Assembly (NCBI GenBank): GCA_944371325.1
Contig: CALVXO010000004.1
Location: 1 to 64,000 of the forward strand
Direction: 5' to 3'
DNA: 64,000 nt
From: an uncultured Bacilli bacterium
Lineage (GTDB): Bacteria > Bacillota_I > Bacilli_A > RF39 > UBA660
Shown here: positions 1 through 64,000 of the stretch, piece by piece
Layout: every line of letters begins with the position of its first letter
Numbering within the stretch: position 1 is the first letter of the stretch
Translations under genes and position numbers: made by a program
Notes under the pieces: generated by a model
Database searches by the model: none
Told to the model about the DNA's origin: nothing
The model's input: the letters and a program-made list of their open reading frames with translations, nothing else

Positions 1-27
1 TCCCCTGTAAATTACAGGTTACAATCC

Positions 28-80
28 TCTAATTAGAAACTAATTATAAACTGTCCAACTTTTGGGGTTCAGTTCAAAAT
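28..80. repeat. possible insertion-sequence end (unresolved)
   Basis: The first 82 bases hold no gene. The segment with the phrase CTGTCCAACTTTTGGGGT (positions 51-68) resembles the terminal sequence seen beside DDE transposase genes of several insertion sequences in Bacillota. No transposase is inside the window, and only one end would be visible, so this is pattern recollection only. A short hairpin (CTGTAAATTACAG) lies at positions 5-17. Confidence 0.25.
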
Positions 81-82
81 GC

Positions 83-1084
83 TTAATCTTTTTTTGATTC
101 CATTACAGCAACAGCAGTTGCAACAGTAGCACCTACCATTGGATTATTACCCATACCAATGAATCCCATCATTTCTACGTGTGCTGGCACTGATGATGAT
201 CCTGCAAATTGTGCATCTGAATGCATTCTTCCCATTGTATCAGTCATACCATATGAAGCAGGACCAGCCGCCATATTATCTGGATGTAATGTTCTACCTG
301 TTCCACCACCAGAAGCTACTGAAAAATATTTTTTACCTAATTCAATTCTTTCTTTTTTATAAGTTCCTGCTACAGGATGTTGAAATCTAGTAGGATTAGT
401 TGAGTTACCAGTAATAGAAACATCAACATTTTCATGATGCATAATAGCAACGCCTTCTCTTACATCATTAGCACCATAACATAATACTTTAGATCTTTCA
501 CCATCAGAATATTTTATTTCTTCTAATATTTTTAATTCACCAGTATAAAAATCAAATTCAGTTTTAACATATGTAAAACCATTAATTCTAGAAATAATTT
601 GTGCTGCATCTTTACCTAAACCATTTAAAATTACTTTTAATGGTTCTTTTCTTACTTTATTAGCTGATTTAGCAATTCCAATAGCCCCTTCAGCAGCAGC
701 GAAAGATTCATGGCCTGCTAAAAAAGCAAAACACTTAGTTTCTTCACTTAATAACATTGCTGCTAAATTACCATGACCCAAACCTACTTTACGATCATCA
801 GCAACTGAACCAGGAATACAAAATGCTTGCAATCCCTCTCCTATTGCTTTAGCAGCACTCGCAGCATCTTTACAATTTTGCTTAATTGCAATAGCAGCTC
901 CTAAAGTATAAGCGTAACATGCATCATCAAAACAAATTGGTTGAATTTCTTTAGTAATTTTAACAGGATCAAAACCTCTATCTAAACAAATTTGTCTAGC
1001 TTCTTCTAAATCTTTGATGTTATATTTTTTTAATACCTCATTTATTTTATCTATTCTTCTATCATAACTTTCAAAACTTATCAT
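83..1084 (-). CDS. GGGtGRT family protein (iron-sulfur associated)
   Basis: This 333-residue protein carries the signature GGGTGRT near residue 262, followed by a Gly/Met-rich C-terminal segment that is highly conserved in the family named after that motif. The family is widespread in anaerobes and is almost always encoded beside a NifU-like scaffold, as here: the upstream scaffold gene ends 4 bp before this start. A role in iron-sulfur cluster or sulfur handling is inferred from that pairing; the biochemistry is not established. The start ATG has a GAGGAG ribosome binding site. No signal peptide or membrane segment is visible, so it should be cytoplasmic. Confidence 0.85.
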   Translation of the reverse strand: MISFESYDRRIDKINEVLKKYNIKDLEEARQICLDRGFDPVKITKEIQPICFDDACYAYTLGAAIAIKQNCKDAASAAKAIGEGLQAFCIPGSVADDRKVGLGHGNLAAMLLSEETKCFAFLAGHESFAAAEGAIGIAKSANKVRKEPLKVILNGLGKDAAQIISRINGFTYVKTEFDFYTGELKILEEIKYSDGERSKVLCYGANDVREGVAIMHHENVDVSITGNSTNPTRFQHPVAGTYKKERIELGKKYFSVASGGGTGRTLHPDNMAAGPASYGMTDTMGRMHSDAQFAGSSSVPAHVEMMGFIGMGNNPMVGATVATAVAVMESKKD

Positions 1085-1088
1085 TTTA

Positions 1089-1781
1089 TTACTCCTCTCT
1101 TGGATCTATTTTTTTAACAGCTTCATCAAATCTTCCATATTTACCACTAGCTTTTTCTATTGCTTCCATAGGTTCAATTCCTGCTTTAATATTATCCATC
1201 ATTTTACCTAAATTAACATATTTATAACCAATAATAGTATCATTTTCATCTAATCCTATTTCAACAATATATCCTTCCGCTAATTCTAAATATCTAGGAC
1301 CTTTTGCTTTAGTTGAATAAATAGTTCCAACTTGACTTCTATGACCTTTTCCTAAATCTTCTAATCCTGCCCCAATATCTAATCCACCTTCTGAAAAAGC
1401 AGATTGTGATCTACCATAAACAATTTGTAAAAATAATTCTCTCATTGCTGTATTAATAGCATCACAAACTAAATCAGTGTTTAATGCTTCTAATATAGTT
1501 TTACCTATTAATATTTCACCTGCCATAGCTGCTGAATGAGTCATACCAGAACATCCTAAAGTTTCAACTAATGCTTCTTGTATAATTCCTTCTTTAATAT
1601 TTAAAGTTAATTTACAAGCCCCTTGTTGTGGTGCACACCATCCAATACCATGAGTTAAACCAGAAATATCTTTTATTTCTTTTGCCTTAACCCATTTCCC
1701 TTCTTCAGGAATTGGTGCTGGGCCATGATCGACACCTTTTTTTACACAACACATATTTTCTACATCTTTTGTATATTTCAT
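1089..1781 (-). CDS. NifU/IscU-like iron-sulfur scaffold protein
   Basis: This 230-residue protein belongs to the divergent NifU-type scaffold group that travels with GGGtGRT proteins. Candidate cluster ligands are the cysteines in the N-terminal MCC motif, in GWCAP, in QGACK and in LGCSGMTHS. It is longer than classical IscU (about 130 residues), with an extra C-terminal region from about residue 140. The start follows an AGGAGGT ribosome binding site, and a consensus-like promoter lies directly upstream at 1807-1835, so this gene heads a two-gene operon with the GGGtGRT gene. The role as scaffold is a family inference. Confidence 0.8.
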   Translation of the reverse strand: MKYTKDVENMCCVKKGVDHGPAPIPEEGKWVKAKEIKDISGLTHGIGWCAPQQGACKLTLNIKEGIIQEALVETLGCSGMTHSAAMAGEILIGKTILEALNTDLVCDAINTAMRELFLQIVYGRSQSAFSEGGLDIGAGLEDLGKGHRSQVGTIYSTKAKGPRYLELAEGYIVEIGLDENDTIIGYKYVNLGKMMDNIKAGIEPMEAIEKASGKYGRFDEAVKKIDPREE

Positions 1782-1806
1782 AATTACCTCCTATTGATAC
1801 ATAACA

Positions 1807-1835
1807 ATTATATAATATATAAATAAATTCTTCAA
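1807..1835 (-). promoter_or_regulatory. sigma-A type promoter for the scaffold/GGGtGRT operon
   Basis: Reading the minus strand, TTGAAG is followed by exactly 17 bases and then TATAAT, about 25 bases upstream of the scaffold start. It sits just downstream of the terminator of the agmatine operon, so the two operons look independently transcribed. Confidence 0.65.
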
Positions 1836-1853
1836 GTTTAAACAAATATTTGA

Positions 1854-1885
1854 CAAAAAAAGACTATCAAAATTGACAGTCTATT
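1854..1885 (-). terminator. intrinsic terminator of the agmatine operon
   Basis: A ten-base stem with one mismatch (1861-1870 with 1873-1882) is followed on the minus strand by a T run. The TAG stop of the agmatine deiminase gene lies inside the stem, which shows that TAG is a genuine stop codon in this genome. Confidence 0.8.
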
Positions 1886-2978
1886 TTGCTGCTGGTACTT
1901 GTTGAGTAATACAATGAATATTACCGCCACCTAACAATATTTCGCGTGCTGGAATTGCTTCAATTACACGATCTGGATATAATTGTTTTAACAATTCTAC
2001 AGCTTTTTGATCATTAGGATCGTTAAATGTAGGAACAGCAACAAATCCGTTACCAGTATAATAATTTACATAAGAAGCAGCTAATCTATCTCCTTCTTTT
2101 CTAGGTAAAGTTCCAGCTACTGCATCAACGCCTACGCTTTCTCCTTTAGTAATTAAAACAGGTTTTGGTGTATACATTTTATGAATTTCTAATTTTCTAC
2201 CTTTTGCATCAGTTTCATTACTTAAATAATCATAGGCAGCTTTACTAATAGCATATTGTGGATCTGATTCATCATCTGTCCAAGCAAGTACAACTACACC
2301 TGGTTTAACAAAATTACAGATATTATCAACATGCCCATTAGTTTCGTCATTATAAATACCATTTGGTATCCATAAAACTTTAGAACAATTTAAATAATCG
2401 CATAATACTTTTTCAATTTGTTCTTTAGTAAGATTACTGTTTCTTCCTTCAGATAATAAACATTCTTCTGTAGTCATAACAGTTCCTTCACCATCAACGT
2501 GAATAGAACCACCTTCTAAAATAAAATCATCTAAACGATATCTATCGACTTGTTCTAATTCACTCATTTTCATTGCAACTTTATCATCTTGATCCCAAGG
2601 AAAATATAATCCATCTACTAATCCGCCCCAAGCATTAAATTTCCAGTCAATAGCTCTTTTATTTCCTTTATCATCAATTACAAAAGTTGCCCCACAATCA
2701 CGCATCCATGAGTCATCATTACTCATTTCAACAACTTTTACATAATCTGCTAACATGTTTCTAGCATTATCATATTGTCCACGTGATACACACATTGTAA
2801 TTGGTTCATATTTACCAATTACATTAGCAACATGAGCAAAAACATGTTGAGCTGGTTTTCCACCTAATCTCCAATTGTCTGGTCTTTCAGGCCAAATCAT
2901 ATAAGTTCCAGAATGTTTTTCAAATTCACCTGGCATTCTAAAACCATCATTCTTTGGAATAGTATTTAATCTTTTCAA
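1881..2978 (-). CDS. aguA: agmatine deiminase
   Basis: This 365-residue protein hydrolyses agmatine to N-carbamoylputrescine and ammonia. Family hallmarks are visible: the DSWMRDCG segment near residue 89, the GHVDN segment near residue 215 and the C-terminal GGGNIHC motif holding the catalytic cysteine (about residue 357). The length matches the family. The reading frame opens with a TTG start preceded by GAGGG at 7-base spacing; no better start exists. It follows the antiporter gene by 3 bp and the carbamoyltransferase gene, forming an operon that ends in a strong terminator. The carbamate kinase that usually completes the ATP-yielding pathway is absent from the operon. Confidence 0.93.
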
Positions 2979-2981
2979 AAA

Positions 2982-4364
2982 TTAACCCTCTTTCTTTACT
3001 CTAAATGCTAAAATTTCTTGAATTATAAATGATACAACAACACCAATAATTAATGGCATATTTGCTTCAATATATTCTTTAGTAAAATCACCAAATAAAG
3101 TGAATATTACTGAAGATACTAAAAATATAAGTGGAATCCAAGTAACTAAATTTAAAATTAATTTATTACCAGGTACTTTATAATTTCTTTCAGTCTTATC
3201 AGTTTTTCTTAATTTTAAGAATGCTGGGAATAATGGAATATAACTAATTAATAAAGTTACTAAACTAAAACTAAAGAAAGTCCAGAATAAATTAGAAGCT
3301 TCTTCACTAACATATCCTAAAATTATACCTAAAATAACTATAAATGTAGCAACAACGCCATTTAAAATAGATGCCATATAAGGTACTTTTTCTTTGTTTT
3401 CCTTAGCAAATATTTTTGGTAATCCACCATCTTCAGCAGAATATTTGGCAACACTATTAACACCAAATGACCAAGAAACAATATTAGCAACCATAGTATA
3501 AATAAACATTAAACCAACAACTATTACAACTGTTCTAATAACTGTTGAACTCATACCTAAATTAGCTAATAATATTGCAAATGAATCAGTAATTCCTGCT
3601 ACTTCTGCGTCTTGAGTAGACATAGCTATATTAATACCTGTTGCTGGCAAAATATAAAATAATGCCATTAATGCTCCACCAATAATTAAAGCTTTTGGAA
3701 TTTCTTTTTTAGGATTTTCCATATCATCAGTATATGTAGCAACAACTTCAAATCCTAAGAAGTTGAAAATAATAACCGAAATAAATGATAAACTTAATAA
3801 ATCCATAGTTGGTAATAAATCAGAAACACTAGCAATTGGATTAGCACTTTCACCAGTTTTAATAAATACATAAATACCCAATAAACCTAATGAAATCATG
3901 AATAGTATTTTAAAGAATGTTCCTATATTAACTATCCACTTGCTTTCACCAATTCTTTTAGTTCCTAAGAATGAAACTAACCATGTATAACCTAATTGTA
4001 AAATTAATAACCATACAATAGATAATTCAATTTCAAATATACCAGCTACTACATCTGTTACTGCAACGGCTAATGAAGCAATCCATAATGGGAAATTAAT
4101 CCAATAATTCCATGCAACACGAGCAGCCCATTTTTTACCAAATGCTTTTTTTACCCAATCATACATTCCACCTTCACTGTTAAATGTACTACCTAGTTCA
4201 GCAGTAATTAAACCATAAGGTAAACAAAATGCTACGATTAATAAAATCCACCAAAAATATTGTGTATTACCAATTGCAGCAGTTGGTGCAACACTTTCAG
4301 CTACTAAAGTAATACAAACTGTTGCTAAAATAGCATCAATTAATTTAAACTTTTTCTTTTTCAT
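2982..4364 (-). CDS. aguD: APC-family agmatine/putrescine antiporter
   Basis: A 460-residue membrane protein with about 12 hydrophobic segments and the amino acid-polyamine-organocation superfamily pattern (N-terminal SVAPTAAIGN helix break, GGMYDWV near residue 65). Its place between putrescine carbamoyltransferase and agmatine deiminase matches the agmatine:putrescine antiporter of the lactic acid bacteria agu cluster, where it imports agmatine and exports putrescine. The substrate is inferred from that context; a glutamate/GABA or other amino acid substrate cannot be ruled out from sequence alone. The ATG start has a GGAG ribosome binding site. Confidence 0.85.
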   Translation of the reverse strand: MKKKKFKLIDAILATVCITLVAESVAPTAAIGNTQYFWWILLIVAFCLPYGLITAELGSTFNSEGGMYDWVKKAFGKKWAARVAWNYWINFPLWIASLAVAVTDVVAGIFEIELSIVWLLILQLGYTWLVSFLGTKRIGESKWIVNIGTFFKILFMISLGLLGIYVFIKTGESANPIASVSDLLPTMDLLSLSFISVIIFNFLGFEVVATYTDDMENPKKEIPKALIIGGALMALFYILPATGINIAMSTQDAEVAGITDSFAILLANLGMSSTVIRTVVIVVGLMFIYTMVANIVSWSFGVNSVAKYSAEDGGLPKIFAKENKEKVPYMASILNGVVATFIVILGIILGYVSEEASNLFWTFFSFSLVTLLISYIPLFPAFLKLRKTDKTERNYKVPGNKLILNLVTWIPLIFLVSSVIFTLFGDFTKEYIEANMPLIIGVVVSFIIQEILAFRVKKEG

Positions 4365-4374
4365 AATTAACTCC

Positions 4375-5352
4375 TTACATACCTAAATTCTTTTTGCATA
4401 TTTCAATTGTTTCGTCTTTTTTACCCATAAAATATACAAGTAATGCGCGAATAGAAGTTAATCTATTTTCAGCTTCATCAAAAGCAATAGAACGATCTGA
4501 ATCCATAACCTCATCAGTTACTTCTTCTCCTCTTGTAGCAGGTAAACAATGCATAAATTTACAATGTTTAGAAGCCTTATTTAGCATATCCATATCAACT
4601 TGATATTTTGGATAAAAAATTGCTTTTCTTTCTTCTTCTGGTAGTTCAGATTCATATAATCCATACCAAACATCAGTATAAATAAAATCTGCTCCCACAA
4701 TTGCTTCTTCATCATCTGTAACTAAGAATGTTCCGCCACTTACTTTACAGTTTTCAGCCGCAATTTTTTGGAAATGTTCATTTAACTGATATCCCTTAGG
4801 TCCAAAATGAACAAAATTACCTCCTAATTTTGTAACAATCATCATTAATGATGCACATACTTGTGTAGCATCACCAACAAATACTATCTTACAATCTTCA
4901 AATCTCTTTCCTTCTGGAAGATGTTCTAATATTGTAGTTAAATCGCCCATTTCTTGTGTTGGATGGTTATAATCACTCATACCATTAATTACAGGAATAT
5001 CGGCATATTTACCTAAATTTACAATAGATTCGTGTTTTTGGACACGTGCCATTAAGATATCTACTAAACGTGATAAAACTTTAGCAGTATCATAGTAAGT
5101 TTCGTGTTTACCTAATTGAATTTGCCCTGGTGCTAAATATTGAGCATGCCCACCTAATTGTGTCATAGCAGTTTCAAAAGAAACACGAGTTCTTGTAGAT
5201 GATTGTTCAAAAATCATTCCAAGAGTTTTATGATATAAGACATTTAAAGGATATCCAGCTTTAATATTTTTTTTAATCAAGATACCTAAATTTGCAATAT
5301 CAAGAAGCTCTTCTTTTGAAAAATCACTTGTGTCAATATAATTTTTTTTCAT
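4375..5352 (-). CDS. ptcA: putrescine carbamoyltransferase
   Basis: This 325-residue transcarbamylase converts N-carbamoylputrescine and phosphate to putrescine and carbamoyl phosphate. The carbamoyl phosphate motif SSTRTR (about residue 51), HPTQE (about residue 130) and the HCLPA motif near residue 268 are present. The assignment to putrescine rather than ornithine carbamoyltransferase rests on the VWYGLYESE loop, the extended C-terminal helix ([10 protein letters not shown]) and operon partners aguD and aguA. It is the first gene of the operon, with an AGGAGGT ribosome binding site and a promoter just upstream. It is also known as aguB. Confidence 0.9.
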
Positions 5353-5382
5353 ATCTACCTCCTATTATTATATTACAATTTA

Positions 5383-5391
5383 ATTATACCA
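5383..5391 (-). promoter_or_regulatory. extended -10 promoter for the agmatine operon
   Basis: On the minus strand TGGTATAAT forms an extended -10 element about 30 bases upstream of the ptcA start. A good -35 is not obvious, which is normal for extended -10 promoters. Confidence 0.5.
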
Positions 5392-5397
5392 TACACA

Positions 5398-5431
5398 AGA
5401 AAAAAAATGCATTTTTTTTTTGCATTTTTTA
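5398..5431 (-). terminator. weak intrinsic terminator after potD
   Basis: Short stem ATGCA/TGCAT flanked by long A and T runs lies between the end of potD and the ptcA promoter. The stem is short, so some readthrough from the pot operon into the agmatine operon is possible. Confidence 0.45.
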
Positions 5432-5435
5432 CATT

Positions 5436-6452
5436 TTATTTAATATTTGCCCATATATGATCATATAATTTAATATTTGAACCTATATTTTTAACAAATA
5501 TCCCATTTTTTAAAGTTTCATCACTAATATTAGCAGCATTATTATTTAAATAATCATCATCTAATATTTTATCTGTTTCTTTATTAATGTTTTTATATGG
5601 ATAAGAATTAATTATTTCTTTCATTATTTCAGGCCTTAAAATATAGTCAATAAATTTATATGCTTCTTCTTGATTATTTGAATTTTTTAAAATAGCAAAA
5701 TTATCTATACTTAAAGCGAAACCTTCTTTAGGAAAAATATTTTCAATATTATTATTTTCTTCTTTAGCTATTGCACCTTCAGCATTCCATAAAACAGCGA
5801 TAGATGCTTCTTCAAAAATTAAAAAATTTTTAGGACTATCACTATCATAAGCTTTTAAATTGGGTTTTAATTTTAATAACCATTCTTCAGCAATTTCTAA
5901 TTCATCCGGATTAGTTGAATTCATATCAAATCCATTAGCTAATAAGGCCATACCGATTATTATTCTTTGATCGTCAATTAAAACTATTTCATCTTTATAT
6001 TTTGGATTTAATAAATCATTATATGATGTAATATCTTCTTTTATTTTTTCTCTATTTACTGATATAACTGTTGAAGCAGCTATAAAAGGAAGTGAATATT
6101 CATTATTTAAATCATATTCTAAATTTAAATAATTACTATTTAAATTATCTATGTTTGTTAACTTTGTTTTATCTAATTTTTCTAATAATCCTCTATCTTT
6201 CATAATTTCAATCATGTAATCACTAGGAAAAATCAAATCATAAGTTCCCTCTTTAGCGTTAGAAACTTTAGCTAATAATTCTTCATTTGAAGAATAGGTA
6301 CTATAATTTACTTTTATACCTGTTTCCTTTTCAAAATTTCTTATTACCGAATCAGGAATATAAGATGTCCAATTTAGAACATTTAATTGTTCTTGATTAT
6401 TATTACATCCTGTACATAAAATAACAAATAAAATAATTAATAATTTTTTCAT
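5436..6452 (-). CDS. potD: spermidine/putrescine ABC transporter substrate-binding lipoprotein
   Basis: A 338-residue secreted lipoprotein: a hydrophobic N-terminus ends in the lipobox LCTGC (Cys at residue 16), followed by a PotD-like extracellular solute-binding fold starting NVLNWTSYIPD. It delivers polyamines to the PotBC channel. It is the last gene of potABCD on the minus strand and begins at the base next to the potC stop. The neighbouring agmatine operon exports or produces putrescine, so the two operons together cover polyamine uptake and production. The exact polyamine specificity cannot be read from sequence. Confidence 0.9.
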   Translation of the reverse strand: MKKLLIILFVILCTGCNNNQEQLNVLNWTSYIPDSVIRNFEKETGIKVNYSTYSSNEELLAKVSNAKEGTYDLIFPSDYMIEIMKDRGLLEKLDKTKLTNIDNLNSNYLNLEYDLNNEYSLPFIAASTVISVNREKIKEDITSYNDLLNPKYKDEIVLIDDQRIIIGMALLANGFDMNSTNPDELEIAEEWLLKLKPNLKAYDSDSPKNFLIFEEASIAVLWNAEGAIAKEENNNIENIFPKEGFALSIDNFAILKNSNNQEEAYKFIDYILRPEIMKEIINSYPYKNINKETDKILDDDYLNNNAANISDETLKNGIFVKNIGSNIKLYDHIWANIK

Positions 6453-7235
6453 TTAAGCTCTCCTTAACCTTTTTAAATTTATTAGAGTTGAAATAGTCAA
6501 TATAACAAATACAACAAGTAACATTATAGTAATTAATGCATTAACATCTGGAGTAACTCCTGTTTTTATAATCGAATATACATGTAAAGGTAATGTATTA
6601 CTACCTGGACCTGCTGTAAAATAGCTTATTACAACATCATCTAAAGATAATGTTAATGCTAATTGAGCACCGCTTAAAATACCCGGTAAAATAGTGGGAA
6701 TAACAACATAGAAAAAAGTCTTTAATTTAGAAGCACCTAAATCGCTAGCGGCTTTTTCTATATTAGGATCCATACTATCTAAAACACTCCTTACATTTAT
6801 TATAACAAAAGGAATGGAAAAACAAATATGAGCTAAAATAAGTGTAAATAAACCTAATTCCAACTTAAATAATGTGTAAATAGCAAGCAGTGAAATACCT
6901 AATACTATTTCAGGAATTACAATGGGAATATATAAAAGTTCTAAAACAATATTTTTAAAAGGAAAATTATATTTTTTTAAAGCATAAGCTGAAATAGTTC
7001 CAATTATTGTAGATATGATTGTACTTGTAAAAGCTACTATTAAAGTATTATACAAAGCTTCTAATAATGTTTTATTATTAAATAATTCTTTGTACCAATC
7101 AAAAGTAAATCCTTCAAATATTATATTTAAACTTGATGTGTTGAAAGAAAATAATATTATGACTAATATTGGTAAGAATAAAAATGTAAAAACTAAAAAT
7201 AAACATATATTGTCAATTATTTTATTATTTTTCAT
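6453..7235 (-). CDS. potC: spermidine/putrescine ABC transporter permease PotC
   Basis: A 260-residue inner-membrane permease with about six hydrophobic segments and the binding-protein-dependent transport motif region AASDLGASKLKTFFYVVIPTILPGI near residues 161-185 that contacts the ATPase. Its start overlaps the potB stop by one base (TAATG) and has a GGGAGG ribosome binding site, indicating translational coupling. It is the second half of the PotBC channel. Confidence 0.92.
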   Translation of the reverse strand: MKNNKIIDNICLFLVFTFLFLPILVIILFSFNTSSLNIIFEGFTFDWYKELFNNKTLLEALYNTLIVAFTSTIISTIIGTISAYALKKYNFPFKNIVLELLYIPIVIPEIVLGISLLAIYTLFKLELGLFTLILAHICFSIPFVIINVRSVLDSMDPNIEKAASDLGASKLKTFFYVVIPTILPGILSGAQLALTLSLDDVVISYFTAGPGSNTLPLHVYSIIKTGVTPDVNALITIMLLVVFVILTISTLINLKRLRRA

Positions 7236-8086
7236 TATAATCCTCCCAAATCATCCATCTTACCACCAATTTTTTTATATATTAAAATTAAAATAGTGGT
7301 TAATAAAATTAAAAATACTGATATAGCTGCACCAAACGGCCAATTTCTAGCAGTTAAAAATTGATTTTTTATTAAATTACCTAATATCATTATCTTGCCA
7401 CCACCTAATATATCAATAATAAAGAAACATCCTAAAGCTGGTGTAAAAACCATAATAGCACCATTAAATAATCCTGATAAAGTTTGAGGTAAAATTATAT
7501 TTAAAAATCTTTTAACTTTAGATGCACCTAAATCGCTTGCAGCTTCTAAAGTATATTTATCAATATTACTTACAGCATTATATAAAGGTAAAATCATAAA
7601 AGGTATAAACGTATACACCATTCCTATAATAATTCCTATGTTGTTATACATTAAGCTTAATGGATTATCAATAATGTTAAAATTTAATAATAATTCATTT
7701 ATTGCTCCAGATTTTCTAAGCAATACAATCCAACCATACATTCTAATTAATGAATTTGTTAAAAAAGGAACCATAACTAATGTCATAATTATTTGTTGTG
7801 CTTTTTTACTTTTGTGAGAAATTGCTAGAACAAATGGATATGAAATTAAAATACAAATTAAAGTTGTTACTAAAGCTATAACAATTGAATTTATAAAAAT
7901 CCTTAAATAAACTAAATTAAATAATTCTTTATAATTTTCTAATGTAAAGTCGTAAATCATACCTCCATAGAAATCACTTTTAAAGAAACTGATTGTTAAA
8001 ATATATAAAAGTGGTAAAACAATCAATAACAAAGTATATAGGATAACAGGGGTTATAAAAACAAATCTTAAAGTTTTATTTTTCAT
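7235..8086 (-). CDS. potB: spermidine/putrescine ABC transporter permease PotB
   Basis: A permease of 283 residues with about six hydrophobic helices and the EAA-loop (AASDLGASKVKRFLNIILPQ) that couples to the ATPase. The chosen start is the ATG at 8086; an in-frame GTG three codons upstream (8095) is an alternative. Either start lies inside the 3' end of potA, so the genes overlap and are probably translationally coupled. PotB pairs with PotC to form the membrane channel. Confidence 0.9.
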   Translation of the reverse strand: MKNKTLRFVFITPVILYTLLLIVLPLLYILTISFFKSDFYGGMIYDFTLENYKELFNLVYLRIFINSIVIALVTTLICILISYPFVLAISHKSKKAQQIIMTLVMVPFLTNSLIRMYGWIVLLRKSGAINELLLNFNIIDNPLSLMYNNIGIIIGMVYTFIPFMILPLYNAVSNIDKYTLEAASDLGASKVKRFLNIILPQTLSGLFNGAIMVFTPALGCFFIIDILGGGKIMILGNLIKNQFLTARNWPFGAAISVFLILLTTILILIYKKIGGKMDDLGGL

Positions 8087-9128
8087 TGTCTTCACTTTCT
8101 AATATTATAGCATCTTCAATATCCCATGTTAAATACACTTCATCATTTCTTTTATATAATTTGTCATTACCAGAAATTATTGCTTTAATTATTTTTTTAT
8201 TTACTTTTATTAATATTTTAGTAAAAGCACCATCATATATTTGTTCATATATAGTGCCAACCAAATCACTATTTTTTTCTTTAGATAATTTAACATTTTC
8301 TGGTCTTACAATCAAATCTACTTTAGTATCATTTTTAAATTTAGATATTATTTTAATATTTGCTTCTTCACAAACACAAACATCATCTTTTACAATTCCT
8401 TTAAAAATGTTTGCTTCTCCCAAAAAATCTGCAACATAAATAGATTTAGGTTTTTCATAAACTTCAACCGGTGTACCTATTTGTTCTATTCTGCCATCTT
8501 TAATAACAGCAATTCTATCACTCATAGATAACGCTTCATCCTGATCATGCGTAACATATATGAATGTTATTCCTAATTTTTTTTGTAATTGTTTCAATTC
8601 TATCTGCATTTTTTTTCTTAATTTTAAGTCTAAAGCAGATAATGGCTCATCTAATAATAATACTTTAGGGTTATTAATTAATCCTCTTACGATTGATACT
8701 CTTTGTTGCTCACCACCAGACAATTCTTTAGGTTTTCTTTTTTCATAACCCTCCAAATGAACAAGTTCAATCATTTCCTTAACTCTTTTTTTTCTTTCCT
8801 GTTTTGGAACTTTTTTCATTTTTAGTCCAAATTCGATGTTTTTTTCAATTGTCATCAAAGGAAATAAAGCATAATTTTGAAATATTGTATTTACTTGTCT
8901 TTCAGTTGGATCTAACTCTGTAACATCTACTCCATCCAAATATACTCTTCCACTTGTTGGTCTATCCATGCCAGAAATAGATCTTAAAATAGTTGTTTTG
9001 CCACAACCACTAGACCCTAAAAGAGTAATAAACTCACCTTCATAAACTTCCAAATTAATATTCTTAATAATTTCCTTTTCACCATAATTTTTTGTAAAGT
9101 TTTCCAATTTTACAATAACCTTTTTCAT
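8076..9128 (-). CDS. potA: spermidine/putrescine ABC transporter ATP-binding protein
   Basis: A 350-residue ABC ATPase. Walker A GSSGCGKTT is near residue 37, the signature LSGGEQQR near residue 136, Walker B VLLLDEPLSALD near residue 156 and the switch histidine in YVTHDQDEA near residue 192. A C-terminal TOBE-like regulatory domain (about residues 240-345) is typical of PotA. It is the first gene of potABCD; transcription runs away from the divergent binding-protein gene at 9230. Confidence 0.93.
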   Translation of the reverse strand: MKKVIVKLENFTKNYGEKEIIKNINLEVYEGEFITLLGSSGCGKTTILRSISGMDRPTSGRVYLDGVDVTELDPTERQVNTIFQNYALFPLMTIEKNIEFGLKMKKVPKQERKKRVKEMIELVHLEGYEKRKPKELSGGEQQRVSIVRGLINNPKVLLLDEPLSALDLKLRKKMQIELKQLQKKLGITFIYVTHDQDEALSMSDRIAVIKDGRIEQIGTPVEVYEKPKSIYVADFLGEANIFKGIVKDDVCVCEEANIKIISKFKNDTKVDLIVRPENVKLSKEKNSDLVGTIYEQIYDGAFTKILIKVNKKIIKAIISGNDKLYKRNDEVYLTWDIEDAIILESEDNEK

Positions 9129-9229
9129 ATCTCACCTACTTATATAAATATTTTACTACATTTTTTAACATTTTTAAACATTAACACATTAATTTTTTTT
9201 GAATAGAATAAAAACGAAAGGAGAATTGA

Positions 9230-10213
9230 ATGAAAAAAGTGATTATTCCAATAATTATTGTTTTAATTGTTGGTATTATTGTTAGTTTTATATTTTTTAG
9301 AGAAAAAAGTGATTTAAAGAAAGTTAAGGTAGCAGAAGTAACTCATAGTATTTTTTATGCTCCACAATATGTTGCTCATGCTTTAGGTTATTTTGAAGAA
9401 GAAGGTTTAGATGTTGAATTATTATTAGTTCCAGGTGCTGATAAAGTAGCAGCATCAGTATTATCAGGAGATGTTCAAATTGGATTTTGTGGTAGTGAGG
9501 CAACTATCTATATTTATAATCAAGGTCAAGAAGATTATTTAGTTAATTTTGCAGGTTTAACCAAAAGAGATGGTAGTTTTATTGTATCAAGAGAAAAAAT
9601 TGATAATTTTACATTAGAAGATTTAAAAGGTAAAACCATAATTGGTGGAAGAATTGGTGGTATGCCAGAAATGACTTTAGAGTACACTTTAACTAAAGCT
9701 GGTATTGATCCTAAAAATGATTTAAATATTGATACAAGTATCGAATTTGCAGCTATGTCAGGAGCTTTTATTGGTGGTACTGGTGATTTCGTATCTTTAT
9801 TTGAGCCAAATGCTTTACAATTAGAACAACAAGGTTATGGTTATGTTGTAGCTTCTTTAGGAGAATTAGGTGGAGTTGTTCCATATACAGCATATAACGC
9901 TAAAAAAAGTTATATTGAAAATAATCCTGATGTAATTGAAGGATTTACTAAAGCAATTCAAAAAGGATTAGATTATGTTCATAGCCATAATTCTAAAGAA
10001 ATTGCTGAAATCATTTTAGATTATTTTCCTGATATTTCTAAAAATGATTTAGAAACAATCATAGATAGATATAAAGATATAGATTCTTGGTTTACTACAA
10101 CTTATATAACTGAAGAAAACTTTAATCATATTCAAGAAATAGCTGAAAATGCTGGCCAATTAGATGAAAGAGCTCCATTTGACAAATTAGTTAACAATAC
10201 ATATTCAAAATAA
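9230..10213 (+). CDS. ABC transporter substrate-binding protein, NMT1/SsuA type
   Basis: A 327-residue protein with one N-terminal hydrophobic segment (no clear lipobox, so a membrane anchor or cleaved signal) and an NMT1/SsuA/TauA-type binding domain: AEVTHSIFYAPQYVAHALGYFEEEG-type N-terminus, then GGRIGGMPEM. Substrates of this family include alkanesulfonates, nitrate and thiamine precursors; the ligand here is unknown. The matching ATPase and permease of the same class lie at 18230-19742, so the original operon appears to have been split by the 8 kb in between. AAAGGAG precedes the ATG, and a terminator follows. Confidence 0.82.
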   Translation: MKKVIIPIIIVLIVGIIVSFIFFREKSDLKKVKVAEVTHSIFYAPQYVAHALGYFEEEGLDVELLLVPGADKVAASVLSGDVQIGFCGSEATIYIYNQGQEDYLVNFAGLTKRDGSFIVSREKIDNFTLEDLKGKTIIGGRIGGMPEMTLEYTLTKAGIDPKNDLNIDTSIEFAAMSGAFIGGTGDFVSLFEPNALQLEQQGYGYVVASLGELGGVVPYTAYNAKKSYIENNPDVIEGFTKAIQKGLDYVHSHNSKEIAEIILDYFPDISKNDLETIIDRYKDIDSWFTTTYITEENFNHIQEIAENAGQLDERAPFDKLVNNTYSK

Positions 10214-10241
10214 AAGTTATTCAAACACGAATAACTTTTTT
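10212..10241. terminator. bidirectional intrinsic terminator
   Basis: A perfect ten-base stem (10213-10222 with 10229-10238) with A and T runs on both sides serves the binding-protein gene on the plus strand and the convergent gene at 10243 on the minus strand. Confidence 0.85.
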
Positions 10242-10242
10242 G

Positions 10243-10917
10243 TTAAGCAAATAAATAATTTATAATATCGCCATTTTCATATTCAATTATTACTGAATAT
10301 ATAACTGATCCTACCGAATTAAATGTTAACTTATTATCTTCAAATTTATATTTTAAATTTTCCTTTTTGTCATCATAGTTAGCAGTTACTTCTTTTACTG
10401 TAAATTTATCTTCACTTGTAAATAAAATTCTAGAATCACTTATAGTGATATATTCATAATCCATATTTTCATATTTTATTTTAAAATATTCTAAAGGAGA
10501 AATATTTAAATCATATTCTTGATTATTTAATTTAACTGGTAAACTATTTATATTAATTAAACTAATGCCTTCTTCATTATCAATTATCGATTTTATTTCA
10601 ACTCTATTTTTATAATCTAATAACTTTACATCATCATCACAATTACTTATAATTGAACTTTTTTCTTCTTTAGTAGTTCCTAAATATTTAATTTTATTAA
10701 TTGTTTTATCAATTCCTTCAACTTCTAATTTATCGCCAACTTTAAAAACATTTGAATCAATTGTAGCATTAAACCCTTTTACTTCAACATTAACACTAGA
10801 AAAAGAAATAACATCAGTTACTGTCGCAATTTCTTTAAATGATTTATCCCTATTTATAAGTAAAAATATTAATACAATAATTATTATTACACTAATCCCA
10901 ATTACGACTTTTTTCAT
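10243..10917 (-). CDS. membrane-anchored hypothetical protein, paralog A
   Basis: A 224-residue protein with a single N-terminal transmembrane anchor (about residues 5-22) and an extracellular region of short beta-rich stretches. I do not recognise the family. It is a distant paralog of the protein at 16843-17520: both have the anchor, a VEG...I-K segment in the first third, an LSPEE/ISPLE segment near the middle and a final stretch of aromatic-rich strands. Each sits upstream of one copy of the ABC ATPase gene. GGTGGTGA is a good ribosome binding site. Confidence 0.7.
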   Translation of the reverse strand: MKKVVIGISVIIIIVLIFLLINRDKSFKEIATVTDVISFSSVNVEVKGFNATIDSNVFKVGDKLEVEGIDKTINKIKYLGTTKEEKSSIISNCDDDVKLLDYKNRVEIKSIIDNEEGISLININSLPVKLNNQEYDLNISPLEYFKIKYENMDYEYITISDSRILFTSEDKFTVKEVTANYDDKKENLKYKFEDNKLTFNSVGSVIYSVIIEYENGDIINYLFA

Positions 10918-11080
10918 TATATCACCACCGATCTAGTCATTTATTATCAAAATTATTACTAGAAACATTATATCAAAAATACTATTATAAGTAAATTATG
11001 TTAAATTAACAAAAAATTAATTTATATATTATATTTTTATTAATTGTATGTTAATATATTAATGAAAGGAAGGTAATAGA

Positions 11081-12040
11081 ATGAAAAATGAAATTATATT
11101 ATTTGAAGACCAAAATGTTAGACTGGAGGTGAATTTAAAAGATGAAACAGTTTGGTTAACACAAGAACAAATGGCAAGACTATTTGATAGAGATAAGTCA
11201 GTTATTTCAAGGCATATTAAAAATGCTTTAAGCGAAGAATTAAATGAAAAAGAGGTAGTTGCATTTTTTGCAATTACCACTAAACATGGTGCAATGAACG
11301 ATAAAATTCAAACTCATATGGTAGAACATTACAACTTAGATATGATTATATCTGTTGGTTATAGAGTTAAATCTAAAAATGGCATCATATTTAGAAAATG
11401 GGCTAATCAAATATTAAAAGATTATTTAATTAAAGGTTATGCTGTTAATAATAAAAGATTAGAATATTTAGAAAAAACAGTTAAATTAATCGATATAGCT
11501 AGTAGAATCGATGACGATATAAATAGTAACGAAGCAAAACAAATTATTAAAGTAATCAATAATTATTCTAATGCTTTAAATTTGTTAGATGATTATGATC
11601 ATAAAACTATTAAAAAACCAAAAGGAACGAATAATGAAAGCATAATAACTTATGAAGAGTGTATTGATGTAATTAATAATTTAAAATTTAATAATGATAG
11701 TGATTTATTTGCTTTAGAAAGAAATAAAGGATTAAAAGGAATAATTGGTAATATTTATCAATCGTTTGATGGTAAAGACTTATATCCAACGATAGAAGAA
11801 AAATGTACTAATCTATTATATTTAGTCATTAAAAATCATGTGTTTATCGATGGCAACAAAAGAATTGGCGCAACATTATTTATCTATTTTTTAAATTATT
11901 ATGATTTACTTTATAAAGATAATAAACAAGTAATTGATAATAACACATTAGTTGCTATTACTATTTTAATAGCGCAATCAAATCCAAAAGAAAAAGAAGT
12001 AATTATTGATTTGTTAATGAATTTTTTAATAAAAAACTAA
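11081..12040 (+). CDS. RhuM-Doc (Fic-fold) fusion protein
   Basis: A 319-residue protein in two parts. The first ~110 residues match the RhuM virulence-protein family (WLTQEQMARLFDRDKS, then the segment around MISVGYRVKSKNG). The C-terminal ~130 residues form a Fic/Doc domain with the catalytic motif HVFIDGNKR near residue 257, closer to Doc (HxFxDxNKR) than to AMP-transferring Fic (HPFxxGNGR). Doc enzymes phosphorylate targets such as EF-Tu and act as toxins; whether this fusion is a toxin is unknown. No Phd-like antitoxin lies beside it. The RhuM part contains a winged-helix-like region that may bind DNA and self-regulate. GAAAGGAAGG precedes the ATG. Confidence 0.85.
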   Translation: MKNEIILFEDQNVRLEVNLKDETVWLTQEQMARLFDRDKSVISRHIKNALSEELNEKEVVAFFAITTKHGAMNDKIQTHMVEHYNLDMIISVGYRVKSKNGIIFRKWANQILKDYLIKGYAVNNKRLEYLEKTVKLIDIASRIDDDINSNEAKQIIKVINNYSNALNLLDDYDHKTIKKPKGTNNESIITYEECIDVINNLKFNNDSDLFALERNKGLKGIIGNIYQSFDGKDLYPTIEEKCTNLLYLVIKNHVFIDGNKRIGATLFIYFLNYYDLLYKDNKQVIDNNTLVAITILIAQSNPKEKEVIIDLLMNFLIKN

Positions 12041-12058
12041 TCGAATTGATTAGTCTTT
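12031..12058. terminator. bidirectional intrinsic terminator
   Basis: Stem ACTAATC/GATTAGT (12036-12042 with 12048-12054) flanked by A and T runs between the convergent RhuM-Doc and lipoprotein genes. Confidence 0.75.
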
Positions 12059-12667
12059 TATATACTCTTTTACTGTATTAAAATCGTTTAAAGATGTTTC
12101 GTAAATTCCATTATAAGTTTGTTCTAAATAGTATTTATTATCACTAGTATAAATATACATGTCAGTATAACTTCCTTTATTGTAAAAAATAATATGATAT
12201 ACTTCATCAGCATTTTCTGGATTTTTACTTACACTTTCTTTATTTGTTGTACGATTGTAAAAAATATTATATATATTTTCTATATCATTTTTATTAGCAA
12301 TTTCTATAATACTATCATATTGGGACATTGTATTAATTGTTACTTTGGTAATATCATTTAAATCAGGAATATTTATTTTATATTCTTTTTTTACATCATC
12401 ATTCATAACTTCGCTTTGAACAAATTTAATATACTTTGAATCAATTATTTTTTCTTTAAAATCATTTTGTTTTTCAATACTATTATCTGATAATCCAACA
12501 ACAACTAATTTATTATCATAATCAACATAATTAAAAATCAAATTATCATATTGATTATTGGATAAATAAATAATAATATCATTATTTATTGCATCTAATT
12601 CTTCATTTTCTACATTACCGCATCCTACTATAAATAAGCATAAAACTAAAAATATTATCTTTTTCAT
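12050..12667 (-). CDS. hypothetical lipoprotein
   Basis: A 205-residue protein with a signal sequence ending in the lipobox IVGC (Cys at residue 16), so it should be anchored on the outer face of the membrane. The mature region is acidic and Asn-rich, with no motif I recognise. An AGGTGA ribosome binding site lies upstream of the ATG. It is a single-gene unit between the RhuM-Doc gene and the truncated ATPase copy. Function unknown. Confidence 0.7.
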   Translation of the reverse strand: MKKIIFLVLCLFIVGCGNVENEELDAINNDIIIYLSNNQYDNLIFNYVDYDNKLVVVGLSDNSIEKQNDFKEKIIDSKYIKFVQSEVMNDDVKKEYKINIPDLNDITKVTINTMSQYDSIIEIANKNDIENIYNIFYNRTTNKESVSKNPENADEVYHIIFYNKGSYTDMYIYTSDNKYYLEQTYNGIYETSLNDFNTVKEYIKD

Positions 12668-12772
12668 AATTCACCTACTTATATATATTATATCATAAAT
12701 TATTAAATTTAAATTATATACCTAAACGAAATGACTATTTTTGAATATAATAATGAGAAAGGAGTTTATATA

Positions 12773-13180
12773 ATGAGTATCCTAACAATTAAAAATTTAA
12801 ATAAAATATATCATACTAAAAATTCTGAAACAAAAGCGATTGAAGATTTTTCTTTTGAATTAAATGATAATGAATTTATAGCAATCGTAGGGCCTAGTGG
12901 TTGCGGGAAAAGTACCATTTTAAATATATTAGCTAATTTAGATAACAAATCAAATGGTGAAATAATACTTAAAGATAATATTAAATTAGGTTATATGTTA
13001 CAACAAGATGCTTTATTTAACTGGAAAACTGTTTTAGATAATTGCTTATTAGGATTAGAAATAAATAAAATGAATAATAAAGATTATGTTTCAAAACTAT
13101 TAAATACTTATGGATTAAAAGATTTTATTAATAGTTATCCTAATAATTTATCTGGGGGAATGCGTCAAAGAGTAGTATGA
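12773..13180 (+). pseudogene. truncated duplicate of ABC ATPase gene (5' part only)
   Basis: This open frame equals the first ~135 codons of the full ATPase gene at 18230-18961, including the upstream AAAGGAG site. It keeps Walker A (GPSGCGKST) but stops inside the ABC signature (LSGGMRQRVV, then TGA), so Walker B and the switch region are missing and it cannot be an active ATPase. From about 12742 to 13101 I see no difference from the 18199-18558 copy. After that there are scattered, mostly synonymous changes, then homology ends. The pattern suggests a chimera made by recombination or gene conversion between two related ATPase genes. Confidence 0.85.
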
Positions 13181-13648
13181 ATACAGTATAGACACATGTA
13201 ATAATTAAGTAAAGTTGCTTATAACCATTATAAATAAAGGAAAAAAAGTAAAATATGTTGTTAGATAATAATTAAAAAAAGGTAATAAATAATTTTGATA
13301 CTTTAAACAATATTGACAAATTAATATTAAATATTTATATATTAGAAAAATATAAACTTTAATAATAGAGATATAATCATTCTTTTAAAGAAAGTTTTAT
13401 TTAATTTAGATTCTAATTATCGTAAAACTATTATTAATTTTAGTAAATATAAACATTTATTGTTTTTTTAGCCAAGTATTTAGAATTAAATGATTTAGAA
13501 AATAAAAACTGTGGAAATGTTATATTTATGAAACTGATTTTAATGATAAAATAATTAATAATGTGATAAATAAATTATTACCAATTTATGATTATTCATA
13601 TTGCATATTAAATAGTTAAAAAATACCTAGTGAGCATTAATTTGCTTA
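13181..13648 (+). pseudogene. decayed coding remnants after the truncated ATPase
   Basis: No intact gene is present. Three consecutive stretches read like protein in shifting plus-strand frames: about 13293-13358, 13364-13465 (NRDIIILLKKVLFNLDSNYR) and a stretch that ends in a TAA at 13617-13619 (YETDFNDKIINNVINKLLP). Stops and frameshifts separate them. This looks like one degraded gene of about 110 codons of unknown family, consistent with the broken state of the preceding ATPase copy. A terminator closes the segment. Confidence 0.45.
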
Positions 13649-13662
13649 CTAGGCTTTTTCAT
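13620..13662. terminator. intrinsic terminator of the FtsX-type exporter operon
   Basis: Ten-base stem with one mismatch (13626-13635 with 13644-13653) followed by a T run on the minus strand and also on the plus strand. The TAG stop of the exporter gene lies in the stem. Confidence 0.8.
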
Positions 13663-14773
13663 TTTTATTAACAGTTATTGACAAAACAAATATAAATATG
13701 AATATTATTATCTCTATTTTAAGTAAAGTTAAAATATCAAAAATTTTCAGTAATAAATTAAATTTATTATTTAAAAATATATTTAAACTACTTGTAATAA
13801 TTATAGAAACTATTAATACAATTAACATTAATGCTATTAGCTCAATTAAAATTATTAATTTATTTTGGATTTTATTATATCCTAAAAATTTAAGCATTGT
13901 TAATTTATTGTTTTCATCTTTTACTATATTTCTTAAAATGATAAATATAATTGAATAAAATAATACTAATATTACATAACTAACATTAATTAATATATCA
14001 GTTATTTCAATTAAATTTGACATACTTAATTCATCATTTGTATCTTCAACTGTATTTAAAGAAACATAAAAGTCATCATTATTTTCGGCTTCATCTAATT
14101 TTCCTACTAAAAGTTGAGCATCATAATAATCGTCAAGTGTTATTTTATAAGCATATATATTATTTTCTTTTTCTATTTTAGCAAACATATCAGAAGAAAT
14201 AAACATTTCAGGAAATTTAGAATTATCAATTATATTTTCTATTACAAATTCGTAAGAAATATTATTATTAATAATTCCTATCTTTTTATTTATTAAACTA
14301 GATAATGGAATATCATAAGTAACTTGTCTATTAAATGATAATGTTATTTCATCTTCTTTTAAATTATCATCTTTCCTAATAACAATTCTATTATTTTTAT
14401 AAATAGCAATAAATTCTTCCCAAGTTGGAATAATTAAATCACTTGTTGAAGAAGATGAATCAATTACTGCTCCCGTTGAGCCATCTTGTAAAATATAACC
14501 TTGTCTCCCTAATGTATCATAAGTATAATCAGGTTTTACTACTAATATTTTTTCAATGTTAATTACACTATCATATTTAGAAAATTCTTTATAATAATCA
14601 TTTTGGCCTATAACATATAATACTGTATTATTTACAAAAGAATCGTTTAAAAGTCCTTTATAATAATTTATAAACGACATTAAAGTAATAATAGCTGTCA
14701 TTAAAATAATTGTTATAAATGCAAAAATTTTTGTTGATTTTTTTCTAAAAAATCCTTTTAAAAGTATCATCAT
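13649..14773 (-). CDS. FtsX-like ABC exporter permease subunit
   Basis: A 374-residue membrane protein: one N-terminal transmembrane segment (about residues 14-32), a large extracellular domain (about 35-250) and three C-terminal transmembrane segments, the layout of FtsX/MacB-type permeases. It starts 2 bp after the stop of the second permease gene (14776) and is the third gene of an ATPase-permease-permease operon. Such systems act as mechanotransmitters or export peptides and lipoproteins; the substrate here is unknown. The gene ends with TAG. Confidence 0.8.
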   Translation of the reverse strand: MMILLKGFFRKKSTKIFAFITIILMTAIITLMSFINYYKGLLNDSFVNNTVLYVIGQNDYYKEFSKYDSVINIEKILVVKPDYTYDTLGRQGYILQDGSTGAVIDSSSSTSDLIIPTWEEFIAIYKNNRIVIRKDDNLKEDEITLSFNRQVTYDIPLSSLINKKIGIINNNISYEFVIENIIDNSKFPEMFISSDMFAKIEKENNIYAYKITLDDYYDAQLLVGKLDEAENNDDFYVSLNTVEDTNDELSMSNLIEITDILINVSYVILVLFYSIIFIILRNIVKDENNKLTMLKFLGYNKIQNKLIILIELIALMLIVLIVSIIITSSLNIFLNNKFNLLLKIFDILTLLKIEIIIFIFIFVLSITVNKNEKA

Positions 14774-14775
14774 AG

Positions 14776-16014
14776 CTATTCACTTCCCACTAATTCAATT
14801 ATTCTACAATTACAAACCTTATTAATAGTAATTGTTGTAACAAATGAAGATAAAAATACTATAATTATAAAATTTAAAATAAATATCAAAGGTGATATTG
14901 TTAAATTAATTCCAATGTAAGCCATATTAGATAATACTGAAGTTTTCAATATACTAAATAGTATTACTAATAAAAATATAGAAATTAAATAAGCTATTAT
15001 ATTTATTATTAGAAATTCGATAAAATACATTTTTTTTAAAGTTTTTTTGTCATATCCAATTGCTCTTAATAATCCAATTATATGACTATCATTTATTATA
15101 ATTTTTTTTACATATGCTAAATCAAGAATAATAATAGTTAAAATAACAATAGTTATTAAAGCAATATATGAAATGTCTACCATATCAACTAAATTTTCAT
15201 CTATAGAGTTTTTTTGATAAACATTAATGAAATTTTTATTTTTTATTTTATTCATTACATAACCTATATTATCTACACTATCTATCAACACATAAAAATT
15301 TGTATTATTAAATTCCATATCATTATTTGGATTTACTTTATCAATTATCGAAATAATATCATCTGACATAATATAACACTGATTATTTAAGTTCATAATT
15401 TGTTTATTATCATATAATCCGATTATTTCATAATCTTCATTATATTCTTTACCAGTAACAAGATTATTGTTATCTGAATCAAAATTCATTTCATAATATT
15501 TAATAGTAAATTTTTTATTTAATAAACTATCTTCAGATATAAAGTTTTCTTCTTTTAGTTTTAATTGGTATACCGATTCATCAGGATAAAAATTTTGAGG
15601 ACATATTGCAACTTTAGAATCCCCTTCTTTAAATCCTCTACCTAAAACAATATTAGGATAAGTTGTTGCAGTTCCATATAAAAATTCAATTGTTCCATCT
15701 AGTTTTGAACTTTTAAAACTACTTTCTACAATTTTAGAGTTATATTTAGAATTATACACATCTAATATATGTTCAATACTTAAGAGTTCATTTTTTCCTA
15801 AATCAGCAACTTCTAATTTTGGACTTACTTCTAAAATTCTAAAACCTAAATTATTATTTATATTATCTTTAATATATTGATTAAAATTAAATTTAAATAA
15901 TATTACAGACATGAATATTAAAGAACAAAAAGTTATTATAATCAAAAGATATAATTTTTTTCTATTTCTGATAATATCAATCATTGATTTTTTTATATAA
16001 TCATTTATTCTCAC
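14776..16014 (-). CDS. FtsX-like ABC exporter permease subunit
   Basis: A 412-residue protein with an N-terminal transmembrane segment (about residues 21-41), an extracellular domain of ~230 residues and three C-terminal helices. The cytoplasmic loop IIGLLRAIGYDKKTLKKMYFIE is the conserved FtsX loop that contacts the ATPase. It overlaps the ATPase gene by 14 bp and precedes the second permease, so the two permeases probably form a heterodimer. Ligand or export substrate unknown. Confidence 0.82.
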   Translation of the reverse strand: MRINDYIKKSMIDIIRNRKKLYLLIIITFCSLIFMSVILFKFNFNQYIKDNINNNLGFRILEVSPKLEVADLGKNELLSIEHILDVYNSKYNSKIVESSFKSSKLDGTIEFLYGTATTYPNIVLGRGFKEGDSKVAICPQNFYPDESVYQLKLKEENFISEDSLLNKKFTIKYYEMNFDSDNNNLVTGKEYNEDYEIIGLYDNKQIMNLNNQCYIMSDDIISIIDKVNPNNDMEFNNTNFYVLIDSVDNIGYVMNKIKNKNFINVYQKNSIDENLVDMVDISYIALITIVILTIIILDLAYVKKIIINDSHIIGLLRAIGYDKKTLKKMYFIEFLIINIIAYLISIFLLVILFSILKTSVLSNMAYIGINLTISPLIFILNFIIIVFLSSFVTTITINKVCNCRIIELVGSE

Positions 16015-16702
16015 AATTAACCTCTTTTAATGTATGATTACATAATTCAAAAATAACATCAGCATATTTTTTAGCGTTATTACTATGACTAACAACTATA
16101 ACACATTTACCATCTTTTGATAATTTTTTTAATTTTTCAAAAATAATCTTCTCATTTCCTTCATCTAAATTACCTGTTGGCTCATCAGCTAAAATAATAG
16201 ATGGGTCATTAGCCAATGCTCTTGCAATTGCTACTCTTTGTTGTTCACCACCTGATAATTCATTAGGAAAATGATTAAATCTTTCTTTAATGTCTAAACT
16301 ATCCAACAATTTTAAAGCCCTTTCTTTTCTATATTTAAAATTTATTTCTGAATTTATACACATTGGAACTATTATATTTTCATAAGCCTTCAAATTAGGA
16401 TCTAAATAAAAATTTTGAAAAATGTAACCAATGTTTTTCATTCTTAATTTTGACAATTCAAAATCATTCAACGATACAACATTTTTTCCATAAATCTTAT
16501 ATTCACCACTATTAAAACTATCAATAAGACCTAAAATATTAATTAAAGTTGTTTTACCACTACCACTATGACCAATTATTAAGTAAAACTTTCCTTCTTC
16601 AAATTCAAGTGACACACCATCTAAAATAGGTATTTTTTTATTATTATTCTTATAAATTTTAATAACTTTATTTAAACAAAGAACTTTTTTATTATTATTC
16701 AT
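16001..16702 (-). CDS. ABC exporter ATP-binding protein, LolD/MacB type
   Basis: A 233-residue ABC ATPase with Walker [10 protein letters not shown] near residue 43, signature LSGGEQQR near residue 142, Walker [14 protein letters not shown] near residue 162 and the H-loop VVSHS near residue 200. The DEPTGNLD form of Walker B is typical of the LolD/MacB/FtsE group that pairs with FtsX-like permeases. It is the first gene of the three-gene operon at 13649-16702. Confidence 0.9.
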
Positions 16703-16842
16703 ACTTATCTCCTTAAAACAAATTAGTTATCCATTATTTTTAATATAACATAAAAAATCTAAAATCATTATGCTTTTTGATTCCTAATTTTCAAAATATT
16801 TGTTTGTCATAAAACTACATTTTATAAAAATCAGATATAAAA

Positions 16843-17520
16843 TTACATTACAATAAATTCTAATAAATCTTGGTTTACTTCAACTTTTATGCAATAATAT
16901 CCATTACCTAATCTTTTAAATGAAATAGATTCATCATTTTTATTAAAATCAATTTTTTGGATATTTTCATCCCCATAATAATTAACTTCAACTACATTGA
17001 TTCCATCTTTATTATTAATTACTACTTCTTCCTCATCCGTTACGGTAAGTGGTGGTGCATAATGATTGGTAATAAAATTATATACTTCTTCTGGAGATAA
17101 CATATCCACATATTCTTGACCAGACAATTTTAAAGGAATAATAACAAAAATGGAATATTCACCATAAAGTTCTAAAGATGTTGAAAAAGATTTAATACTA
17201 GGATTATTATATAATTTATCTACAACAAATTTTTCTTTTTCTTCTTCGGAATTAAAATTCATATAAACCTTTTTTATTGTATATTCACCATCTTGTTTAG
17301 TTCCTTCAACAATTATTTTTTTATCTTTATCAAATAAATTAGATTGTATTTTTAAATATTTATTGTTAAATTTAACAGATGATGATGAATTATTTACATC
17401 AACAACTATACCTTCTCCTTTAAAATCTTTTCTTTCAAAAAATTTTTTATAAGCGAATAGTGAAATTAATATTAATATAACCAATACAATTAATAAAATT
17501 ATAATATTTTTTTTCTTCAT
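16843..17520 (-). CDS. membrane-anchored hypothetical protein, paralog B
   Basis: A 225-residue protein with an N-terminal transmembrane anchor (about residues 5-24) and an extracellular region; related at a distance to the protein at 10243-10917 over its whole length. I do not recognise the family. It lies 140 bp upstream of the ABC exporter operon on the same strand, with no clear terminator between them, so cotranscription is possible. The C-terminus ends in strands such as GNGYYCIKVEV. Confidence 0.7.
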   Translation of the reverse strand: MKKKNIIILLIVLVILILISLFAYKKFFERKDFKGEGIVVDVNNSSSSVKFNNKYLKIQSNLFDKDKKIIVEGTKQDGEYTIKKVYMNFNSEEEKEKFVVDKLYNNPSIKSFSTSLELYGEYSIFVIIPLKLSGQEYVDMLSPEEVYNFITNHYAPPLTVTDEEEVVINNKDGINVVEVNYYGDENIQKIDFNKNDESISFKRLGNGYYCIKVEVNQDLLEFIVM

Positions 17521-17788
17521 AACTTACACCTTTCTTTTTTATTACTTTATTAATACCAACATTTAAAGTCTCCCTACATTTTTTCATTCCACTTTTTTTA
17601 TTTAATCTCATCTTAATATTGATTATCATATTAATATATTATAATCTAAATACATTATCTATAATAACTATTTATTAAATTTAAAAAAAATATTTTTGAA
17701 TTGTTTTACATTTTACAATTATATGTTCATCTTTTATATTAAATATAATTAATATAAAAATCACTACTTCATCTATTTACTAACATTG

Positions 17789-18094
17789 TACCAAATTTCT
17801 AACGAAAAGTCACTGTAATGAAAAATATTTTGTTAATCTATTGCAAAATAAAAATTGTTGGATTATTATCAAATAGATACAAAATATTAGACTATGTAAA
17901 TTACTTATTCCTAAAAGTTTATGTAATGATTTTCAATCAATAGAAAACTTTGCATATTCAAATGTCACAAATGTGGTTATTCAAAGCTTAGTTATATTTT
18001 TAAATATAAAATTAATTGATCATTATTTTTTAAATTTAAACTTATTTGTGATACATACTTTCCCTTTATTTTTCTTTTCGTTAGAAATTAGGTA
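17789..18094. mobile_element. degenerate insertion sequence or MITE with 21-bp inverted repeats
   Basis: The left end (17789-17809) and right end (18074-18094) are inverted copies of a 21-base sequence with one mismatch; the core is CTTTTCGTTAGAAATT. Inside, a plus-strand stretch reads CHKCGYSKLSYIFKYK, the kind of zinc-ribbon found at the N-terminus of some transposases (for example the ISL3 group). It is surrounded by stops, so no intact transposase remains. At 306 bp the unit could be a MITE-like internally deleted element. No target duplication is clear. Confidence 0.6.
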
Positions 18095-18102
18095 AAATAA
18101 TT

Positions 18103-18140
18103 TTATGATACATTTTTTGTATGCTCAAAATGTATCATAA
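18103..18140. repeat. perfect 14-bp palindrome with 10-base loop
   Basis: Arms at 18103-18116 and 18127-18140 (TTATGATACATTTT and its complement) face each other. There is no T run after it, so it is not a standard terminator; it may be an operator for the following ABC genes or part of the mobile remnant. Confidence 0.55.
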
Positions 18141-18229
18141 ATTGCTTAACATCATATCATACCGTTTTACTTTTAACAATAACATAAATAACCATTTCTG
18201 AATATAATAATGAGAAAGGAGTTTATATA

Positions 18230-18961
18230 ATGAGTATCCTAACAATTAAAAATTTAAATAAAATATATCATACTAAAAATTCTGAAACAAAAGCGATTGA
18301 AGATTTTTCTTTTGAATTAAATGATAATGAATTTATAGCAATCGTAGGGCCTAGTGGTTGCGGGAAAAGTACCATTTTAAATATATTAGCTAATTTAGAT
18401 AACAAATCAAATGGTGAAATAATACTTAAAGATAATATTAAATTAGGTTATATGTTACAACAAGATGCTTTATTTAACTGGAAAACTGTTTTAGATAATT
18501 GCTTATTAGGATTAGAAATAAATAAAATGAATAATAAAGATTATGTTTCAAAACTATTAAAAACATATGGATTAAAAGATTTTATTAATAGTTATCCTAA
18601 CAACTTATCTGGTGGTATGAGACAAAGAGTTGCTTTAATTAGAACACTTGCTACTAAGCCAGACATTCTATTATTAGATGAACCATTCAGTGCCTTAGAC
18701 TATCAAACGAGATTAAAAGTATCAGATGATGTTTATAATATTATTAAAAAAGAAAAAAAATCTGCTATTATGGTAACTCACGATATAGCTGAGGCTATCA
18801 GTATGGCCGATAAAATAATTGTTTTATCAAAAAGACCTAGTGTTATAAAAAAAATAATTGACATTAATTTAACTGACAAAAGTACGCCAATTAATAATCG
18901 AAAAGCAAAAGAATTTGCTTATTATTATGATTTAATATGGAAAGAGATTGACTATGACTAA
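18230..18961 (+). CDS. ABC transporter ATP-binding protein, SsuB/TauB/ThiZ type
   Basis: A 243-residue ABC ATPase with Walker A GPSGCGKST near residue 38, signature LSGGMRQR near residue 126, Walker B ILLLDEPFSALD near residue 146 and the H-loop MVTHDIAEA near residue 180. It belongs to the nitrate/sulfonate/thiamine-precursor importer group and must work with the permease that overlaps its end, and presumably with the binding protein at 9230. A truncated near-identical copy of its 5' half lies at 12773-13180. Confidence 0.9.
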   Translation: MSILTIKNLNKIYHTKNSETKAIEDFSFELNDNEFIAIVGPSGCGKSTILNILANLDNKSNGEIILKDNIKLGYMLQQDALFNWKTVLDNCLLGLEINKMNNKDYVSKLLKTYGLKDFINSYPNNLSGGMRQRVALIRTLATKPDILLLDEPFSALDYQTRLKVSDDVYNIIKKEKKSAIMVTHDIAEAISMADKIIVLSKRPSVIKKIIDINLTDKSTPINNRKAKEFAYYYDLIWKEIDYD

Positions 18962-19742
18962 TGAACATATAAATTATTTAAAAAAAATTAAAAGAAATAA
19001 TCTTTTAATTAAATTAACTCAATTTAGTATTTTAATTTTGTTTATTATTATTTGGCAATTATTATCAGATTACAAAATAATTAATCCATTTATTTTTTCT
19101 TCTCCCAAAAAAGTTATAGAATGTTTAATTAGTCTACACAATGCTAATAATTTGTATAATCATATCTTTATAACTGTTTATGAAACATTTATAAGTTTTT
19201 TATTAGGTACTTTATTAGGTATTTTAATGGCAAGTATAATGTGGTGGAATAAATTCTTTGCGAAAGTAATTGATCCTTATTTGACAGTTTTAAATAGTCT
19301 ACCTAAAGTAGCGCTAGGACCAATATTAATTATATGGGTAGGTGCTGGTATGCAATCAATCATTGTTATGGCTTTATTAATATCTACTATTATTACTATT
19401 ATAACTGTTTATCAAGGATTTATTAGTGTCGATCCTATTAAATTAAAATTAATGAAAACATTTAAAGCAAATAAAAGACAAATATATATAAAATTAATAT
19501 TTCCAGCAACTTTGCCAAATATAATAAGTTGTTTTAAAGTAAATATAAGTATGTCTTTAATTGGCGTTATTATGGGTGAATTTTTAGTATCTAAAGAAGG
19601 TATTGGTTATTTAATTATGTATGGATCACAAGTATTTAATTTAGACTTAGTTATTACAGGAACAATTATTTTATGTATAGTAGCAGTTATTATGTATTAT
19701 TTAGTATTATTATTAGAAAAAAAATTAATAAAGAGTAGTTAA
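18954..19742 (+). CDS. ABC transporter permease, SsuC/TauC/ThiX type
   Basis: A 262-residue permease with about six hydrophobic segments. The segment LKLMKTFKANKRQIYIKLIFP near residue 172 is the EAA loop, and GIGYLIMYG near residue 220 is typical of the SsuC/TauC family. The ATG at 18954 is preferred over a TTG six bases upstream; it overlaps the ATPase stop by 8 bp. It shares a bidirectional terminator with the convergent DMT transporter gene. Confidence 0.88.
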   Translation: MTNEHINYLKKIKRNNLLIKLTQFSILILFIIIWQLLSDYKIINPFIFSSPKKVIECLISLHNANNLYNHIFITVYETFISFLLGTLLGILMASIMWWNKFFAKVIDPYLTVLNSLPKVALGPILIIWVGAGMQSIIVMALLISTIITIITVYQGFISVDPIKLKLMKTFKANKRQIYIKLIFPATLPNIISCFKVNISMSLIGVIMGEFLVSKEGIGYLIMYGSQVFNLDLVITGTIILCIVAVIMYYLVLLLEKKLIKSS

Positions 19743-19758
19743 AAGCTACTCTTTATTA
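19729..19758. terminator. bidirectional intrinsic terminator
   Basis: Perfect stem AAGAGTAG/CTACTCTT (19731-19738 with 19746-19753) that overlaps the stops of both convergent genes, with T-rich sequence on either side. Confidence 0.75.
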
Positions 19759-20593
19759 ATATTACACCTATAACAGTTAAAATACCAGCAATTAATTTTT
19801 GAATAAATCTATCTTTGTTTTTATAAAAAATTAATTCAATTAAAGAATTTATTATTGTAGTTATAGAAAATAATGAAGCTACTATAGCCATATTTCCTAA
19901 TTGATATGATCTAACTGATGATACTAACATTATACACCACAAAAATGCAGAAAATATTAATTCTTTTTTATCATATAAATTATATTCTTCTTTTAAATAT
20001 TTTAATTTATTTTTACTAAATAAAATTAAATAAATAGCAGGAAATAAAACTGTACATATTGTATATATGCCTAAATTAAAATTATTAGAAATATTGACAT
20101 TTATAAGCATACCAATAGCAAATAAAAAATTAGCTAAAAAAGATATAAAATAATATTTATTAAACTTTAATTTGCCTTTTTCGTAAAAAATAATAAAATT
20201 AGCTAAAATAATAATAGTAGTTCCTATTATTTTATTGATACCAAATGACTCATGCAAAAATATAAAACTAAATATTATCAAGTAAACTGAAGACGTTTGT
20301 TTAAACATACTAAAAATAGAAGGATCTAATCCATATCTTGCTTCAATATTTAATCTATCTGTTACCGCATATAAAATTGTTACAATAAATAAAGTAATAT
20401 ATATATTAATATCATTTGGTAATTTGAACTCAAACAAAGGAATAAATAATATAGCAAAGAATGCTGTTAAAGCTTCTAATAAAATAGTTAATTTAGTAGC
20501 ATCTTTCATATTTCGATTAGCTTTTTTAAAAGTATGAGCAAACAAAATAGAAGCTATCAAATAAATAATTACCCAAAAATACCATGTATCCAT
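19739..20593 (-). CDS. EamA/DMT-family transporter
   Basis: A 284-residue membrane protein with ten predicted hydrophobic segments in two repeated halves, the layout of the drug/metabolite transporter superfamily (EamA domains). The short loop MFKQTSSVYLIIFSFIFLHE is the typical end of the first EamA repeat, and the C-terminal GILTVIGVILIKS ends the second. Substrate unknown. It starts 86 bp from the divergent uvsE gene. Confidence 0.82.
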   Translation of the reverse strand: MDTWYFWVIIYLIASILFAHTFKKANRNMKDATKLTILLEALTAFFAILFIPLFEFKLPNDINIYITLFIVTILYAVTDRLNIEARYGLDPSIFSMFKQTSSVYLIIFSFIFLHESFGINKIIGTTIIILANFIIFYEKGKLKFNKYYFISFLANFLFAIGMLINVNISNNFNLGIYTICTVLFPAIYLILFSKNKLKYLKEEYNLYDKKELIFSAFLWCIMLVSSVRSYQLGNMAIVASLFSITTIINSLIELIFYKNKDRFIQKLIAGILTVIGVILIKSSF

Positions 20594-20679
20594 ACCATCA
20601 CCATTATTATTATACTAAAAAAAATATTATTTTAAAAGATATTTTGTTTTATTTATGCCATATTATATATGGTGATAAA

Positions 20680-21600
20680 GTGATAAGATTAGGTTATGTT
20701 TCTATTTCTAACACATTAAATTTAACTTGTTCCAAAACAATTACTTATACGGAATTTAATAAAAATAAAGATTTAAATAAAATAGACAAAATAATATTAG
20801 AAAATTTAGAGAATTTAAATAAAACAATTGACTATAACATTAAAAATAATATTCACTTTTATAGATTAACATCTAAACTAATACCACTTGCTACAAAAAA
20901 AGATGTAATTTTTGATTACATAGATAAATATAAAAATTTATATAAAAAAATTGGAGATAAAATTAAAAAAAATAATATGCGAGTTGATGTTCATCCAGAT
21001 CAATTTTGTGTTTTAAATAGCACAAAAAAAGAAGTATTAGAAAATACTTTTGATATATTAGAATATCATTACAAAATATTAGATGCTCTAGATATTCAAA
21101 ATAAAATAATAATTCTACATGTTGGAAGTAGTGTCTTAGGAAAACAAAATAGTATTAAAAGATTTATTAATAATTTCAACAAATTACCTAAATATATTCA
21201 ACAGTGTATTGCAATCGAAAATGACGATAAAATATATAATATATTAGATTGTTTATATATTTGTAACAAACTAAATATTCCTCTAGTTTTAGATTATCAT
21301 CATCATATTTGTAACAATGTTTGTGATATTGATGACTATTTAGATTATATTTTTAAGACTTGGAAAACAACACCTAAAATACATTTTTCTTCTCCTAAAA
21401 ATAATACAAAAAAAGACTTTAGGTCTCACAATGATTATATTAATGTTGACGACTTTATAAATTTTTTAATTAAAGTCAAAAATATTGATTTAGATATCAT
21501 GTTAGAAGCTAAAGCCAAAGATGAAGCATTATTTAAATTAGTTAGATTATTAAAATATCATGATTACAAATTTATTGATGATACAACTTTTATTAATTAA
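20680..21600 (+). CDS. uvsE: UV DNA damage endonuclease
   Basis: A TIM-barrel endonuclease of 306 residues that nicks DNA 5' of UV photoproducts and other lesions. Visible metal-site segments are VHPDQFCVLN near residue 105, ILHVGS near residue 146, AIENDD near residue 180, LDYHHH near residue 203 and ML-EAK near residue 276. The frame is open further upstream to 20584, but the extra 32 residues are His/Tyr-rich and unlike the family. The GTG at 20680 gives the usual VIRLGYVSIS start and has GGTGAT just before it. UvsE is common in spore-formers, where it helps repair UV damage. Its end overlaps the convergent ferredoxin gene by 8 bp. Confidence 0.9.
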   Translation: MIRLGYVSISNTLNLTCSKTITYTEFNKNKDLNKIDKIILENLENLNKTIDYNIKNNIHFYRLTSKLIPLATKKDVIFDYIDKYKNLYKKIGDKIKKNNMRVDVHPDQFCVLNSTKKEVLENTFDILEYHYKILDALDIQNKIIILHVGSSVLGKQNSIKRFINNFNKLPKYIQQCIAIENDDKIYNILDCLYICNKLNIPLVLDYHHHICNNVCDIDDYLDYIFKTWKTTPKIHFSSPKNNTKKDFRSHNDYINVDDFINFLIKVKNIDLDIMLEAKAKDEALFKLVRLLKYHDYKFIDDTTFIN

Positions 21601-22081
21601 AATCCAACAATTCTAATAATTTTTTTATATCTTCTTTATTTGTATTATCTTTTTCTAATAATTCTTCTAAAAATAATTTAGTATTATTACTTTGAGGTAA
21701 CATATAACCTGCTTCACGATATAAATCTTCAGTTATCAATCTATTTGATTTCATTAATATTTTAGCTAATAATTTTTCTTTTTCATCATTACTATTTTCA
21801 AAAATATAATGAGCAATTTGTTCTTGTTCTACTTTGCCATTTATTACTCGTTTTAACCTATCAATTACTTCACTATCTTTATCTTGTTGCTTTGGATATT
21901 TATAAGGTACCATAGATATTGCACCTGATGGGCATGCTTTACTACAAGCTCCGCAACCAATACATTTTTCAAAATCTATTTGTCCTGTTTCTGTATCAGT
22001 TGCCCCAGTTGGACATACAAACAAACACAAACAATCTTTACTACAAATTCTTAGATTACGAACTGCTCTTAAATCACTCAT
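21593..22081 (-). CDS. 4Fe-4S dicluster ferredoxin-like protein
   Basis: A 162-residue cytoplasmic protein. An N-terminal ferredoxin domain has cysteines in [11 protein letters not shown] and in [11 protein letters not shown] (residues ~13-60), enough for two 4Fe-4S clusters. The C-terminal ~90 residues are helical, without a motif I recognise. Its start overlaps the stop of the rubredoxin-rubrerythrin-like gene by 4 bp (ATGA type), so the two proteins probably form an electron-transfer pair in oxygen or peroxide reduction. That function is inferred. Confidence 0.85.
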
Positions 22082-22671
22082 CTTACTACCTCCACTAATT
22101 TAAAATTAGGCACTTTACAAACTGGACAAATTTCTGGCTTTTCGTTTCCAATATATACAAATCCACATACTTCGCAAACATATATTTTTTTATCAGTTGA
22201 AATTTCATCATTTAATAAAGATTTTAAAATCATCGTAACTTTTTCACCCCATGTGATAACACGAAGTGCCCCTCTATCTTGTTTTGAGGTTGCAATTTCT
22301 TTAGCTTTTTTATAGTTTAAATCTAAATCTTTATTTATTTTATTAATTAATTCTTCGAAATTACCTTCTAATTTAGCTTTACTATTATAGTAATCAGCTA
22401 ATTTTTTAAATAATTTTGCTTCTTCTTCTAAATATTGTTTTTCACAACTACTTGCTAAACTGCTACATAAAGCGCTTATTTCACCATAATTCATTTCTCT
22501 TAATTCTTCTTCTTGTTCTTCAATTACTACCTCTACTGCTTCTGATTTAAATAAATTTTTAGGAGCACCACATAATGGACATTTCCAATCATCTGGCAAA
22601 TCTTCAAATTTTACTCCTTCTTTAGATTCATCATAAACATATCCACAAATTGGACAAATATATTTTTTCAT
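22078..22671 (-). CDS. rubredoxin / rubrerythrin-like protein
   Basis: A protein of 197 residues with three parts: an N-terminal rubredoxin domain ([10 protein letters not shown] ... CPLCGAP), a central helical region and a C-terminal rubredoxin-like zinc ribbon ([20 protein letters not shown]) as in rubrerythrin. The central region lacks an obvious ExxH diiron pattern, so it may not be a true peroxidase. The start at 22671 has AAAGGAT; the frame extends seven codons further upstream, but with a poorer site. It is likely part of oxidative-stress defence in an anaerobe, with the downstream ferredoxin gene in the same operon. Confidence 0.85.
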
Positions 22672-22708
22672 TACCCACATCCTTTTTTTCATTATAACAT
22701 ATTAATAC

Positions 22709-22735
22709 AAAAAAAGTATAGATAATCTATACTAA
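22709..22735. terminator. intrinsic terminator after the 22727 gene
   Basis: Stem AGTATAGAT/ATCTATACT flanked by A and T runs, ending the minus-strand gene at 22727. Confidence 0.65.
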
Positions 22736-23419
22736 TTTTTTTTGATTTCCTTTTAATTCATTTAATTTATTTCTTAAATCTTGTTCTAATTGTATCTTTA
22801 ATTGATTTTTATCTAAATCATCAACATAAACATTTAATAAAGATTCTATAGTCTTTATTAATAAATCATTATCAATATTAACATCACTATTTAACAAATT
22901 TAAAATTGTTATTGCATATTTTGTCCAATGAATTAAATCCACTTCTAAAAACTGAACTTCGCCAATAATTTTTAAACATTGAATTTGAAAATAATTTTTA
23001 TTATTTGGGTTAATTTTAATCTTTAATAATAGTTCACTAAATTTATTATTTAGTAATTGTATTAAACGATTTCTATTAGAAAAACAATAAAAAATTTCTT
23101 CTCCTAATTTTCCAAAATCTCCAAAATTATGTTTAAATACTTTTTGATCTGATTTTAACATTAACTTTTCATTTTCAATTAAATTATACAATTGAATTAT
23201 CAAATTCTCATCAAAATCAGAAGATAGTTCTAATTTTTCAAATTTATAACAGTCATCTTTAACATCCAAAATTACTAGATCTCCAAATGATAAATTATCA
23301 GCATCTGAAACAACAACCGTAGTTATTTTATTCGCCCTATCACACAAATGAATAGTTCTTTTATCCAATTTTTGATTATAAATTTCTTTTTTTGTAGTAG
23401 CAACTATACCTAAAAACAT
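22727..23419 (-). CDS. hypothetical protein, OB-like N-terminus
   Basis: A 230-residue soluble protein. The first ~65 residues are strand-rich (FLGIVATTKKE, TTVVVSDADNLSFGDLVILDV), reminiscent of an OB-fold; the rest is helical, Lys/Glu/Asn-rich and possibly coiled. I do not recognise the family. It has a near-consensus promoter (23445-23473) and a GGGAGG ribosome binding site, so it is probably a well-expressed single gene between the Ca2+ ATPase and the rubredoxin operon. Confidence 0.7.
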   Translation of the reverse strand: MFLGIVATTKKEIYNQKLDKRTIHLCDRANKITTVVVSDADNLSFGDLVILDVKDDCYKFEKLELSSDFDENLIIQLYNLIENEKLMLKSDQKVFKHNFGDFGKLGEEIFYCFSNRNRLIQLLNNKFSELLLKIKINPNNKNYFQIQCLKIIGEVQFLEVDLIHWTKYAITILNLLNSDVNIDNDLLIKTIESLLNVYVDDLDKNQLKIQLEQDLRNKLNELKGNQKKLV

Positions 23420-23444
23420 AATAATGCCTCCCTAAATGTTAAAT

Positions 23445-23473
23445 ATGATAACACGTATCTAACACTTTGTCAA
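23445..23473 (-). promoter_or_regulatory. sigma-A promoter for the 22727 gene
   Basis: Minus strand: perfect TTGACA, 17-base spacer, TATCAT, about 25 bases upstream of the start codon. Confidence 0.7.
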
Positions 23474-23476
23474 ACA

Positions 23477-26035
23477 TTATACCCCGCCTATAATTCCTTT
23501 TTTCCTTAGATAATATTTCCTTAAAAAATCAACTGGAACAACTGTAAAACTTAACCAAAACATAATTTGAAATTCAAAGAATGTTAATCCATAAGTTCTA
23601 AATAATTCGCCGCCAAAATAAATTAATAAAACTTGAACAATAAAGATAAAACTAATTATAAAAATAAACATTTTATTTTTTAATATGTTAGCTAATAGAT
23701 TTAATCTATGTGTTCTTGCATTAAAACTATTAAATATACTAATAAAAATAAATAGTCCAAAGAAAGCAGTTAAAATATATTGATCACCATTTCTAAATAG
23801 TTGATGGAAAATTGGTAGCTTTAAAAATAATATACATAAAATTGTGGAATAAATTCCAGTAAAAAATATTTCATGTTTCATATATTCATTAATTATATTT
23901 TCATCTCTTTTTTTTGGCTTTTCACTCATATATTCTTTTAATGGTGCTTCAAAAGAAAATGCTAAAGCTGCTAAAGTATCCATAACCATATTTATCCACA
24001 GCATTTGTATAACTGTTACTGGTGTATCAACGCCAATAAAAGGTCCAATAATTGACAAACTTACAGCACATATATTGACAGTTAATTGAAATATAATAAA
24101 TTTTCTAATACTTTTAAATATAGTTCTACCAAATAAGATTGCTTTTGTAATAGATAAGAAATTATTATCTAATATAACAATTTCACTTGCTTCTTTAGCT
24201 ACTTCTGTTCCTGATCCAAACGCAAAACCGACATCAGCTCTTTTTAAAGCAGGTGCGTCATTTACTCCATCTCCTGTCATACCAACAACTAAATCTAATT
24301 CTTGACTAATTCTTACTAATCTACTTTTATCCTGTGGAATAGCTCTAGCAACAACTCTTAATTTTGGTAATACTTTTTTTAAATCTTCATCAGACATATT
24401 CTTCATTTCATCACTGGTTAATATTAAATCACCATCTTTATATAACCCTACTTCTTTTGCAATAGCTAAAGCTGTTAATTTATTATCACCTGTTACCATA
24501 ACAGTTTGAATAGATGCTTGTTTAACTAAATCTATTCCTTCATATGCTTCTTTTCTAATTTCATCTTTAATTAATACAAATCCAACTAAAGTTAATTCTT
24601 TACTGTTTTGTTTAGAAGAAGCAAAAGCAATTATTCTATTTCCTTCTTTAGTTAATTTTCTTAAATTATCTTCAATAATTAATTTTTTTCTTAAAAATTT
24701 CTTATTGCCATCAAAATCAAAATAAAATTCACATTTTTTTAAAATAACTTCCGGTGCTCCTTTAATTAAATAAATATTTTCATTTTTATATTTGATTGTT
24801 GTTGAAGAATATTTATTTTTACTATCAAAAGGCACATTATCAATTATTTCATATTTATTTTTTTCTTTGACATTAGTAAATTTTAAAATTGCTCGATCAG
24901 TAATATTCCCACCTATTATTTTATTATCATAATAACTAGCATTGTTATAAACTAAAGATATCAAAACAATTTCTTTTAAATTATTTTCTATTTTATCAAT
25001 ATTGTCATATTTTTTTAAATCACTATTTAAAAAATGAGTTACTTCAAGATTTCCTTTAGTTATCGTTCCTGTTTTATCACTAAATAAAATATTAATACTT
25101 CCTGCAGTTTCAATACCATGTAACTTTCTAACTAAAACATTATCCTTCAACATTCTTTTAACATTAGATGACAATACTAAAGTAATCATCATTGGTAATC
25201 CTTCTGGTACCGCTACTACTATTACTGTGACACATAAAGTTAAAGCATATAAAATATGACCACTTATTAAAGGAATATTAGTAATAGTTTCTTTTATTAA
25301 ATTAAAATCAAAATTATTTTTAATAAATATTACTGAAAACAAATAAGAAAAGAAAACTAAAAAAGCTCCAATATAACCTATTTTACTAATTACTTCCGCT
25401 AATTTTCTTAATCTTAATTTTAATGGACTTTCAGGTTGGCTTTCTTGTAATTCTTTAGATATTGAACCATAAAAAGTATTATCCCCTACTTTTGTAACTA
25501 TCATTTTAGCTTGTTTAGAATAAACAATAGTTCCTCTAAAAACAATTTTGTTCTCAATATTTTTATATATCTCTTTAGCTTCACCAGTAATACTTGATTC
25601 ATCAACAGTTATTTCTCCTTCAATTATTTCTCCATCAGCAGGTATTCTATCTCCCGATTCTAATAAAACTATATCACCTACTACTACATCTTCAATATTA
25701 ACTTCAACTACTTTTTTATTTCTTAAAACTTTACATTTTATTTTAGATGATTCTTCTTGTAATTTTTCAAATGCTTTCTCACTACCATATTCACTAACAG
25801 TTGAGATAAAAGATGCTAGGAATATTGCTATTACGATACCAACTGTTTCATACCAATCAAAATTTTGAATTAAAAATACTGTTTTTATTCCTAAAGCAAT
25901 TAATAATATTCTTATTATAGGATCACCTAAAGTAGCTATATACTGTTTTATAAAACTATTTTTTTTACTAGAATTAATTATATTAGATCCAAATTTTTTT
26001 CTTGATTCGATTACTTCATTATCTGTTAGTCCCAT
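23477..26035 (-). CDS. calcium-translocating P-type ATPase
   Basis: An 852-residue P2-type ATPase with about ten transmembrane segments. Visible motifs are TGES-type SSITGEAKE in the actuator domain, PEGLPM in the fourth transmembrane helix (typical of Ca2+ pumps), the phosphorylation site DKTGT near residue 315 and GDGVNDAPAL near residue 595. It should export Ca2+ (or perhaps Mn2+) from the cytoplasm. The start has an AGGTGA site. The gene is monocistronic, divergent from the germination operon 126 bp away. Confidence 0.9.
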   Translation of the reverse strand: MGLTDNEVIESRKKFGSNIINSSKKNSFIKQYIATLGDPIIRILLIALGIKTVFLIQNFDWYETVGIVIAIFLASFISTVSEYGSEKAFEKLQEESSKIKCKVLRNKKVVEVNIEDVVVGDIVLLESGDRIPADGEIIEGEITVDESSITGEAKEIYKNIENKIVFRGTIVYSKQAKMIVTKVGDNTFYGSISKELQESQPESPLKLRLRKLAEVISKIGYIGAFLVFFSYLFSVIFIKNNFDFNLIKETITNIPLISGHILYALTLCVTVIVVAVPEGLPMMITLVLSSNVKRMLKDNVLVRKLHGIETAGSINILFSDKTGTITKGNLEVTHFLNSDLKKYDNIDKIENNLKEIVLISLVYNNASYYDNKIIGGNITDRAILKFTNVKEKNKYEIIDNVPFDSKNKYSSTTIKYKNENIYLIKGAPEVILKKCEFYFDFDGNKKFLRKKLIIEDNLRKLTKEGNRIIAFASSKQNSKELTLVGFVLIKDEIRKEAYEGIDLVKQASIQTVMVTGDNKLTALAIAKEVGLYKDGDLILTSDEMKNMSDEDLKKVLPKLRVVARAIPQDKSRLVRISQELDLVVGMTGDGVNDAPALKRADVGFAFGSGTEVAKEASEIVILDNNFLSITKAILFGRTIFKSIRKFIIFQLTVNICAVSLSIIGPFIGVDTPVTVIQMLWINMVMDTLAALAFSFEAPLKEYMSEKPKKRDENIINEYMKHEIFFTGIYSTILCILFLKLPIFHQLFRNGDQYILTAFFGLFIFISIFNSFNARTHRLNLLANILKNKMFIFIISFIFIVQVLLIYFGGELFRTYGLTFFEFQIMFWLSFTVVPVDFLRKYYLRKKGIIGGV

Positions 26036-26111
26036 AAATATATCACCTAATAAAAAATATTAAAAAAAATTTTTAATATTATAGTTTTAATTCGACAAAA
26101 TTAACAATTTA

Positions 26112-26141
26112 GTATTATTTAATTTATATTTATCCATAATA
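26112..26141 (+). promoter_or_regulatory. candidate forespore (sigma-G/F type) promoter of the ger operon
   Basis: GTATT, 18-base spacer, CATAATA, 20 bases upstream of the first gene. This is near the Bacillus subtilis sigma-G consensus (GHATR-N18-CATAMTA), with one mismatch in the -35. gerA-type operons are forespore-expressed in Bacillus, which fits. In such AT-rich sequence chance matches are easy. Confidence 0.45.
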
Positions 26142-26161
26142 ATTATAAAGTAGGTGAAACT

Positions 26162-27619
26162 ATGGATAAAGAGTTAGATAAAATAATTAAGCATATTAAA
26201 GATATGAATGGTAATAGTAGTGACATTAATGTAAGATACTTTAATATTCATAAAGAAAAAGTAGCTTTCATGTTTTTAGAAAGTGTTGCTAGTGATGATA
26301 AAATAAGTAATTATTTAGGCAAAAGTTTAAGTATTAATGTAAGAAGTAAAAAAAATATATTTGAAAATTTATTTGATAATATTAATAATACAATTCCTAA
26401 TAGTAAAGTTAAGATAATAGATAACTATGACGATATTTTTTATCATTTAGCAAGCGGTTTTACTTGTGTTTTTGTCGATGGTTATAATAAAGCAATCACT
26501 TTAGAAACTAAAGCTTTATTAGATAGAAGTGTTACTGAAGCTACTAGTGAACCTGTTTTAAAAGGTCCTAAAGATTGTTTTATTGAAAATATACTAGCTA
26601 ATATGGGATTAATTAGGAAAAGAATTAAAGATCCCAATCTTTATTTTGAAGAAACAAAAGTTGGAAGAAGGACAAAAACAAAAGTTATAATTGGTTATAT
26701 TAAAGATATTGCTGATGAAGAAAAAGTAAATTTATTAAAGAAAAAACTAGAAAAAATTAATATTGATGGAATCATCGATTCAAATTATATAAAAGAATTA
26801 TTAACCGATAATCAAAAATCTTTTTTACCAAGAGTAATATCTACAGAAAGACCTGATTTAACCGCCATGGGATTATTAGACGGTAAAATAGCTATCATCG
26901 TAGAAAACACTCCTTATGTTTTATTACTTCCTACCGTATTTGCTGATTTTTTCAAATCATCTGAAGACTATTATACAAAACCATTTAATGCCTCTTTTAC
27001 AAGAATTTTAAGATATATTGCATTCTTTATTGCTATTTTAGTGCCAGCTTTTTATATTGCCGTAACAACATTTAATATGGAAATTGTTCCTAGTTCTTTA
27101 TTAATATCATTTTCCATTCAAAGGGAAAGTGTTCCCTTTCCCACCATAATAGAGGTTCTAATACTAGTAATTTCTTATGAGATATTAAGAGAAGCCGATA
27201 CAAGAAAACCACAAATCATGGGCGCATCCATCAGCATTGTCGGTGCTTTAATTTTAGGTGAAGCAGCTGTTTCTGCCGGCGTTATATCGCCAATTGTTGT
27301 TATTGTTATTTCTATTTCAGCTGTTTCAGGAATGGGTTTCAATGATCCAGACATAACAAATGCAATTAGAACATGGAGAATATTATTCATGTTGGCCGCT
27401 TGTATGTTTGGAATTGTTGGAATCGTCACTTTATTCATTATTTTTATAACTAAATTAAATAGTATTGAAGTATTGGGTACACCTTATCTTTCCCCTTTAT
27501 CTCCTTTTAGTTTAAAAGATTTTAAAAATTCTTTGACAAGATTCCCTCAACAAAAAATAAAAACAAGACCATCTTATTTTAATAAAAAAAACATTAATAG
27601 AATAGGAAGTGACAAATGA
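26162..27619 (+). CDS. gerKA: spore germination receptor subunit A (GerA family)
   Basis: A 485-residue GerA-family protein: soluble N-terminal domain (about residues 1-270, with ERPDLTAMGLLDGKIAIIVENTP just before the membrane part) and about five C-terminal transmembrane segments, with the conserved PFPTIIEVL and GFNDPDITN loops. Together with B and C subunits it forms a germinant receptor in the inner spore membrane. The operon order A-C-B, as in gerK, and ATGA overlaps between genes support this. It shows that the organism forms, or descends from a lineage that formed, endospores. The gerK symbol is by analogy; the germinant is unknown. Confidence 0.93.
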   Translation: MDKELDKIIKHIKDMNGNSSDINVRYFNIHKEKVAFMFLESVASDDKISNYLGKSLSINVRSKKNIFENLFDNINNTIPNSKVKIIDNYDDIFYHLASGFTCVFVDGYNKAITLETKALLDRSVTEATSEPVLKGPKDCFIENILANMGLIRKRIKDPNLYFEETKVGRRTKTKVIIGYIKDIADEEKVNLLKKKLEKINIDGIIDSNYIKELLTDNQKSFLPRVISTERPDLTAMGLLDGKIAIIVENTPYVLLLPTVFADFFKSSEDYYTKPFNASFTRILRYIAFFIAILVPAFYIAVTTFNMEIVPSSLLISFSIQRESVPFPTIIEVLILVISYEILREADTRKPQIMGASISIVGALILGEAAVSAGVISPIVVIVISISAVSGMGFNDPDITNAIRTWRILFMLAACMFGIVGIVTLFIIFITKLNSIEVLGTPYLSPLSPFSLKDFKNSLTRFPQQKIKTRPSYFNKKNINRIGSDK

Positions 27620-28776
27620 AAAAATTATTAATCATTCCATTAATATTCCTATTAACTGGTTGTTGGAATTATCGCGAACTTAATCAATTAGCTATAACAA
27701 CTGGGATTGCAGTAGATAAAGAAAATGATAATTATAAAATAACTATTATGATAGCTAATTCTAAAAAAAGCAGTAGTTCAGATGGTAGTATAACTCCATC
27801 AGCAGCTGTTTACGATGGAACAGGTCAAACAATTTATGAAGCCTTTAAAGATACATCTTTAAGTGTATCTAAACAAATTTATCTAAGCCATATTGATGTA
27901 TTAGTACTATCTGAAGAAATTGCGAAAAATAATTTAACTGATGTAATTGATTTCCTATTTCGTTATCCCCAAACAAGAAATAATTTTTATTTAGTTTTAG
28001 CAAAAGATAAAAAAGCTAGCGACATCTTAAAAGTAACTACGCCAATAGAGACATTTCCCTCTCAAAATCTAGCTAAAAATCTTGAAATAACTGATAAATT
28101 ACAAGGATTTACTTATACAGTCGATTTTACTGATTTCACAAAATCACTTGTATCAGAAGGGATAAATCCTATTCTTCCATCAGTAACAATCATCGGAAAT
28201 AGTGAAGAAGGAAATAAAGAAGAAAACGTACAACAAAATGAACCATCTACTTATTTAAAATTAGACATATTAGGATTATTTAAAAAAGATAAATTTGTTG
28301 CATGGGCTAATCCTAATCAAAGCAAAGGAATCAATATAATCAATAATAAAATATACATATTAGGAGTTATTATTAATTACCAAAATGAAAAAATAGTAAC
28401 AGAAATAACCGAAATGAAAACTGATTTTAAAGTTGAAAATAACAAAGTGAAAATAACTATTGATACAACAGGAGCAATTCAAGAAGTAAATTCTAATGTT
28501 GATCTATATAATCTTAAAACTATTGAAGAAATTCAAAATTCAGATGTTGAAAAAATTAAAGAATATGTTAATGATGCTATTAATTTAGCCAAAGATAATA
28601 AAACGGATATTTTTGGTTTTGGAAACTATGTTTATAAGAATAATCCTAAAAAATGGAATGAAATAAAAGATAAATGGGACGATGAAATATTCCCTAGTTT
28701 AGAAGTAGAAATAGAAGTCAATCTAAAACTTCAGGCCAAAGGTTCAATAAATAATATCGTCGAGGTGAGAGAATGA
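27616..28776 (+). CDS. gerKC: spore germination lipoprotein, Ger(x)C family
   Basis: A 386-residue lipoprotein with signal sequence and lipobox LTGC (Cys at residue 15), followed immediately by WNYRELNQLAITTGIAVDK, the usual start of Ger(x)C proteins. Three domains are typical of the family and the length agrees. It overlaps the A subunit by 4 bp (ATGA) and the B subunit in the same way. It is the C subunit of the germinant receptor, exposed on the outer face of the inner spore membrane. Confidence 0.92.
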   Translation: MKKLLIIPLIFLLTGCWNYRELNQLAITTGIAVDKENDNYKITIMIANSKKSSSSDGSITPSAAVYDGTGQTIYEAFKDTSLSVSKQIYLSHIDVLVLSEEIAKNNLTDVIDFLFRYPQTRNNFYLVLAKDKKASDILKVTTPIETFPSQNLAKNLEITDKLQGFTYTVDFTDFTKSLVSEGINPILPSVTIIGNSEEGNKEENVQQNEPSTYLKLDILGLFKKDKFVAWANPNQSKGINIINNKIYILGVIINYQNEKIVTEITEMKTDFKVENNKVKITIDTTGAIQEVNSNVDLYNLKTIEEIQNSDVEKIKEYVNDAINLAKDNKTDIFGFGNYVYKNNPKKWNEIKDKWDDEIFPSLEVEIEVNLKLQAKGSINNIVEVRE

Positions 28777-29846
28777 AAGTAACTAATTCAGAATATGCTT
28801 GTTTATCATCTTTTTTAATAAGATCATTATTTTTTGGACCAGCTATTTATAGTATCTTACATTTTGCTTTACAAGATGGCTGGATAAGTATCATCGTTTC
28901 ATTTATTTTAAGCTTTATTCCTTTAATTATTTATTATAAGCTACTAAATTGTAATCCTAATGATAATATTGTTAGCTTAAATAACAAATTAGGATTAATA
29001 GGAAAAATAATTAATACAATTCTAACAGCTTTTGTTATTTTTCACGCCAGTCTAATTCTATGGAATTTAACTAACTTCATATATTCACAATTTCTATTCC
29101 AAACACCATTAATTGTTATTGCTATTATTATTTCCTTTGGCATATTTTATATCAGTATTAAAAACCTAACAACTATTGCTAGAACGGGAACTGTTTTCTT
29201 TATTATTAGCACTATACTATATTTTATAGCAGCTTTATCTTTAATTAGTAAATGCGATTTAAATGGTCTTAAACCCATTTTCAACTCAGGTATTATGCCA
29301 ATTCTAAAGGGAAGTTTTTCTTCTTTAGGACTTAATATATTCCCTTTATTTATAATTTTAATAATACCGAAAAATAACATCAAAAATAATAACAAAATTA
29401 TATCATCTTTCTTTAAAGTTTATATTTTCAGATATTTGTGCATGCTATCAGTATTAGTAATTTGTGTAGCTATTTTGGGAATAGAATTAACTAACCTTTA
29501 TCAATATCCGGAATATCACATTTTAAAAACTATTAATATTGCTAACTTTTTTCAAAGAGTCGAATCAGTTTTATCAGTTCAGTGGATATTTGATGCTGTC
29601 ATGTCAATAACATTATGCCTTTATTATGTTAAAGAAAGTATAACCAAAACATTTAATTTAAAAAACAAATTTAATTTAATAAATATTATTTGCATTATTA
29701 GTATTTTAATTATCGCAAATTATATCTTTACTAGTAATACGGTAGCAGAAACATTTTATAAAAATATTTATCCTTTTCTAACTTCAATCTTTTTCTTAAT
29801 TATTCCTTTGATAATATTAATAATAGTTAAAGTTAAGAAAACTTAA
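28773..29846 (+). CDS. gerKB: spore germination permease-like subunit (GerB family)
   Basis: A 357-residue membrane protein with about ten hydrophobic segments, related to amino acid permeases; GerB-family landmarks include the SLNNKLG-type loop and FQRVESVLSVQWIFD near residue 258. It is the B subunit, considered the germinant-sensing or channel part of the receptor. It overlaps gerKC by 4 bp and ends next to the convergent DUF368 gene; its terminator lies inside that gene. Confidence 0.92.
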   Translation: MKVTNSEYACLSSFLIRSLFFGPAIYSILHFALQDGWISIIVSFILSFIPLIIYYKLLNCNPNDNIVSLNNKLGLIGKIINTILTAFVIFHASLILWNLTNFIYSQFLFQTPLIVIAIIISFGIFYISIKNLTTIARTGTVFFIISTILYFIAALSLISKCDLNGLKPIFNSGIMPILKGSFSSLGLNIFPLFIILIIPKNNIKNNNKIISSFFKVYIFRYLCMLSVLVICVAILGIELTNLYQYPEYHILKTINIANFFQRVESVLSVQWIFDAVMSITLCLYYVKESITKTFNLKNKFNLINIICIISILIIANYIFTSNTVAETFYKNIYPFLTSIFFLIIPLIILIIVKVKKT

Positions 29847-30674
29847 TTATTCTAATTTTCTCGCTATATTATATCCAACAACTAGCAATACAAGGGCAAC
29901 TATAGTTTCTAAAATGCTATAGTTGTTTTTAAATGTTTCAAAAAATAAACTCAACACCGAACTTAAAGTAAATCCAAGAATTCCACAGTACATATACTCC
30001 TTTTTTTTATCAAATAAATATGTCATCACTTTAGATAATATAATAACACATAAAACAATACCTAATAAATAAGGGATAACTTTAAAAATATTAGTAAAAA
30101 TAGCTGCCACACTAGTTAGAGAACTTAAAAAATTTAATAACAAATTATAACAACCTAAAATCATCATCACTGCTGTTCCGCTAATACCAGGAATTATCAT
30201 AGTTAAAGCATCAATAAAACCAATAATAAAAAATAATAAAAAATTAATTAATTCATTGGATGTCTCAACAAAAAAATGTTGACCATTCACTAAAAAAATC
30301 AAAAAAACTGTGGAAAAACTTAAAGTTAAAATCAAAATATGTATAAATTTCACTTTTTTAATATTAATATTATCGATCAAAGAAGGAATTCCTCCCATTA
30401 TTAAACCGATGAATAAAAGAATAGTTGGAAAATAATAATTATTAATAAAATAAAGAATCAAACCACTAGTCAAAGAAATAGATAGTAATACTCCTAATCC
30501 GATAGGAAATAAAAATAAAAAATTATTAATTGGATTTTCAAAAAAATTACTAATTGCTTTAATAGCCTTTTCGTAAATTCCAAAACTAATTGCAATTAAA
30601 GCTCCACTAACACCAGGAATTATTTTGGCTATTCCTATTATAAATCCTTTTAATAACAAAGTTAAAAAATTCAT
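29847..30674 (-). CDS. DUF368 family membrane protein
   Basis: A 275-residue membrane protein with about eight hydrophobic segments and two copies of the family motif: IPGVSGALIAISFGIYE near residue 20 and IPGISGTAVMMILG near residue 160. DUF368 proteins are linked in other bacteria to polyprenyl-phosphate flipping (the PopT/UptA discussion), so a role in undecaprenyl phosphate recycling is a reasonable but unproven guess. An AGGTGA site precedes the ATG. It ends at the base after the gerKB stop. Confidence 0.85.
   Translation of the reverse strand: MNFLTLLLKGFIIGIAKIIPGVSGALIAISFGIYEKAIKAISNFFENPINNFLFLFPIGLGVLLSISLTSGLILYFINNYYFPTILLFIGLIMGGIPSLIDNINIKKVKFIHILILTLSFSTVFLIFLVNGQHFFVETSNELINFLLFFIIGFIDALTMIIPGISGTAVMMILGCYNLLLNFLSSLTSVAAIFTNIFKVIPYLLGIVLCVIILSKVMTYLFDKKKEYMYCGILGFTLSSVLSLFFETFKNNYSILETIVALVLLVVGYNIARKLE
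29897..29930 (+). terminator. terminator of the ger operon inside the DUF368 gene
   Basis: Perfect nine-base stem CAACTATAG/CTATAGTTG followed by TTTTT on the plus strand only, about 50 bases past the gerKB stop and inside the convergent coding sequence. Confidence 0.75.
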
Positions 30675-30682
30675 AAATCACC

Positions 30683-30712
30683 TCAAAAAAAAGATGTTGT
30701 TATAACATCTTA
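30683..30712 (-). terminator. intrinsic terminator after trpS
   Basis: Stem AAGATGTT...AACATCTT with a T run on the minus strand, overlapping the last codons of trpS. Confidence 0.8.
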
Positions 30713-31711
30713 TTCAAAGTAATCTATTTTCATGTTTTCTCTAACTAGTTTCATTTTATTTTTCGCATACTTTTGTGCTTTTAAAGTTCCCTCTTTTAAA
30801 ATATTGTCAACTACATCAATATTTTCTTCATAATATTTTCTTTTCTCTTGAATTGGTTTTAAAAATTCCATCATCTTATTAATAAGTTCTTTTTTACAAG
30901 CTACACAACCACGACTGCCATTTTTACATTCTTGACATACAGTTTCTAAATTATCTTGATTAACTAACTTATGATAATAATAAACCATACAAACATCGGG
31001 ATTAGCCTTATCATCTTTCCTTATTTTATTAGGATCAGTTACAGCTGACATAATTTTTTTAGAAATAGTTTCATAATCATCAATTAAATAAATAGCATTA
31101 CCTAAACTTTTTCCCATTTTTTCATTACCATCTAATCCTTTAATTCTAGTATTTTTTGTTAATAATTGTTCTGGTTCTACTAATGTATCACCATATATAG
31201 AATTAAATTTACGAACTATTTCACGGCATTGTTCTAAAAGTGGTAATTGATCTTCACCTACTGGTACAAGCTCGCCATCAAACATAGTAATATCAGCAGC
31301 TTGACTTACGGGATAGCCTAAAAAACCATAAGTAACACTTTCACCATTACCAAACAATTCTTTTTTTTGTTTAATTTCTGTTTTAACAGTTGGATTACGA
31401 TATAATCTAGAAATAGTTACTAAATTAGAATAATAAACTGTAGCTTCAGCTATTTCAGGTATATATGATTGAATAAAAATAGTTGTTTTTTTAGGATCAA
31501 TACCACAAGCTAACAAATCTAAAGTTAATTCTTTAACATTTTTTCTAACTTTATCGGGATTATTAAAATTGTCAGTTAATGCTTGAACATCAGCTATTTC
31601 AATAAAAGTATTATATTTATCTTGTAAATCAACCCAATTAGAAACAGCTCCAAAATAATGCCCTAAATGTAAATTTCCAGTTGGTCTAATACCTGTTAAT
31701 ATATTTTTCAT
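30710..31711 (-). CDS. trpS: tryptophanyl-tRNA synthetase
   Basis: A 333-residue class I aminoacyl-tRNA synthetase. The HIGH-type motif is GNLHLGH at residues ~12-18 and the KMSKS-type motif is KMGKS near residue 199. It charges tRNA-Trp. The length fits bacterial TrpS. It is the last gene of a three-gene minus-strand operon (hypothetical membrane protein, patatin, trpS), starting 2 bp after the patatin stop with AGGAGGT. No T-box leader precedes it. Confidence 0.95.
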   Translation of the reverse strand: MKNILTGIRPTGNLHLGHYFGAVSNWVDLQDKYNTFIEIADVQALTDNFNNPDKVRKNVKELTLDLLACGIDPKKTTIFIQSYIPEIAEATVYYSNLVTISRLYRNPTVKTEIKQKKELFGNGESVTYGFLGYPVSQAADITMFDGELVPVGEDQLPLLEQCREIVRKFNSIYGDTLVEPEQLLTKNTRIKGLDGNEKMGKSLGNAIYLIDDYETISKKIMSAVTDPNKIRKDDKANPDVCMVYYYHKLVNQDNLETVCQECKNGSRGCVACKKELINKMMEFLKPIQEKRKYYEENIDVVDNILKEGTLKAQKYAKNKMKLVRENMKIDYFE

Positions 31712-31713
31712 AA

Positions 31714-32868
31714 CTACCTCCTTACAGCTAATAAATAAATTGCTGCTGCAAATTCTTTTGGAAAAAAATTAAATACAGCATTTATTTTATCACAATTTTG
31801 TAATTTTAAATATATATATTTTGTAATAATAGATTTATCAAGTATTTTTTTTATTTCATCTAAATCAAATTTATCAAAATTAATATCTTTAGTTTCTTCT
31901 AATTTATCTAAAAGAATTTTATTTAAATCATAAGAATTATATATTTTATCAACTTTAACTTTAAATATTTCTAATGTGTCTTCAATTATTTTGTTAAATT
32001 TTTTTTGATCATAATTTTTAAAATTGCCAATATAACTTAATTTACTACAAATATCATCTATTTGATTATGATAACTATAATATAAATTTGTTAACGTTCC
32101 TTTTTTAAAAGTATATAACTTACCATCTAATTTTTTAAACTTTTTTAATGTATCGTTATATCCTAATTTAATCATCCTTTTAGTTACATTTGAATCAAAC
32201 ATTAAAAATGAATCTAATTTATTATTTGGTTCAATATAAGTTATTTTTATATCTTTATTTTTTATTCTTTTTTTAAATCCTATCGAACCTAAATCCACAG
32301 CAATTATTTCAGTAGCTCCTAATTCTATTGCCAAATTGATTGGTAAATTATCATAATATCCACCATCTACTAAAATGTCATTGCCAATTTTAGTTGGTTT
32401 AAAAAAGGGAAAACATGTAGCAGATGCTAATATATATTTTTTTAATTTATCAGGTCTAGTATTTTTTTTAGTTGAAACAGTAACCTTTCTAGTTGACAAA
32501 TTGAAAGAAACCACACCAAAAGCAATTCTAGAATTATATAGTTTATCAGGCTTATAATTATCATTGATCAATTGTTCTATTTTTTTAGTATCGATACCAC
32601 CATCAACTATTTTATTTAAATATTCTAAATACATCTCTTTAGAATTATTTATTTGTTTAAAATTATCATATAAAATATCATAATTAATATTTTTCCATAT
32701 CCTCAAACATTTATAAAATTCTTTTTGAGTCATCATCATTCCATTTATTGCCCCAATAGAAGTACCTGTTACAATATCGTATTTAATATGTAATTTACGA
32801 AGTGCTTTCCAAACACCAACTTCATAAGCTCCTTTAGCTCCACCACCAGATAATACAATAGCTAGCAT
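31714..32868 (-). CDS. patatin-like phospholipase
   Basis: A 384-residue patatin-family lipid acyl hydrolase. The oxyanion motif GGGAKGAYEVG is at residues 8-18, the nucleophile elbow GTSIG at residues ~40-44 and the DGG catalytic Asp motif near residue 168. The C-terminal ~180 residues are Lys/Asp-rich with no recognised domain. There is no signal peptide, so it acts in the cytoplasm or at the inner membrane. Its substrate is unknown. GGAG precedes the ATG. Confidence 0.88.
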   Translation of the reverse strand: MLAIVLSGGGAKGAYEVGVWKALRKLHIKYDIVTGTSIGAINGMMMTQKEFYKCLRIWKNINYDILYDNFKQINNSKEMYLEYLNKIVDGGIDTKKIEQLINDNYKPDKLYNSRIAFGVVSFNLSTRKVTVSTKKNTRPDKLKKYILASATCFPFFKPTKIGNDILVDGGYYDNLPINLAIELGATEIIAVDLGSIGFKKRIKNKDIKITYIEPNNKLDSFLMFDSNVTKRMIKLGYNDTLKKFKKLDGKLYTFKKGTLTNLYYSYHNQIDDICSKLSYIGNFKNYDQKKFNKIIEDTLEIFKVKVDKIYNSYDLNKILLDKLEETKDINFDKFDLDEIKKILDKSIITKYIYLKLQNCDKINAVFNFFPKEFAAAIYLLAVRR

Positions 32869-32880
32869 ATTTCATCTCCA

Positions 32881-34104
32881 TTAATTAGAATACACATAAA
32901 AATTAATATTCTTATTAAATTCTAATTCTTTATAATCTAAAATATTTTTTATTCCAAATGTATCATTAAAAACTTTAACTTTATTATCTTCTATAAAATA
33001 AACATAATTATCAACATAATTAATTGAATCGATTGATTGTGTACTAAATAAATAGATAAGACCTAATTGATTTTGCTTGTTAATTCTATAACAATCATAT
33101 TTATTGCCATTCTTTTTATATAAGTAATAGTAACTATCTACTTGATCTATTTTAATATAATCATTGTTTTCATAATCAACTTTATTAACAACAAATTTTT
33201 TTTCTTCTTTAGCTTCTTTTACTGTCATTGTTGTCCATGTTCCATCATAATACTTAATTTCATTACTTAATTTTATTATAGTTTGTTTTGCTGGATCAAT
33301 TTCATATTGAATATTATTATCTTTATCATATAAATAAATTTTATTATCAACAACACCTTGAATATAACTATCCGTAGAAATTGCTTTATCAGATACAATT
33401 GTACTTGATTTTAATGTTACCATATTAATAACATTTATTTTATTAAAACTATGTTCTTCATTATAATCAGCTACAACATAATAACTATCAACAAATGTAC
33501 CTAATTTTTGATTATATATATCTTTTTTAAATAAACTTATATTATGAATAATAGAATCAAATTTATTATTAATGTTATAAAGACCTTTATAATTCGTAAT
33601 TCCGATAAAATGATTATCTATCAAATTTTTCGTATATATATTAATATTTTCTTTTGTTTCGCTTTCCGTACTATCAATAAATTTGTTTTTATCATATAAA
33701 CTAATACTGTTTACAAAATCATCAAGTCCCTGATCATTTAGGTTATGATAATAAACCAAATGATTATCATTCATACACATTACATCAGTAAATGTTTTAT
33801 TTCCTTTAAATATTGGTAAAATACATTCATATTTTTCATTTTTATAATAATATATATCAGTTAACACTTTAAAACTTTTATTGTAATCATTAAAAATTTG
33901 AAAAGAAAAATTAGTTTCATTAACCATTATTTCATACAAATAACTATTGTTTTCAAAATTAGATAATTCTTTTATATTAAAAACATAATCATCCTTATTT
34001 ATCTTATATTCATACTCTTGACCATCACTAAACCAATAAAAAGCAAATTGGATACCTAAATATAATGCAAATAATACTACTAACATAAAAAATAATTTTC
34101 TCAT
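32881..34104 (-). CDS. hypothetical membrane-anchored protein
   Basis: A 407-residue protein with an N-terminal transmembrane anchor (about residues 4-22) and a long extracellular region of repeated strand-turn units rich in Tyr, Asn and Asp (for example SYYVVADYNEEHS, YYYLYKKNGNKYDCY). The pattern suggests a beta-propeller-like fold, but I do not recognise a family. The ATG at 34104 has an AGGTGAG site; an open extension of 15 codons upstream lacks one. It is the first gene of the operon with the patatin and trpS genes. Confidence 0.7.
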   Translation of the reverse strand: MRKLFFMLVVLFALYLGIQFAFYWFSDGQEYEYKINKDDYVFNIKELSNFENNSYLYEIMVNETNFSFQIFNDYNKSFKVLTDIYYYKNEKYECILPIFKGNKTFTDVMCMNDNHLVYYHNLNDQGLDDFVNSISLYDKNKFIDSTESETKENINIYTKNLIDNHFIGITNYKGLYNINNKFDSIIHNISLFKKDIYNQKLGTFVDSYYVVADYNEEHSFNKINVINMVTLKSSTIVSDKAISTDSYIQGVVDNKIYLYDKDNNIQYEIDPAKQTIIKLSNEIKYYDGTWTTMTVKEAKEEKKFVVNKVDYENNDYIKIDQVDSYYYLYKKNGNKYDCYRINKQNQLGLIYLFSTQSIDSINYVDNYVYFIEDNKVKVFNDTFGIKNILDYKELEFNKNINFYVYSN

Positions 34105-34237
34105 ATACTCACCTATAATTATTATATATGATTTTTTTATAATTATCAATATATAATAATTATAAAATTAGGTGTTTAATTCACACCCTTTTGTCATTGT
34201 TGAATATGCTATATTAGAAAATGAAAGGGTGGATTTT

Positions 34238-34444
34238 ATGTGTAATAATGAAAATGAATCTTGCAAATGCATAGCAGAAATATTAACAGTAATATGTATT
34301 TTACAACAAAACGCAAATTGTTCTGATTCATGTTTAGATACATGTGATCGTGGATTTTTAGGCTGTGGCACTACTACTTATACTTGCAATACAAGACCTA
34401 TAATGTTATATACATGCTGTGGTAATGGAACACCATGGGATTGA
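34238..34444 (+). CDS. cotZ: spore coat protein CotY/CotZ-like, 5' part (interrupted gene)
   Basis: A 68-residue cysteine-rich fragment: CKC near residue 9, then CSDSC, CDRGFLGC and TYTCNTRPIMLYTCC. The 67th codon, TGG (34436-34438), is the last one belonging to the coat gene; GAT and the TGA stop come from the inserted element. The rest of the gene is at 41584-41829. The spacing of Cys clusters matches the N-terminal half of Bacillus CotZ/CotY, which builds the spore crust or outer coat. The start has an AAGGGTGGA site; the open frame upstream to 34172 lacks one. As it stands, it would make only a truncated coat protein. Confidence 0.82.
   Translation: MCNNENESCKCIAEILTVICILQQNANCSDSCLDTCDRGFLGCGTTTYTCNTRPIMLYTCCGNGTPWD
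34436..34438 (+). other. left attachment core (attL) of the cotZ element
   Basis: TGG shared with 41581-41583. Sequence to the left (AACACCA) belongs to the coat gene and sequence to the right (GATTGACG) to the element. Large serine recombinases exchange strands at a two-base core, so GG within this triplet is the likely crossover. Inferred from reading frames, not proven. Confidence 0.65.
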
Positions 34445-34491
34445 CGTTAAAGTGATAAATTATAATTAAAAGATAACATAAATATTGACAC

Positions 34492-34518
34492 TAAACGGCA
34501 TATATAAGTCGTTTTTTT
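34492..34518 (+). terminator. terminator at the left end of the element
   Basis: Stem AAACGGC/GTCGTTT with a loop of eight bases and a T run. It would stop transcripts of the broken coat gene from entering the element. Confidence 0.65.
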
Positions 34519-34535
34519 ATTATTTAATAATCAAA

Positions 34536-34550
34536 TACGCCACATCGCCA
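34536..34550. repeat. 15-bp inverted repeat, left arm
   Basis: TACGCCACATCGCCA here is the exact reverse complement of 39647-39661. The GC content is high for this genome. The two arms bracket the KAP, XRE, small membrane protein and RepA-like genes and exclude the recombinase. Confidence 0.7.
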
Positions 34551-34785
34551 ACTATAAATAATGGCCTGCCTTTATAAATTTAAGAAAATTTTTCTTTTTT
34601 TTAAAAGCACTTATAAAAAATCATTTAAATGTGATAAACAATAATATATTTTTTTATTATAAATAAATAAGTAAGTAGAAATTTTAACTCTAATAACAAA
34701 CATTAGGGGTATTTTACAATCAATAAAAACAAATAATAATTGATATTAAATATTGCTAATAAACGTTGTTTAAAGTCTTAAAAAA

Positions 34786-34815
34786 TTACAAATTATTGGA
34801 AATATATGGTAAAAT
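34786..34815 (+). promoter_or_regulatory. putative promoter of the KAP NTPase gene
   Basis: TTACAA, 18-base spacer, TAAAAT, 45 bases upstream of the start codon. Confidence 0.4.
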
Positions 34816-34860
34816 AAGGTTGTATTAATTAATTTTTTTCAAAGGGATAGTGATTAAACA

Positions 34861-37764
34861 ATGATTAAAAAACACAATAAAGATAAAAGCAGTGAAAATA
34901 ATAATATATTTTTAGAAACACCTATTGATAAAATAGAAGATGATAAATTTGGTTGTGTATCCTATTCCAAACAAATCGTTTCTGCTTTTGAAAAAGGTGC
35001 TAAATTTATAGCAATAGATGGTGAATATGGTGTAGGAAAATCAAGCATATTAAATTTAACAAAAAAACTAATTGAAGACAAAAATAAATATAAAATATTT
35101 AATCATTTTAGGCAAAAAAAAGATTATTTTGTAAATATAAATTTTTTAAATATTAATAATGTTTCCACTGAAGAATCGGACAAGATAAACAATTATCATA
35201 GATATTTTGTAAATCAAACAGCTAATGATTTATATAGAAATCCATATGATATTGAAAAACTTTTTTATCATAATTTTGTTTCATATTCAACGATTTCATT
35301 AAAAAATGATAATTTATTTAAAAAAATTATTGATAAAGCATTATTAATATTATTGGCTTTTATATCACTTTATTTAATCTATTCAAGCTTCTTTAAAAAT
35401 TTCGAATTACTAAAGGGCTTATATAACTTTTCTACAGAAATAATGCCATATATCTTATTTACATTATTTATCTTATTAATTTTATATGGATATGGTTTTT
35501 ATAAGCCTGATAAGTCTGAAATAAGTCCTATGCTCGAAGTAGATAAATGTAGGAATAATTTGTGCAAAATATTATTTAATAAAATTCCTAAAAACAGCAA
35601 TGTTTATTTTATATTAGATGACTTAGATAGATTAGAAAATAATTTACAATTACAAATCATTTCATTGTTATATAATGAATATTTCCCTTTAGATAAAATC
35701 ATTAAAGATATAAATTTAAAATTTATTTTTATGATTAATATAAGTGAATTGAATAAATTGAATAAATTAAATGAATCAGATAAATCGAATGAGCCAAATG
35801 AATTAAAAAAATTAAATGCACCTAAAAAATCAAATAATAATAACAATATTAATGTAAATAAACTATTTGACTATATCATAAATATATCTAATAACCAAAT
35901 CACAATTTTAAGAAATTATTTAATTAGAAACATAGAAAATAATACTATATTGGAAAAATTATTTGATATTAAAGAAAAAGATTATATAATTGGTTTAATT
36001 TTAAATAACTACAATAGTATAAGAAAAATAAAACATTTTCTCAATAGAGTTATTACAAAATATATTTATTTAACCAATAAAAATTATAAATATTTAAATA
36101 ATGCTCAATTAATATGCATATGTATATTGATTAATTTAACAGATACTGAAACATTAAATAATAATATAAATAATATAATACATAATTATAATTATTCACT
36201 AGAAAAAAATGATGAAGACGAAAATATATTAAATATTATAAAAGAGTTATATGAAAGAAAACTAATTGATAATAATTATTATGTTTATTTATATAATTTT
36301 ATAGACATAGATGATTTATTAAATAATGATGAACAATTTATATATAATATATTAAATAATTTATCAAAATTAAAAGAAGATGATTTGATTAAAATGTATG
36401 AGATATTAGATGGAAATTATGTTTCATTTTCAAAAATATATAATGAGATATATAAATATGTTTCCAATAATTCAAAAATACTATTACTAGGAAATAAAAC
36501 ATTTAATAGTTTTATGGAATCAAATTATCAAATTGATTATGAAATATTTAAAAATTTATATAGAAATCCGTTTATTTATTTTTGCTATGAATTTTTAAAT
36601 AATAAATATTATTATGCCATGGATGATGAAATTGAATTGTTAGAAAAATATTTTCAAAATTTTGAACAACAATCGTCTATAGTTAGCAATAAAGAAAAAG
36701 ATGATTTTGTTAATGAATTAAAAATTTTTATAAAAAATATGAAATACAATATTAAATTTTTTAATTTTCAAAAATATTTTAATTGGTTGGAACTTGATAA
36801 AAATTTATTTACTTTAATTTATAATCAAAAAGAAAAAAAAGTATCAGTTATATATGAAATGATTTTAAATGAAAAACTATCTTGGGATATTATTGAAGAT
36901 TTTGTTAATGAATCAATAATAAATGATATATTAAGTATCCAAGATGATGAATTTAGACTACAAATAGAAGAATGCTATTTGAAATGGAGCAAATCATTTG
37001 ATTTTATGATTCAAATAATCTATAAAGAAAAAAGAATTATTAACGATATTGAAGAAATTTTTACAAAATTAAATCAATTTGAAGACAATAAAATAGATTT
37101 AGAAACACTAAAAACAATTATAAATAAGTATGGCTATTTAAAAATATTTGACAAATATTTAATTAATAACTTAAAAGAAAACGAAAACGATACAATTTGT
37201 TATATTAATGAAAATAAATTTGATATTTCTGAAAATATAATAAATGCAATAAATGAATCAAATTACGCACACAAATTTAAAGAACACTATAATAATTTAT
37301 TTTTAAAATATAAATATTATAAACTATATATATATTCAAAAGCAAAAAAAAATAAAACTTTCGATATTAATTTAAAATTAAAATCAAACGAAAAATATAT
37401 ACACTCTTTATTGGAAATTTTTGAATCATTAAATACTGATTGGAAAAATTATAATTTTACTGACAATTTTAAATCTTTAATAATTAAAGAAATAAATATA
37501 GATACAATAGAATTAACTGATAAAGATTTTTGGAAAATATTAAAGTTAATTCCACAAATAAATAATCACAATGAATCATTTAAATTTTTTAATAGGATTA
37601 GAAATTTAAATTTATTAGATAAATTTTGCTCATATTGTTCACGAAATTGTAATGATAAAGATTTCATAAATAATTTGAATTTATTTGTTTCAGAATTTGG
37701 CACAACAGGAAATAAAATTGTAATTACAAAATTAAAAAATAAAATCGAGGAAAAGCAAAAATAG
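34861..37764 (+). CDS. KAP-family P-loop NTPase
   Basis: A 967-residue protein. Walker A is GEYGVGKSS at residues ~54-62. Two transmembrane segments (about 159-178 and 194-213) are inserted between Walker A and Walker B (ILDDLDRLEN near residue 251), the hallmark of KAP NTPases. A low-complexity Asn/Lys/Leu/Ser-rich stretch lies at ~297-328. The long C-terminal region (about 430-967) is helical and unassigned. KAP NTPases include PifA-type phage-exclusion proteins, so it may be a defence gene carried by the element; that is inference. It is very AT- and Asn-rich, has only a weak AGGGAT site, and ends in TAG with a terminator. Confidence 0.82.
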   Translation: MIKKHNKDKSSENNNIFLETPIDKIEDDKFGCVSYSKQIVSAFEKGAKFIAIDGEYGVGKSSILNLTKKLIEDKNKYKIFNHFRQKKDYFVNINFLNINNVSTEESDKINNYHRYFVNQTANDLYRNPYDIEKLFYHNFVSYSTISLKNDNLFKKIIDKALLILLAFISLYLIYSSFFKNFELLKGLYNFSTEIMPYILFTLFILLILYGYGFYKPDKSEISPMLEVDKCRNNLCKILFNKIPKNSNVYFILDDLDRLENNLQLQIISLLYNEYFPLDKIIKDINLKFIFMINISELNKLNKLNESDKSNEPNELKKLNAPKKSNNNNNINVNKLFDYIINISNNQITILRNYLIRNIENNTILEKLFDIKEKDYIIGLILNNYNSIRKIKHFLNRVITKYIYLTNKNYKYLNNAQLICICILINLTDTETLNNNINNIIHNYNYSLEKNDEDENILNIIKELYERKLIDNNYYVYLYNFIDIDDLLNNDEQFIYNILNNLSKLKEDDLIKMYEILDGNYVSFSKIYNEIYKYVSNNSKILLLGNKTFNSFMESNYQIDYEIFKNLYRNPFIYFCYEFLNNKYYYAMDDEIELLEKYFQNFEQQSSIVSNKEKDDFVNELKIFIKNMKYNIKFFNFQKYFNWLELDKNLFTLIYNQKEKKVSVIYEMILNEKLSWDIIEDFVNESIINDILSIQDDEFRLQIEECYLKWSKSFDFMIQIIYKEKRIINDIEEIFTKLNQFEDNKIDLETLKTIINKYGYLKIFDKYLINNLKENENDTICYINENKFDISENIINAINESNYAHKFKEHYNNLFLKYKYYKLYIYSKAKKNKTFDINLKLKSNEKYIHSLLEIFESLNTDWKNYNFTDNFKSLIIKEINIDTIELTDKDFWKILKLIPQINNHNESFKFFNRIRNLNLLDKFCSYCSRNCNDKDFINNLNLFVSEFGTTGNKIVITKLKNKIEEKQK

Positions 37765-37788
37765 CATTAAAAATTATGCTATTTTTTT
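37760..37788 (+). terminator. intrinsic terminator after the KAP gene
   Basis: Stem AATAGCAT/ATGCTATT with a loop of about eight bases and a T run; the TAG stop lies in the stem. Confidence 0.8.
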
Positions 37789-37838
37789 ACTTATATAGTA
37801 TTGTGGAAAACATATATAAATATACTAGTACATTAAGA

Positions 37839-38090
37839 TTAAAATTTATTTACTTTAAAAAAGTCAGCTATATCAATTCCTAAAGCTTCTGAAATTCTTC
37901 CAAGAACTGCAATGGTTAAATGTTTATTACGTTTTTCATTTTCAATATCACATATATATTCTCTTGACATTTCTGTCATGTCAGCTAAATCTTGTTGTGT
38001 CAAATTTTTTTCTAATCTAAATTTTTTTATGTTTTTTCTAATTATAGAATAATAATATTCATTATCATGAATATATGCTTTTTCCTTCAT
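37839..38090 (-). CDS. XRE-family transcriptional regulator
   Basis: An 83-residue Cro/CI-type helix-turn-helix protein: LTQQDLADMTEMSREYICDIENEKRN is the DNA-binding core (residues ~30-55). It has the size of a minimal phage or element repressor. It faces away from the small membrane protein and RepA-like genes, with a 100-bp divergent region between them holding a GGCTAACAGCC palindrome and an extended -10 promoter, the expected place for its operator. It may keep the element genes quiet. Confidence 0.85.
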   Translation of the reverse strand: MKEKAYIHDNEYYYSIIRKNIKKFRLEKNLTQQDLADMTEMSREYICDIENEKRNKHLTIAVLGRISEALGIDIADFFKVNKF

Positions 38091-38190
38091 CTATTTCACC
38101 AACCTATAATTAGTATGTTATTTTTTTTCAAAAATATATATAGGCTAACAGCCACATTTGTGATATAATAAATTATGAAAGGAGTTAAAT

Positions 38191-38412
38191 ATGGGAAAGC
38201 CAAAAAAAAATAATGAATTTAAATGGTATCATTGGTTTGGAATAGGCCTACTTTTTCTTATGATTTATATTGGAATATCTGAAGGAAACGAAGAAACAGT
38301 TGAAGACCAAATTGACAGATTAAATCGTGAAAGTTGCAGTTCACAAACAAACACTTTTTACAAATGCAGTTGGAGTTTTTGGGAAGATAGATGCGTATGT
38401 AAAGAAAGATAA
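38191..38412 (+). CDS. small membrane protein, element-encoded
   Basis: A 73-residue protein with one transmembrane segment (about residues 14-30) and a C-terminal region with four cysteines (ESCSS, YKCSW, DRCVCK) that could form disulfides outside the cell. No family is recognised. A strong GAAAGGAG site and a TGATATAAT extended -10 support expression. It ends in a terminator. Confidence 0.65.
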   Translation: MGKPKKNNEFKWYHWFGIGLLFLMIYIGISEGNEETVEDQIDRLNRESCSSQTNTFYKCSWSFWEDRCVCKER

Positions 38413-38420
38413 ACCAATAG

Positions 38421-38446
38421 AAAAGTACATTTTGTACTTTTTTTTG
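38421..38446 (+). terminator. intrinsic terminator
   Basis: Stem AAAGTACA/TGTACTTT with a T run directly after the small membrane protein gene. Confidence 0.8.
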
Positions 38447-38588
38447 TACATTTTTCTATAAAAATTATTAATTTTAAAACTTTTTTTTCAAAAAGTTGAT
38501 TATAGACAAAATAGCATGATATAGTGTTGTCGCTAGCAAAAAAAAGATTAATTTGTCGACAATTAAAAATTTAAGAAAGGAGAAGAAT

Positions 38589-39623
38589 ATGAAAAATTTT
38601 AAATTGGAAAGTTTTGATTCAATTACAGAAGAAGAAATTGAATGGTTATGGAAGCCATATATTCCACTCGGAAAATTAACAATGTTCGCTGGAGATCCTA
38701 GCGTCGGAAAAAGCTTTATAAGTACATTTTTGGCAAGTACAATATCTACTGGAAGCAAATTTCCGTTTAGTGATGAAATAGTTGAAAGTGGAAATGTTAT
38801 AATTTTAAATGCTGAAGATGGTAATGCTGATTGTATTAAAAAGAGATTACGATTAAGTAATGCTAATTTTGAAAATATCTATACCTTATTAAGTGTAGAT
38901 AATAAGAAATTTTTCACACTAAAAAATTTATCTGATTTAGAGGATATGATTCAAGAAGTTAAGCCAAAACTAATAATTATTGACCCTATTACCTCTTATT
39001 ATGGAGAAGGAGTTGATACTTTTAAAGATAGTTCTGTTCGAGCTATACTTGCACCAGTTGTAGAATTAGTTTCTAAATATAAAGTTGCCTTACTAGGAAT
39101 AATACATTTTAATAAAGGAAATGATAAAGCAATATATAAAATGAATGGTAGTATTGCAAATATGGGCTTACCTCGTTCTGTTATTTATGCAGTGCATTCT
39201 AATAACAATGATGAAAGATTACTAATTCATATAAAATCTAGTAATGCAGAATTAGGAGAAAGTATTGCTTATCGTATTACAGATAATGGGATTGAATGGC
39301 TTGGAATACGTGGAAAAATTAATGCGGATGAAGTAATTTCTAATGAAGAATCTAATCAATATGAAATTGCCTGTGATTTTATATTAGACTACCTAAAAGA
39401 TGGTAAACAGCTCGGAAGCAATCTATTGAAAAATGCTTTAGAAAATGGTATAGCAAAAAGAACGTTGGAACGAGCTAGAGCAAATTTGAAAAAAAACGAT
39501 ATTATTAATAATGTGATTATTGATTTTAAAACATATTGGTATATTGTTGATAAGAAAAAACTAGATAATAAAGTTGAAAATGAAACTAATTTAGATGATA
39601 TTAATCCATTTGATGACATTTAA
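38589..39623 (+). CDS. RepA-like hexameric ATPase (AAA_25)
   Basis: A 344-residue P-loop ATPase of the RepA/RecA-like helicase group often found on plasmids, prophages and integrative elements. Walker A is GDPSVGKSF near residue 36 and Walker B is LIIIDPI near residue 131; the N-terminal EIEWLWKPYIPLGKLTMFAG is a family landmark. A C-terminal winged-helix-like part (from about residue 260) may bind DNA. It suggests that the excised circle could replicate or that the element descends from a replicating plasmid or phage. The ATG at 38589 has AAAGGAG; an upstream ATG at 38553 does not. Confidence 0.82.
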   Translation: MKNFKLESFDSITEEEIEWLWKPYIPLGKLTMFAGDPSVGKSFISTFLASTISTGSKFPFSDEIVESGNVIILNAEDGNADCIKKRLRLSNANFENIYTLLSVDNKKFFTLKNLSDLEDMIQEVKPKLIIIDPITSYYGEGVDTFKDSSVRAILAPVVELVSKYKVALLGIIHFNKGNDKAIYKMNGSIANMGLPRSVIYAVHSNNNDERLLIHIKSSNAELGESIAYRITDNGIEWLGIRGKINADEVISNEESNQYEIACDFILDYLKDGKQLGSNLLKNALENGIAKRTLERARANLKKNDIINNVIIDFKTYWYIVDKKKLDNKVENETNLDDINPFDDI

Positions 39624-39644
39624 AATTACTTAGTAGCCAAATAA

Positions 39645-39700
39645 AATGGCGATGTGGCGTAGTAAAAAGACTATGAAAATAATCATAGTCTCTCGCCATT
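39645..39700 (+). terminator. nested hairpin after the RepA-like gene
   Basis: An inner stem AGACTATGA/TCATAGTCT (39668-39676 with 39683-39691) sits inside an outer pair AATGGCGA/TCGCCATT (39645-39652 with 39693-39700). It may act as a terminator or as a structured site; no long T run follows. The right arm of the 15-bp inverted repeat overlaps its left side. Confidence 0.5.
39647..39661. repeat. 15-bp inverted repeat, right arm
   Basis: Exact reverse complement of 34536-34550, 5.1 kb away, marking the right edge of the cargo block of the cotZ element. Confidence 0.7.
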
Positions 39701-39822
39701 AATATTTATATATTGAATCCAGTTAAATTATACCATAATATAAATTTTAAGTCTATATAATCATTATTGTTATGCAAATTATAAATACACACTAATATAA
39801 TATATAAAGGGGTTGTGATATT

Positions 39823-39939
39823 ATGAATGTTGAAGTTTTTTATAACGAAAATGGTAAAACATTTCAAGAGATTATGGAATACTTTTTAATAGAAATGTGT
39901 GATACACAAAGTGCCAGTTTTATTGAGAAATATGCCTAA
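39823..39939 (+). CDS. 38-residue ORF upstream of the recombinase
   Basis: A short frame beginning MNVEVFYNENGKTFQEIMEY and ending SFIEKYA, with an AAAGGGG site and a nearby TATAAT. Similar small acidic proteins are often encoded just before serine recombinases of integrative elements. Its role is unknown; a recombination directionality factor is one possibility. It is too short for default gene callers. The recombinase promoter lies at its 3' end. Confidence 0.6.
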   Translation: MNVEVFYNENGKTFQEIMEYFLIEMCDTQSASFIEKYA

Positions 39940-39951
39940 ATATGATATAAT
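39923..39951 (+). promoter_or_regulatory. sigma-A type promoter of the serine recombinase
   Basis: TTGAGA, 17-base spacer, TATAAT, 36 bases upstream of the start. It resembles a vegetative promoter; I do not see a clear mother-cell (sigma-E or sigma-K) promoter here. Confidence 0.6.
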
Positions 39952-39987
39952 ATTACTGTCAATATGTGTTATCTAGAAGGAGGCAAA

Positions 39988-41550
39988 ATGGTAGATAATA
40001 ACACATATAAAGTTGGTTTATATATTAGATTATCTAGGGAAGATGAAGATAATAATGGAGAAAGTGAAAGTATTACTAATCAAAGAAATTATTTGTTAGA
40101 ATATGTAAAAAATAATCACTTTATTCTAATTGATGAATATGTTGATGACGGGTTTACTGGAACAAATTTTGAGAGACCAGCATTTAAAAGAATGATTAAA
40201 GATATAGAACTTGGTAAAATAAATTGCGTTATTACTAAAGATATGTCAAGACTAGGAAGAGATTATATTGGTATAGGAACCTATATGGAAAAATACTTTC
40301 CAGAGCATAATATAAGATATATTGCTGTCAATGATAATATTGATTTAAAGGATGGTAAAATAGACAATATGGCTCCTATTAGAGCAGTATTTAATGACTA
40401 TTATGCTAAAGATATTTCTGACAAAGTTAAAAGCACTATTACTAATAAAAAAAGAAATGGACAATTTTTAGGTGGAGTCCCACCCTATGGTTATAAGTTT
40501 GAAAGCGATGACAATCATTATAAATTAGTAATAGATGAAGAAACTAGCATAGTTGTTAAGAGAATGTTTAATATGTTTGTTGGTGGCAAAAGTTTAAAAT
40601 ATATTGCTGATACACTAACAAGTGAGAATATTCCTATTCCTAGTATCCATAAAAATTTAAATAGAGGCCTTAAGTCTACTGCTTATGGAGTATGGCAAAC
40701 AAGAACTATTGATGAAATACTTAAAAATCCTACATACATAGGAAACTTAACGCAAGGTAGAAGAAAGAAAATTAATTATAAAATTAAAAAAGTTGTTAGA
40801 GTCCCTAAAGAACAATGGATTGTATGCGAAAACACACATGAGCCTATTATAGATAAAGAAACATTTGAGCAAGTACAAAATATCTATGAAAAGAATAAAA
40901 GCTTAAATCGTAGCAAAAATCATTTATTATTAAGTGGTTTTATATATTGCAAAGAATGTGGGCATAGAATTGGAATTAGTCAAAGCTCTAATAAAAAATT
41001 TTATTGTAGTTGTAATTATTACAAAAAATACTCTAAATTAGGCCTATGTACACCCCATTCTATACCTTATAATGTGTTAGAAGATATAATACTAAAAGAA
41101 ATAAGAAAAGAATGCAAAAAGAGTGTTAAAGGCGATAAATTTAAAGACATAATTAAAAGTAATGACAAAAAAGAAAAAGCCAAAGTTAATTTAATACAAT
41201 TAATTAAACAAAAAAAGCAAGATATAGAAAATACAAAAAATGCAATTGATGATTTATATATAGAAAAACTTAAAAAAAATATAAGTAGTGAAAGATATAC
41301 TAGTGTATATAATAAATTAAATAGCGAATTTAACGTTTTAAACGAAGATTTAAAAGCACTAGAAACAGATTATTCATATTTGCTAGGAAACGTTAAAAAC
41401 AGCCCTAGTATCAATTATACAAAGGCTGTTAACGAATATTTAGCATTAAAAAATCCTACTAGAGAATTACTTGCGAACTTAATAGACAAAATTGTTATAG
41501 ATGAAGATAAAAATATACAAATATACTACAAAATAAAAAAAGCATGGTAA
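39988..41550 (+). CDS. large serine recombinase (site-specific integrase)
   Basis: A 520-residue large serine recombinase. The resolvase catalytic domain occupies residues 8-150, with the nucleophile Ser in YIRLSRED (about residue 16) and the arginine motif KDMSRLGRD near residue 85. The recombinase domain follows (GVPPYGYKF near residue 164). A zinc ribbon is at ~310-345 (CKECGHRIG, then YCSCNYYKK). A coiled-coil lies at ~395-455. AGAAGGAGG supports the start; an ATG eight codons upstream has no such site. It ends 30 bp before the junction with the 3' part of cotZ, the usual place for such enzymes beside their attachment site, and should catalyse integration and excision of the element. Confidence 0.93.
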   Translation: MVDNNTYKVGLYIRLSREDEDNNGESESITNQRNYLLEYVKNNHFILIDEYVDDGFTGTNFERPAFKRMIKDIELGKINCVITKDMSRLGRDYIGIGTYMEKYFPEHNIRYIAVNDNIDLKDGKIDNMAPIRAVFNDYYAKDISDKVKSTITNKKRNGQFLGGVPPYGYKFESDDNHYKLVIDEETSIVVKRMFNMFVGGKSLKYIADTLTSENIPIPSIHKNLNRGLKSTAYGVWQTRTIDEILKNPTYIGNLTQGRRKKINYKIKKVVRVPKEQWIVCENTHEPIIDKETFEQVQNIYEKNKSLNRSKNHLLLSGFIYCKECGHRIGISQSSNKKFYCSCNYYKKYSKLGLCTPHSIPYNVLEDIILKEIRKECKKSVKGDKFKDIIKSNDKKEKAKVNLIQLIKQKKQDIENTKNAIDDLYIEKLKKNISSERYTSVYNKLNSEFNVLNEDLKALETDYSYLLGNVKNSPSINYTKAVNEYLALKNPTRELLANLIDKIVIDEDKNIQIYYKIKKAW

Positions 41551-41580
41551 AGGTATTATTTGTAACTATATGTACAAACG

Positions 41581-41583
41581 TGG
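41581..41583 (+). other. right attachment core (attR) of the cotZ element
   Basis: TGG matching 34436-34438. To the left is element sequence (TACAAACG), to the right the coat gene resumes (AGTATGCC). It is in frame with the downstream coat codons. Confidence 0.65.
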
Positions 41584-41829
41584 AGTATGCCAACAACTAA
41601 AGATACAACTGACTGTACTGATACTCCAACACCATCAAATTGTTCAAACGTATTTAGAATTGAAAAAATTGACGGATGTTGCGCAACTTTTAGAGTTCTA
41701 GCACCAAATACTGATCCTCTAACACAAGCAGCTATTCCATATGTATCAACTAATTCTTTTTTTACTATGAATTTGAATTGCGTTTGTAGTTTAAGATGCT
41801 TACAAGATACATACGTTGAATGTTTATAA
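41584..41829 (+). pseudogene. cotZ: spore coat protein CotY/CotZ-like, 3' part (interrupted gene)
   Basis: Eighty-one codons beginning SMPTTKDTTDC and continuing with VFRIEKIDGCCATFRVLAP and LNCVCSLRCL. These match the C-terminal half of CotZ/CotY, where the corresponding Bacillus CotZ stretches read VFFRVERVHGSCATLSLL and LDCFCAINCL. There is no usable ribosome binding site for the internal ATG at 41587, so this half cannot be made alone. Joining codon 67 of the 5' part to this one gives a 148-residue protein, the length I recall for B. subtilis CotZ. A terminator follows. Confidence 0.82.
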
Positions 41830-41833
41830 CATT

Positions 41834-41863
41834 AAAACAACGAAATTAATCGTTGTTTTTTTG
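41834..41863. terminator. bidirectional intrinsic terminator
   Basis: Stem AACAACGA/TCGTTGTT flanked by A and T runs, serving the coat gene and the convergent minus-strand gene at 41846. Confidence 0.8.
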
Positions 41864-42169
41864 AAATTCAATATCTAATATATCATTTACATTAATAACT
41901 TCATTATCCATAGTAATTAATTCATTTCTATTTCTTCCAATAATTCTTTTGTTCATTTTACCATTTTTAGTAGTAATAATAACATCTGCTTTATAAACAT
42001 ATCTAGCTGATGAAAAAATTTGATTTATTTTTTGATTAACAGTAAATATAGAACTAGAATTATCTTTTTGTTCACTTCTTACTTCATTTTTATCATAATA
42101 AACAGTTTCGTTATTATTTAAATTTTTATCAATTTTATTAGCAAATACTTTAGGTAATTTTTTTTCCAT
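41846..42169 (-). CDS. hypothetical protein
   Basis: A 107-residue soluble, charged protein. The second half (VIITTKNGKMNKRIIGRNRNELITMDNEVINVNDILDIEF) looks like a small beta-barrel. No family is recognised. It has an AGAGGTG site and lies 55 bp after polC on the same strand, so it may be the last gene of the polC transcript. It is in the chromosomal part, outside the cotZ element. Confidence 0.65.
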   Translation of the reverse strand: MEKKLPKVFANKIDKNLNNNETVYYDKNEVRSEQKDNSSSIFTVNQKINQIFSSARYVYKADVIITTKNGKMNKRIIGRNRNELITMDNEVINVNDILDIEFQKNND

Positions 42170-42224
42170 AGAACACCTCTTAATAAATTATATTATCTAT
42201 TTTTAATAATATGAAAAAAATCAA

Positions 42225-45200
42225 TTAAAATAAACTTAATTGACTTGATTCATCTAAATTATCTAAAATATGCATGTTACGCATTTTTTCAATTAAAGTA
42301 CTAGATACCTTACCACGTTTTTGCAAATCTTCAATACTTAAGAATTCACCTTTATTTCTTTCTTCTACTATTGTTTTAGCAACAGTATCACCTAATCCAT
42401 CAATACTACTAAAAGGTGGAATTAAATTACCTTCTTCATCTAAAGAAAATGTTGTAGCTTGACTTTTATTTAAATCAATATTTTTAAATTTTAGACCACG
42501 AGCTGTCATTTCTAATGCAAGTTTTAAGCATTCTAAAATACCACTTTCTTTGTTTGAAGCATCAAATCCTTTATTAGAAATTTCAACCATTCTGTTTTTA
42601 ATAGCATCATAACCTTTTATCATTGTTTCAATATCAAAATCGGTTGCTTTAGTTGAAAACCATGATGCATAAAAATAACTTGGATAATGAACTTTGTAAT
42701 AAGCTATTCTAAACGCGCTAGTAACATAAGCAGTTGCATGAGCTTTTGGGAACATGTACTTTATTTTACGACATGAATTGATATACCAATCTTCAATGCC
42801 AGCTTCTTTCATTTCTTGTTCAAATTCAACCCATTTATCAGGTTCTTTACTTGCTTTACCTTTTCTTACAAATTCCATTATTTTAAATGCTTTAATTGGT
42901 TTCATTCCCTTTTGCATTAAATATACCATAATATCATCACGACAACCAATTACTTCTTTAAATGGTACGATGTTGTTTTTTATTAATTCTTGAGCATTAC
43001 CTAACCATACATCAGTACCATGTGACAAACCTGAAATTTTAATTAATTCAGCGAATGTTGTTGGTTTAGTTTCAGCTACTAATCCTATTGTAAATGGTGT
43101 CCCAAATTCAGGTATTCCTAAAGTACCAGTTTCATTTAATATTTGTTCTTTAGTAACGCCTAAAGGTTCAGGTGATAGAAATATTCCCATTGTTTTTTTA
43201 TCATCTAAAGGTACTTTTGTTATATCATGACCAGATAAATCTTGAATCATTCTTAATTGTGTTGGATCTGAATGACCTAAAATATCTAGTTTTAAAACGT
43301 CTTGATCAATTGCATGATAATCAAAGTGTGTTGTACGCCAAGCGCTGTTAGGATCATCCGCAGGATATTGGAAAGGAGTAAAATCAAAAACATCCATATA
43401 ACCTGGTATTACAACGATTCCTCCTGGGTGTTGTCCTGTCGTTCTTTTAACACCAGTACAACCGAGCGCCAATCTTTCAATTTCAGCTGATTTTTTAGTT
43501 ATTCCTTTATCTTCACAATAACCCTTAACAAAACCATAAGCAGTTTTTTCTGCCACTGTACCAATTGTTCCAGCACGATATACATTATCTTCACCAAATA
43601 ATACTTTTGTATATTCATGAGCAGCGGCTTGATTTAAATCGGAAAAATTTAAATCAATATCAGGAACTTTATCCGCATTAAAACCTAAGAATGTTGCGAA
43701 TGGCATATCATTACCGTCTTTTAACATTTTAGTATTACACTTAGGACATTCTAAATCAGGTAAGTCAAACCCAGATGAATAAGTATTAGCTAAAGGTACA
43801 CCATCTATTTCAAATATACTATGTTTACAATTAGGGCAACGATAATGTGCCGGTAATGGATTTACTTCTGTTATTCCCATCATAGTAGCAACAAACGATG
43901 ATCCAACAGATCCACGTGAACCTACTAAGAAGCCATCATCATTTGATTTTTTAACTAATTTTTGGGCAATTAAATAAATAACATCGAATCCTCCGCCGAT
44001 AATACCACCTAATGTTTTTTTTAAATTTTTTTCAACTTCATCATCATTTAATTCTGGTTCAGTTATTTTAATTTCATTTCTAATTTTATCTTTAACAGCA
44101 TCAAAGCCTTGTAATATGGTCTCATGTAATATTTTAAATCCTTCTTCTTCAATATTTTCAACATTATTTCTTTTTAATTCTGCTTTAATACTATTAAATA
44201 TACCATCACCGTATAACTCTTTAGCAATTCGCTCTTCAATATTATAAGGTAATGGGTCACCATACCAATCCTTAGCTTTTGTGTAAACCAAATCAGTAAC
44301 TGTTTCTACTGATTTATCGATTCTAGGTGAAAAAGGAACACCACCAGTTTCAATAATTACTTCAATAATATCAACCATATCCGCTATTTTGTTAGGATTA
44401 GTAATAACAATTTCTTTTCTTGTTTCTTCATCTAAAAAATCAAAATTTTCTAACATTTCATTAGTTGTTCTGAAATGTTGACTAGGTATTTCTGTTATAC
44501 TATTTTTAGCTAAAGGATGTCTTCCGCCACCTGGCACTTTTTGATTAACAATAATTTCCCTATATATTTTATCTTCTTTAAATAAATGATGAACATCACC
44601 AGTAGCTACTATTATTTTACCTGAATCTTTTGTTACTCTAATTATTTTTCTAATATGTTCCATTATTTCACTAACAGAACCAAAATCATTAGTTTGTAAT
44701 AAGTGATTATAAGCATCTATTGGTTGAACTTCAACATAATCATAAAAATTAATTATGTTAGTTAATTCTTCATCTGATTTACTTTTAGCTTCAATAAATA
44801 CTTCACTTTCATAACATCCGCTACCTATTAATAAACCTTCTCTTAATTCATTTAAAACACTTCTTAATATTCTAGGTGTCTTATATAAATAAACAGTGTT
44901 AGCCAAAGAAATGATTTTAAATAAATTTTTTAATCCTTTTTTATTCTTAACTAAAATATTGACATGATAACTTCTTCCATATTTATGAATTTCACTTTTA
45001 TCAATCATTTTGTTTAATTGAGAAACTCTTTCAATATTTTGACTTGATAGTTTTTGAAGCATTTTATGTAAAACTAAAGCCGTACCTTCTGCATCGTAAT
45101 CTGCTCTATGGTGAGCATCTTCATCCCAAGGAACGTCATATCTTTTAACTAAAGCAGTTAAATTATGTCTTGCATAATTACTATCTAATATTCTTGATAG

Positions 45201-46742
45201 TTCTAATGTATCAATAACTGTATTTTTATACTCACCTAGATTATATTTTTTATAACACATTTCCAAAAAGGATGTATCAAATTTAGCATTGTGAGCAACC
45301 ATTGGTAAATCACCATACCACTCAATAAATCTTTTAATGGCATTTTCTTCATTGTCCTTACCTTCTAGCATTTCATCAGTTATGTTAGTAACTTCAATTA
45401 TCTTAGTTGGCAATTTTCTACCTGGATTTATTAATTCATCATATCTATCAATTATTTCACCATTATGAATTTTAACGGCACCTATTTCAATAATTGTATC
45501 GCCACCTGCTGCATTAAAACCAGTTGTTTCAAAGTCAAATACAACATAAGTATTATCTAATAAAACAGAATCATTTTCTCTTACTACAATATTAACACTA
45601 TCATCAATTAAAGTTAATTCCGTTCCATAAATAGCTTTAAATTTATCTTTATCTTCTTTACCTTTGTTTAAATCACATACTAAATGATATACATCTGGAT
45701 AAGCTTGAGCTCCATTATGATCAGTAATAGCAATTGCTTTATGTCCCCATTTATATGCTTGTTTTACTAATGTTTTAGCATCTACTACTCCATCCATTTG
45801 ACTCATCATTGTATGAGCATGTAATTCAACTCTTTTTTCTATAGCATCATCACTAGGCGTAGTTATCACTTTATCGCTTTTATTAACATCTCTTAAATTT
45901 AAAACTATTTCATTAGAATACTTATCAAATTTAGTATATCCTCTAAATTTATACCAAGTATTATTTTTAATATTTTTTTTGTAAAAATCAAAATCACTTT
46001 GCTCTTTTACAAATAATTTAGCATACATACTATCATTAAAATCTGTTATTTTTAAAGTAAATATTTTAAAATTAGATTTACTTGATTCAAATATATCAAT
46101 ACCAAAAACATAGGCTTCGATACTTACATTATCTTCTTCAGCAAATATACCACTTATTTCATGCGTAATTTTAGGAATATAACTTCCCATTATTTCAATT
46201 ATTTCCTTTTTTTCTTTTGGGACCTCTACTACTTTTGCTTCTTCAATTTCTTTTCTTATTTCTTTGCTTTTTTCTTCATCAATAGTTATATTTACATTAA
46301 TATCATCATATCCAACACTATTTAATAAGTTAATTAATTTTATTTCTATTGATTTAAATTTCATTTCTTCTGCTTTATTAGCCACTTTAATATTAATTGT
46401 ATTATCAATAATATCTAAATTATCAGTTATAAAAGTTTCCAATAAAGGGAATTCTTTTAAATTTTGTTTTAACAAATAATTATAATAATCATTTATATAT
46501 TCATTTTTTTTATTATCTACTTTGAATGAAACACCTACCTTATAGTTTTTAAAATTATTCTTTAAACAATCTAAAAATTTAACATATATAGTAAGCGGTA
46601 ATGTATTTTTTAAAGTAATAAAAAAGTGATAACATGTTTTATCTTTATTACCTATTATTTTGTCTAATTTTCCTTCATTAAAAAAATTAAATAAGTTTTC
46701 ATCTAATTTAATTTGATTTAGTAATAAGATAAGTTTTTCCAT
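42225..46742 (-). CDS. polC: DNA polymerase III alpha subunit, Gram-positive PolC type
   Basis: A replicative polymerase of 1,505 residues. Order of parts: N-terminal domain, OB domain (about 190-290), PHP domain (HAHTMMSQMDG near residue 308, split by the exonuclease), a 3'-5' proofreading exonuclease (VVFDFETTGF near residue 400, HRADYDAEGT later), the second part of PHP, a zinc finger (CPNCKHS ... CPKCNTK) and the polymerase palm (PDIDLNFSD). PolC is the main leading-strand polymerase in low-GC Gram-positives. The ATG at 46742 has a GGTGG site; an ORF extension of 29 codons upstream is hydrophobic and unlike PolC. Confidence 0.96.
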   Translation of the reverse strand: MEKLILLLNQIKLDENLFNFFNEGKLDKIIGNKDKTCYHFFITLKNTLPLTIYVKFLDCLKNNFKNYKVGVSFKVDNKKNEYINDYYNYLLKQNLKEFPLLETFITDNLDIIDNTINIKVANKAEEMKFKSIEIKLINLLNSVGYDDINVNITIDEEKSKEIRKEIEEAKVVEVPKEKKEIIEIMGSYIPKITHEISGIFAEEDNVSIEAYVFGIDIFESSKSNFKIFTLKITDFNDSMYAKLFVKEQSDFDFYKKNIKNNTWYKFRGYTKFDKYSNEIVLNLRDVNKSDKVITTPSDDAIEKRVELHAHTMMSQMDGVVDAKTLVKQAYKWGHKAIAITDHNGAQAYPDVYHLVCDLNKGKEDKDKFKAIYGTELTLIDDSVNIVVRENDSVLLDNTYVVFDFETTGFNAAGGDTIIEIGAVKIHNGEIIDRYDELINPGRKLPTKIIEVTNITDEMLEGKDNEENAIKRFIEWYGDLPMVAHNAKFDTSFLEMCYKKYNLGEYKNTVIDTLELSRILDSNYARHNLTALVKRYDVPWDEDAHHRADYDAEGTALVLHKMLQKLSSQNIERVSQLNKMIDKSEIHKYGRSYHVNILVKNKKGLKNLFKIISLANTVYLYKTPRILRSVLNELREGLLIGSGCYESEVFIEAKSKSDEELTNIINFYDYVEVQPIDAYNHLLQTNDFGSVSEIMEHIRKIIRVTKDSGKIIVATGDVHHLFKEDKIYREIIVNQKVPGGGRHPLAKNSITEIPSQHFRTTNEMLENFDFLDEETRKEIVITNPNKIADMVDIIEVIIETGGVPFSPRIDKSVETVTDLVYTKAKDWYGDPLPYNIEERIAKELYGDGIFNSIKAELKRNNVENIEEEGFKILHETILQGFDAVKDKIRNEIKITEPELNDDEVEKNLKKTLGGIIGGGFDVIYLIAQKLVKKSNDDGFLVGSRGSVGSSFVATMMGITEVNPLPAHYRCPNCKHSIFEIDGVPLANTYSSGFDLPDLECPKCNTKMLKDGNDMPFATFLGFNADKVPDIDLNFSDLNQAAAHEYTKVLFGEDNVYRAGTIGTVAEKTAYGFVKGYCEDKGITKKSAEIERLALGCTGVKRTTGQHPGGIVVIPGYMDVFDFTPFQYPADDPNSAWRTTHFDYHAIDQDVLKLDILGHSDPTQLRMIQDLSGHDITKVPLDDKKTMGIFLSPEPLGVTKEQILNETGTLGIPEFGTPFTIGLVAETKPTTFAELIKISGLSHGTDVWLGNAQELIKNNIVPFKEVIGCRDDIMVYLMQKGMKPIKAFKIMEFVRKGKASKEPDKWVEFEQEMKEAGIEDWYINSCRKIKYMFPKAHATAYVTSAFRIAYYKVHYPSYFYASWFSTKATDFDIETMIKGYDAIKNRMVEISNKGFDASNKESGILECLKLALEMTARGLKFKNIDLNKSQATTFSLDEEGNLIPPFSSIDGLGDTVAKTIVEERNKGEFLSIEDLQKRGKVSSTLIEKMRNMHILDNLDESSQLSLF

Positions 46743-46902
46743 TTTTACCACCCAATATATTGTATCAAATTTAGTAATTTTTTTAAATAGTTTAATTATA
46801 AATAATACAAATAAATTTGTAGTCGTCAAAAATAAGTTATGTTATAAAACATAGTAAAACAACTAACTGTTAAACATATCACAATATCAATTATAAATTA
46901 CC

Positions 46903-46926
46903 AAAAAAACTCTATTTAAGAGTTTT
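46903..46926 (-). terminator. intrinsic terminator after prmC
   Basis: Stem AACTCT/AGAGTT with a five-base loop and a T run on the minus strand, overlapping the prmC stop. Confidence 0.75.
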
Positions 46927-47620
46927 CAATAAATACATATCTATCTTTACCAGATAAGTCTTTTTCAATTGTAACTTTACATGATAAATAAGTATGAGCT
47001 AAAAGTTCTATTTTTTTTGCTTGTTTATAACCAATTTCAAAAGCAATTAAATAATCTTTTTTCAAGTAATCTTTAACATTCTTCAATATTTGTTCATAAT
47101 AATATAATCCTTCATTATCAGCATATAAAGCAAGATGAGGTTCATTATTTTTAACTATATCCATAATTTCTTCATCATAAGCAATATATGGTGGATTACT
47201 TATTATTAAATCATATTTTTTATTTAAAGGATTTAACATATCACCTAAATAAAAATTAATATTTACGTTATTATTAATAGCATTTTTTTTTGCTACTTCT
47301 AAAGCATCTTTAGAAATATCCACAGCATCAACATTGCCATTTAAATTTTCAGCTAAAGAAATAGCAATACAACCACTACCAGTTCCCAAATCAACTATAT
47401 CAATATTTTTTTTATTTTTTAATTTTTTTATTACTCTATCGACCAATTCTTCTGTTTCAAATCTAGGTATTAATACATTTTCATTTACTTCAATGATATT
47501 GCCATAAAATTCAACATTACCTACGATATATTGAACAGGAATTCCTTTTTCTAATTTTTTAATACCTTCTTCTAGTTTATCAGAATCTAAATACTTTTTT
47601 AAATATTCAATATCAGTCAA
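46916..47620 (-). CDS. prmC: release factor glutamine methyltransferase
   Basis: A 234-residue SAM-dependent methyltransferase that methylates the GGQ glutamine of release factors. Motif I is VDLGTGSGCIAISLAE near residue 96 and the catalytic motif is NPPYI near residue 142. It is slightly short at the N-terminus compared with typical PrmC (about 280). It follows prfA by one base, the usual pairing. Confidence 0.93.
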   Translation of the reverse strand: MTDIEYLKKYLDSDKLEEGIKKLEKGIPVQYIVGNVEFYGNIIEVNENVLIPRFETEELVDRVIKKLKNKKNIDIVDLGTGSGCIAISLAENLNGNVDAVDISKDALEVAKKNAINNNVNINFYLGDMLNPLNKKYDLIISNPPYIAYDEEIMDIVKNNEPHLALYADNEGLYYYEQILKNVKDYLKKDYLIAFEIGYKQAKKIELLAHTYLSCKVTIEKDLSGKDRYVFIENS

Positions 47621-47621
47621 A

Positions 47622-48677
47622 TTATTCTCCTCGTAATTTTCTATTTTGATCTTCAGTTATTAATGCATCGATTACTTTATCAATATCACCTTGCATTACT
47701 CGATCTAATGTATTTAAAGTAAATCCAATACGATGATCAGTAACTCTATTTTGTGGATAGTTATATGTTCTTATTTTTTCAGATCTATCACCAGTACCAA
47801 TTTTACTTCTTCTTTCTTCGCCCATTTCTTTCTCTCTTTCTTGCATTTTTAAATCATAAAGACGAGCTTGTAATATTTTAATAGCTTTTTCTTTGTTTTT
47901 AATTTGACTTCTTTCTGTTTGTGAATATACTACAATACCTGTTGGAATATGCGTTAATCTTACTGCTGAATCAGTTGTATTAACACCTTGACCTCCACAA
48001 CCACTACTTCTAGTTATATCAATTCTAACATCGTTCATATCTAAATCACAATCTAATTCTTCAGCTTCTGGCATTACTAAAACTGTAGCAGTTGAAGTAT
48101 GAACTCTACCTTGTGTTTCAGTAACTGGCACTCTTTGAACACGGTGTGCTCCTGATTCATACTTTAATTTAGAATAAACATTTTCTCCTCTTACAATAAA
48201 ACTAATTAAAGTATATCCACCAGCTTCTGATTTTTCTTCTTCAACTATTTCAATTTTCCAACCATTTCTTTCAGCAAGTTTTTTGTACATATCAAATAAG
48301 TCACCAGCAAAGATATTACCTTCGTCACCACCAGCAGCACCCCTTATTTCGACAATAACATCTTTACCATCATTAGGATCTTTTGGTAATAACATAACTT
48401 CAATATCTTTAGTTAATTTTTCTAACTTATTATGATTTTCTTCTAATTCTTCTTTAGCAAATTCACCTAGTTCAGGATCTTTTACCATTTCTTTAGCATC
48501 TTCAATATCACTAGTTATTTTTTTATATTCTTGATATGCTTCATAAGCATCTTTTAAACTTGCTTGTTCTTTTGATAAACTAGTTGCTTTTTTAATATCT
48601 GATACAACTTCTGGTTTCATCAACTCATCAGTAATTTCATTATATCTTTTTTCAATAGCATTTAATCTTTCAATCAT
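47622..48677 (-). CDS. prfA: peptide chain release factor 1
   Basis: A 351-residue RF1 that terminates at UAA and UAG. The GGQ motif ([10 protein letters not shown]) is near residue 225 and the codon-recognition PxT motif (PVTETQGR) near residue 183. The ATG at 48677 follows GGGTGAATTT; the four-codon upstream extension is less likely. An intact RF1 gene is evidence that TAG is read as stop in this organism. Operon with prmC. Confidence 0.95.
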
Positions 48678-48730
48678 AAATTCACCCATTTCTCAATATA
48701 AGATTATACTATATTATTTGATAAAATTCA

Positions 48731-48762
48731 AATAAAAACTTATTCAAATAGAATAAGCATTT
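48731..48762 (-). terminator. intrinsic terminator after the phosphohexomutase gene
   Basis: Stem GCTTATTC/GAATAAG and T-rich tail on the minus strand, separating this gene from prfA. Confidence 0.75.
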
Positions 48763-50096
48763 ATTATTTTCATAAATTCATCAGTTATTTCTTGTAATCT
48801 TTCTTCAGTACTAGCTTCAAATCTTGCACTTATTATAGGTCCTGTATTAGAAAATCTAATTAATGCCCAACCATCATCAAAAATAACTCTTACACCATCA
48901 ATATCATTATATTTATAATTTTTACTAATAGCATATTTTTTAACTGCTTCTACTGCTTGATATTTCTTTTCTTCTGTTGTATTTATTTTTAATTCATCAG
49001 TTGAATAATATACATTTATATCATTATATAATTCATCTAATTTTTTATTATTGTTTGATAATAATTCTATCATTCTTAAACCAGCGTACAAACCATCATC
49101 AAAGCCATAGAATCTATCACCAAACCACATATGACCAGAATATTCTCCCGCAAATTCAATTTTTTCTTCATGCATTTTACAATACATGTAAGAATTACCA
49201 GTTCGATACATAATATGATTATAACCTAATTTGTTTAATTCATCGATTAAAGCCTTAGAACATTTAACGTCATATAAAGCTTTATTAACTATTTTTCCTT
49301 TTAAATAGCGATACATCATAATCATATAAACATCAGAATTAATAATATTTCCTTTATTATCAATTACTCTTACTCGATCACCATCAGCATCCATAGCAAT
49401 ACCAATATCGTAGCCTAATTCTACTACTCTTTTTTGAATGTCAACTAAATTAGAACTTATTGATGGATCAGGATGATGATTAGGGAATGTTGGATCACTA
49501 TCACAATATAATAAATCATAAGTTATATTTAATTTATCTAATATATCTCTTATAATAATTGAAACTGTACCATTACCACAATCAAATACTGCTTTAATAT
49601 TTTTATTTATTTTTAAATTATTAACTATTAAATCAATATATTCGTTTTTAATATCATAATTTGATAAGGTACCATTACCCTTTAAAAATTCATTTTTATT
49701 AGTAAAATCTCTAAAAGCAATTATCTCTTCACCTGCAGCATTACCATTTTCATCAAATGATATTTTAAATCCATTATGATTGCTTGGATTATGAGAAGCA
49801 GTTATCATAACAGCTGCCCATTTATTTAAATGTTGTCTAGCAAAATAATACATTGGTGTTGTAACTAAACCTAAATTAGTTACGTTAACACCTGTTTCTA
49901 ATAATCCTTTTATAAGATTACTAGCTAAATTAGGAGAAGATAATCTATTATCATATCCGACTAACACTTCTTTTTTACCTCTTAATTGTACATAACTACC
50001 AAAACTTTTACCTAATATATAAGCTGTTTCATCAGTTATTTGTTCATTATAAATTCCTCTTATATCATATGCTCTAAAAATTGTTTGATTAATCAT
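48744..50096 (-). CDS. phosphomannomutase / phosphoglucomutase
   Basis: A 450-residue alpha-D-phosphohexomutase. The catalytic serine loop TASHNPSNHNG is near residue 95, the metal loop DADGDRVRV near residue 237, the sugar-binding loop GEYSGHMWF near residue 319 and the phosphate-binding loop RFSNTGP near residue 418. It interconverts the 1- and 6-phosphates of mannose and/or glucose for cell-surface polysaccharides and glycolysis. The GEYSGH loop is typical of dual-specificity PMM/PGM. GGAGG precedes the ATG; its start touches the stop of the kinase gene upstream. Confidence 0.92.
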   Translation of the reverse strand: MINQTIFRAYDIRGIYNEQITDETAYILGKSFGSYVQLRGKKEVLVGYDNRLSSPNLASNLIKGLLETGVNVTNLGLVTTPMYYFARQHLNKWAAVMITASHNPSNHNGFKISFDENGNAAGEEIIAFRDFTNKNEFLKGNGTLSNYDIKNEYIDLIVNNLKINKNIKAVFDCGNGTVSIIIRDILDKLNITYDLLYCDSDPTFPNHHPDPSISSNLVDIQKRVVELGYDIGIAMDADGDRVRVIDNKGNIINSDVYMIMMYRYLKGKIVNKALYDVKCSKALIDELNKLGYNHIMYRTGNSYMYCKMHEEKIEFAGEYSGHMWFGDRFYGFDDGLYAGLRMIELLSNNNKKLDELYNDINVYYSTDELKINTTEEKKYQAVEAVKKYAISKNYKYNDIDGVRVIFDDGWALIRFSNTGPIISARFEASTEERLQEITDEFMKIINAYSI

Positions 50097-50485
50097 AAAT
50101 TCCTCCATATTTCTAATAATTTAGGTCCAAAAATCATAATACCTATTACAACTGATACAATCGCAACTACTAATACGGCACCTGCTGATGTATCTTTAGC
50201 TAATTTTGCTTTAGGATTAATTTCTGGCATACATATATCAATTGCAGTTTCAATAGCTGTATTCATTAATTCTAATGTTATAACAAAACCAAATAATAAA
50301 ATACATATTAACCATTCTGTTTTACTAATATTTAAAATAAAGCCAAAAGCAATGACTAATAACATTACCATAAAATGAATACATAAATTTCTTTCATTTA
50401 GTATATTTACTATTATACCTTGAAAAGCATGATAAAAACTTTTCCATAAAGGTTGCTTAGATTTTTTAAATTTCTTTTTAAACAT
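50093..50485 (-). CDS. dgkA: diacylglycerol/undecaprenol kinase family protein
   Basis: A 130-residue small membrane kinase with three transmembrane helices. The landmarks LELMNTAIETAIDIC and KLAKDTSAGAVLV are the catalytic segments of the DgkA/UndK family. In Gram-positives this enzyme usually phosphorylates undecaprenol. The ATG at 50485 has an AGGTGAG site; codons further upstream are unlikely. It overlaps the phosphohexomutase start by 4 bp. Confidence 0.9.
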   Translation of the reverse strand: MFKKKFKKSKQPLWKSFYHAFQGIIVNILNERNLCIHFMVMLLVIAFGFILNISKTEWLICILLFGFVITLELMNTAIETAIDICMPEINPKAKLAKDTSAGAVLVVAIVSVVIGIMIFGPKLLEIWRNL

Positions 50486-50520
50486 ATACTCACCTACTAA
50501 TAGAATTATATCATAAATCA

Positions 50521-50547
50521 ACAAAAAAAGTACATATAAATGTACTA
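50521..50547 (-). terminator. intrinsic terminator after the amber-split gene
   Basis: Stem GTACAT/ATGTAC with a T run on the minus strand, placed at the second stop (50545-50547) of the following entry rather than at its internal TAG, which supports the longer gene. Confidence 0.75.
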
Positions 50548-50973
50548 TCGTTTAATCATAATCTTTTGTTGTTCTTTCTTTAATTGTTTATAATTTTTCC
50601 ATAAAACTGAATATTGTTCATCAGATAATGTTTTCCATGATATATTATTAATTCTATAATCAATAGTAAATTCTTTACCTAAATCAAGCAACTATGTATT
50701 ATTAGATAATACTTGGTAATTACCATTAGTTTTCAAAATAGGATATCTTTCACCAGTAATAATATTAACAAATTCATTAGTTTCTTGATCAACCATACCA
50801 TAAACATTAGTTTTTACATTAAAAACCAATTTGCCAGAAGAAGATCCTTTAAAATATAAACAATTTTCAAGTTCAATAACAACTGTCGATTTTACTTCAT
50901 CACGCATTGATTTTTCTAAAGAACTAGAAAAACCATATTTTCTTTTTAAATCATGTAAATACTTTTCAGTCAT
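50545..50973 (-). pseudogene. hypothetical gene split by an in-frame TAG
   Basis: The frame opens at 50973 (AAGGGGG site) and runs for 93 codons to a TAG at 50692-50694. It then continues open in the same frame for 48 more codons of protein-like sequence (TIDYRINNISWKTLSDEQYS and on) to a TAG at 50545 next to a terminator. The full product would be about 142 residues, soluble, of a family I do not recognise. A single nonsense mutation is the simplest reading; readthrough is less likely because TAG stops other genes here. An extended -10 (TGGTATAAT) lies upstream. Confidence 0.75.
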
Positions 50974-51043
50974 TTTATTTTCCCCCTTTGAATTAGGTAA
51001 GTATTATACCACAAATTTTTAAAAATGCAAATTACAAATAAGT

Positions 51044-51072
51044 TTGACTATAAATAACGATTGTGATAAAAT
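51044..51072 (+). promoter_or_regulatory. sigma-A promoter of the J-domain gene
   Basis: TTGACT, 17-base spacer, TAAAAT, 27 bases upstream of the start codon. Confidence 0.6.
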
Positions 51073-51099
51073 AGCACGCTGTAAAGGGGGATTATTAAT

Positions 51100-52776
51100 A
51101 TGACAATAGAACAAGCACTAAATATTTTTAATTTAGATAGAGACTTTACAGATAATGAACTTAAAAAAACTTATCATAAATTAGCGAGAAAATATCATCC
51201 AGATAACTTTGACAATGAAATTGAAGTAAGACAAGCTGAAGAGAAAATGAAAGAAATAAATAACGCTAAAGATTTACTAGAAAAATTTTTGAAAAATAGA
51301 AATCAACAAAATACACAAAATTATAATCAAACTGAGCAAAATAATAATATCCAAACATATAAAAGAGAATTATTAAATAAATTATCCAAATTCAAATGTG
51401 AATATGTTAACAATAACGAATTAGAAAGATATAACAATGAAATAGAAGCAATTATAATTTGGTATAAAACAACAATAGATAAAATAAATAATAGAGAACT
51501 TATCTTAAATTTATATAAAAGAAGCTTAATGTTAATAAAAATTTCTTTTGATAATCTTAAAAATGAATTTTTTAGAAAAAATGATATTAAAGAAAACGAA
51601 ATAAAAGAAAAACTTAATTATGATTGTAATATTGAACAATTTTATAATCAGTTATTGAAATTAAGGGAAAAATATAATAAAAAAGAAATATATAGAAGAA
51701 AAATCAAAGAAGATTTACACGACTATGAATTAAGAAGTGGATATAATGCATTAAAAAATATAATTGATACAAAAATAGATAATAACTTAGATAAATTTAA
51801 AAGAAATAATTATTCAAATTATGAAAAAATGCTCAATTCATTAAAAACCGAATTAGATAAATTATTTGCAAGGTATTTTTCGTCACTTTCAAAAGTTAAT
51901 GATTTGTTAAATATTATAAATAATGAATTTATTATAAATTCAAAAACGATGGAATATCAAAAGAAAATTTCAATTTTATATAAAAAATTAAAAGATGGTG
52001 ATTTTTCTAATGATGTAATTAAAGAATTAGATGAAGTTGAACAAATGCTTATCAAAATTAATAATTATAAAAAGAACCAACAAAATCATCATCTTATAGA
52101 TGAATATACTAAAATAATTATTGATAATTACCAAAAAGCGTTACAAAGTTTAACATATCCACAAGATTTAATTAAGGCCCAAATGACTCAAAAAACATTT
52201 GATGAAGTATTACAAATAATTGATAAAGTTAAAAAAGGTGAAATTTCTATAGATTCCTTCAAACAATTTACTAATTTAACATTTACAAACTATAATCAAG
52301 ATATATCAATTATAAATAAAGTTAAGGGTATTAATAATATCAAAAACATTTATGTTTTAAATAATGAAAATCGATTATATAATGGTGTTGTATTAGGAAC
52401 AATTAAATACGAAAATAATAAAGAAGTAATTATGCAGGGATTTGCAATTCTAGGAAATCATATTTTTGAAAGAACTATTTCGAAGGAACAATTTATAGCA
52501 AGTTACATTCCATTAGAACAATGTATAAAAAATTGTACTTATGTAGGAAAAAGAAGTCTAGATTATCCTAACGAAATAGTACTTTATTATAATGAATTTG
52601 TCGTATTCAGTTATGATACACAAAACGATATAATAAGATTAAATTTAGAAAAACAAGTAAGTAATGCTGATTGCATAGAAGCTATTCCATTTAAAAATAT
52701 TTACTATATGATGAATAAAGTGAATGAAACATTAAGAAAAGCATTATCTAAAAAAGAAAAAGTTAAAACATTATAA
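51100..52776 (+). CDS. J-domain protein with long coiled-coil region
   Basis: A 558-residue protein. Residues 1-65 are a DnaJ J-domain with the HPD motif (KYHPDNF, H33-P34-D35) that stimulates Hsp70. Residues ~75-390 are charged, helical and probably coiled-coil; the last ~150 residues (from LYNGVVLGTIKYENN) are strand-rich and unassigned. It lacks the Gly/Phe and zinc-finger parts of classical DnaJ, so it is a specialised Hsp70 co-chaperone (class C). It is a single gene with its own promoter, an AAAGGGGG site and a terminator. Confidence 0.82.
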   Translation: MTIEQALNIFNLDRDFTDNELKKTYHKLARKYHPDNFDNEIEVRQAEEKMKEINNAKDLLEKFLKNRNQQNTQNYNQTEQNNNIQTYKRELLNKLSKFKCEYVNNNELERYNNEIEAIIIWYKTTIDKINNRELILNLYKRSLMLIKISFDNLKNEFFRKNDIKENEIKEKLNYDCNIEQFYNQLLKLREKYNKKEIYRRKIKEDLHDYELRSGYNALKNIIDTKIDNNLDKFKRNNYSNYEKMLNSLKTELDKLFARYFSSLSKVNDLLNIINNEFIINSKTMEYQKKISILYKKLKDGDFSNDVIKELDEVEQMLIKINNYKKNQQNHHLIDEYTKIIIDNYQKALQSLTYPQDLIKAQMTQKTFDEVLQIIDKVKKGEISIDSFKQFTNLTFTNYNQDISIINKVKGINNIKNIYVLNNENRLYNGVVLGTIKYENNKEVIMQGFAILGNHIFERTISKEQFIASYIPLEQCIKNCTYVGKRSLDYPNEIVLYYNEFVVFSYDTQNDIIRLNLEKQVSNADCIEAIPFKNIYYMMNKVNETLRKALSKKEKVKTL

Positions 52777-52797
52777 GAACTTAATTGTTCTTTTTTT
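52775..52797 (+). terminator. intrinsic terminator after the J-domain gene
   Basis: Stem AAGAAC/GTTCTT with a T run, right after the stop. Confidence 0.8.
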
Positions 52798-52882
52798 ATA
52801 TCTATTTTGTATTTCTAAATTAACTATTAAATAAAAGCATTAATATAAAATGGTTAATATAATAAATGCAAACTTTATTAAA

Positions 52883-52914
52883 CAAAAAAAATATGATTAA
52901 TCTCATACTTTTTT
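52883..52914. terminator. short bidirectional terminator-like hairpin
   Basis: Stem TATGA/TCATA with A and T runs on both sides, at the end of the minus-strand DUF898-like gene. Confidence 0.6.
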
Positions 52915-53215
52915 AAATAAAATGTGTATGTTTTGTTTTCCATTTTTTTAAATCGATTGCAATCCAAAAAGAATAAATGCCTAATGTTATTATGCAAAGC
53001 AAAATCCATTTTATCCATGTACCAAACAATTGAATTGCATTACCATCAAATTGTAACCGCTTTCCATTTATTACTGTGTGACTTATTTCCTAATTATAAA
53101 TCATACAAATTGCCCAAGGAAAACAAATTCCAAATGTACAAATAGTAATTAAAAATCCCAGTATTCCCCAACCAATTAATTGCAGTAATCCTCCATCAAA
53201 ATATGAATTTTCCAT
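52913..53215 (-). pseudogene. DUF898-like membrane protein gene with in-frame TAG
   Basis: From the ATG at 53215 (AGGAGG site) the frame gives 41 codons (GGLLQLIGWGILGFLITICT, then CFPWAICMIYN), a TAG at 53090-53092, then 58 more codons in the same frame (INGKRLQFDGNAIQLFGTWI, then LGIYSFWIAIDLKKW) to TAA. The two parts join into one membrane protein of the kind with an HTVINGKRL-FDG motif, where a tryptophan before the ExxHTV segment is common. A TGG to TAG change at that codon would explain the break. It lies antisense to a spurious plus-strand frame. Confidence 0.78.
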
Positions 53216-53282
53216 AATTTACCTCCTATTTTTATTTTATCATATAAAAATACTAATAAACAAGAGAAAATAATTTAATAAA

Positions 53283-53312
53283 AAAAGAAGATATTTTTTT
53301 ATATCTTCTAAA
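53283..53312 (-). terminator. intrinsic terminator after hsp20
   Basis: Stem AGAAGATAT/ATATCTTCT with a T run on the minus strand. Confidence 0.8.
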
Positions 53313-53325
53313 ACATTCACAAACA

Positions 53326-53736
53326 TTAGTCTTCAATTTGAACATATTTCTTTTCAGCAATTTGTTTTTCTTCTTTTTTAGGAATTTCAAGATTTAAAGT
53401 ACCATTTTTAAAAGATGCTTTAATATCTTCTACTTCAATATTATCTCCTACATAGAAACTTCTTGAACATTCACCAAAATATCTTTCACGTCTTACAAAT
53501 TTACCATGTTCTTTTTCTTCTTCATTTTTACTCATTGTAGCATTTATAGTTAAATAACCATCTTCAATTGATATTTTAATATCATCTTTATTATAACCTG
53601 GTAAATCTACTAAAATAGAATAATTATCTTTATGTTCTTTAATATCTGTTTTCATTATTTTATTTTCTGTATAGTTCAAATCTCCAAAAATATCATCTAA
53701 CAAATTAAATTCATTTCTTCTTGGTAACATCATCAT
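53326..53736 (-). CDS. small heat-shock protein Hsp20
   Basis: A 136-residue alpha-crystallin-type chaperone. The alpha-crystallin domain runs from about residue 35 (DIKEHKDNYSILVDLPGYNKDDIKISI) to the end, with the conserved FKNGTLNLEIPK segment near residue 112. It holds unfolding proteins during heat stress. The start is placed at 53736, nine bases after GGAAGGA; the first in-frame ATG (53745) is too close to that site. A CIRCE operator upstream points to control by HrcA. Confidence 0.92.
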   Translation of the reverse strand: MMMLPRRNEFNLLDDIFGDLNYTENKIMKTDIKEHKDNYSILVDLPGYNKDDIKISIEDGYLTINATMSKNEEEKEHGKFVRRERYFGECSRSFYVGDNIEVEDIKASFKNGTLNLEIPKKEEKQIAEKKYVQIED

Positions 53737-53830
53737 ATATATCATCTTCCTTCCTTAATGTGTTATACGATTAGGATAGCACAAATATGAATAATTATAC
53801 CATGTAAGATCCTTTTTTTCTTACATTATA

Positions 53831-53836
53831 ATTATA
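53831..53836 (-). promoter_or_regulatory. -10 element of the hsp20 promoter
   Basis: TATAAT on the minus strand directly downstream of the CIRCE operator, whose bases would cover the -35 region. Confidence 0.5.
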
Positions 53837-53845
53837 GCACATATT

Positions 53846-53872
53846 TTAGCACTTTAAACAAAAGAGTGCTAA
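53846..53872. promoter_or_regulatory. CIRCE operator (HrcA binding site)
   Basis: TTAGCACTT, nine bases, GAGTGCTAA: only one mismatch from the CIRCE consensus. It overlaps the promoter of hsp20, so HrcA would repress this gene until heat shock. Confidence 0.9.
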
Positions 53873-53892
53873 AAAACATAATTTCCCATAAT

Positions 53893-54858
53893 TTATTCTA
53901 AATAATTAATATATTTGATTTGTTGTTTTTCAATCAATTCATAAATACTTAATTTGTTGTCATTCATATTAATACTATTTAATTTTATAGCAGTTATTTG
54001 ATTAGTGTTATAAGTCTTATAATAATAAATACCTTTAGTCGTATTTATACAACATGAATAAGTAGTTATATCATAATTGTTTTCTTTTGTTATTACACTA
54101 CCTCTTACCATAGCTACCGAATCTAAAATATGAAAAAATTGCGTTACTGAACTTTCTTCATCATCATTACAAACAGAATTTAATTTATTAAAAGCTACTC
54201 TTATAAATCTTGATGTAGGAGAATTATCCCCAGGTATTCCAATTGCTCCCATACCTTGCCCATAATTAACTAAATTAATTTTATTAGAAAAAGTATTTTC
54301 TCTATTTTTAGGGCTTAAATTAATATAATTATTTATATTAGTTAAATGATAAGAAAACTGTGGATTATTAGTTAATACACCTATTTTGTTATCGTATACT
54401 TTTAATCCTTCTTTTACTTGTTCAACTACAATACAATCATTATCATCACTTATCATCCAATGTAAATCAGCAAGTGGGAAATTATTAAATGGAATATTAG
54501 TTATATTAATATCATTAATAATTTCTTTTACTTCTTTAACACTTTTATAATTGCCTAAAATATATAAAATAAATTCATAAGGCGCTAAATTGATTTTATT
54601 TTTCATAGATTCATTATAATATGCATTATTAGGAAAATATAATCCTGCCATAGCTAATCCTTTTTCATTAGCCGCTTCCGCATATAAAGGATAATTATCT
54701 TCTACAGTAGCCATACCTATCATAGCATATTTAATATTTATATTTTTTATATTATAATTTCTAGGTATTATAGCAACTTTTTCATTAAACCTATATTCTA
54801 AATCTAAATTTCTTCCAAAATATTGATCTTTTGTTTTTAAATTAATACCTGTACACAC
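53893..54858 (-). CDS. bsh: bile salt hydrolase (conjugated bile acid hydrolase)
   Basis: A 321-residue Ntn-hydrolase of the choloylglycine hydrolase family. The start is a GTG (GGAGG at good spacing), giving Met-Cys so that Cys2 becomes the N-terminal nucleophile. Other active-site residues are in place: Arg16 and Asp19 (FGRNLD), Asn in AEAANEKG, Asn in GVLTNNP and Arg in SPTSRFIRVAF. It closely resembles the Clostridium perfringens enzyme as I recall it. It removes glycine or taurine from conjugated bile salts, which points to a gut habitat. No signal peptide. It follows the terminator of the MazG-like gene. Confidence 0.92.
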   Translation of the reverse strand: MCTGINLKTKDQYFGRNLDLEYRFNEKVAIIPRNYNIKNINIKYAMIGMATVEDNYPLYAEAANEKGLAMAGLYFPNNAYYNESMKNKINLAPYEFILYILGNYKSVKEVKEIINDINITNIPFNNFPLADLHWMISDDNDCIVVEQVKEGLKVYDNKIGVLTNNPQFSYHLTNINNYINLSPKNRENTFSNKINLVNYGQGMGAIGIPGDNSPTSRFIRVAFNKLNSVCNDDEESSVTQFFHILDSVAMVRGSVITKENNYDITTYSCCINTTKGIYYYKTYNTNQITAIKLNSINMNDNKLSIYELIEKQQIKYINYLE

Positions 54859-54883
54859 ATTATTCCTCCATTACATTATATTT

Positions 54884-54907
54884 AAAAAAGGAGTTATTTT
54901 ACTCCTT
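54884..54907 (-). terminator. intrinsic terminator after the MazG-like gene
   Basis: Stem AGGAGT/ACTCCT with a T run on the minus strand, closing the helicase-MazG transcript. Confidence 0.75.
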
Positions 54908-55208
54908 CTAAATAAATTTTATTTTCAAATCCACCACGTTTTAATCTTTTAACTTTAGCCACTTCAATTACATCATCTAAATTTTTACCTTCTAATTTAG
55001 CTAAACTAATCATTACTTCTAACATATCAGCTAATTCTTCTATCCTATCTTTACCACTACTATTTAATACTTCTTGATATTCTTCATATAATTTCTTTTC
55101 TAATTCTATTTTATATTCATCATCATTTAATATTCTTGTAATTGGTATTTCCCCATTATTTTTTATTATATCTGGAATATTATCTCTTACTAATTTATTA
55201 TAACTCAT
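54894..55208 (-). CDS. MazG-like nucleotide pyrophosphohydrolase
   Basis: A 104-residue all-alpha pyrophosphohydrolase: KLVRDNIPDII at the N-terminus, then EEYQEV and EELADMLEVM, the paired acidic helices (ExxE and ExxD) that bind Mg2+. It hydrolyses a nucleoside triphosphate to the monophosphate and pyrophosphate; the true substrate is unknown. It starts 4 bp after the helicase gene and is probably cotranscribed with it. MazG-type enzymes occur near defence genes, but also as house-cleaning enzymes. Confidence 0.88.
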   Translation of the reverse strand: MSYNKLVRDNIPDIIKNNGEIPITRILNDDEYKIELEKKLYEEYQEVLNSSGKDRIEELADMLEVMISLAKLEGKNLDDVIEVAKVKRLKRGGFENKIYLEGVK

Positions 55209-55212
55209 AATA

Positions 55213-58200
55213 TTACTCCGAAATTATTAATTCGCCAAGTTCATTCGATGTAATTTTCCCTAAATAATAATTTTCGATAAAATGCCATCGTTCTTTGTCT
55301 GTTTTTAATTTGGTAAAAAAATAGTTTAATATGGCAATATCGTTCTTATGTCTATTTTTAGCTTGTTCTATTAAATAATTATTATAATAAACTTTTCCTT
55401 CAACAATGTATCGTATTTTTTCAGGATAATTTATACGAATAAATATTTCTGGTTTATTACCACCTAAAATTTCAAAAGATACCAGTCCAAATAATAATGC
55501 AATATTAATTGCATCGTAGCGATTATCTCTTTCATTTATTTTTTTGTTAATTACTGCATCATAAGTTGTAAATTCATCACTATTAGAATATCTAATACTT
55601 TTTAAAAGTGGTGAAATATTTACGGTTTTTTCGGCAACACTTCTAAAATGACCTTTTGTTATTCTATACTTTATTTCATCATTTATTGTTCTTGTTTCGA
55701 AGAAAGTTGAAACAAATGTATCTCTATATTCTGATAACATATCTAGGTAGGAATTGGCTACAACTTTTGCCTTAAATCTATTGTTATATTTACATTCTAA
55801 TTTTGTAGCAAAGTCATCTTTTGAAAAAAAACTTCCTTCTATTTGTAATTCATTTAAAACATCTGAAACAATATTAATTTCATTCAAAATTCTTTCTTTC
55901 AATTGGGATAAAGGACTTCCATCAATTGTTTTAATTGTTATTTTATTTCTTAATTTAATAAATGGTCCAAACTGCTCAAATATCAAGTTTTTATTGTTAT
56001 TCAATTCGTATTTAAACTCACCAAAAGTTTTTTTATAATGTTGTTCTTCCCATAAATCTTTTAAATTTATTAAAAAGATATCTCCTGGATCAGTAATAAA
56101 AACTTGATCCTTATATTTTAAATCTAATTGTTTTGTCCTTCCACTTGCAATTTTTTTGAAATATTTCCCATATTTTGAATTTAATAAATTATTTTCCTGA
56201 GTTTTATCAACCATTGCAAAACATTCAGTAAACATATTCCTAGCTCTTGTAACAATTGGTTTACTTCCTTTATATCTATTTGCCAAATCCATTTCGATCG
56301 TTAACAATGCAGATTTTATTTTATTTTCTAATTGATCTTCATCACATTTTGAAAAAACAGGTCTAAACATATCTGGAGTAACCATAAGATTATATTTCTT
56401 TTTAGAATCATATATATTGATAATTATATTTAATATTTTTTGAATTTGATAATTATGTAATGCCGACATTCCATATAATGTTTTCATATAATTTAAATCT
56501 CTATCATAATAATCACAACTAGCAACTCCATATAATATATCTTCACTTCTTGCTACACGTCCAATTTCTTGAACATAATCATTTAAATTACCACTTGCTG
56601 CATAATGATATACGTTTTGAATATCTTTTATATCTATACCCATACCAAAAGCTTTCGTTGCAAACATTATTTTTTTTATATTATCTCTAAACTCCAACAT
56701 ATTTGCATTTTTAGATTCATTACTTATTTTTCCTCCACCTGTATATATAGAAAAATATTGTTTTAGATCTTTTAATTCTCCAAATCCTTTTACAGAATTA
56801 GCCATGTATGCATCATATGCAGTATTAGCATATGGGAAATATACAATTGTTTTTTCATTTTTCTTAATATATTCATCAAGTTTTTGCTTAAATGTAAAAT
56901 TTTTCTTTTCAATATAAGCATCTTGATTTACAGTTTTTTCATCACTATAATCCTTAATATCAAACTTAATATCATCTCTAATTACCTTACCAAAATAAGT
57001 AATAGTATCCCTTAAATTCAAACTGTTTTTTATATCATTTACATCATCGTATTTACCACCATTAACCGCAGTAGCAGTAAAAGTACAAATTGGAAAGCAA
57101 TATATAATTTTATTTTTATCTTTTAATCCTTTTGAATTTCTTACTTTTCGTAATTTATTTAAGTAAGAGCCTAAATACCAATAATCTGGTCTAAATCCTT
57201 TTCCCCAAGTTGACACAATATGAGCCTCATCTACAATAACCATTCCAATCTTTCGATCTCCAATTAATTGATCAATCGAATAGGATAATAAAGTTTCTGG
57301 AGCTAAATATAACAAATTTATTTTACCTTCTGAAATATTTTTTACAATATTCTTTTTTTCAATAGGATTAATAGACGAATTAAGTCTTTCAGCTGCCAAA
57401 TAACCTCTTTCATGGAGATTTCTTACTTGATCATTCATTAATTCAATTAATGGAGTAATAATAATAGTTAAAAGACTATATTTTTCAGCTAAATAAATGG
57501 CAGGCACCTGAAATATTAAAGATTTACCTGATCCTGTGGGTGCAGTCACAAAAATATCTCTATACCCACTTAACTTTTTTCCATTTGAATTTATTACAAT
57601 TTTTTCACATTCTTTTGATTTTTTTACCTGTTCTACCATATCAGCCATAATTTGAGTTTGATTAATTTTAATCATTTTATTGCTTAAATTAGGATTTTCA
57701 TAAAAATCCAAATCTCTAAATGTTTTAAATCCTGGAACTTTTAAAATATTTAAAACTATATTTTTAAATTCATCAGTCAAATCTTCTCTATATCCATACT
57801 TTTCATAATCAGTTATCAAATATGAATCACTAGTATTAATAAATGCGCAAAAACTTTTATAAAGATCTAAAACAATCTCACTTTCGCCCATTAATTTTAT
57901 GCCTATATTAGTATAATGATTATCCATTATTTCATTTATCTTTTCAATATATTGTTGTTTGTCCTCATTAATTTCATAAATAATTTCTGTTTTTAAATTT
58001 ACTTGCAATTTTTTTGGTGTAAAGTCATATTTATACTCTTTTTCAATATTGTCCATATCGTATTCCATATTGTTATAACTTACATAATAAGAGTTTGCAA
58101 TATAATAAACTTTATTATAAATTTTTGATAATTTAATAATATCATTATTTGGCTCTTTCAAACTCATTTCATTATTTACAATAAAATCATCCAATAATTC

Positions 58201-58512
58201 TGTATTGGTAAATTCACATGGATATATTTCAGGATAAATATTATTATATATTATTTTTAGTTTAATATTAAATGTTGACAAAATATTTTTCAAAGTTGCT
58301 CCATTATCATTAATACACATAAATACAAATTCTTCATATAATATATACCTATCATCTTTAATCATCATCAAAGATCTTAATAAATTTTGATAATACATAT
58401 TATCATAATTTAAAATATTTATTTTTTCATTCAAATCGTTTTTATATAAAGGCTTTAATTTCATTTTTATTATTTCTTCTCTTCTAAAGCCTTTAAGTAC
58501 AATCAGTTCCAT
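55213..58512 (-). CDS. RecQ-like DEAH helicase with long unique N-terminus
   Basis: A 1,099-residue SF2 helicase. Motif I is APTGSGKS (about residue 324), motif II VDEAH (about 427), motif III FTATA (about 478), and motifs V-VI GMGIDIKDI ... EIGRVAR (about 637-665). The VDEAH-IVSTWGKGFRPDYWYLG segment matches RecQ-family enzymes. The first ~310 residues match nothing I know, and the C-terminal ~400 residues lack clear RQC or HRDC domains. The start at 58512 has AGGTGAT. It lies downstream of the methyltransferase, HNH and helical-protein genes, which suggests a defence role; ordinary DNA repair is the alternative. Confidence 0.85.
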   Translation of the reverse strand: MELIVLKGFRREEIIKMKLKPLYKNDLNEKINILNYDNMYYQNLLRSLMMIKDDRYILYEEFVFMCINDNGATLKNILSTFNIKLKIIYNNIYPEIYPCEFTNTELLDDFIVNNEMSLKEPNNDIIKLSKIYNKVYYIANSYYVSYNNMEYDMDNIEKEYKYDFTPKKLQVNLKTEIIYEINEDKQQYIEKINEIMDNHYTNIGIKLMGESEIVLDLYKSFCAFINTSDSYLITDYEKYGYREDLTDEFKNIVLNILKVPGFKTFRDLDFYENPNLSNKMIKINQTQIMADMVEQVKKSKECEKIVINSNGKKLSGYRDIFVTAPTGSGKSLIFQVPAIYLAEKYSLLTIIITPLIELMNDQVRNLHERGYLAAERLNSSINPIEKKNIVKNISEGKINLLYLAPETLLSYSIDQLIGDRKIGMVIVDEAHIVSTWGKGFRPDYWYLGSYLNKLRKVRNSKGLKDKNKIIYCFPICTFTATAVNGGKYDDVNDIKNSLNLRDTITYFGKVIRDDIKFDIKDYSDEKTVNQDAYIEKKNFTFKQKLDEYIKKNEKTIVYFPYANTAYDAYMANSVKGFGELKDLKQYFSIYTGGGKISNESKNANMLEFRDNIKKIMFATKAFGMGIDIKDIQNVYHYAASGNLNDYVQEIGRVARSEDILYGVASCDYYDRDLNYMKTLYGMSALHNYQIQKILNIIINIYDSKKKYNLMVTPDMFRPVFSKCDEDQLENKIKSALLTIEMDLANRYKGSKPIVTRARNMFTECFAMVDKTQENNLLNSKYGKYFKKIASGRTKQLDLKYKDQVFITDPGDIFLINLKDLWEEQHYKKTFGEFKYELNNNKNLIFEQFGPFIKLRNKITIKTIDGSPLSQLKERILNEINIVSDVLNELQIEGSFFSKDDFATKLECKYNNRFKAKVVANSYLDMLSEYRDTFVSTFFETRTINDEIKYRITKGHFRSVAEKTVNISPLLKSIRYSNSDEFTTYDAVINKKINERDNRYDAINIALLFGLVSFEILGGNKPEIFIRINYPEKIRYIVEGKVYYNNYLIEQAKNRHKNDIAILNYFFTKLKTDKERWHFIENYYLGKITSNELGELIISE

Positions 58513-58562
58513 ATTATCACCTACCAAAATTATACCACATATTTTATTGTCAACTTAAACAT

Positions 58563-59411
58563 TTAAGAAAAAAATTCATTAAGTGCTTTTAAAAAAGCAT
58601 CATTATCAATATCATTTTTTAATGAAATAAATAATTCTTTTGTTTTACTTAAATCTTCATCATATTTATTGAAAAATTTCACATTATTATCCAAATATAA
58701 AAGGTTATTATATTTTTCAAATGTTAATTTACTATTTTTCAATTTTACGCCAACCAGAAAAAAATTAAACAGGAAACTTAAAGCCATATTTTCTTTATAT
58801 AAATAATGTTTTTTATCATTAGTAAAATATTTTAAACAACAAAAAAGTAAAACTTTAACAAAATAAAAGTTTTGATAGTTTAACATTTTTAAAACTTCTT
58901 TGTCATCATTATTTTTTATTTCAACAAGCGTAGTTACAAATAATGTACTATGCGTAAATTTGCATAATTTATCATATAACTCTGTAAGCATGTCCCCTTT
59001 TTCTTTCCTATTGAAGTCTTTAAATAAATCCATACTAATTTCATTTAAGTGAGTTTTAAATTTGTTAATTAATTTCTGGATCTTTGTATAATCTCTAGAG
59101 TTTTCATCATCAATAGATAAATTAATAAATTCATAATACACATTATCTTCGAATTGTAACATCATCCCAACAAGAATATATTCAAAACTAGATCTTAATA
59201 AAGTATTCGCATCTACTAATCTACCCGAGTTTAGTAAATACTCTATACTACTTAAAGTAGTATATGCTTGTGTGAGCAAACTTATTGTTTTCTTATATTT
59301 TACTCTTTTTTCTATGTTAAGTTTATTAATATTGTATTTAATTCCATCATTTAATGGCCTTATAAATTTTTTTCTTATTGCTCTGTTAATTTCATCATTA
59401 TTAATCTTCAT
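58563..59411 (-). CDS. hypothetical helical protein (possibly DUF5677-like)
   Basis: A 282-residue soluble helical protein with a segment LLNSGRLVDANTLLRSSFEYILVGMML that resembles DUF5677/AbiV-like proteins, in which a buried helix carries an RSxxE pattern. The similarity is weak and from memory. It is the first gene of the helicase transcript; 252 bp separate it from the HNH gene upstream, with an 8-bp inverted repeat (59450-59457 with 59479-59486) before its start. Role in the island unknown. Confidence 0.65.
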   Translation of the reverse strand: MKINNDEINRAIRKKFIRPLNDGIKYNINKLNIEKRVKYKKTISLLTQAYTTLSSIEYLLNSGRLVDANTLLRSSFEYILVGMMLQFEDNVYYEFINLSIDDENSRDYTKIQKLINKFKTHLNEISMDLFKDFNRKEKGDMLTELYDKLCKFTHSTLFVTTLVEIKNNDDKEVLKMLNYQNFYFVKVLLFCCLKYFTNDKKHYLYKENMALSFLFNFFLVGVKLKNSKLTFEKYNNLLYLDNNVKFFNKYDEDLSKTKELFISLKNDIDNDAFLKALNEFFS

Positions 59412-59449
59412 ATATCATTCCCACTTTATAGCTAAATTATCTAATTTTA

Positions 59450-59486
59450 TCTCTACAATAAATAGTACTAATTAAAAGTGTAGAGA
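59450..59486. repeat. inverted repeat in the defence-island spacer
   Basis: TCTCTACA and TGTAGAGA separated by 21 bases, 40 bp upstream of the 59411 start. It may be an operator. The rest of 59487-59663 holds nothing I recognise. Confidence 0.4.
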
Positions 59487-59663
59487 TTGTTTTCATATAC
59501 AAAAAAAGTCAATAATTAGAAACAATGATAAAATAATTTTAAAAATATCCAAAAGAAATCTAATTTAATGACTCAATTTAATTATACTTAATATACAAAA
59601 TTATTACAAAACTTTAAAAAATATATCACTTATATTTGTACTTACTTCTCGTGTGAAAATAAA

Positions 59664-61181
59664 TTATTTAAACTTATTAAATTTATTCATATTATTAAAA
59701 TTTTCCTCACGTCTTGATAAAAACAATTTTGATTTATCCGTTAAAATTTCCCTAGGTAATTCTTTATTATTGGTGCAAAGTTCAAAAAATGTTTTATCAA
59801 TTTCATTAGCATTTAATTTTATTATGACTTTACCTGTTTCAGACTCAAAACAATAAAAATTAGAATCAAACAAACCATGATGATTACTGCATAACCAAAC
59901 ACCATTATCTCCCGAATTTGCTAACATATATTTTTTATAAAATAATTCTGAGCTATGATCACTTTCAGAAGAAATTAAATCACTCATACAAGGATTAGAT
60001 AATATATCATTTATATCATGTGCATTGCATTTTTTTATTTCAGACACTCCCCATAAGTGCGCTGCCTCAAGAATATTTTCTATTTCACAGCCACATAAAT
60101 AACATTTTGTTTGAATTCCTTTTTTTCTAAGGTTGTTCTTAAATAATTCTTGATTTCTTATTGTTCCATTAGCTTTTGATATTTCATATTGATTAATTTC
60201 TCTTCTAATTTGTTGTCGGACTTCATCAGTCGTTTCGTATTCTTGATCTAATCCAATCTTTTCCATTAATTCAATAAGTGGTCCAGTAAAGCCATCCGTA
60301 AATTTAGGTACTTCTTGTCCTAATCTAAAATTATACTTTTCTGGCGCAAACATAAATTTAAGTTTTTTATTTTCTTTTTCAGCTAAAACACTTAATGTCC
60401 ACATTGTTAAAAAACTATCATATCCTTCTGCTGACAATGTTTTAAACGTATATATATATTCTTGATTTGTCAAATCAACAAATTTTTCCTCAGTTTCATC
60501 ATCTGTTTCTTTATTAATATCATATGAATAATCTATGCACTTTATATAAGAAGGAACATTCCCCTTATTTTTGTTAGAAATAAAACTTAAATCATTTGAA
60601 AATTTATTAAATGAAATATATTTAATGCCACTTTTAATTTCATCAAGACTAAATCCCATCTCAACATATTCATCAAATTTTATTTGATCTATATTCAATA
60701 CATCAAATCCTATTGTGGCTAATTTACGGTATATCATAAGATTAAATTTATCATGAGGATGGCTTTTATTTAAATCCAACATATAAAAATAGAGTTTTAT
60801 ATTTTTATTTATTTCTTTTTCTGTTAAATAATAATCAAATATTTTATTACATCCCTGTACAAAATATGTATTTGCGTGATAACCAGTATGACCATAATCA
60901 AAGTTAGGATTTTCTAATAATTTATCATCATCATATCCAGTATTACTTAATCCTACGATATACTTTATAATTCCATCTTCAATTATAGTTATTGTTCTTG
61001 AACTATTTTTTTTACTACGTTGACTTTGAATGGTTTCACCATCGAGTTCTTCTATTTGATATATTATTTTTTCTGGATTAATATTAATTCCGTTATTTTT
61101 ATAAGCCCTTTCAACTACGTCCTTATATATTTTTCTATACGTTTCTTTATACCCACTATATACCTTTGCTATTATTTCCAT
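59664..61181 (-). CDS. HNH endonuclease, probable restriction enzyme
   Basis: A 505-residue protein. The C-terminal domain (about 355-450) is an HNH nuclease: zinc-type CYLCGCEI, then the catalytic segment ILEAAHLWG near residue 370 and GVWLCSNHHGLFD near residue 427. This spacing is that of HNH domains at the C-terminus of type II/IV restriction enzymes. The N-terminal 350 residues are unassigned and presumably recognise DNA. It starts 10 bp after a fused adenine methyltransferase gene, the expected layout of a restriction-modification pair. GGTGGAG precedes the ATG. Confidence 0.8.
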   Translation of the reverse strand: MEIIAKVYSGYKETYRKIYKDVVERAYKNNGININPEKIIYQIEELDGETIQSQRSKKNSSRTITIIEDGIIKYIVGLSNTGYDDDKLLENPNFDYGHTGYHANTYFVQGCNKIFDYYLTEKEINKNIKLYFYMLDLNKSHPHDKFNLMIYRKLATIGFDVLNIDQIKFDEYVEMGFSLDEIKSGIKYISFNKFSNDLSFISNKNKGNVPSYIKCIDYSYDINKETDDETEEKFVDLTNQEYIYTFKTLSAEGYDSFLTMWTLSVLAEKENKKLKFMFAPEKYNFRLGQEVPKFTDGFTGPLIELMEKIGLDQEYETTDEVRQQIRREINQYEISKANGTIRNQELFKNNLRKKGIQTKCYLCGCEIENILEAAHLWGVSEIKKCNAHDINDILSNPCMSDLISSESDHSSELFYKKYMLANSGDNGVWLCSNHHGLFDSNFYCFESETGKVIIKLNANEIDKTFFELCTNNKELPREILTDKSKLFLSRREENFNNMNKFNKFK

Positions 61182-61191
61182 ACTCCACCGC

Positions 61192-63072
61192 CTAATAATT
61201 AATTACTATAATTTCTTGCCTATTTTGTCTATTTCTTTTTGTTATTTTGTCATTCACTATTAATTTATAATTATTTTTATTTATCCACATTGAAAGTTTA
61301 GAGTTAATTTTTTCGTTTCTATCTTTCATATTAGATAACATAAATTTTATACCTTTTTTGTTTAACCTATCCAAAAATGCTAAAAGCTCCTGTTCTTGAT
61401 TTTGATCCCATCCATTAAATCCTCTTTTACCATCATTATAAGCACCACATGATATTAAATATGGAGGATCACAATATACAAAATCACCTCGTGAAATTTC
61501 TTTTTCAAATGATCTATAATCCATGGATTTATAAACAATATTAATAGACTTTGTTCTATTTGAATATGATACTAATTTTTCCAACATTTCTTGATTAAAT
61601 CCTGAATTGCCACATGGATTATTAAACTCTAGCTTGCTATTAAATCTTATTTGATGTTCAAAACCATAACAAATTAATAAATATAAATCCACTGGATTTC
61701 TACTACCTATTTGATTCAAATTATATTTTTTTCTAAAAGCTATATAAGATTCTTTATTTCCTTTTTCCAAATTATATTTCTTTATACTCTTTTCAATATA
61801 ATTATAAGTAATTAAAAATTTATCTCTTGATATTTTTTCTAACAAATCTCTTACCATCCAATTAATATCATTATAAACAACCTTTTCGCAATCAATATTG
61901 ATTCCAACTGTTGATCCGCCACCAAACAAATCATAAAAACATTTAATTTTTTTAGGCAAATTTTTTTTTATCAATGGTAACATTTCATATTTTCCACCAA
62001 TATAATTTAATGGTGAAATATAATATGGTTCTTCATTCTTTTCTATATAAAACAACCACTCATAATGCTTTTTATCTTTTGTATTTTCTTTAAGTTCTTT
62101 GTTAACTGCTCTTGTATTTTTATATTTTACAAAATCAATTTTTTTAAAAACATAAGTACCTTCTTTAGCATATCTTTTCATAACTTTTTCAATAAATTCT
62201 TTTGACATGATCCCTGCATCACTATAACTAAATAAAATATGTTTAAATTTTGCATTTGAAATTAATTTTTCGAATTCTTCATGTACACAACCTTTTCTAC
62301 ACCACATAGAAATTTGATCTCCATTATCCCTATGTGCACCAACTCCATGTATTTCTGGATTATCATTTTTTGCAATTGTTTCAAGAACGTGATATTGACT
62401 AACATATTGTGTTGGCGTGTATGGAGGATCTAAATATAATATATCTCCACTTATTTTACTTATTAAATCATTTGCATCAAGCATATATACTTCATTATAA
62501 AATTTTGATTCACCATTTGTTTCTAGCGGGATGAATTCCATTGTTTTTACCGCTCTAGGATCCCAAATTTTTAAATATGCAGAATATACACCCGCCACAT
62601 TAGATATCTTACTTGTACTTTCCAACAAACTACCTATTAAATAATACTTTTCATTCTCATCTATTTTATTTTCATCAAACCATATATCAATTGTATTTCT
62701 TATAAAGTCAATTTTTTTAGCATTTTCATCTGAAAAATATTGTCGTCCTGATATTGAAGGAGCAAAATTATTATAACAAAATCCACTTTTATATTCACTT
62801 GTATCTACTGTATTAAAATATTCAAACGGATCAAAACCAAGTGTTTTAAAAAATGTTCTTGAATTATACTTTAGTTTTCCATTACAAATTGAATATGAAA
62901 AATACAAATTATCATTAGCGATAATCTCATACTTATTTTTAAAATAATCCCCAACAGCACATGTTCCAGCAAACAAATCACAAAATATTAGACCTTTTTT
63001 ATCTAATCCTTTCGAAGCCAAAAATTTATCTATAACATTTAATAATTTTGTTTTGTTTCCTATATATCTCAT
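61192..63072 (-). CDS. fused two-domain D12-class adenine-N6 DNA methyltransferase
   Basis: A 626-residue protein made of two methyltransferase domains. Each has a SAM-binding motif (FAGTCAVG at ~34-41; FGGGSTVG at ~383-390) and the catalytic DPPY (at ~215-218 and ~535-538); YIGNK at the N-terminus and NYIGGK near residue 356 mark the two starts. The layout is that of M.FokI-type enzymes, in which each half methylates one strand of an asymmetric site. It therefore protects the host against a partner nuclease, most likely the adjacent HNH protein. AAAGGAG precedes the ATG. It is the first gene of the island. Confidence 0.88.
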   Translation of the reverse strand: MRYIGNKTKLLNVIDKFLASKGLDKKGLIFCDLFAGTCAVGDYFKNKYEIIANDNLYFSYSICNGKLKYNSRTFFKTLGFDPFEYFNTVDTSEYKSGFCYNNFAPSISGRQYFSDENAKKIDFIRNTIDIWFDENKIDENEKYYLIGSLLESTSKISNVAGVYSAYLKIWDPRAVKTMEFIPLETNGESKFYNEVYMLDANDLISKISGDILYLDPPYTPTQYVSQYHVLETIAKNDNPEIHGVGAHRDNGDQISMWCRKGCVHEEFEKLISNAKFKHILFSYSDAGIMSKEFIEKVMKRYAKEGTYVFKKIDFVKYKNTRAVNKELKENTKDKKHYEWLFYIEKNEEPYYISPLNYIGGKYEMLPLIKKNLPKKIKCFYDLFGGGSTVGINIDCEKVVYNDINWMVRDLLEKISRDKFLITYNYIEKSIKKYNLEKGNKESYIAFRKKYNLNQIGSRNPVDLYLLICYGFEHQIRFNSKLEFNNPCGNSGFNQEMLEKLVSYSNRTKSINIVYKSMDYRSFEKEISRGDFVYCDPPYLISCGAYNDGKRGFNGWDQNQEQELLAFLDRLNKKGIKFMLSNMKDRNEKINSKLSMWINKNNYKLIVNDKITKRNRQNRQEIIVINY

Positions 63073-63596
63073 ATTTTACTCCTTTATGAAAACATAAAAT
63101 TAGTTTAAGATATGTGACATATCTATCTCATGACTATTTTATAATTTTCTAATCATCAATATCATTAAATTTATATATTATAATATTTTTCTAATTTTCT
63201 AATATATCTTATTCTATATTTTTAACTAATTCTACTTAAATGAAATTCTTCAAAATTCAATAATATTATTATATGTAATGTCTTTTAATAAATATATTTC
63301 ATTATTTTCTTTCTTAATTTATTATAACATGAAATTACAATTTTTATTAAATAAATAAGTAATTATAACAATATTTTACTAAAATTTTAAACGACATTGA
63401 ATTTAATTGAAATGTATTAACTAATATAATTTTAGATAATTTTAGACTGTATTTACCATTATTTGTTCTATGACAATATTCTTCTTATTACATAAAAAAA
63501 CAATCAATACTTTTATAACTAATGCTTAAAAAATTAGAGCACACAATTTTAAACATAGATTTTCTACTTTATTAAAAAGGGAATAATATAACTTTA
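63073..63596. other. AT-rich intergenic region, no gene seen
   Basis: About 520 bases upstream of the methyltransferase gene with stops in all frames. It should hold the promoter of the restriction-modification operon, but I cannot pick one with confidence in such AT-rich sequence. Confidence 0.5.
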
Positions 63597-63692
63597 GTAG
63601 CCAAACATACCGAACATACTAAAATGGATAAAACGTTAAATACATATTCCCATATGAATCAAAAAAGTTACCATACGATTATATAAAATATG
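63597..63692 (+). pseudogene. C-terminal remnant of a tyrosine integrase
   Basis: The plus frame from 63597 reads VAKHTEHTKMDKTLNTYSHM and stops at TAA 63690. This resembles the last catalytic segment of phage and transposon tyrosine recombinases (LGHxxxxxTLxTYSH), in which the tyrosine is the nucleophile. The rest of the gene is missing. A hairpin with T run follows, as if it were the natural end. Confidence 0.45.
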
Positions 63693-63718
63693 AAATAGTT
63701 AAGTCCAAAAGCAAAGAT

Positions 63719-63752
63719 GACCTAGTCATTTAACGGACTAAGTCTATTTTTT
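63719..63752 (+). terminator. intrinsic terminator
   Basis: Stem GACCTAGTC/GACTAAGTC with one mismatch and a T-rich tail on the plus strand. Confidence 0.65.
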
Positions 63753-64000
63753 ATTCTATATATTTATTAATATGAATTACTGGAATTTTCCCTAAAACCT
63801 TAATGTTTTTTGACCAGGTACTTATCTTACTTAGCAACATAATTGATTGAATTTTTTGAAGGTTAACTTTATCATTTTCAAAAATACTATTACTTTCCAT
63901 AAAAAACCAAACTCCAAATTTATCAGGTACGGGCAAGCCTTTTTCAACTAAATTTATTTTCTTTGTGTCAATCAGCTTTGCTGATAATTCGGATTGATCT
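63751..64000 (-). CDS. hypothetical protein, 3' part (runs off the window)
   Basis: The minus frame is open from the right edge for 82 codons to the stop at 63751 and includes DTKKINLVEKGLPVPDKFGV and VLGKIPVIHINKYIE. I do not recognise it. No start codon is inside with a ribosome binding site, so the beginning lies beyond 64000. Confidence 0.6.
   Translation of the reverse strand, partial: DQSELSAKLIDTKKINLVEKGLPVPDKFGVWFFMESNSIFENDKVNLQKIQSIMLLSKISTWSKNIKVLGKIPVIHINKYIE

Follow-up and report, generated by a model that had tools for sequence, protein, structure and literature searches.

A cotZ spore-coat gene of an uncultured Bacilli lineage is split by a serine-recombinase element that is probably excised in the mother cell

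The spore-coat gene cotZ is present as two pieces in the stretch of DNA analysed here (the window, 64,000 nucleotides of contig C4 of the bin G000, which has 77 contigs and 1.57 Mb). An element has inserted at a TG dinucleotide within the gene and is probably removed by its own recombinase in the sporulating mother cell, which would restore cotZ. Excision in the mother cell during sporulation is the part of this reading that we infer from sequence features. In Bacillus subtilis, CotZ has been described as a crust morphogenetic protein (PMC7439481).

Both pieces scored above the 24-bit cut-off of the Pfam family PF10612 (Spore-coat_CotZ), on complementary parts of the profile: the 5' part gave 28.3 bits over positions 3-64 and the 3' part 29.9 bits over positions 81-159. 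With recombinase domains found between them, the original prediction of a cotZ gene interrupted by a serine-recombinase element was borne out, and the N-half ends in the stop at 34444 and the C-half lies as it had described. The crossover codon TGG of the 5' part occupies positions 34436-34438. The dinucleotide TG is common to both junctions (34436-34437 and 41581-41582), and joining there gives an in-frame cotZ of 148 codons. The predicted split stands, with the bounds of the element corrected to 34438-41582 (7,145 bp counting one TG); as foreseen, the recombinase stop codon (41548-41550) is 30 bp before the shared TG of the right junction. Neither the 3' half nor its internal ATG at 41587 is preceded by a ribosome site at the proper spacing. 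The features of the locus are collected in Table 1.

Table 1. Features of the split cotZ locus, in window positions
Feature	Position	Strand	Detail or evidence
Sigma-K-like promoter of cotZ	34182..34211	+	CACA ... AATATGCTA
5' part of cotZ	34238..34444	+	66 cotZ codons, crossover TGG, 1 foreign codon (GAT), stop TGA
Crossover dinucleotide TG, attL	34436..34437	+	attP inverted repeat, empty-site alignments
Intervening element E1	34438..41582	.	7,145 bp; absent from syntenic intact relatives, same site filled in G006
Conserved left-arm motif TTAAAGTGAT	34447..34456	+	equal spacing in 5/5 split loci
Terminator-like hairpin just inside attL	34493..34514	+	z -2.57
967-aa P-loop ATPase-like cargo	34861..37764	+	weakly PifA-like
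HTH_3 (Cro/C1-type) regulator	37839..38090	-	PF01381, 45.4 bits
73-aa ORF	38191..38412	+	no family over cut-off
AAA_25 (RepA-like) ATPase	38589..39623	+	PF13481, 101.6 bits; phrog_3123, 4.3e-18
38-aa ORF, N-E-N-G-K motif	39823..39939	+	recombinase companion; no Pfam family over cut-off
Sigma-A-like promoter of recombinase	39923..39951	+	TTGAGA-17-TATAAT, 11/12 consensus matches
Large serine recombinase, 520 aa	39988..41550	+	PF00239, PF07508, PF13408 over cut-off; phrog_95 integrase, 1.3e-103
Crossover dinucleotide TG, attR	41581..41582	+	empty-site alignments, attP symmetry
3' part of cotZ	41581..41829	+	starts at second TGG; WSMPTT... to stop

The empty site was found in relatives. When compared by blast, syntenic intact cotZ genes align through window position 34438 and restart at 41581, the 3 bp TGG being shared by both alignments. 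Of the 10 such loci compared, six (L028, L033, L034, L035, L037 and L038) show the join with no base gained or lost. Precise removal of the element would restore the cotZ frame and a short identical core, TG or TGG, is present at both junctions, as in skin-like sporulation elements. Uninterrupted genes, which had been expected in relatives, have 144-148 codons across the genus and 148 in G015; the two halves of G000 together encode the same 148 residues as the G015 gene, the DNA differing by 13 synonymous and 0 nonsynonymous changes. We take the gene order at the unbroken locus in the genus to be trpS, a patatin-like gene, cotZ, a small gene and a polC-like gene.

The same base of cotZ is cut in five species, by four element types belonging to two recombinase lineages. 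PF10612 found a match in all but one of the 18 genomes that represent the genus, and in three of these 17 (G000, G006 and G013) the gene is split; the other two split loci lie outside the genus, in G194 (another genus) and in G399. G006 holds the same element type as G000 (7,064 bp), 93-100% identical, with a recombinase 99.7% identical. Outside the element, the two genomes share 80-82% identity in the upstream flanks, 94% in the N-half, 87% in the C-half and 90% in polC. Given these differences, the element has moved recently between species. The G013 element (E2) is only 2,378 bp long and has four ORFs (a 33-aa ORF, the recombinase and a RelB/YafQ pair), its recombinase being 49% identical to that of E1. 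The RelB/YafQ-type toxin-antitoxin pair (L026:2223-2806) is the sole further cargo seen in this 2.4-kb element, and may guard it against loss. A third element type, of 6,191 bp, occupies the gene in G194, and a 6,844-bp element was newly found in cotZ of G399 by a search with the attL pattern. Recombinase frames are full length in all five split loci (510-520 aa), and both halves of cotZ are without frameshift or stop in each of the five. The N-half proteins of G006 and G013 are the same as that of G000, though synonymous sites differ, and comparisons among these three split genes and the unbroken genes of their relatives gave dN values of 0-0.05 at dS values of 0.08-0.91. In view of the recent movement of the element, conservation of the halves may predate the insertion, so that selection before and after it is inseparable in these figures.

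The exact attL pattern was present in 2 of the 386 family genomes sampled (G000 and G194). Exact matches only were counted, because allowing 1-2 mismatches added seven family genomes, and at that setting the backwards control matched more genomes than the pattern did; one of the seven, in G107, proved on translation to be a gene other than cotZ. A search of 84,980 species genomes, which may have skipped the genome of the window itself, gave the pattern at eight loci, four of them in cotZ (G006, G013, G194 and G399) and four outside it (L105, L109, L110 and L111). In IMG/VR, no match was obtained with the attL pattern or the E1 attP, and no relative of the recombinase was found. A protein search with the N-half returned 49 proteins of N-half length, all of them read by eye. 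In 18 (P0001, 3, 4, 7, 11, 12, 13, 15, 17, 18, 19, 21, 23, 24, 27, 28, 35 and 37), CotZ sequence stops at the crossover codon and a foreign tail follows. These 18 clusters represent 50 contigs by listing and were judged from the protein only; proteins running past the crossover (WSMP...), ending earlier or diverging elsewhere were left out of them, as was the ambiguous P0020. The PF10612 survey of the family took in the best matches listed, and a recheck of 36 genomes gave mostly weak matches or none; split copies next to an intact paralogue could therefore have been missed.

In each of the five split loci, which have four distinct arm pairs, the attP arms form an inverted repeat with its best centre at TG, where 17-22 of 30 positions are symmetrical, against 12-14 at the next-best centre within 8 bases (permutation p <=0.00075 in four loci). 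The motif TTAAAGTGAT lies nine bases past TG in all five left arms. In the empty attB of five intact genes, symmetry was not best at TG. A reconstituted attB was not found in G006, G013, G194 or G399 at <=2 mismatches; in the controls of this search intact G015 was found as expected, and the backwards sequence gave single matches in G013 and G056.

Resolvase, Recombinase and zinc-ribbon domains (PF00239, PF07508 and PF13408) are present in the E1 recombinase, and DUF4368 reached 20.4 bits, under its cut-off of 25. No phage structural genes were detected among the five E1 proteins scanned against PHROGs, the set without the 38-aa ORF, and the named matches were limited to integrase, invertase and transposase, transcription regulators, HTH proteins and helicase, primase and polymerase types. 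The 967-aa cargo protein matched AAA families of Pfam under the cut-off, and PADLOC related its residues 14-76 to the phage-exclusion protein PifA (E 4.6e-8); given this weak likeness, the cargo gene may serve in defence. A tree of 19 recombinases (five from cotZ and 14 others), made up of those fetched loci that yielded a frame, placed E2-E4 in one clade (100/100) and E1 separately. Targeting of cotZ takes two changes on this tree, and may also have had a single origin. Several relatives of the recombinase adjoin non-sporulation genes.

Of 21 related cotZ genes, 19 have the sigma-K-like pattern in their upstream region, where 0.006 occurrences would be expected in a shuffled sequence; the pattern was drawn up from the general sigma-K consensus after this sequence had been seen. 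Hence, the predicted need for cotZ is confined to a late stage of the mother cell. In the stretch with the sigma-A-like promoter of the E1 recombinase, sites of all kinds numbered 5, against 3.7 in shuffled sequences. The 450 bp before the recombinase contained no sigma-E/K-like site in E1, E3 or E4. The only such match before the E2 recombinase is the cotZ promoter itself: the small ORF of E2 starts 50 bp downstream of the cotZ part and is directly followed by the recombinase, with no terminator-like site and a weak sigma-A-like site (9/12) between cotZ and the small ORF. E2, E3 and E4 each have a short ORF, similar to the 38-aa ORF of E1, just before their recombinase gene, and one like it also accompanies a recombinase relative outside cotZ (L074); this shared short ORF is the leading candidate for a directionality factor. 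A sigK-family gene is unbroken in all five split genomes, the host G000 included, and scores above the curated cut-off in four.

The G194 assembly carries an indirect sign of an element-free allele. The contig with the element (C13) ends 127 bp into the C-half of cotZ, and the first base of another contig (C3) is the crossover T itself, the 127 bp being common to C3 and C13. Of the 35 contig ends of G194 compared, three further pairs also overlap by 127 bp, and this length was therefore taken as the assembler's k-mer; the C-half would then have a second left neighbour that parts from the first at the crossover base. The base before TG is G in the integrated form and A in the empty site, and a graph fork exactly at the crossover T would be expected from a mixture of integrated and empty chromosomes, whereas the other element types described here also have G before TG and a mixture of them would fork further left. 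The fork may stem from excision or from element-free strains. Contrary to what a perfectly symmetrical mixture would give, the left junction of G194 is unbroken in its contig.

The original prediction had considered that a second, intact cotZ might serve the coat. Such a gene is present in the bin of G000 (a 156-aa ORF matching PF10612, 62% identical to the C-half), on contig C27, which looks foreign. A gene on this contig is 67-69% identical to nine orthologues of the genus, which are 72-97% identical to each other, and the GC content of C27 is 27% against 24%. This outlying identity and GC point to probable contamination of the bin, and the gene was rejected as a native second copy; against contamination, another gene of C27 has a 75% identical relative in G015. 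In G006, G013 and G194 (bins 71-89% complete), the cotZ halves are the only PF10612 matches. As a separate observation, a 4.8-kb stretch of C27 (L027, 2000-6842) with a serine-recombinase gene is 100% identical to G001:C24, and also carries what is presumably a relaxase-like gene.

In the preferred reading, excision by the element's recombinase in the mother cell, the enzyme would be made in vegetative cells from the sigma-A-like promoter and be kept in integration mode. A sporulation-controlled directionality factor would switch it to excision, as in SPbeta and the C. difficile skin, and a cut between the two TG copies would rebuild the 148-codon cotZ coding sequence. The mother-cell genome would afterwards be discarded and the forespore would keep the element. 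The sigma-A-like promoter and the recent movement of the element argue against a simple picture of a programmed recombinase. A more far-reaching idea, possible but tentative, is that cotZ is a docking site shared by different elements, which converged on the identical base because the mother cell leaves no descendants. In the small element of G013, transcription from the sigma-K-like cotZ promoter would run on into the recombinase, and the interrupted gene would thereby call for its own repair just when the coat protein is required.

The same recent movement and sigma-A-like promoter would also suit an ordinary mobile element that uses a conserved motif of cotZ as its attachment site and leaves occasionally at any stage, the coat gene being off in carriers. 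The recombinase relatives beside non-sporulation genes, and a G194 fork that could stem from element-free strains, point the same way. We consider this unlikely, since a gene with a sigma-K-like promoter has been used repeatedly by two recombinase lineages, which fits a gain from mother-cell excision, and since PF10612 matched nothing but the split gene in G006, G013 and G194, and the halves have stayed open in all five cases. Those open halves, the low dN where dS reaches 0.91 and the full-length recombinase frames speak against permanent inactivation of cotZ, with the halves as decaying remnants; it is very improbable, although a spaced ribosome site is lacking before the 3' half and one of the 18 genomes of the genus gave no PF10612 match. 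That the halves act as separate proteins, for which the internal ATG of the C-half could be invoked, or that the break is an assembly artefact, is hardly credible: relatives have unbroken genes, most in the same gene order, the same break is seen in assemblies of five species, and no spaced ribosome site precedes that ATG.

A skin-like element whose recombinase is expressed in vegetative cells and is combined with a mother-cell factor is a known arrangement, applied to cotZ by analogy (PMC4191935, PMC5025042). SPbeta, in spsM of Bacillus subtilis, has a recombinase, SprA, with sigma-A-like expression, and SprB sets the timing of excision (PMC4191935); like E1 it splits a spore-surface gene and has a recombinase with a sigma-A-like pattern but, unlike E1, it is a full prophage in a polysaccharide gene, with experimentally shown excision. 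In Clostridioides difficile, the large serine recombinase of the skin in sigK is constitutive and a mother-cell directionality factor restricts excision (PMC5025042). E1 shares with it the large serine recombinase and, as predicted from the promoter, vegetative-type expression, whereas the skin targets a sigma factor and the sigK-type genes of the five cotZ-split genomes are unbroken. The gin element of Bacillus cereus ATCC10987, which interrupts gerE, measures 28.6 kb and has three recombinases and an overlap of 9 bases (PMC5595907). It likewise is of non-phage type, carries serine recombinases and sits in a small sporulation gene; the cotZ elements differ from it in their size (2.4-7.1 kb), single recombinase and TG core. 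Integrated and excised forms of yin coexist in yabG of Clostridium botulinum (PMC10747680); it also splits a sigma-K-controlled sporulation gene, but is prophage-like and belongs to another gene and another lineage. The literature covered, which took in few subscription papers, describes elements in sigK, spsM, gerE, spoVFB, spoVR and yabG, and none was found there in cotY or cotZ.

The cotZ elements would add to the sporulation gene-intervening elements: their target gene and their lineage are new, and one member is only 2.4 kb long. If the preferred reading is true, the few sporulation genes known to be rebuilt by DNA excision would be joined by one for coat morphogenesis, in a Bacilli lineage that is uncultured. 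The 2,378-bp element of G013 would offer a near-minimal system for studying what limits serine-recombinase excision to the mother cell and, with one site used by two recombinase lineages, the question of why mobile elements choose mother-cell genes becomes testable.

Two minor observations concern other genes. In the recombinase relatives L067, L071, L076 and L080, the sequence downstream is the apparent 3' part of one shared gene (...GGMPEMTFEWALRE...), which we take to be transporter-like, and this suggests another recurrent split target. Elsewhere in the window, two ORFs at 27616-29846 presumably resemble a spore-germination operon of the GerC/GerB type.
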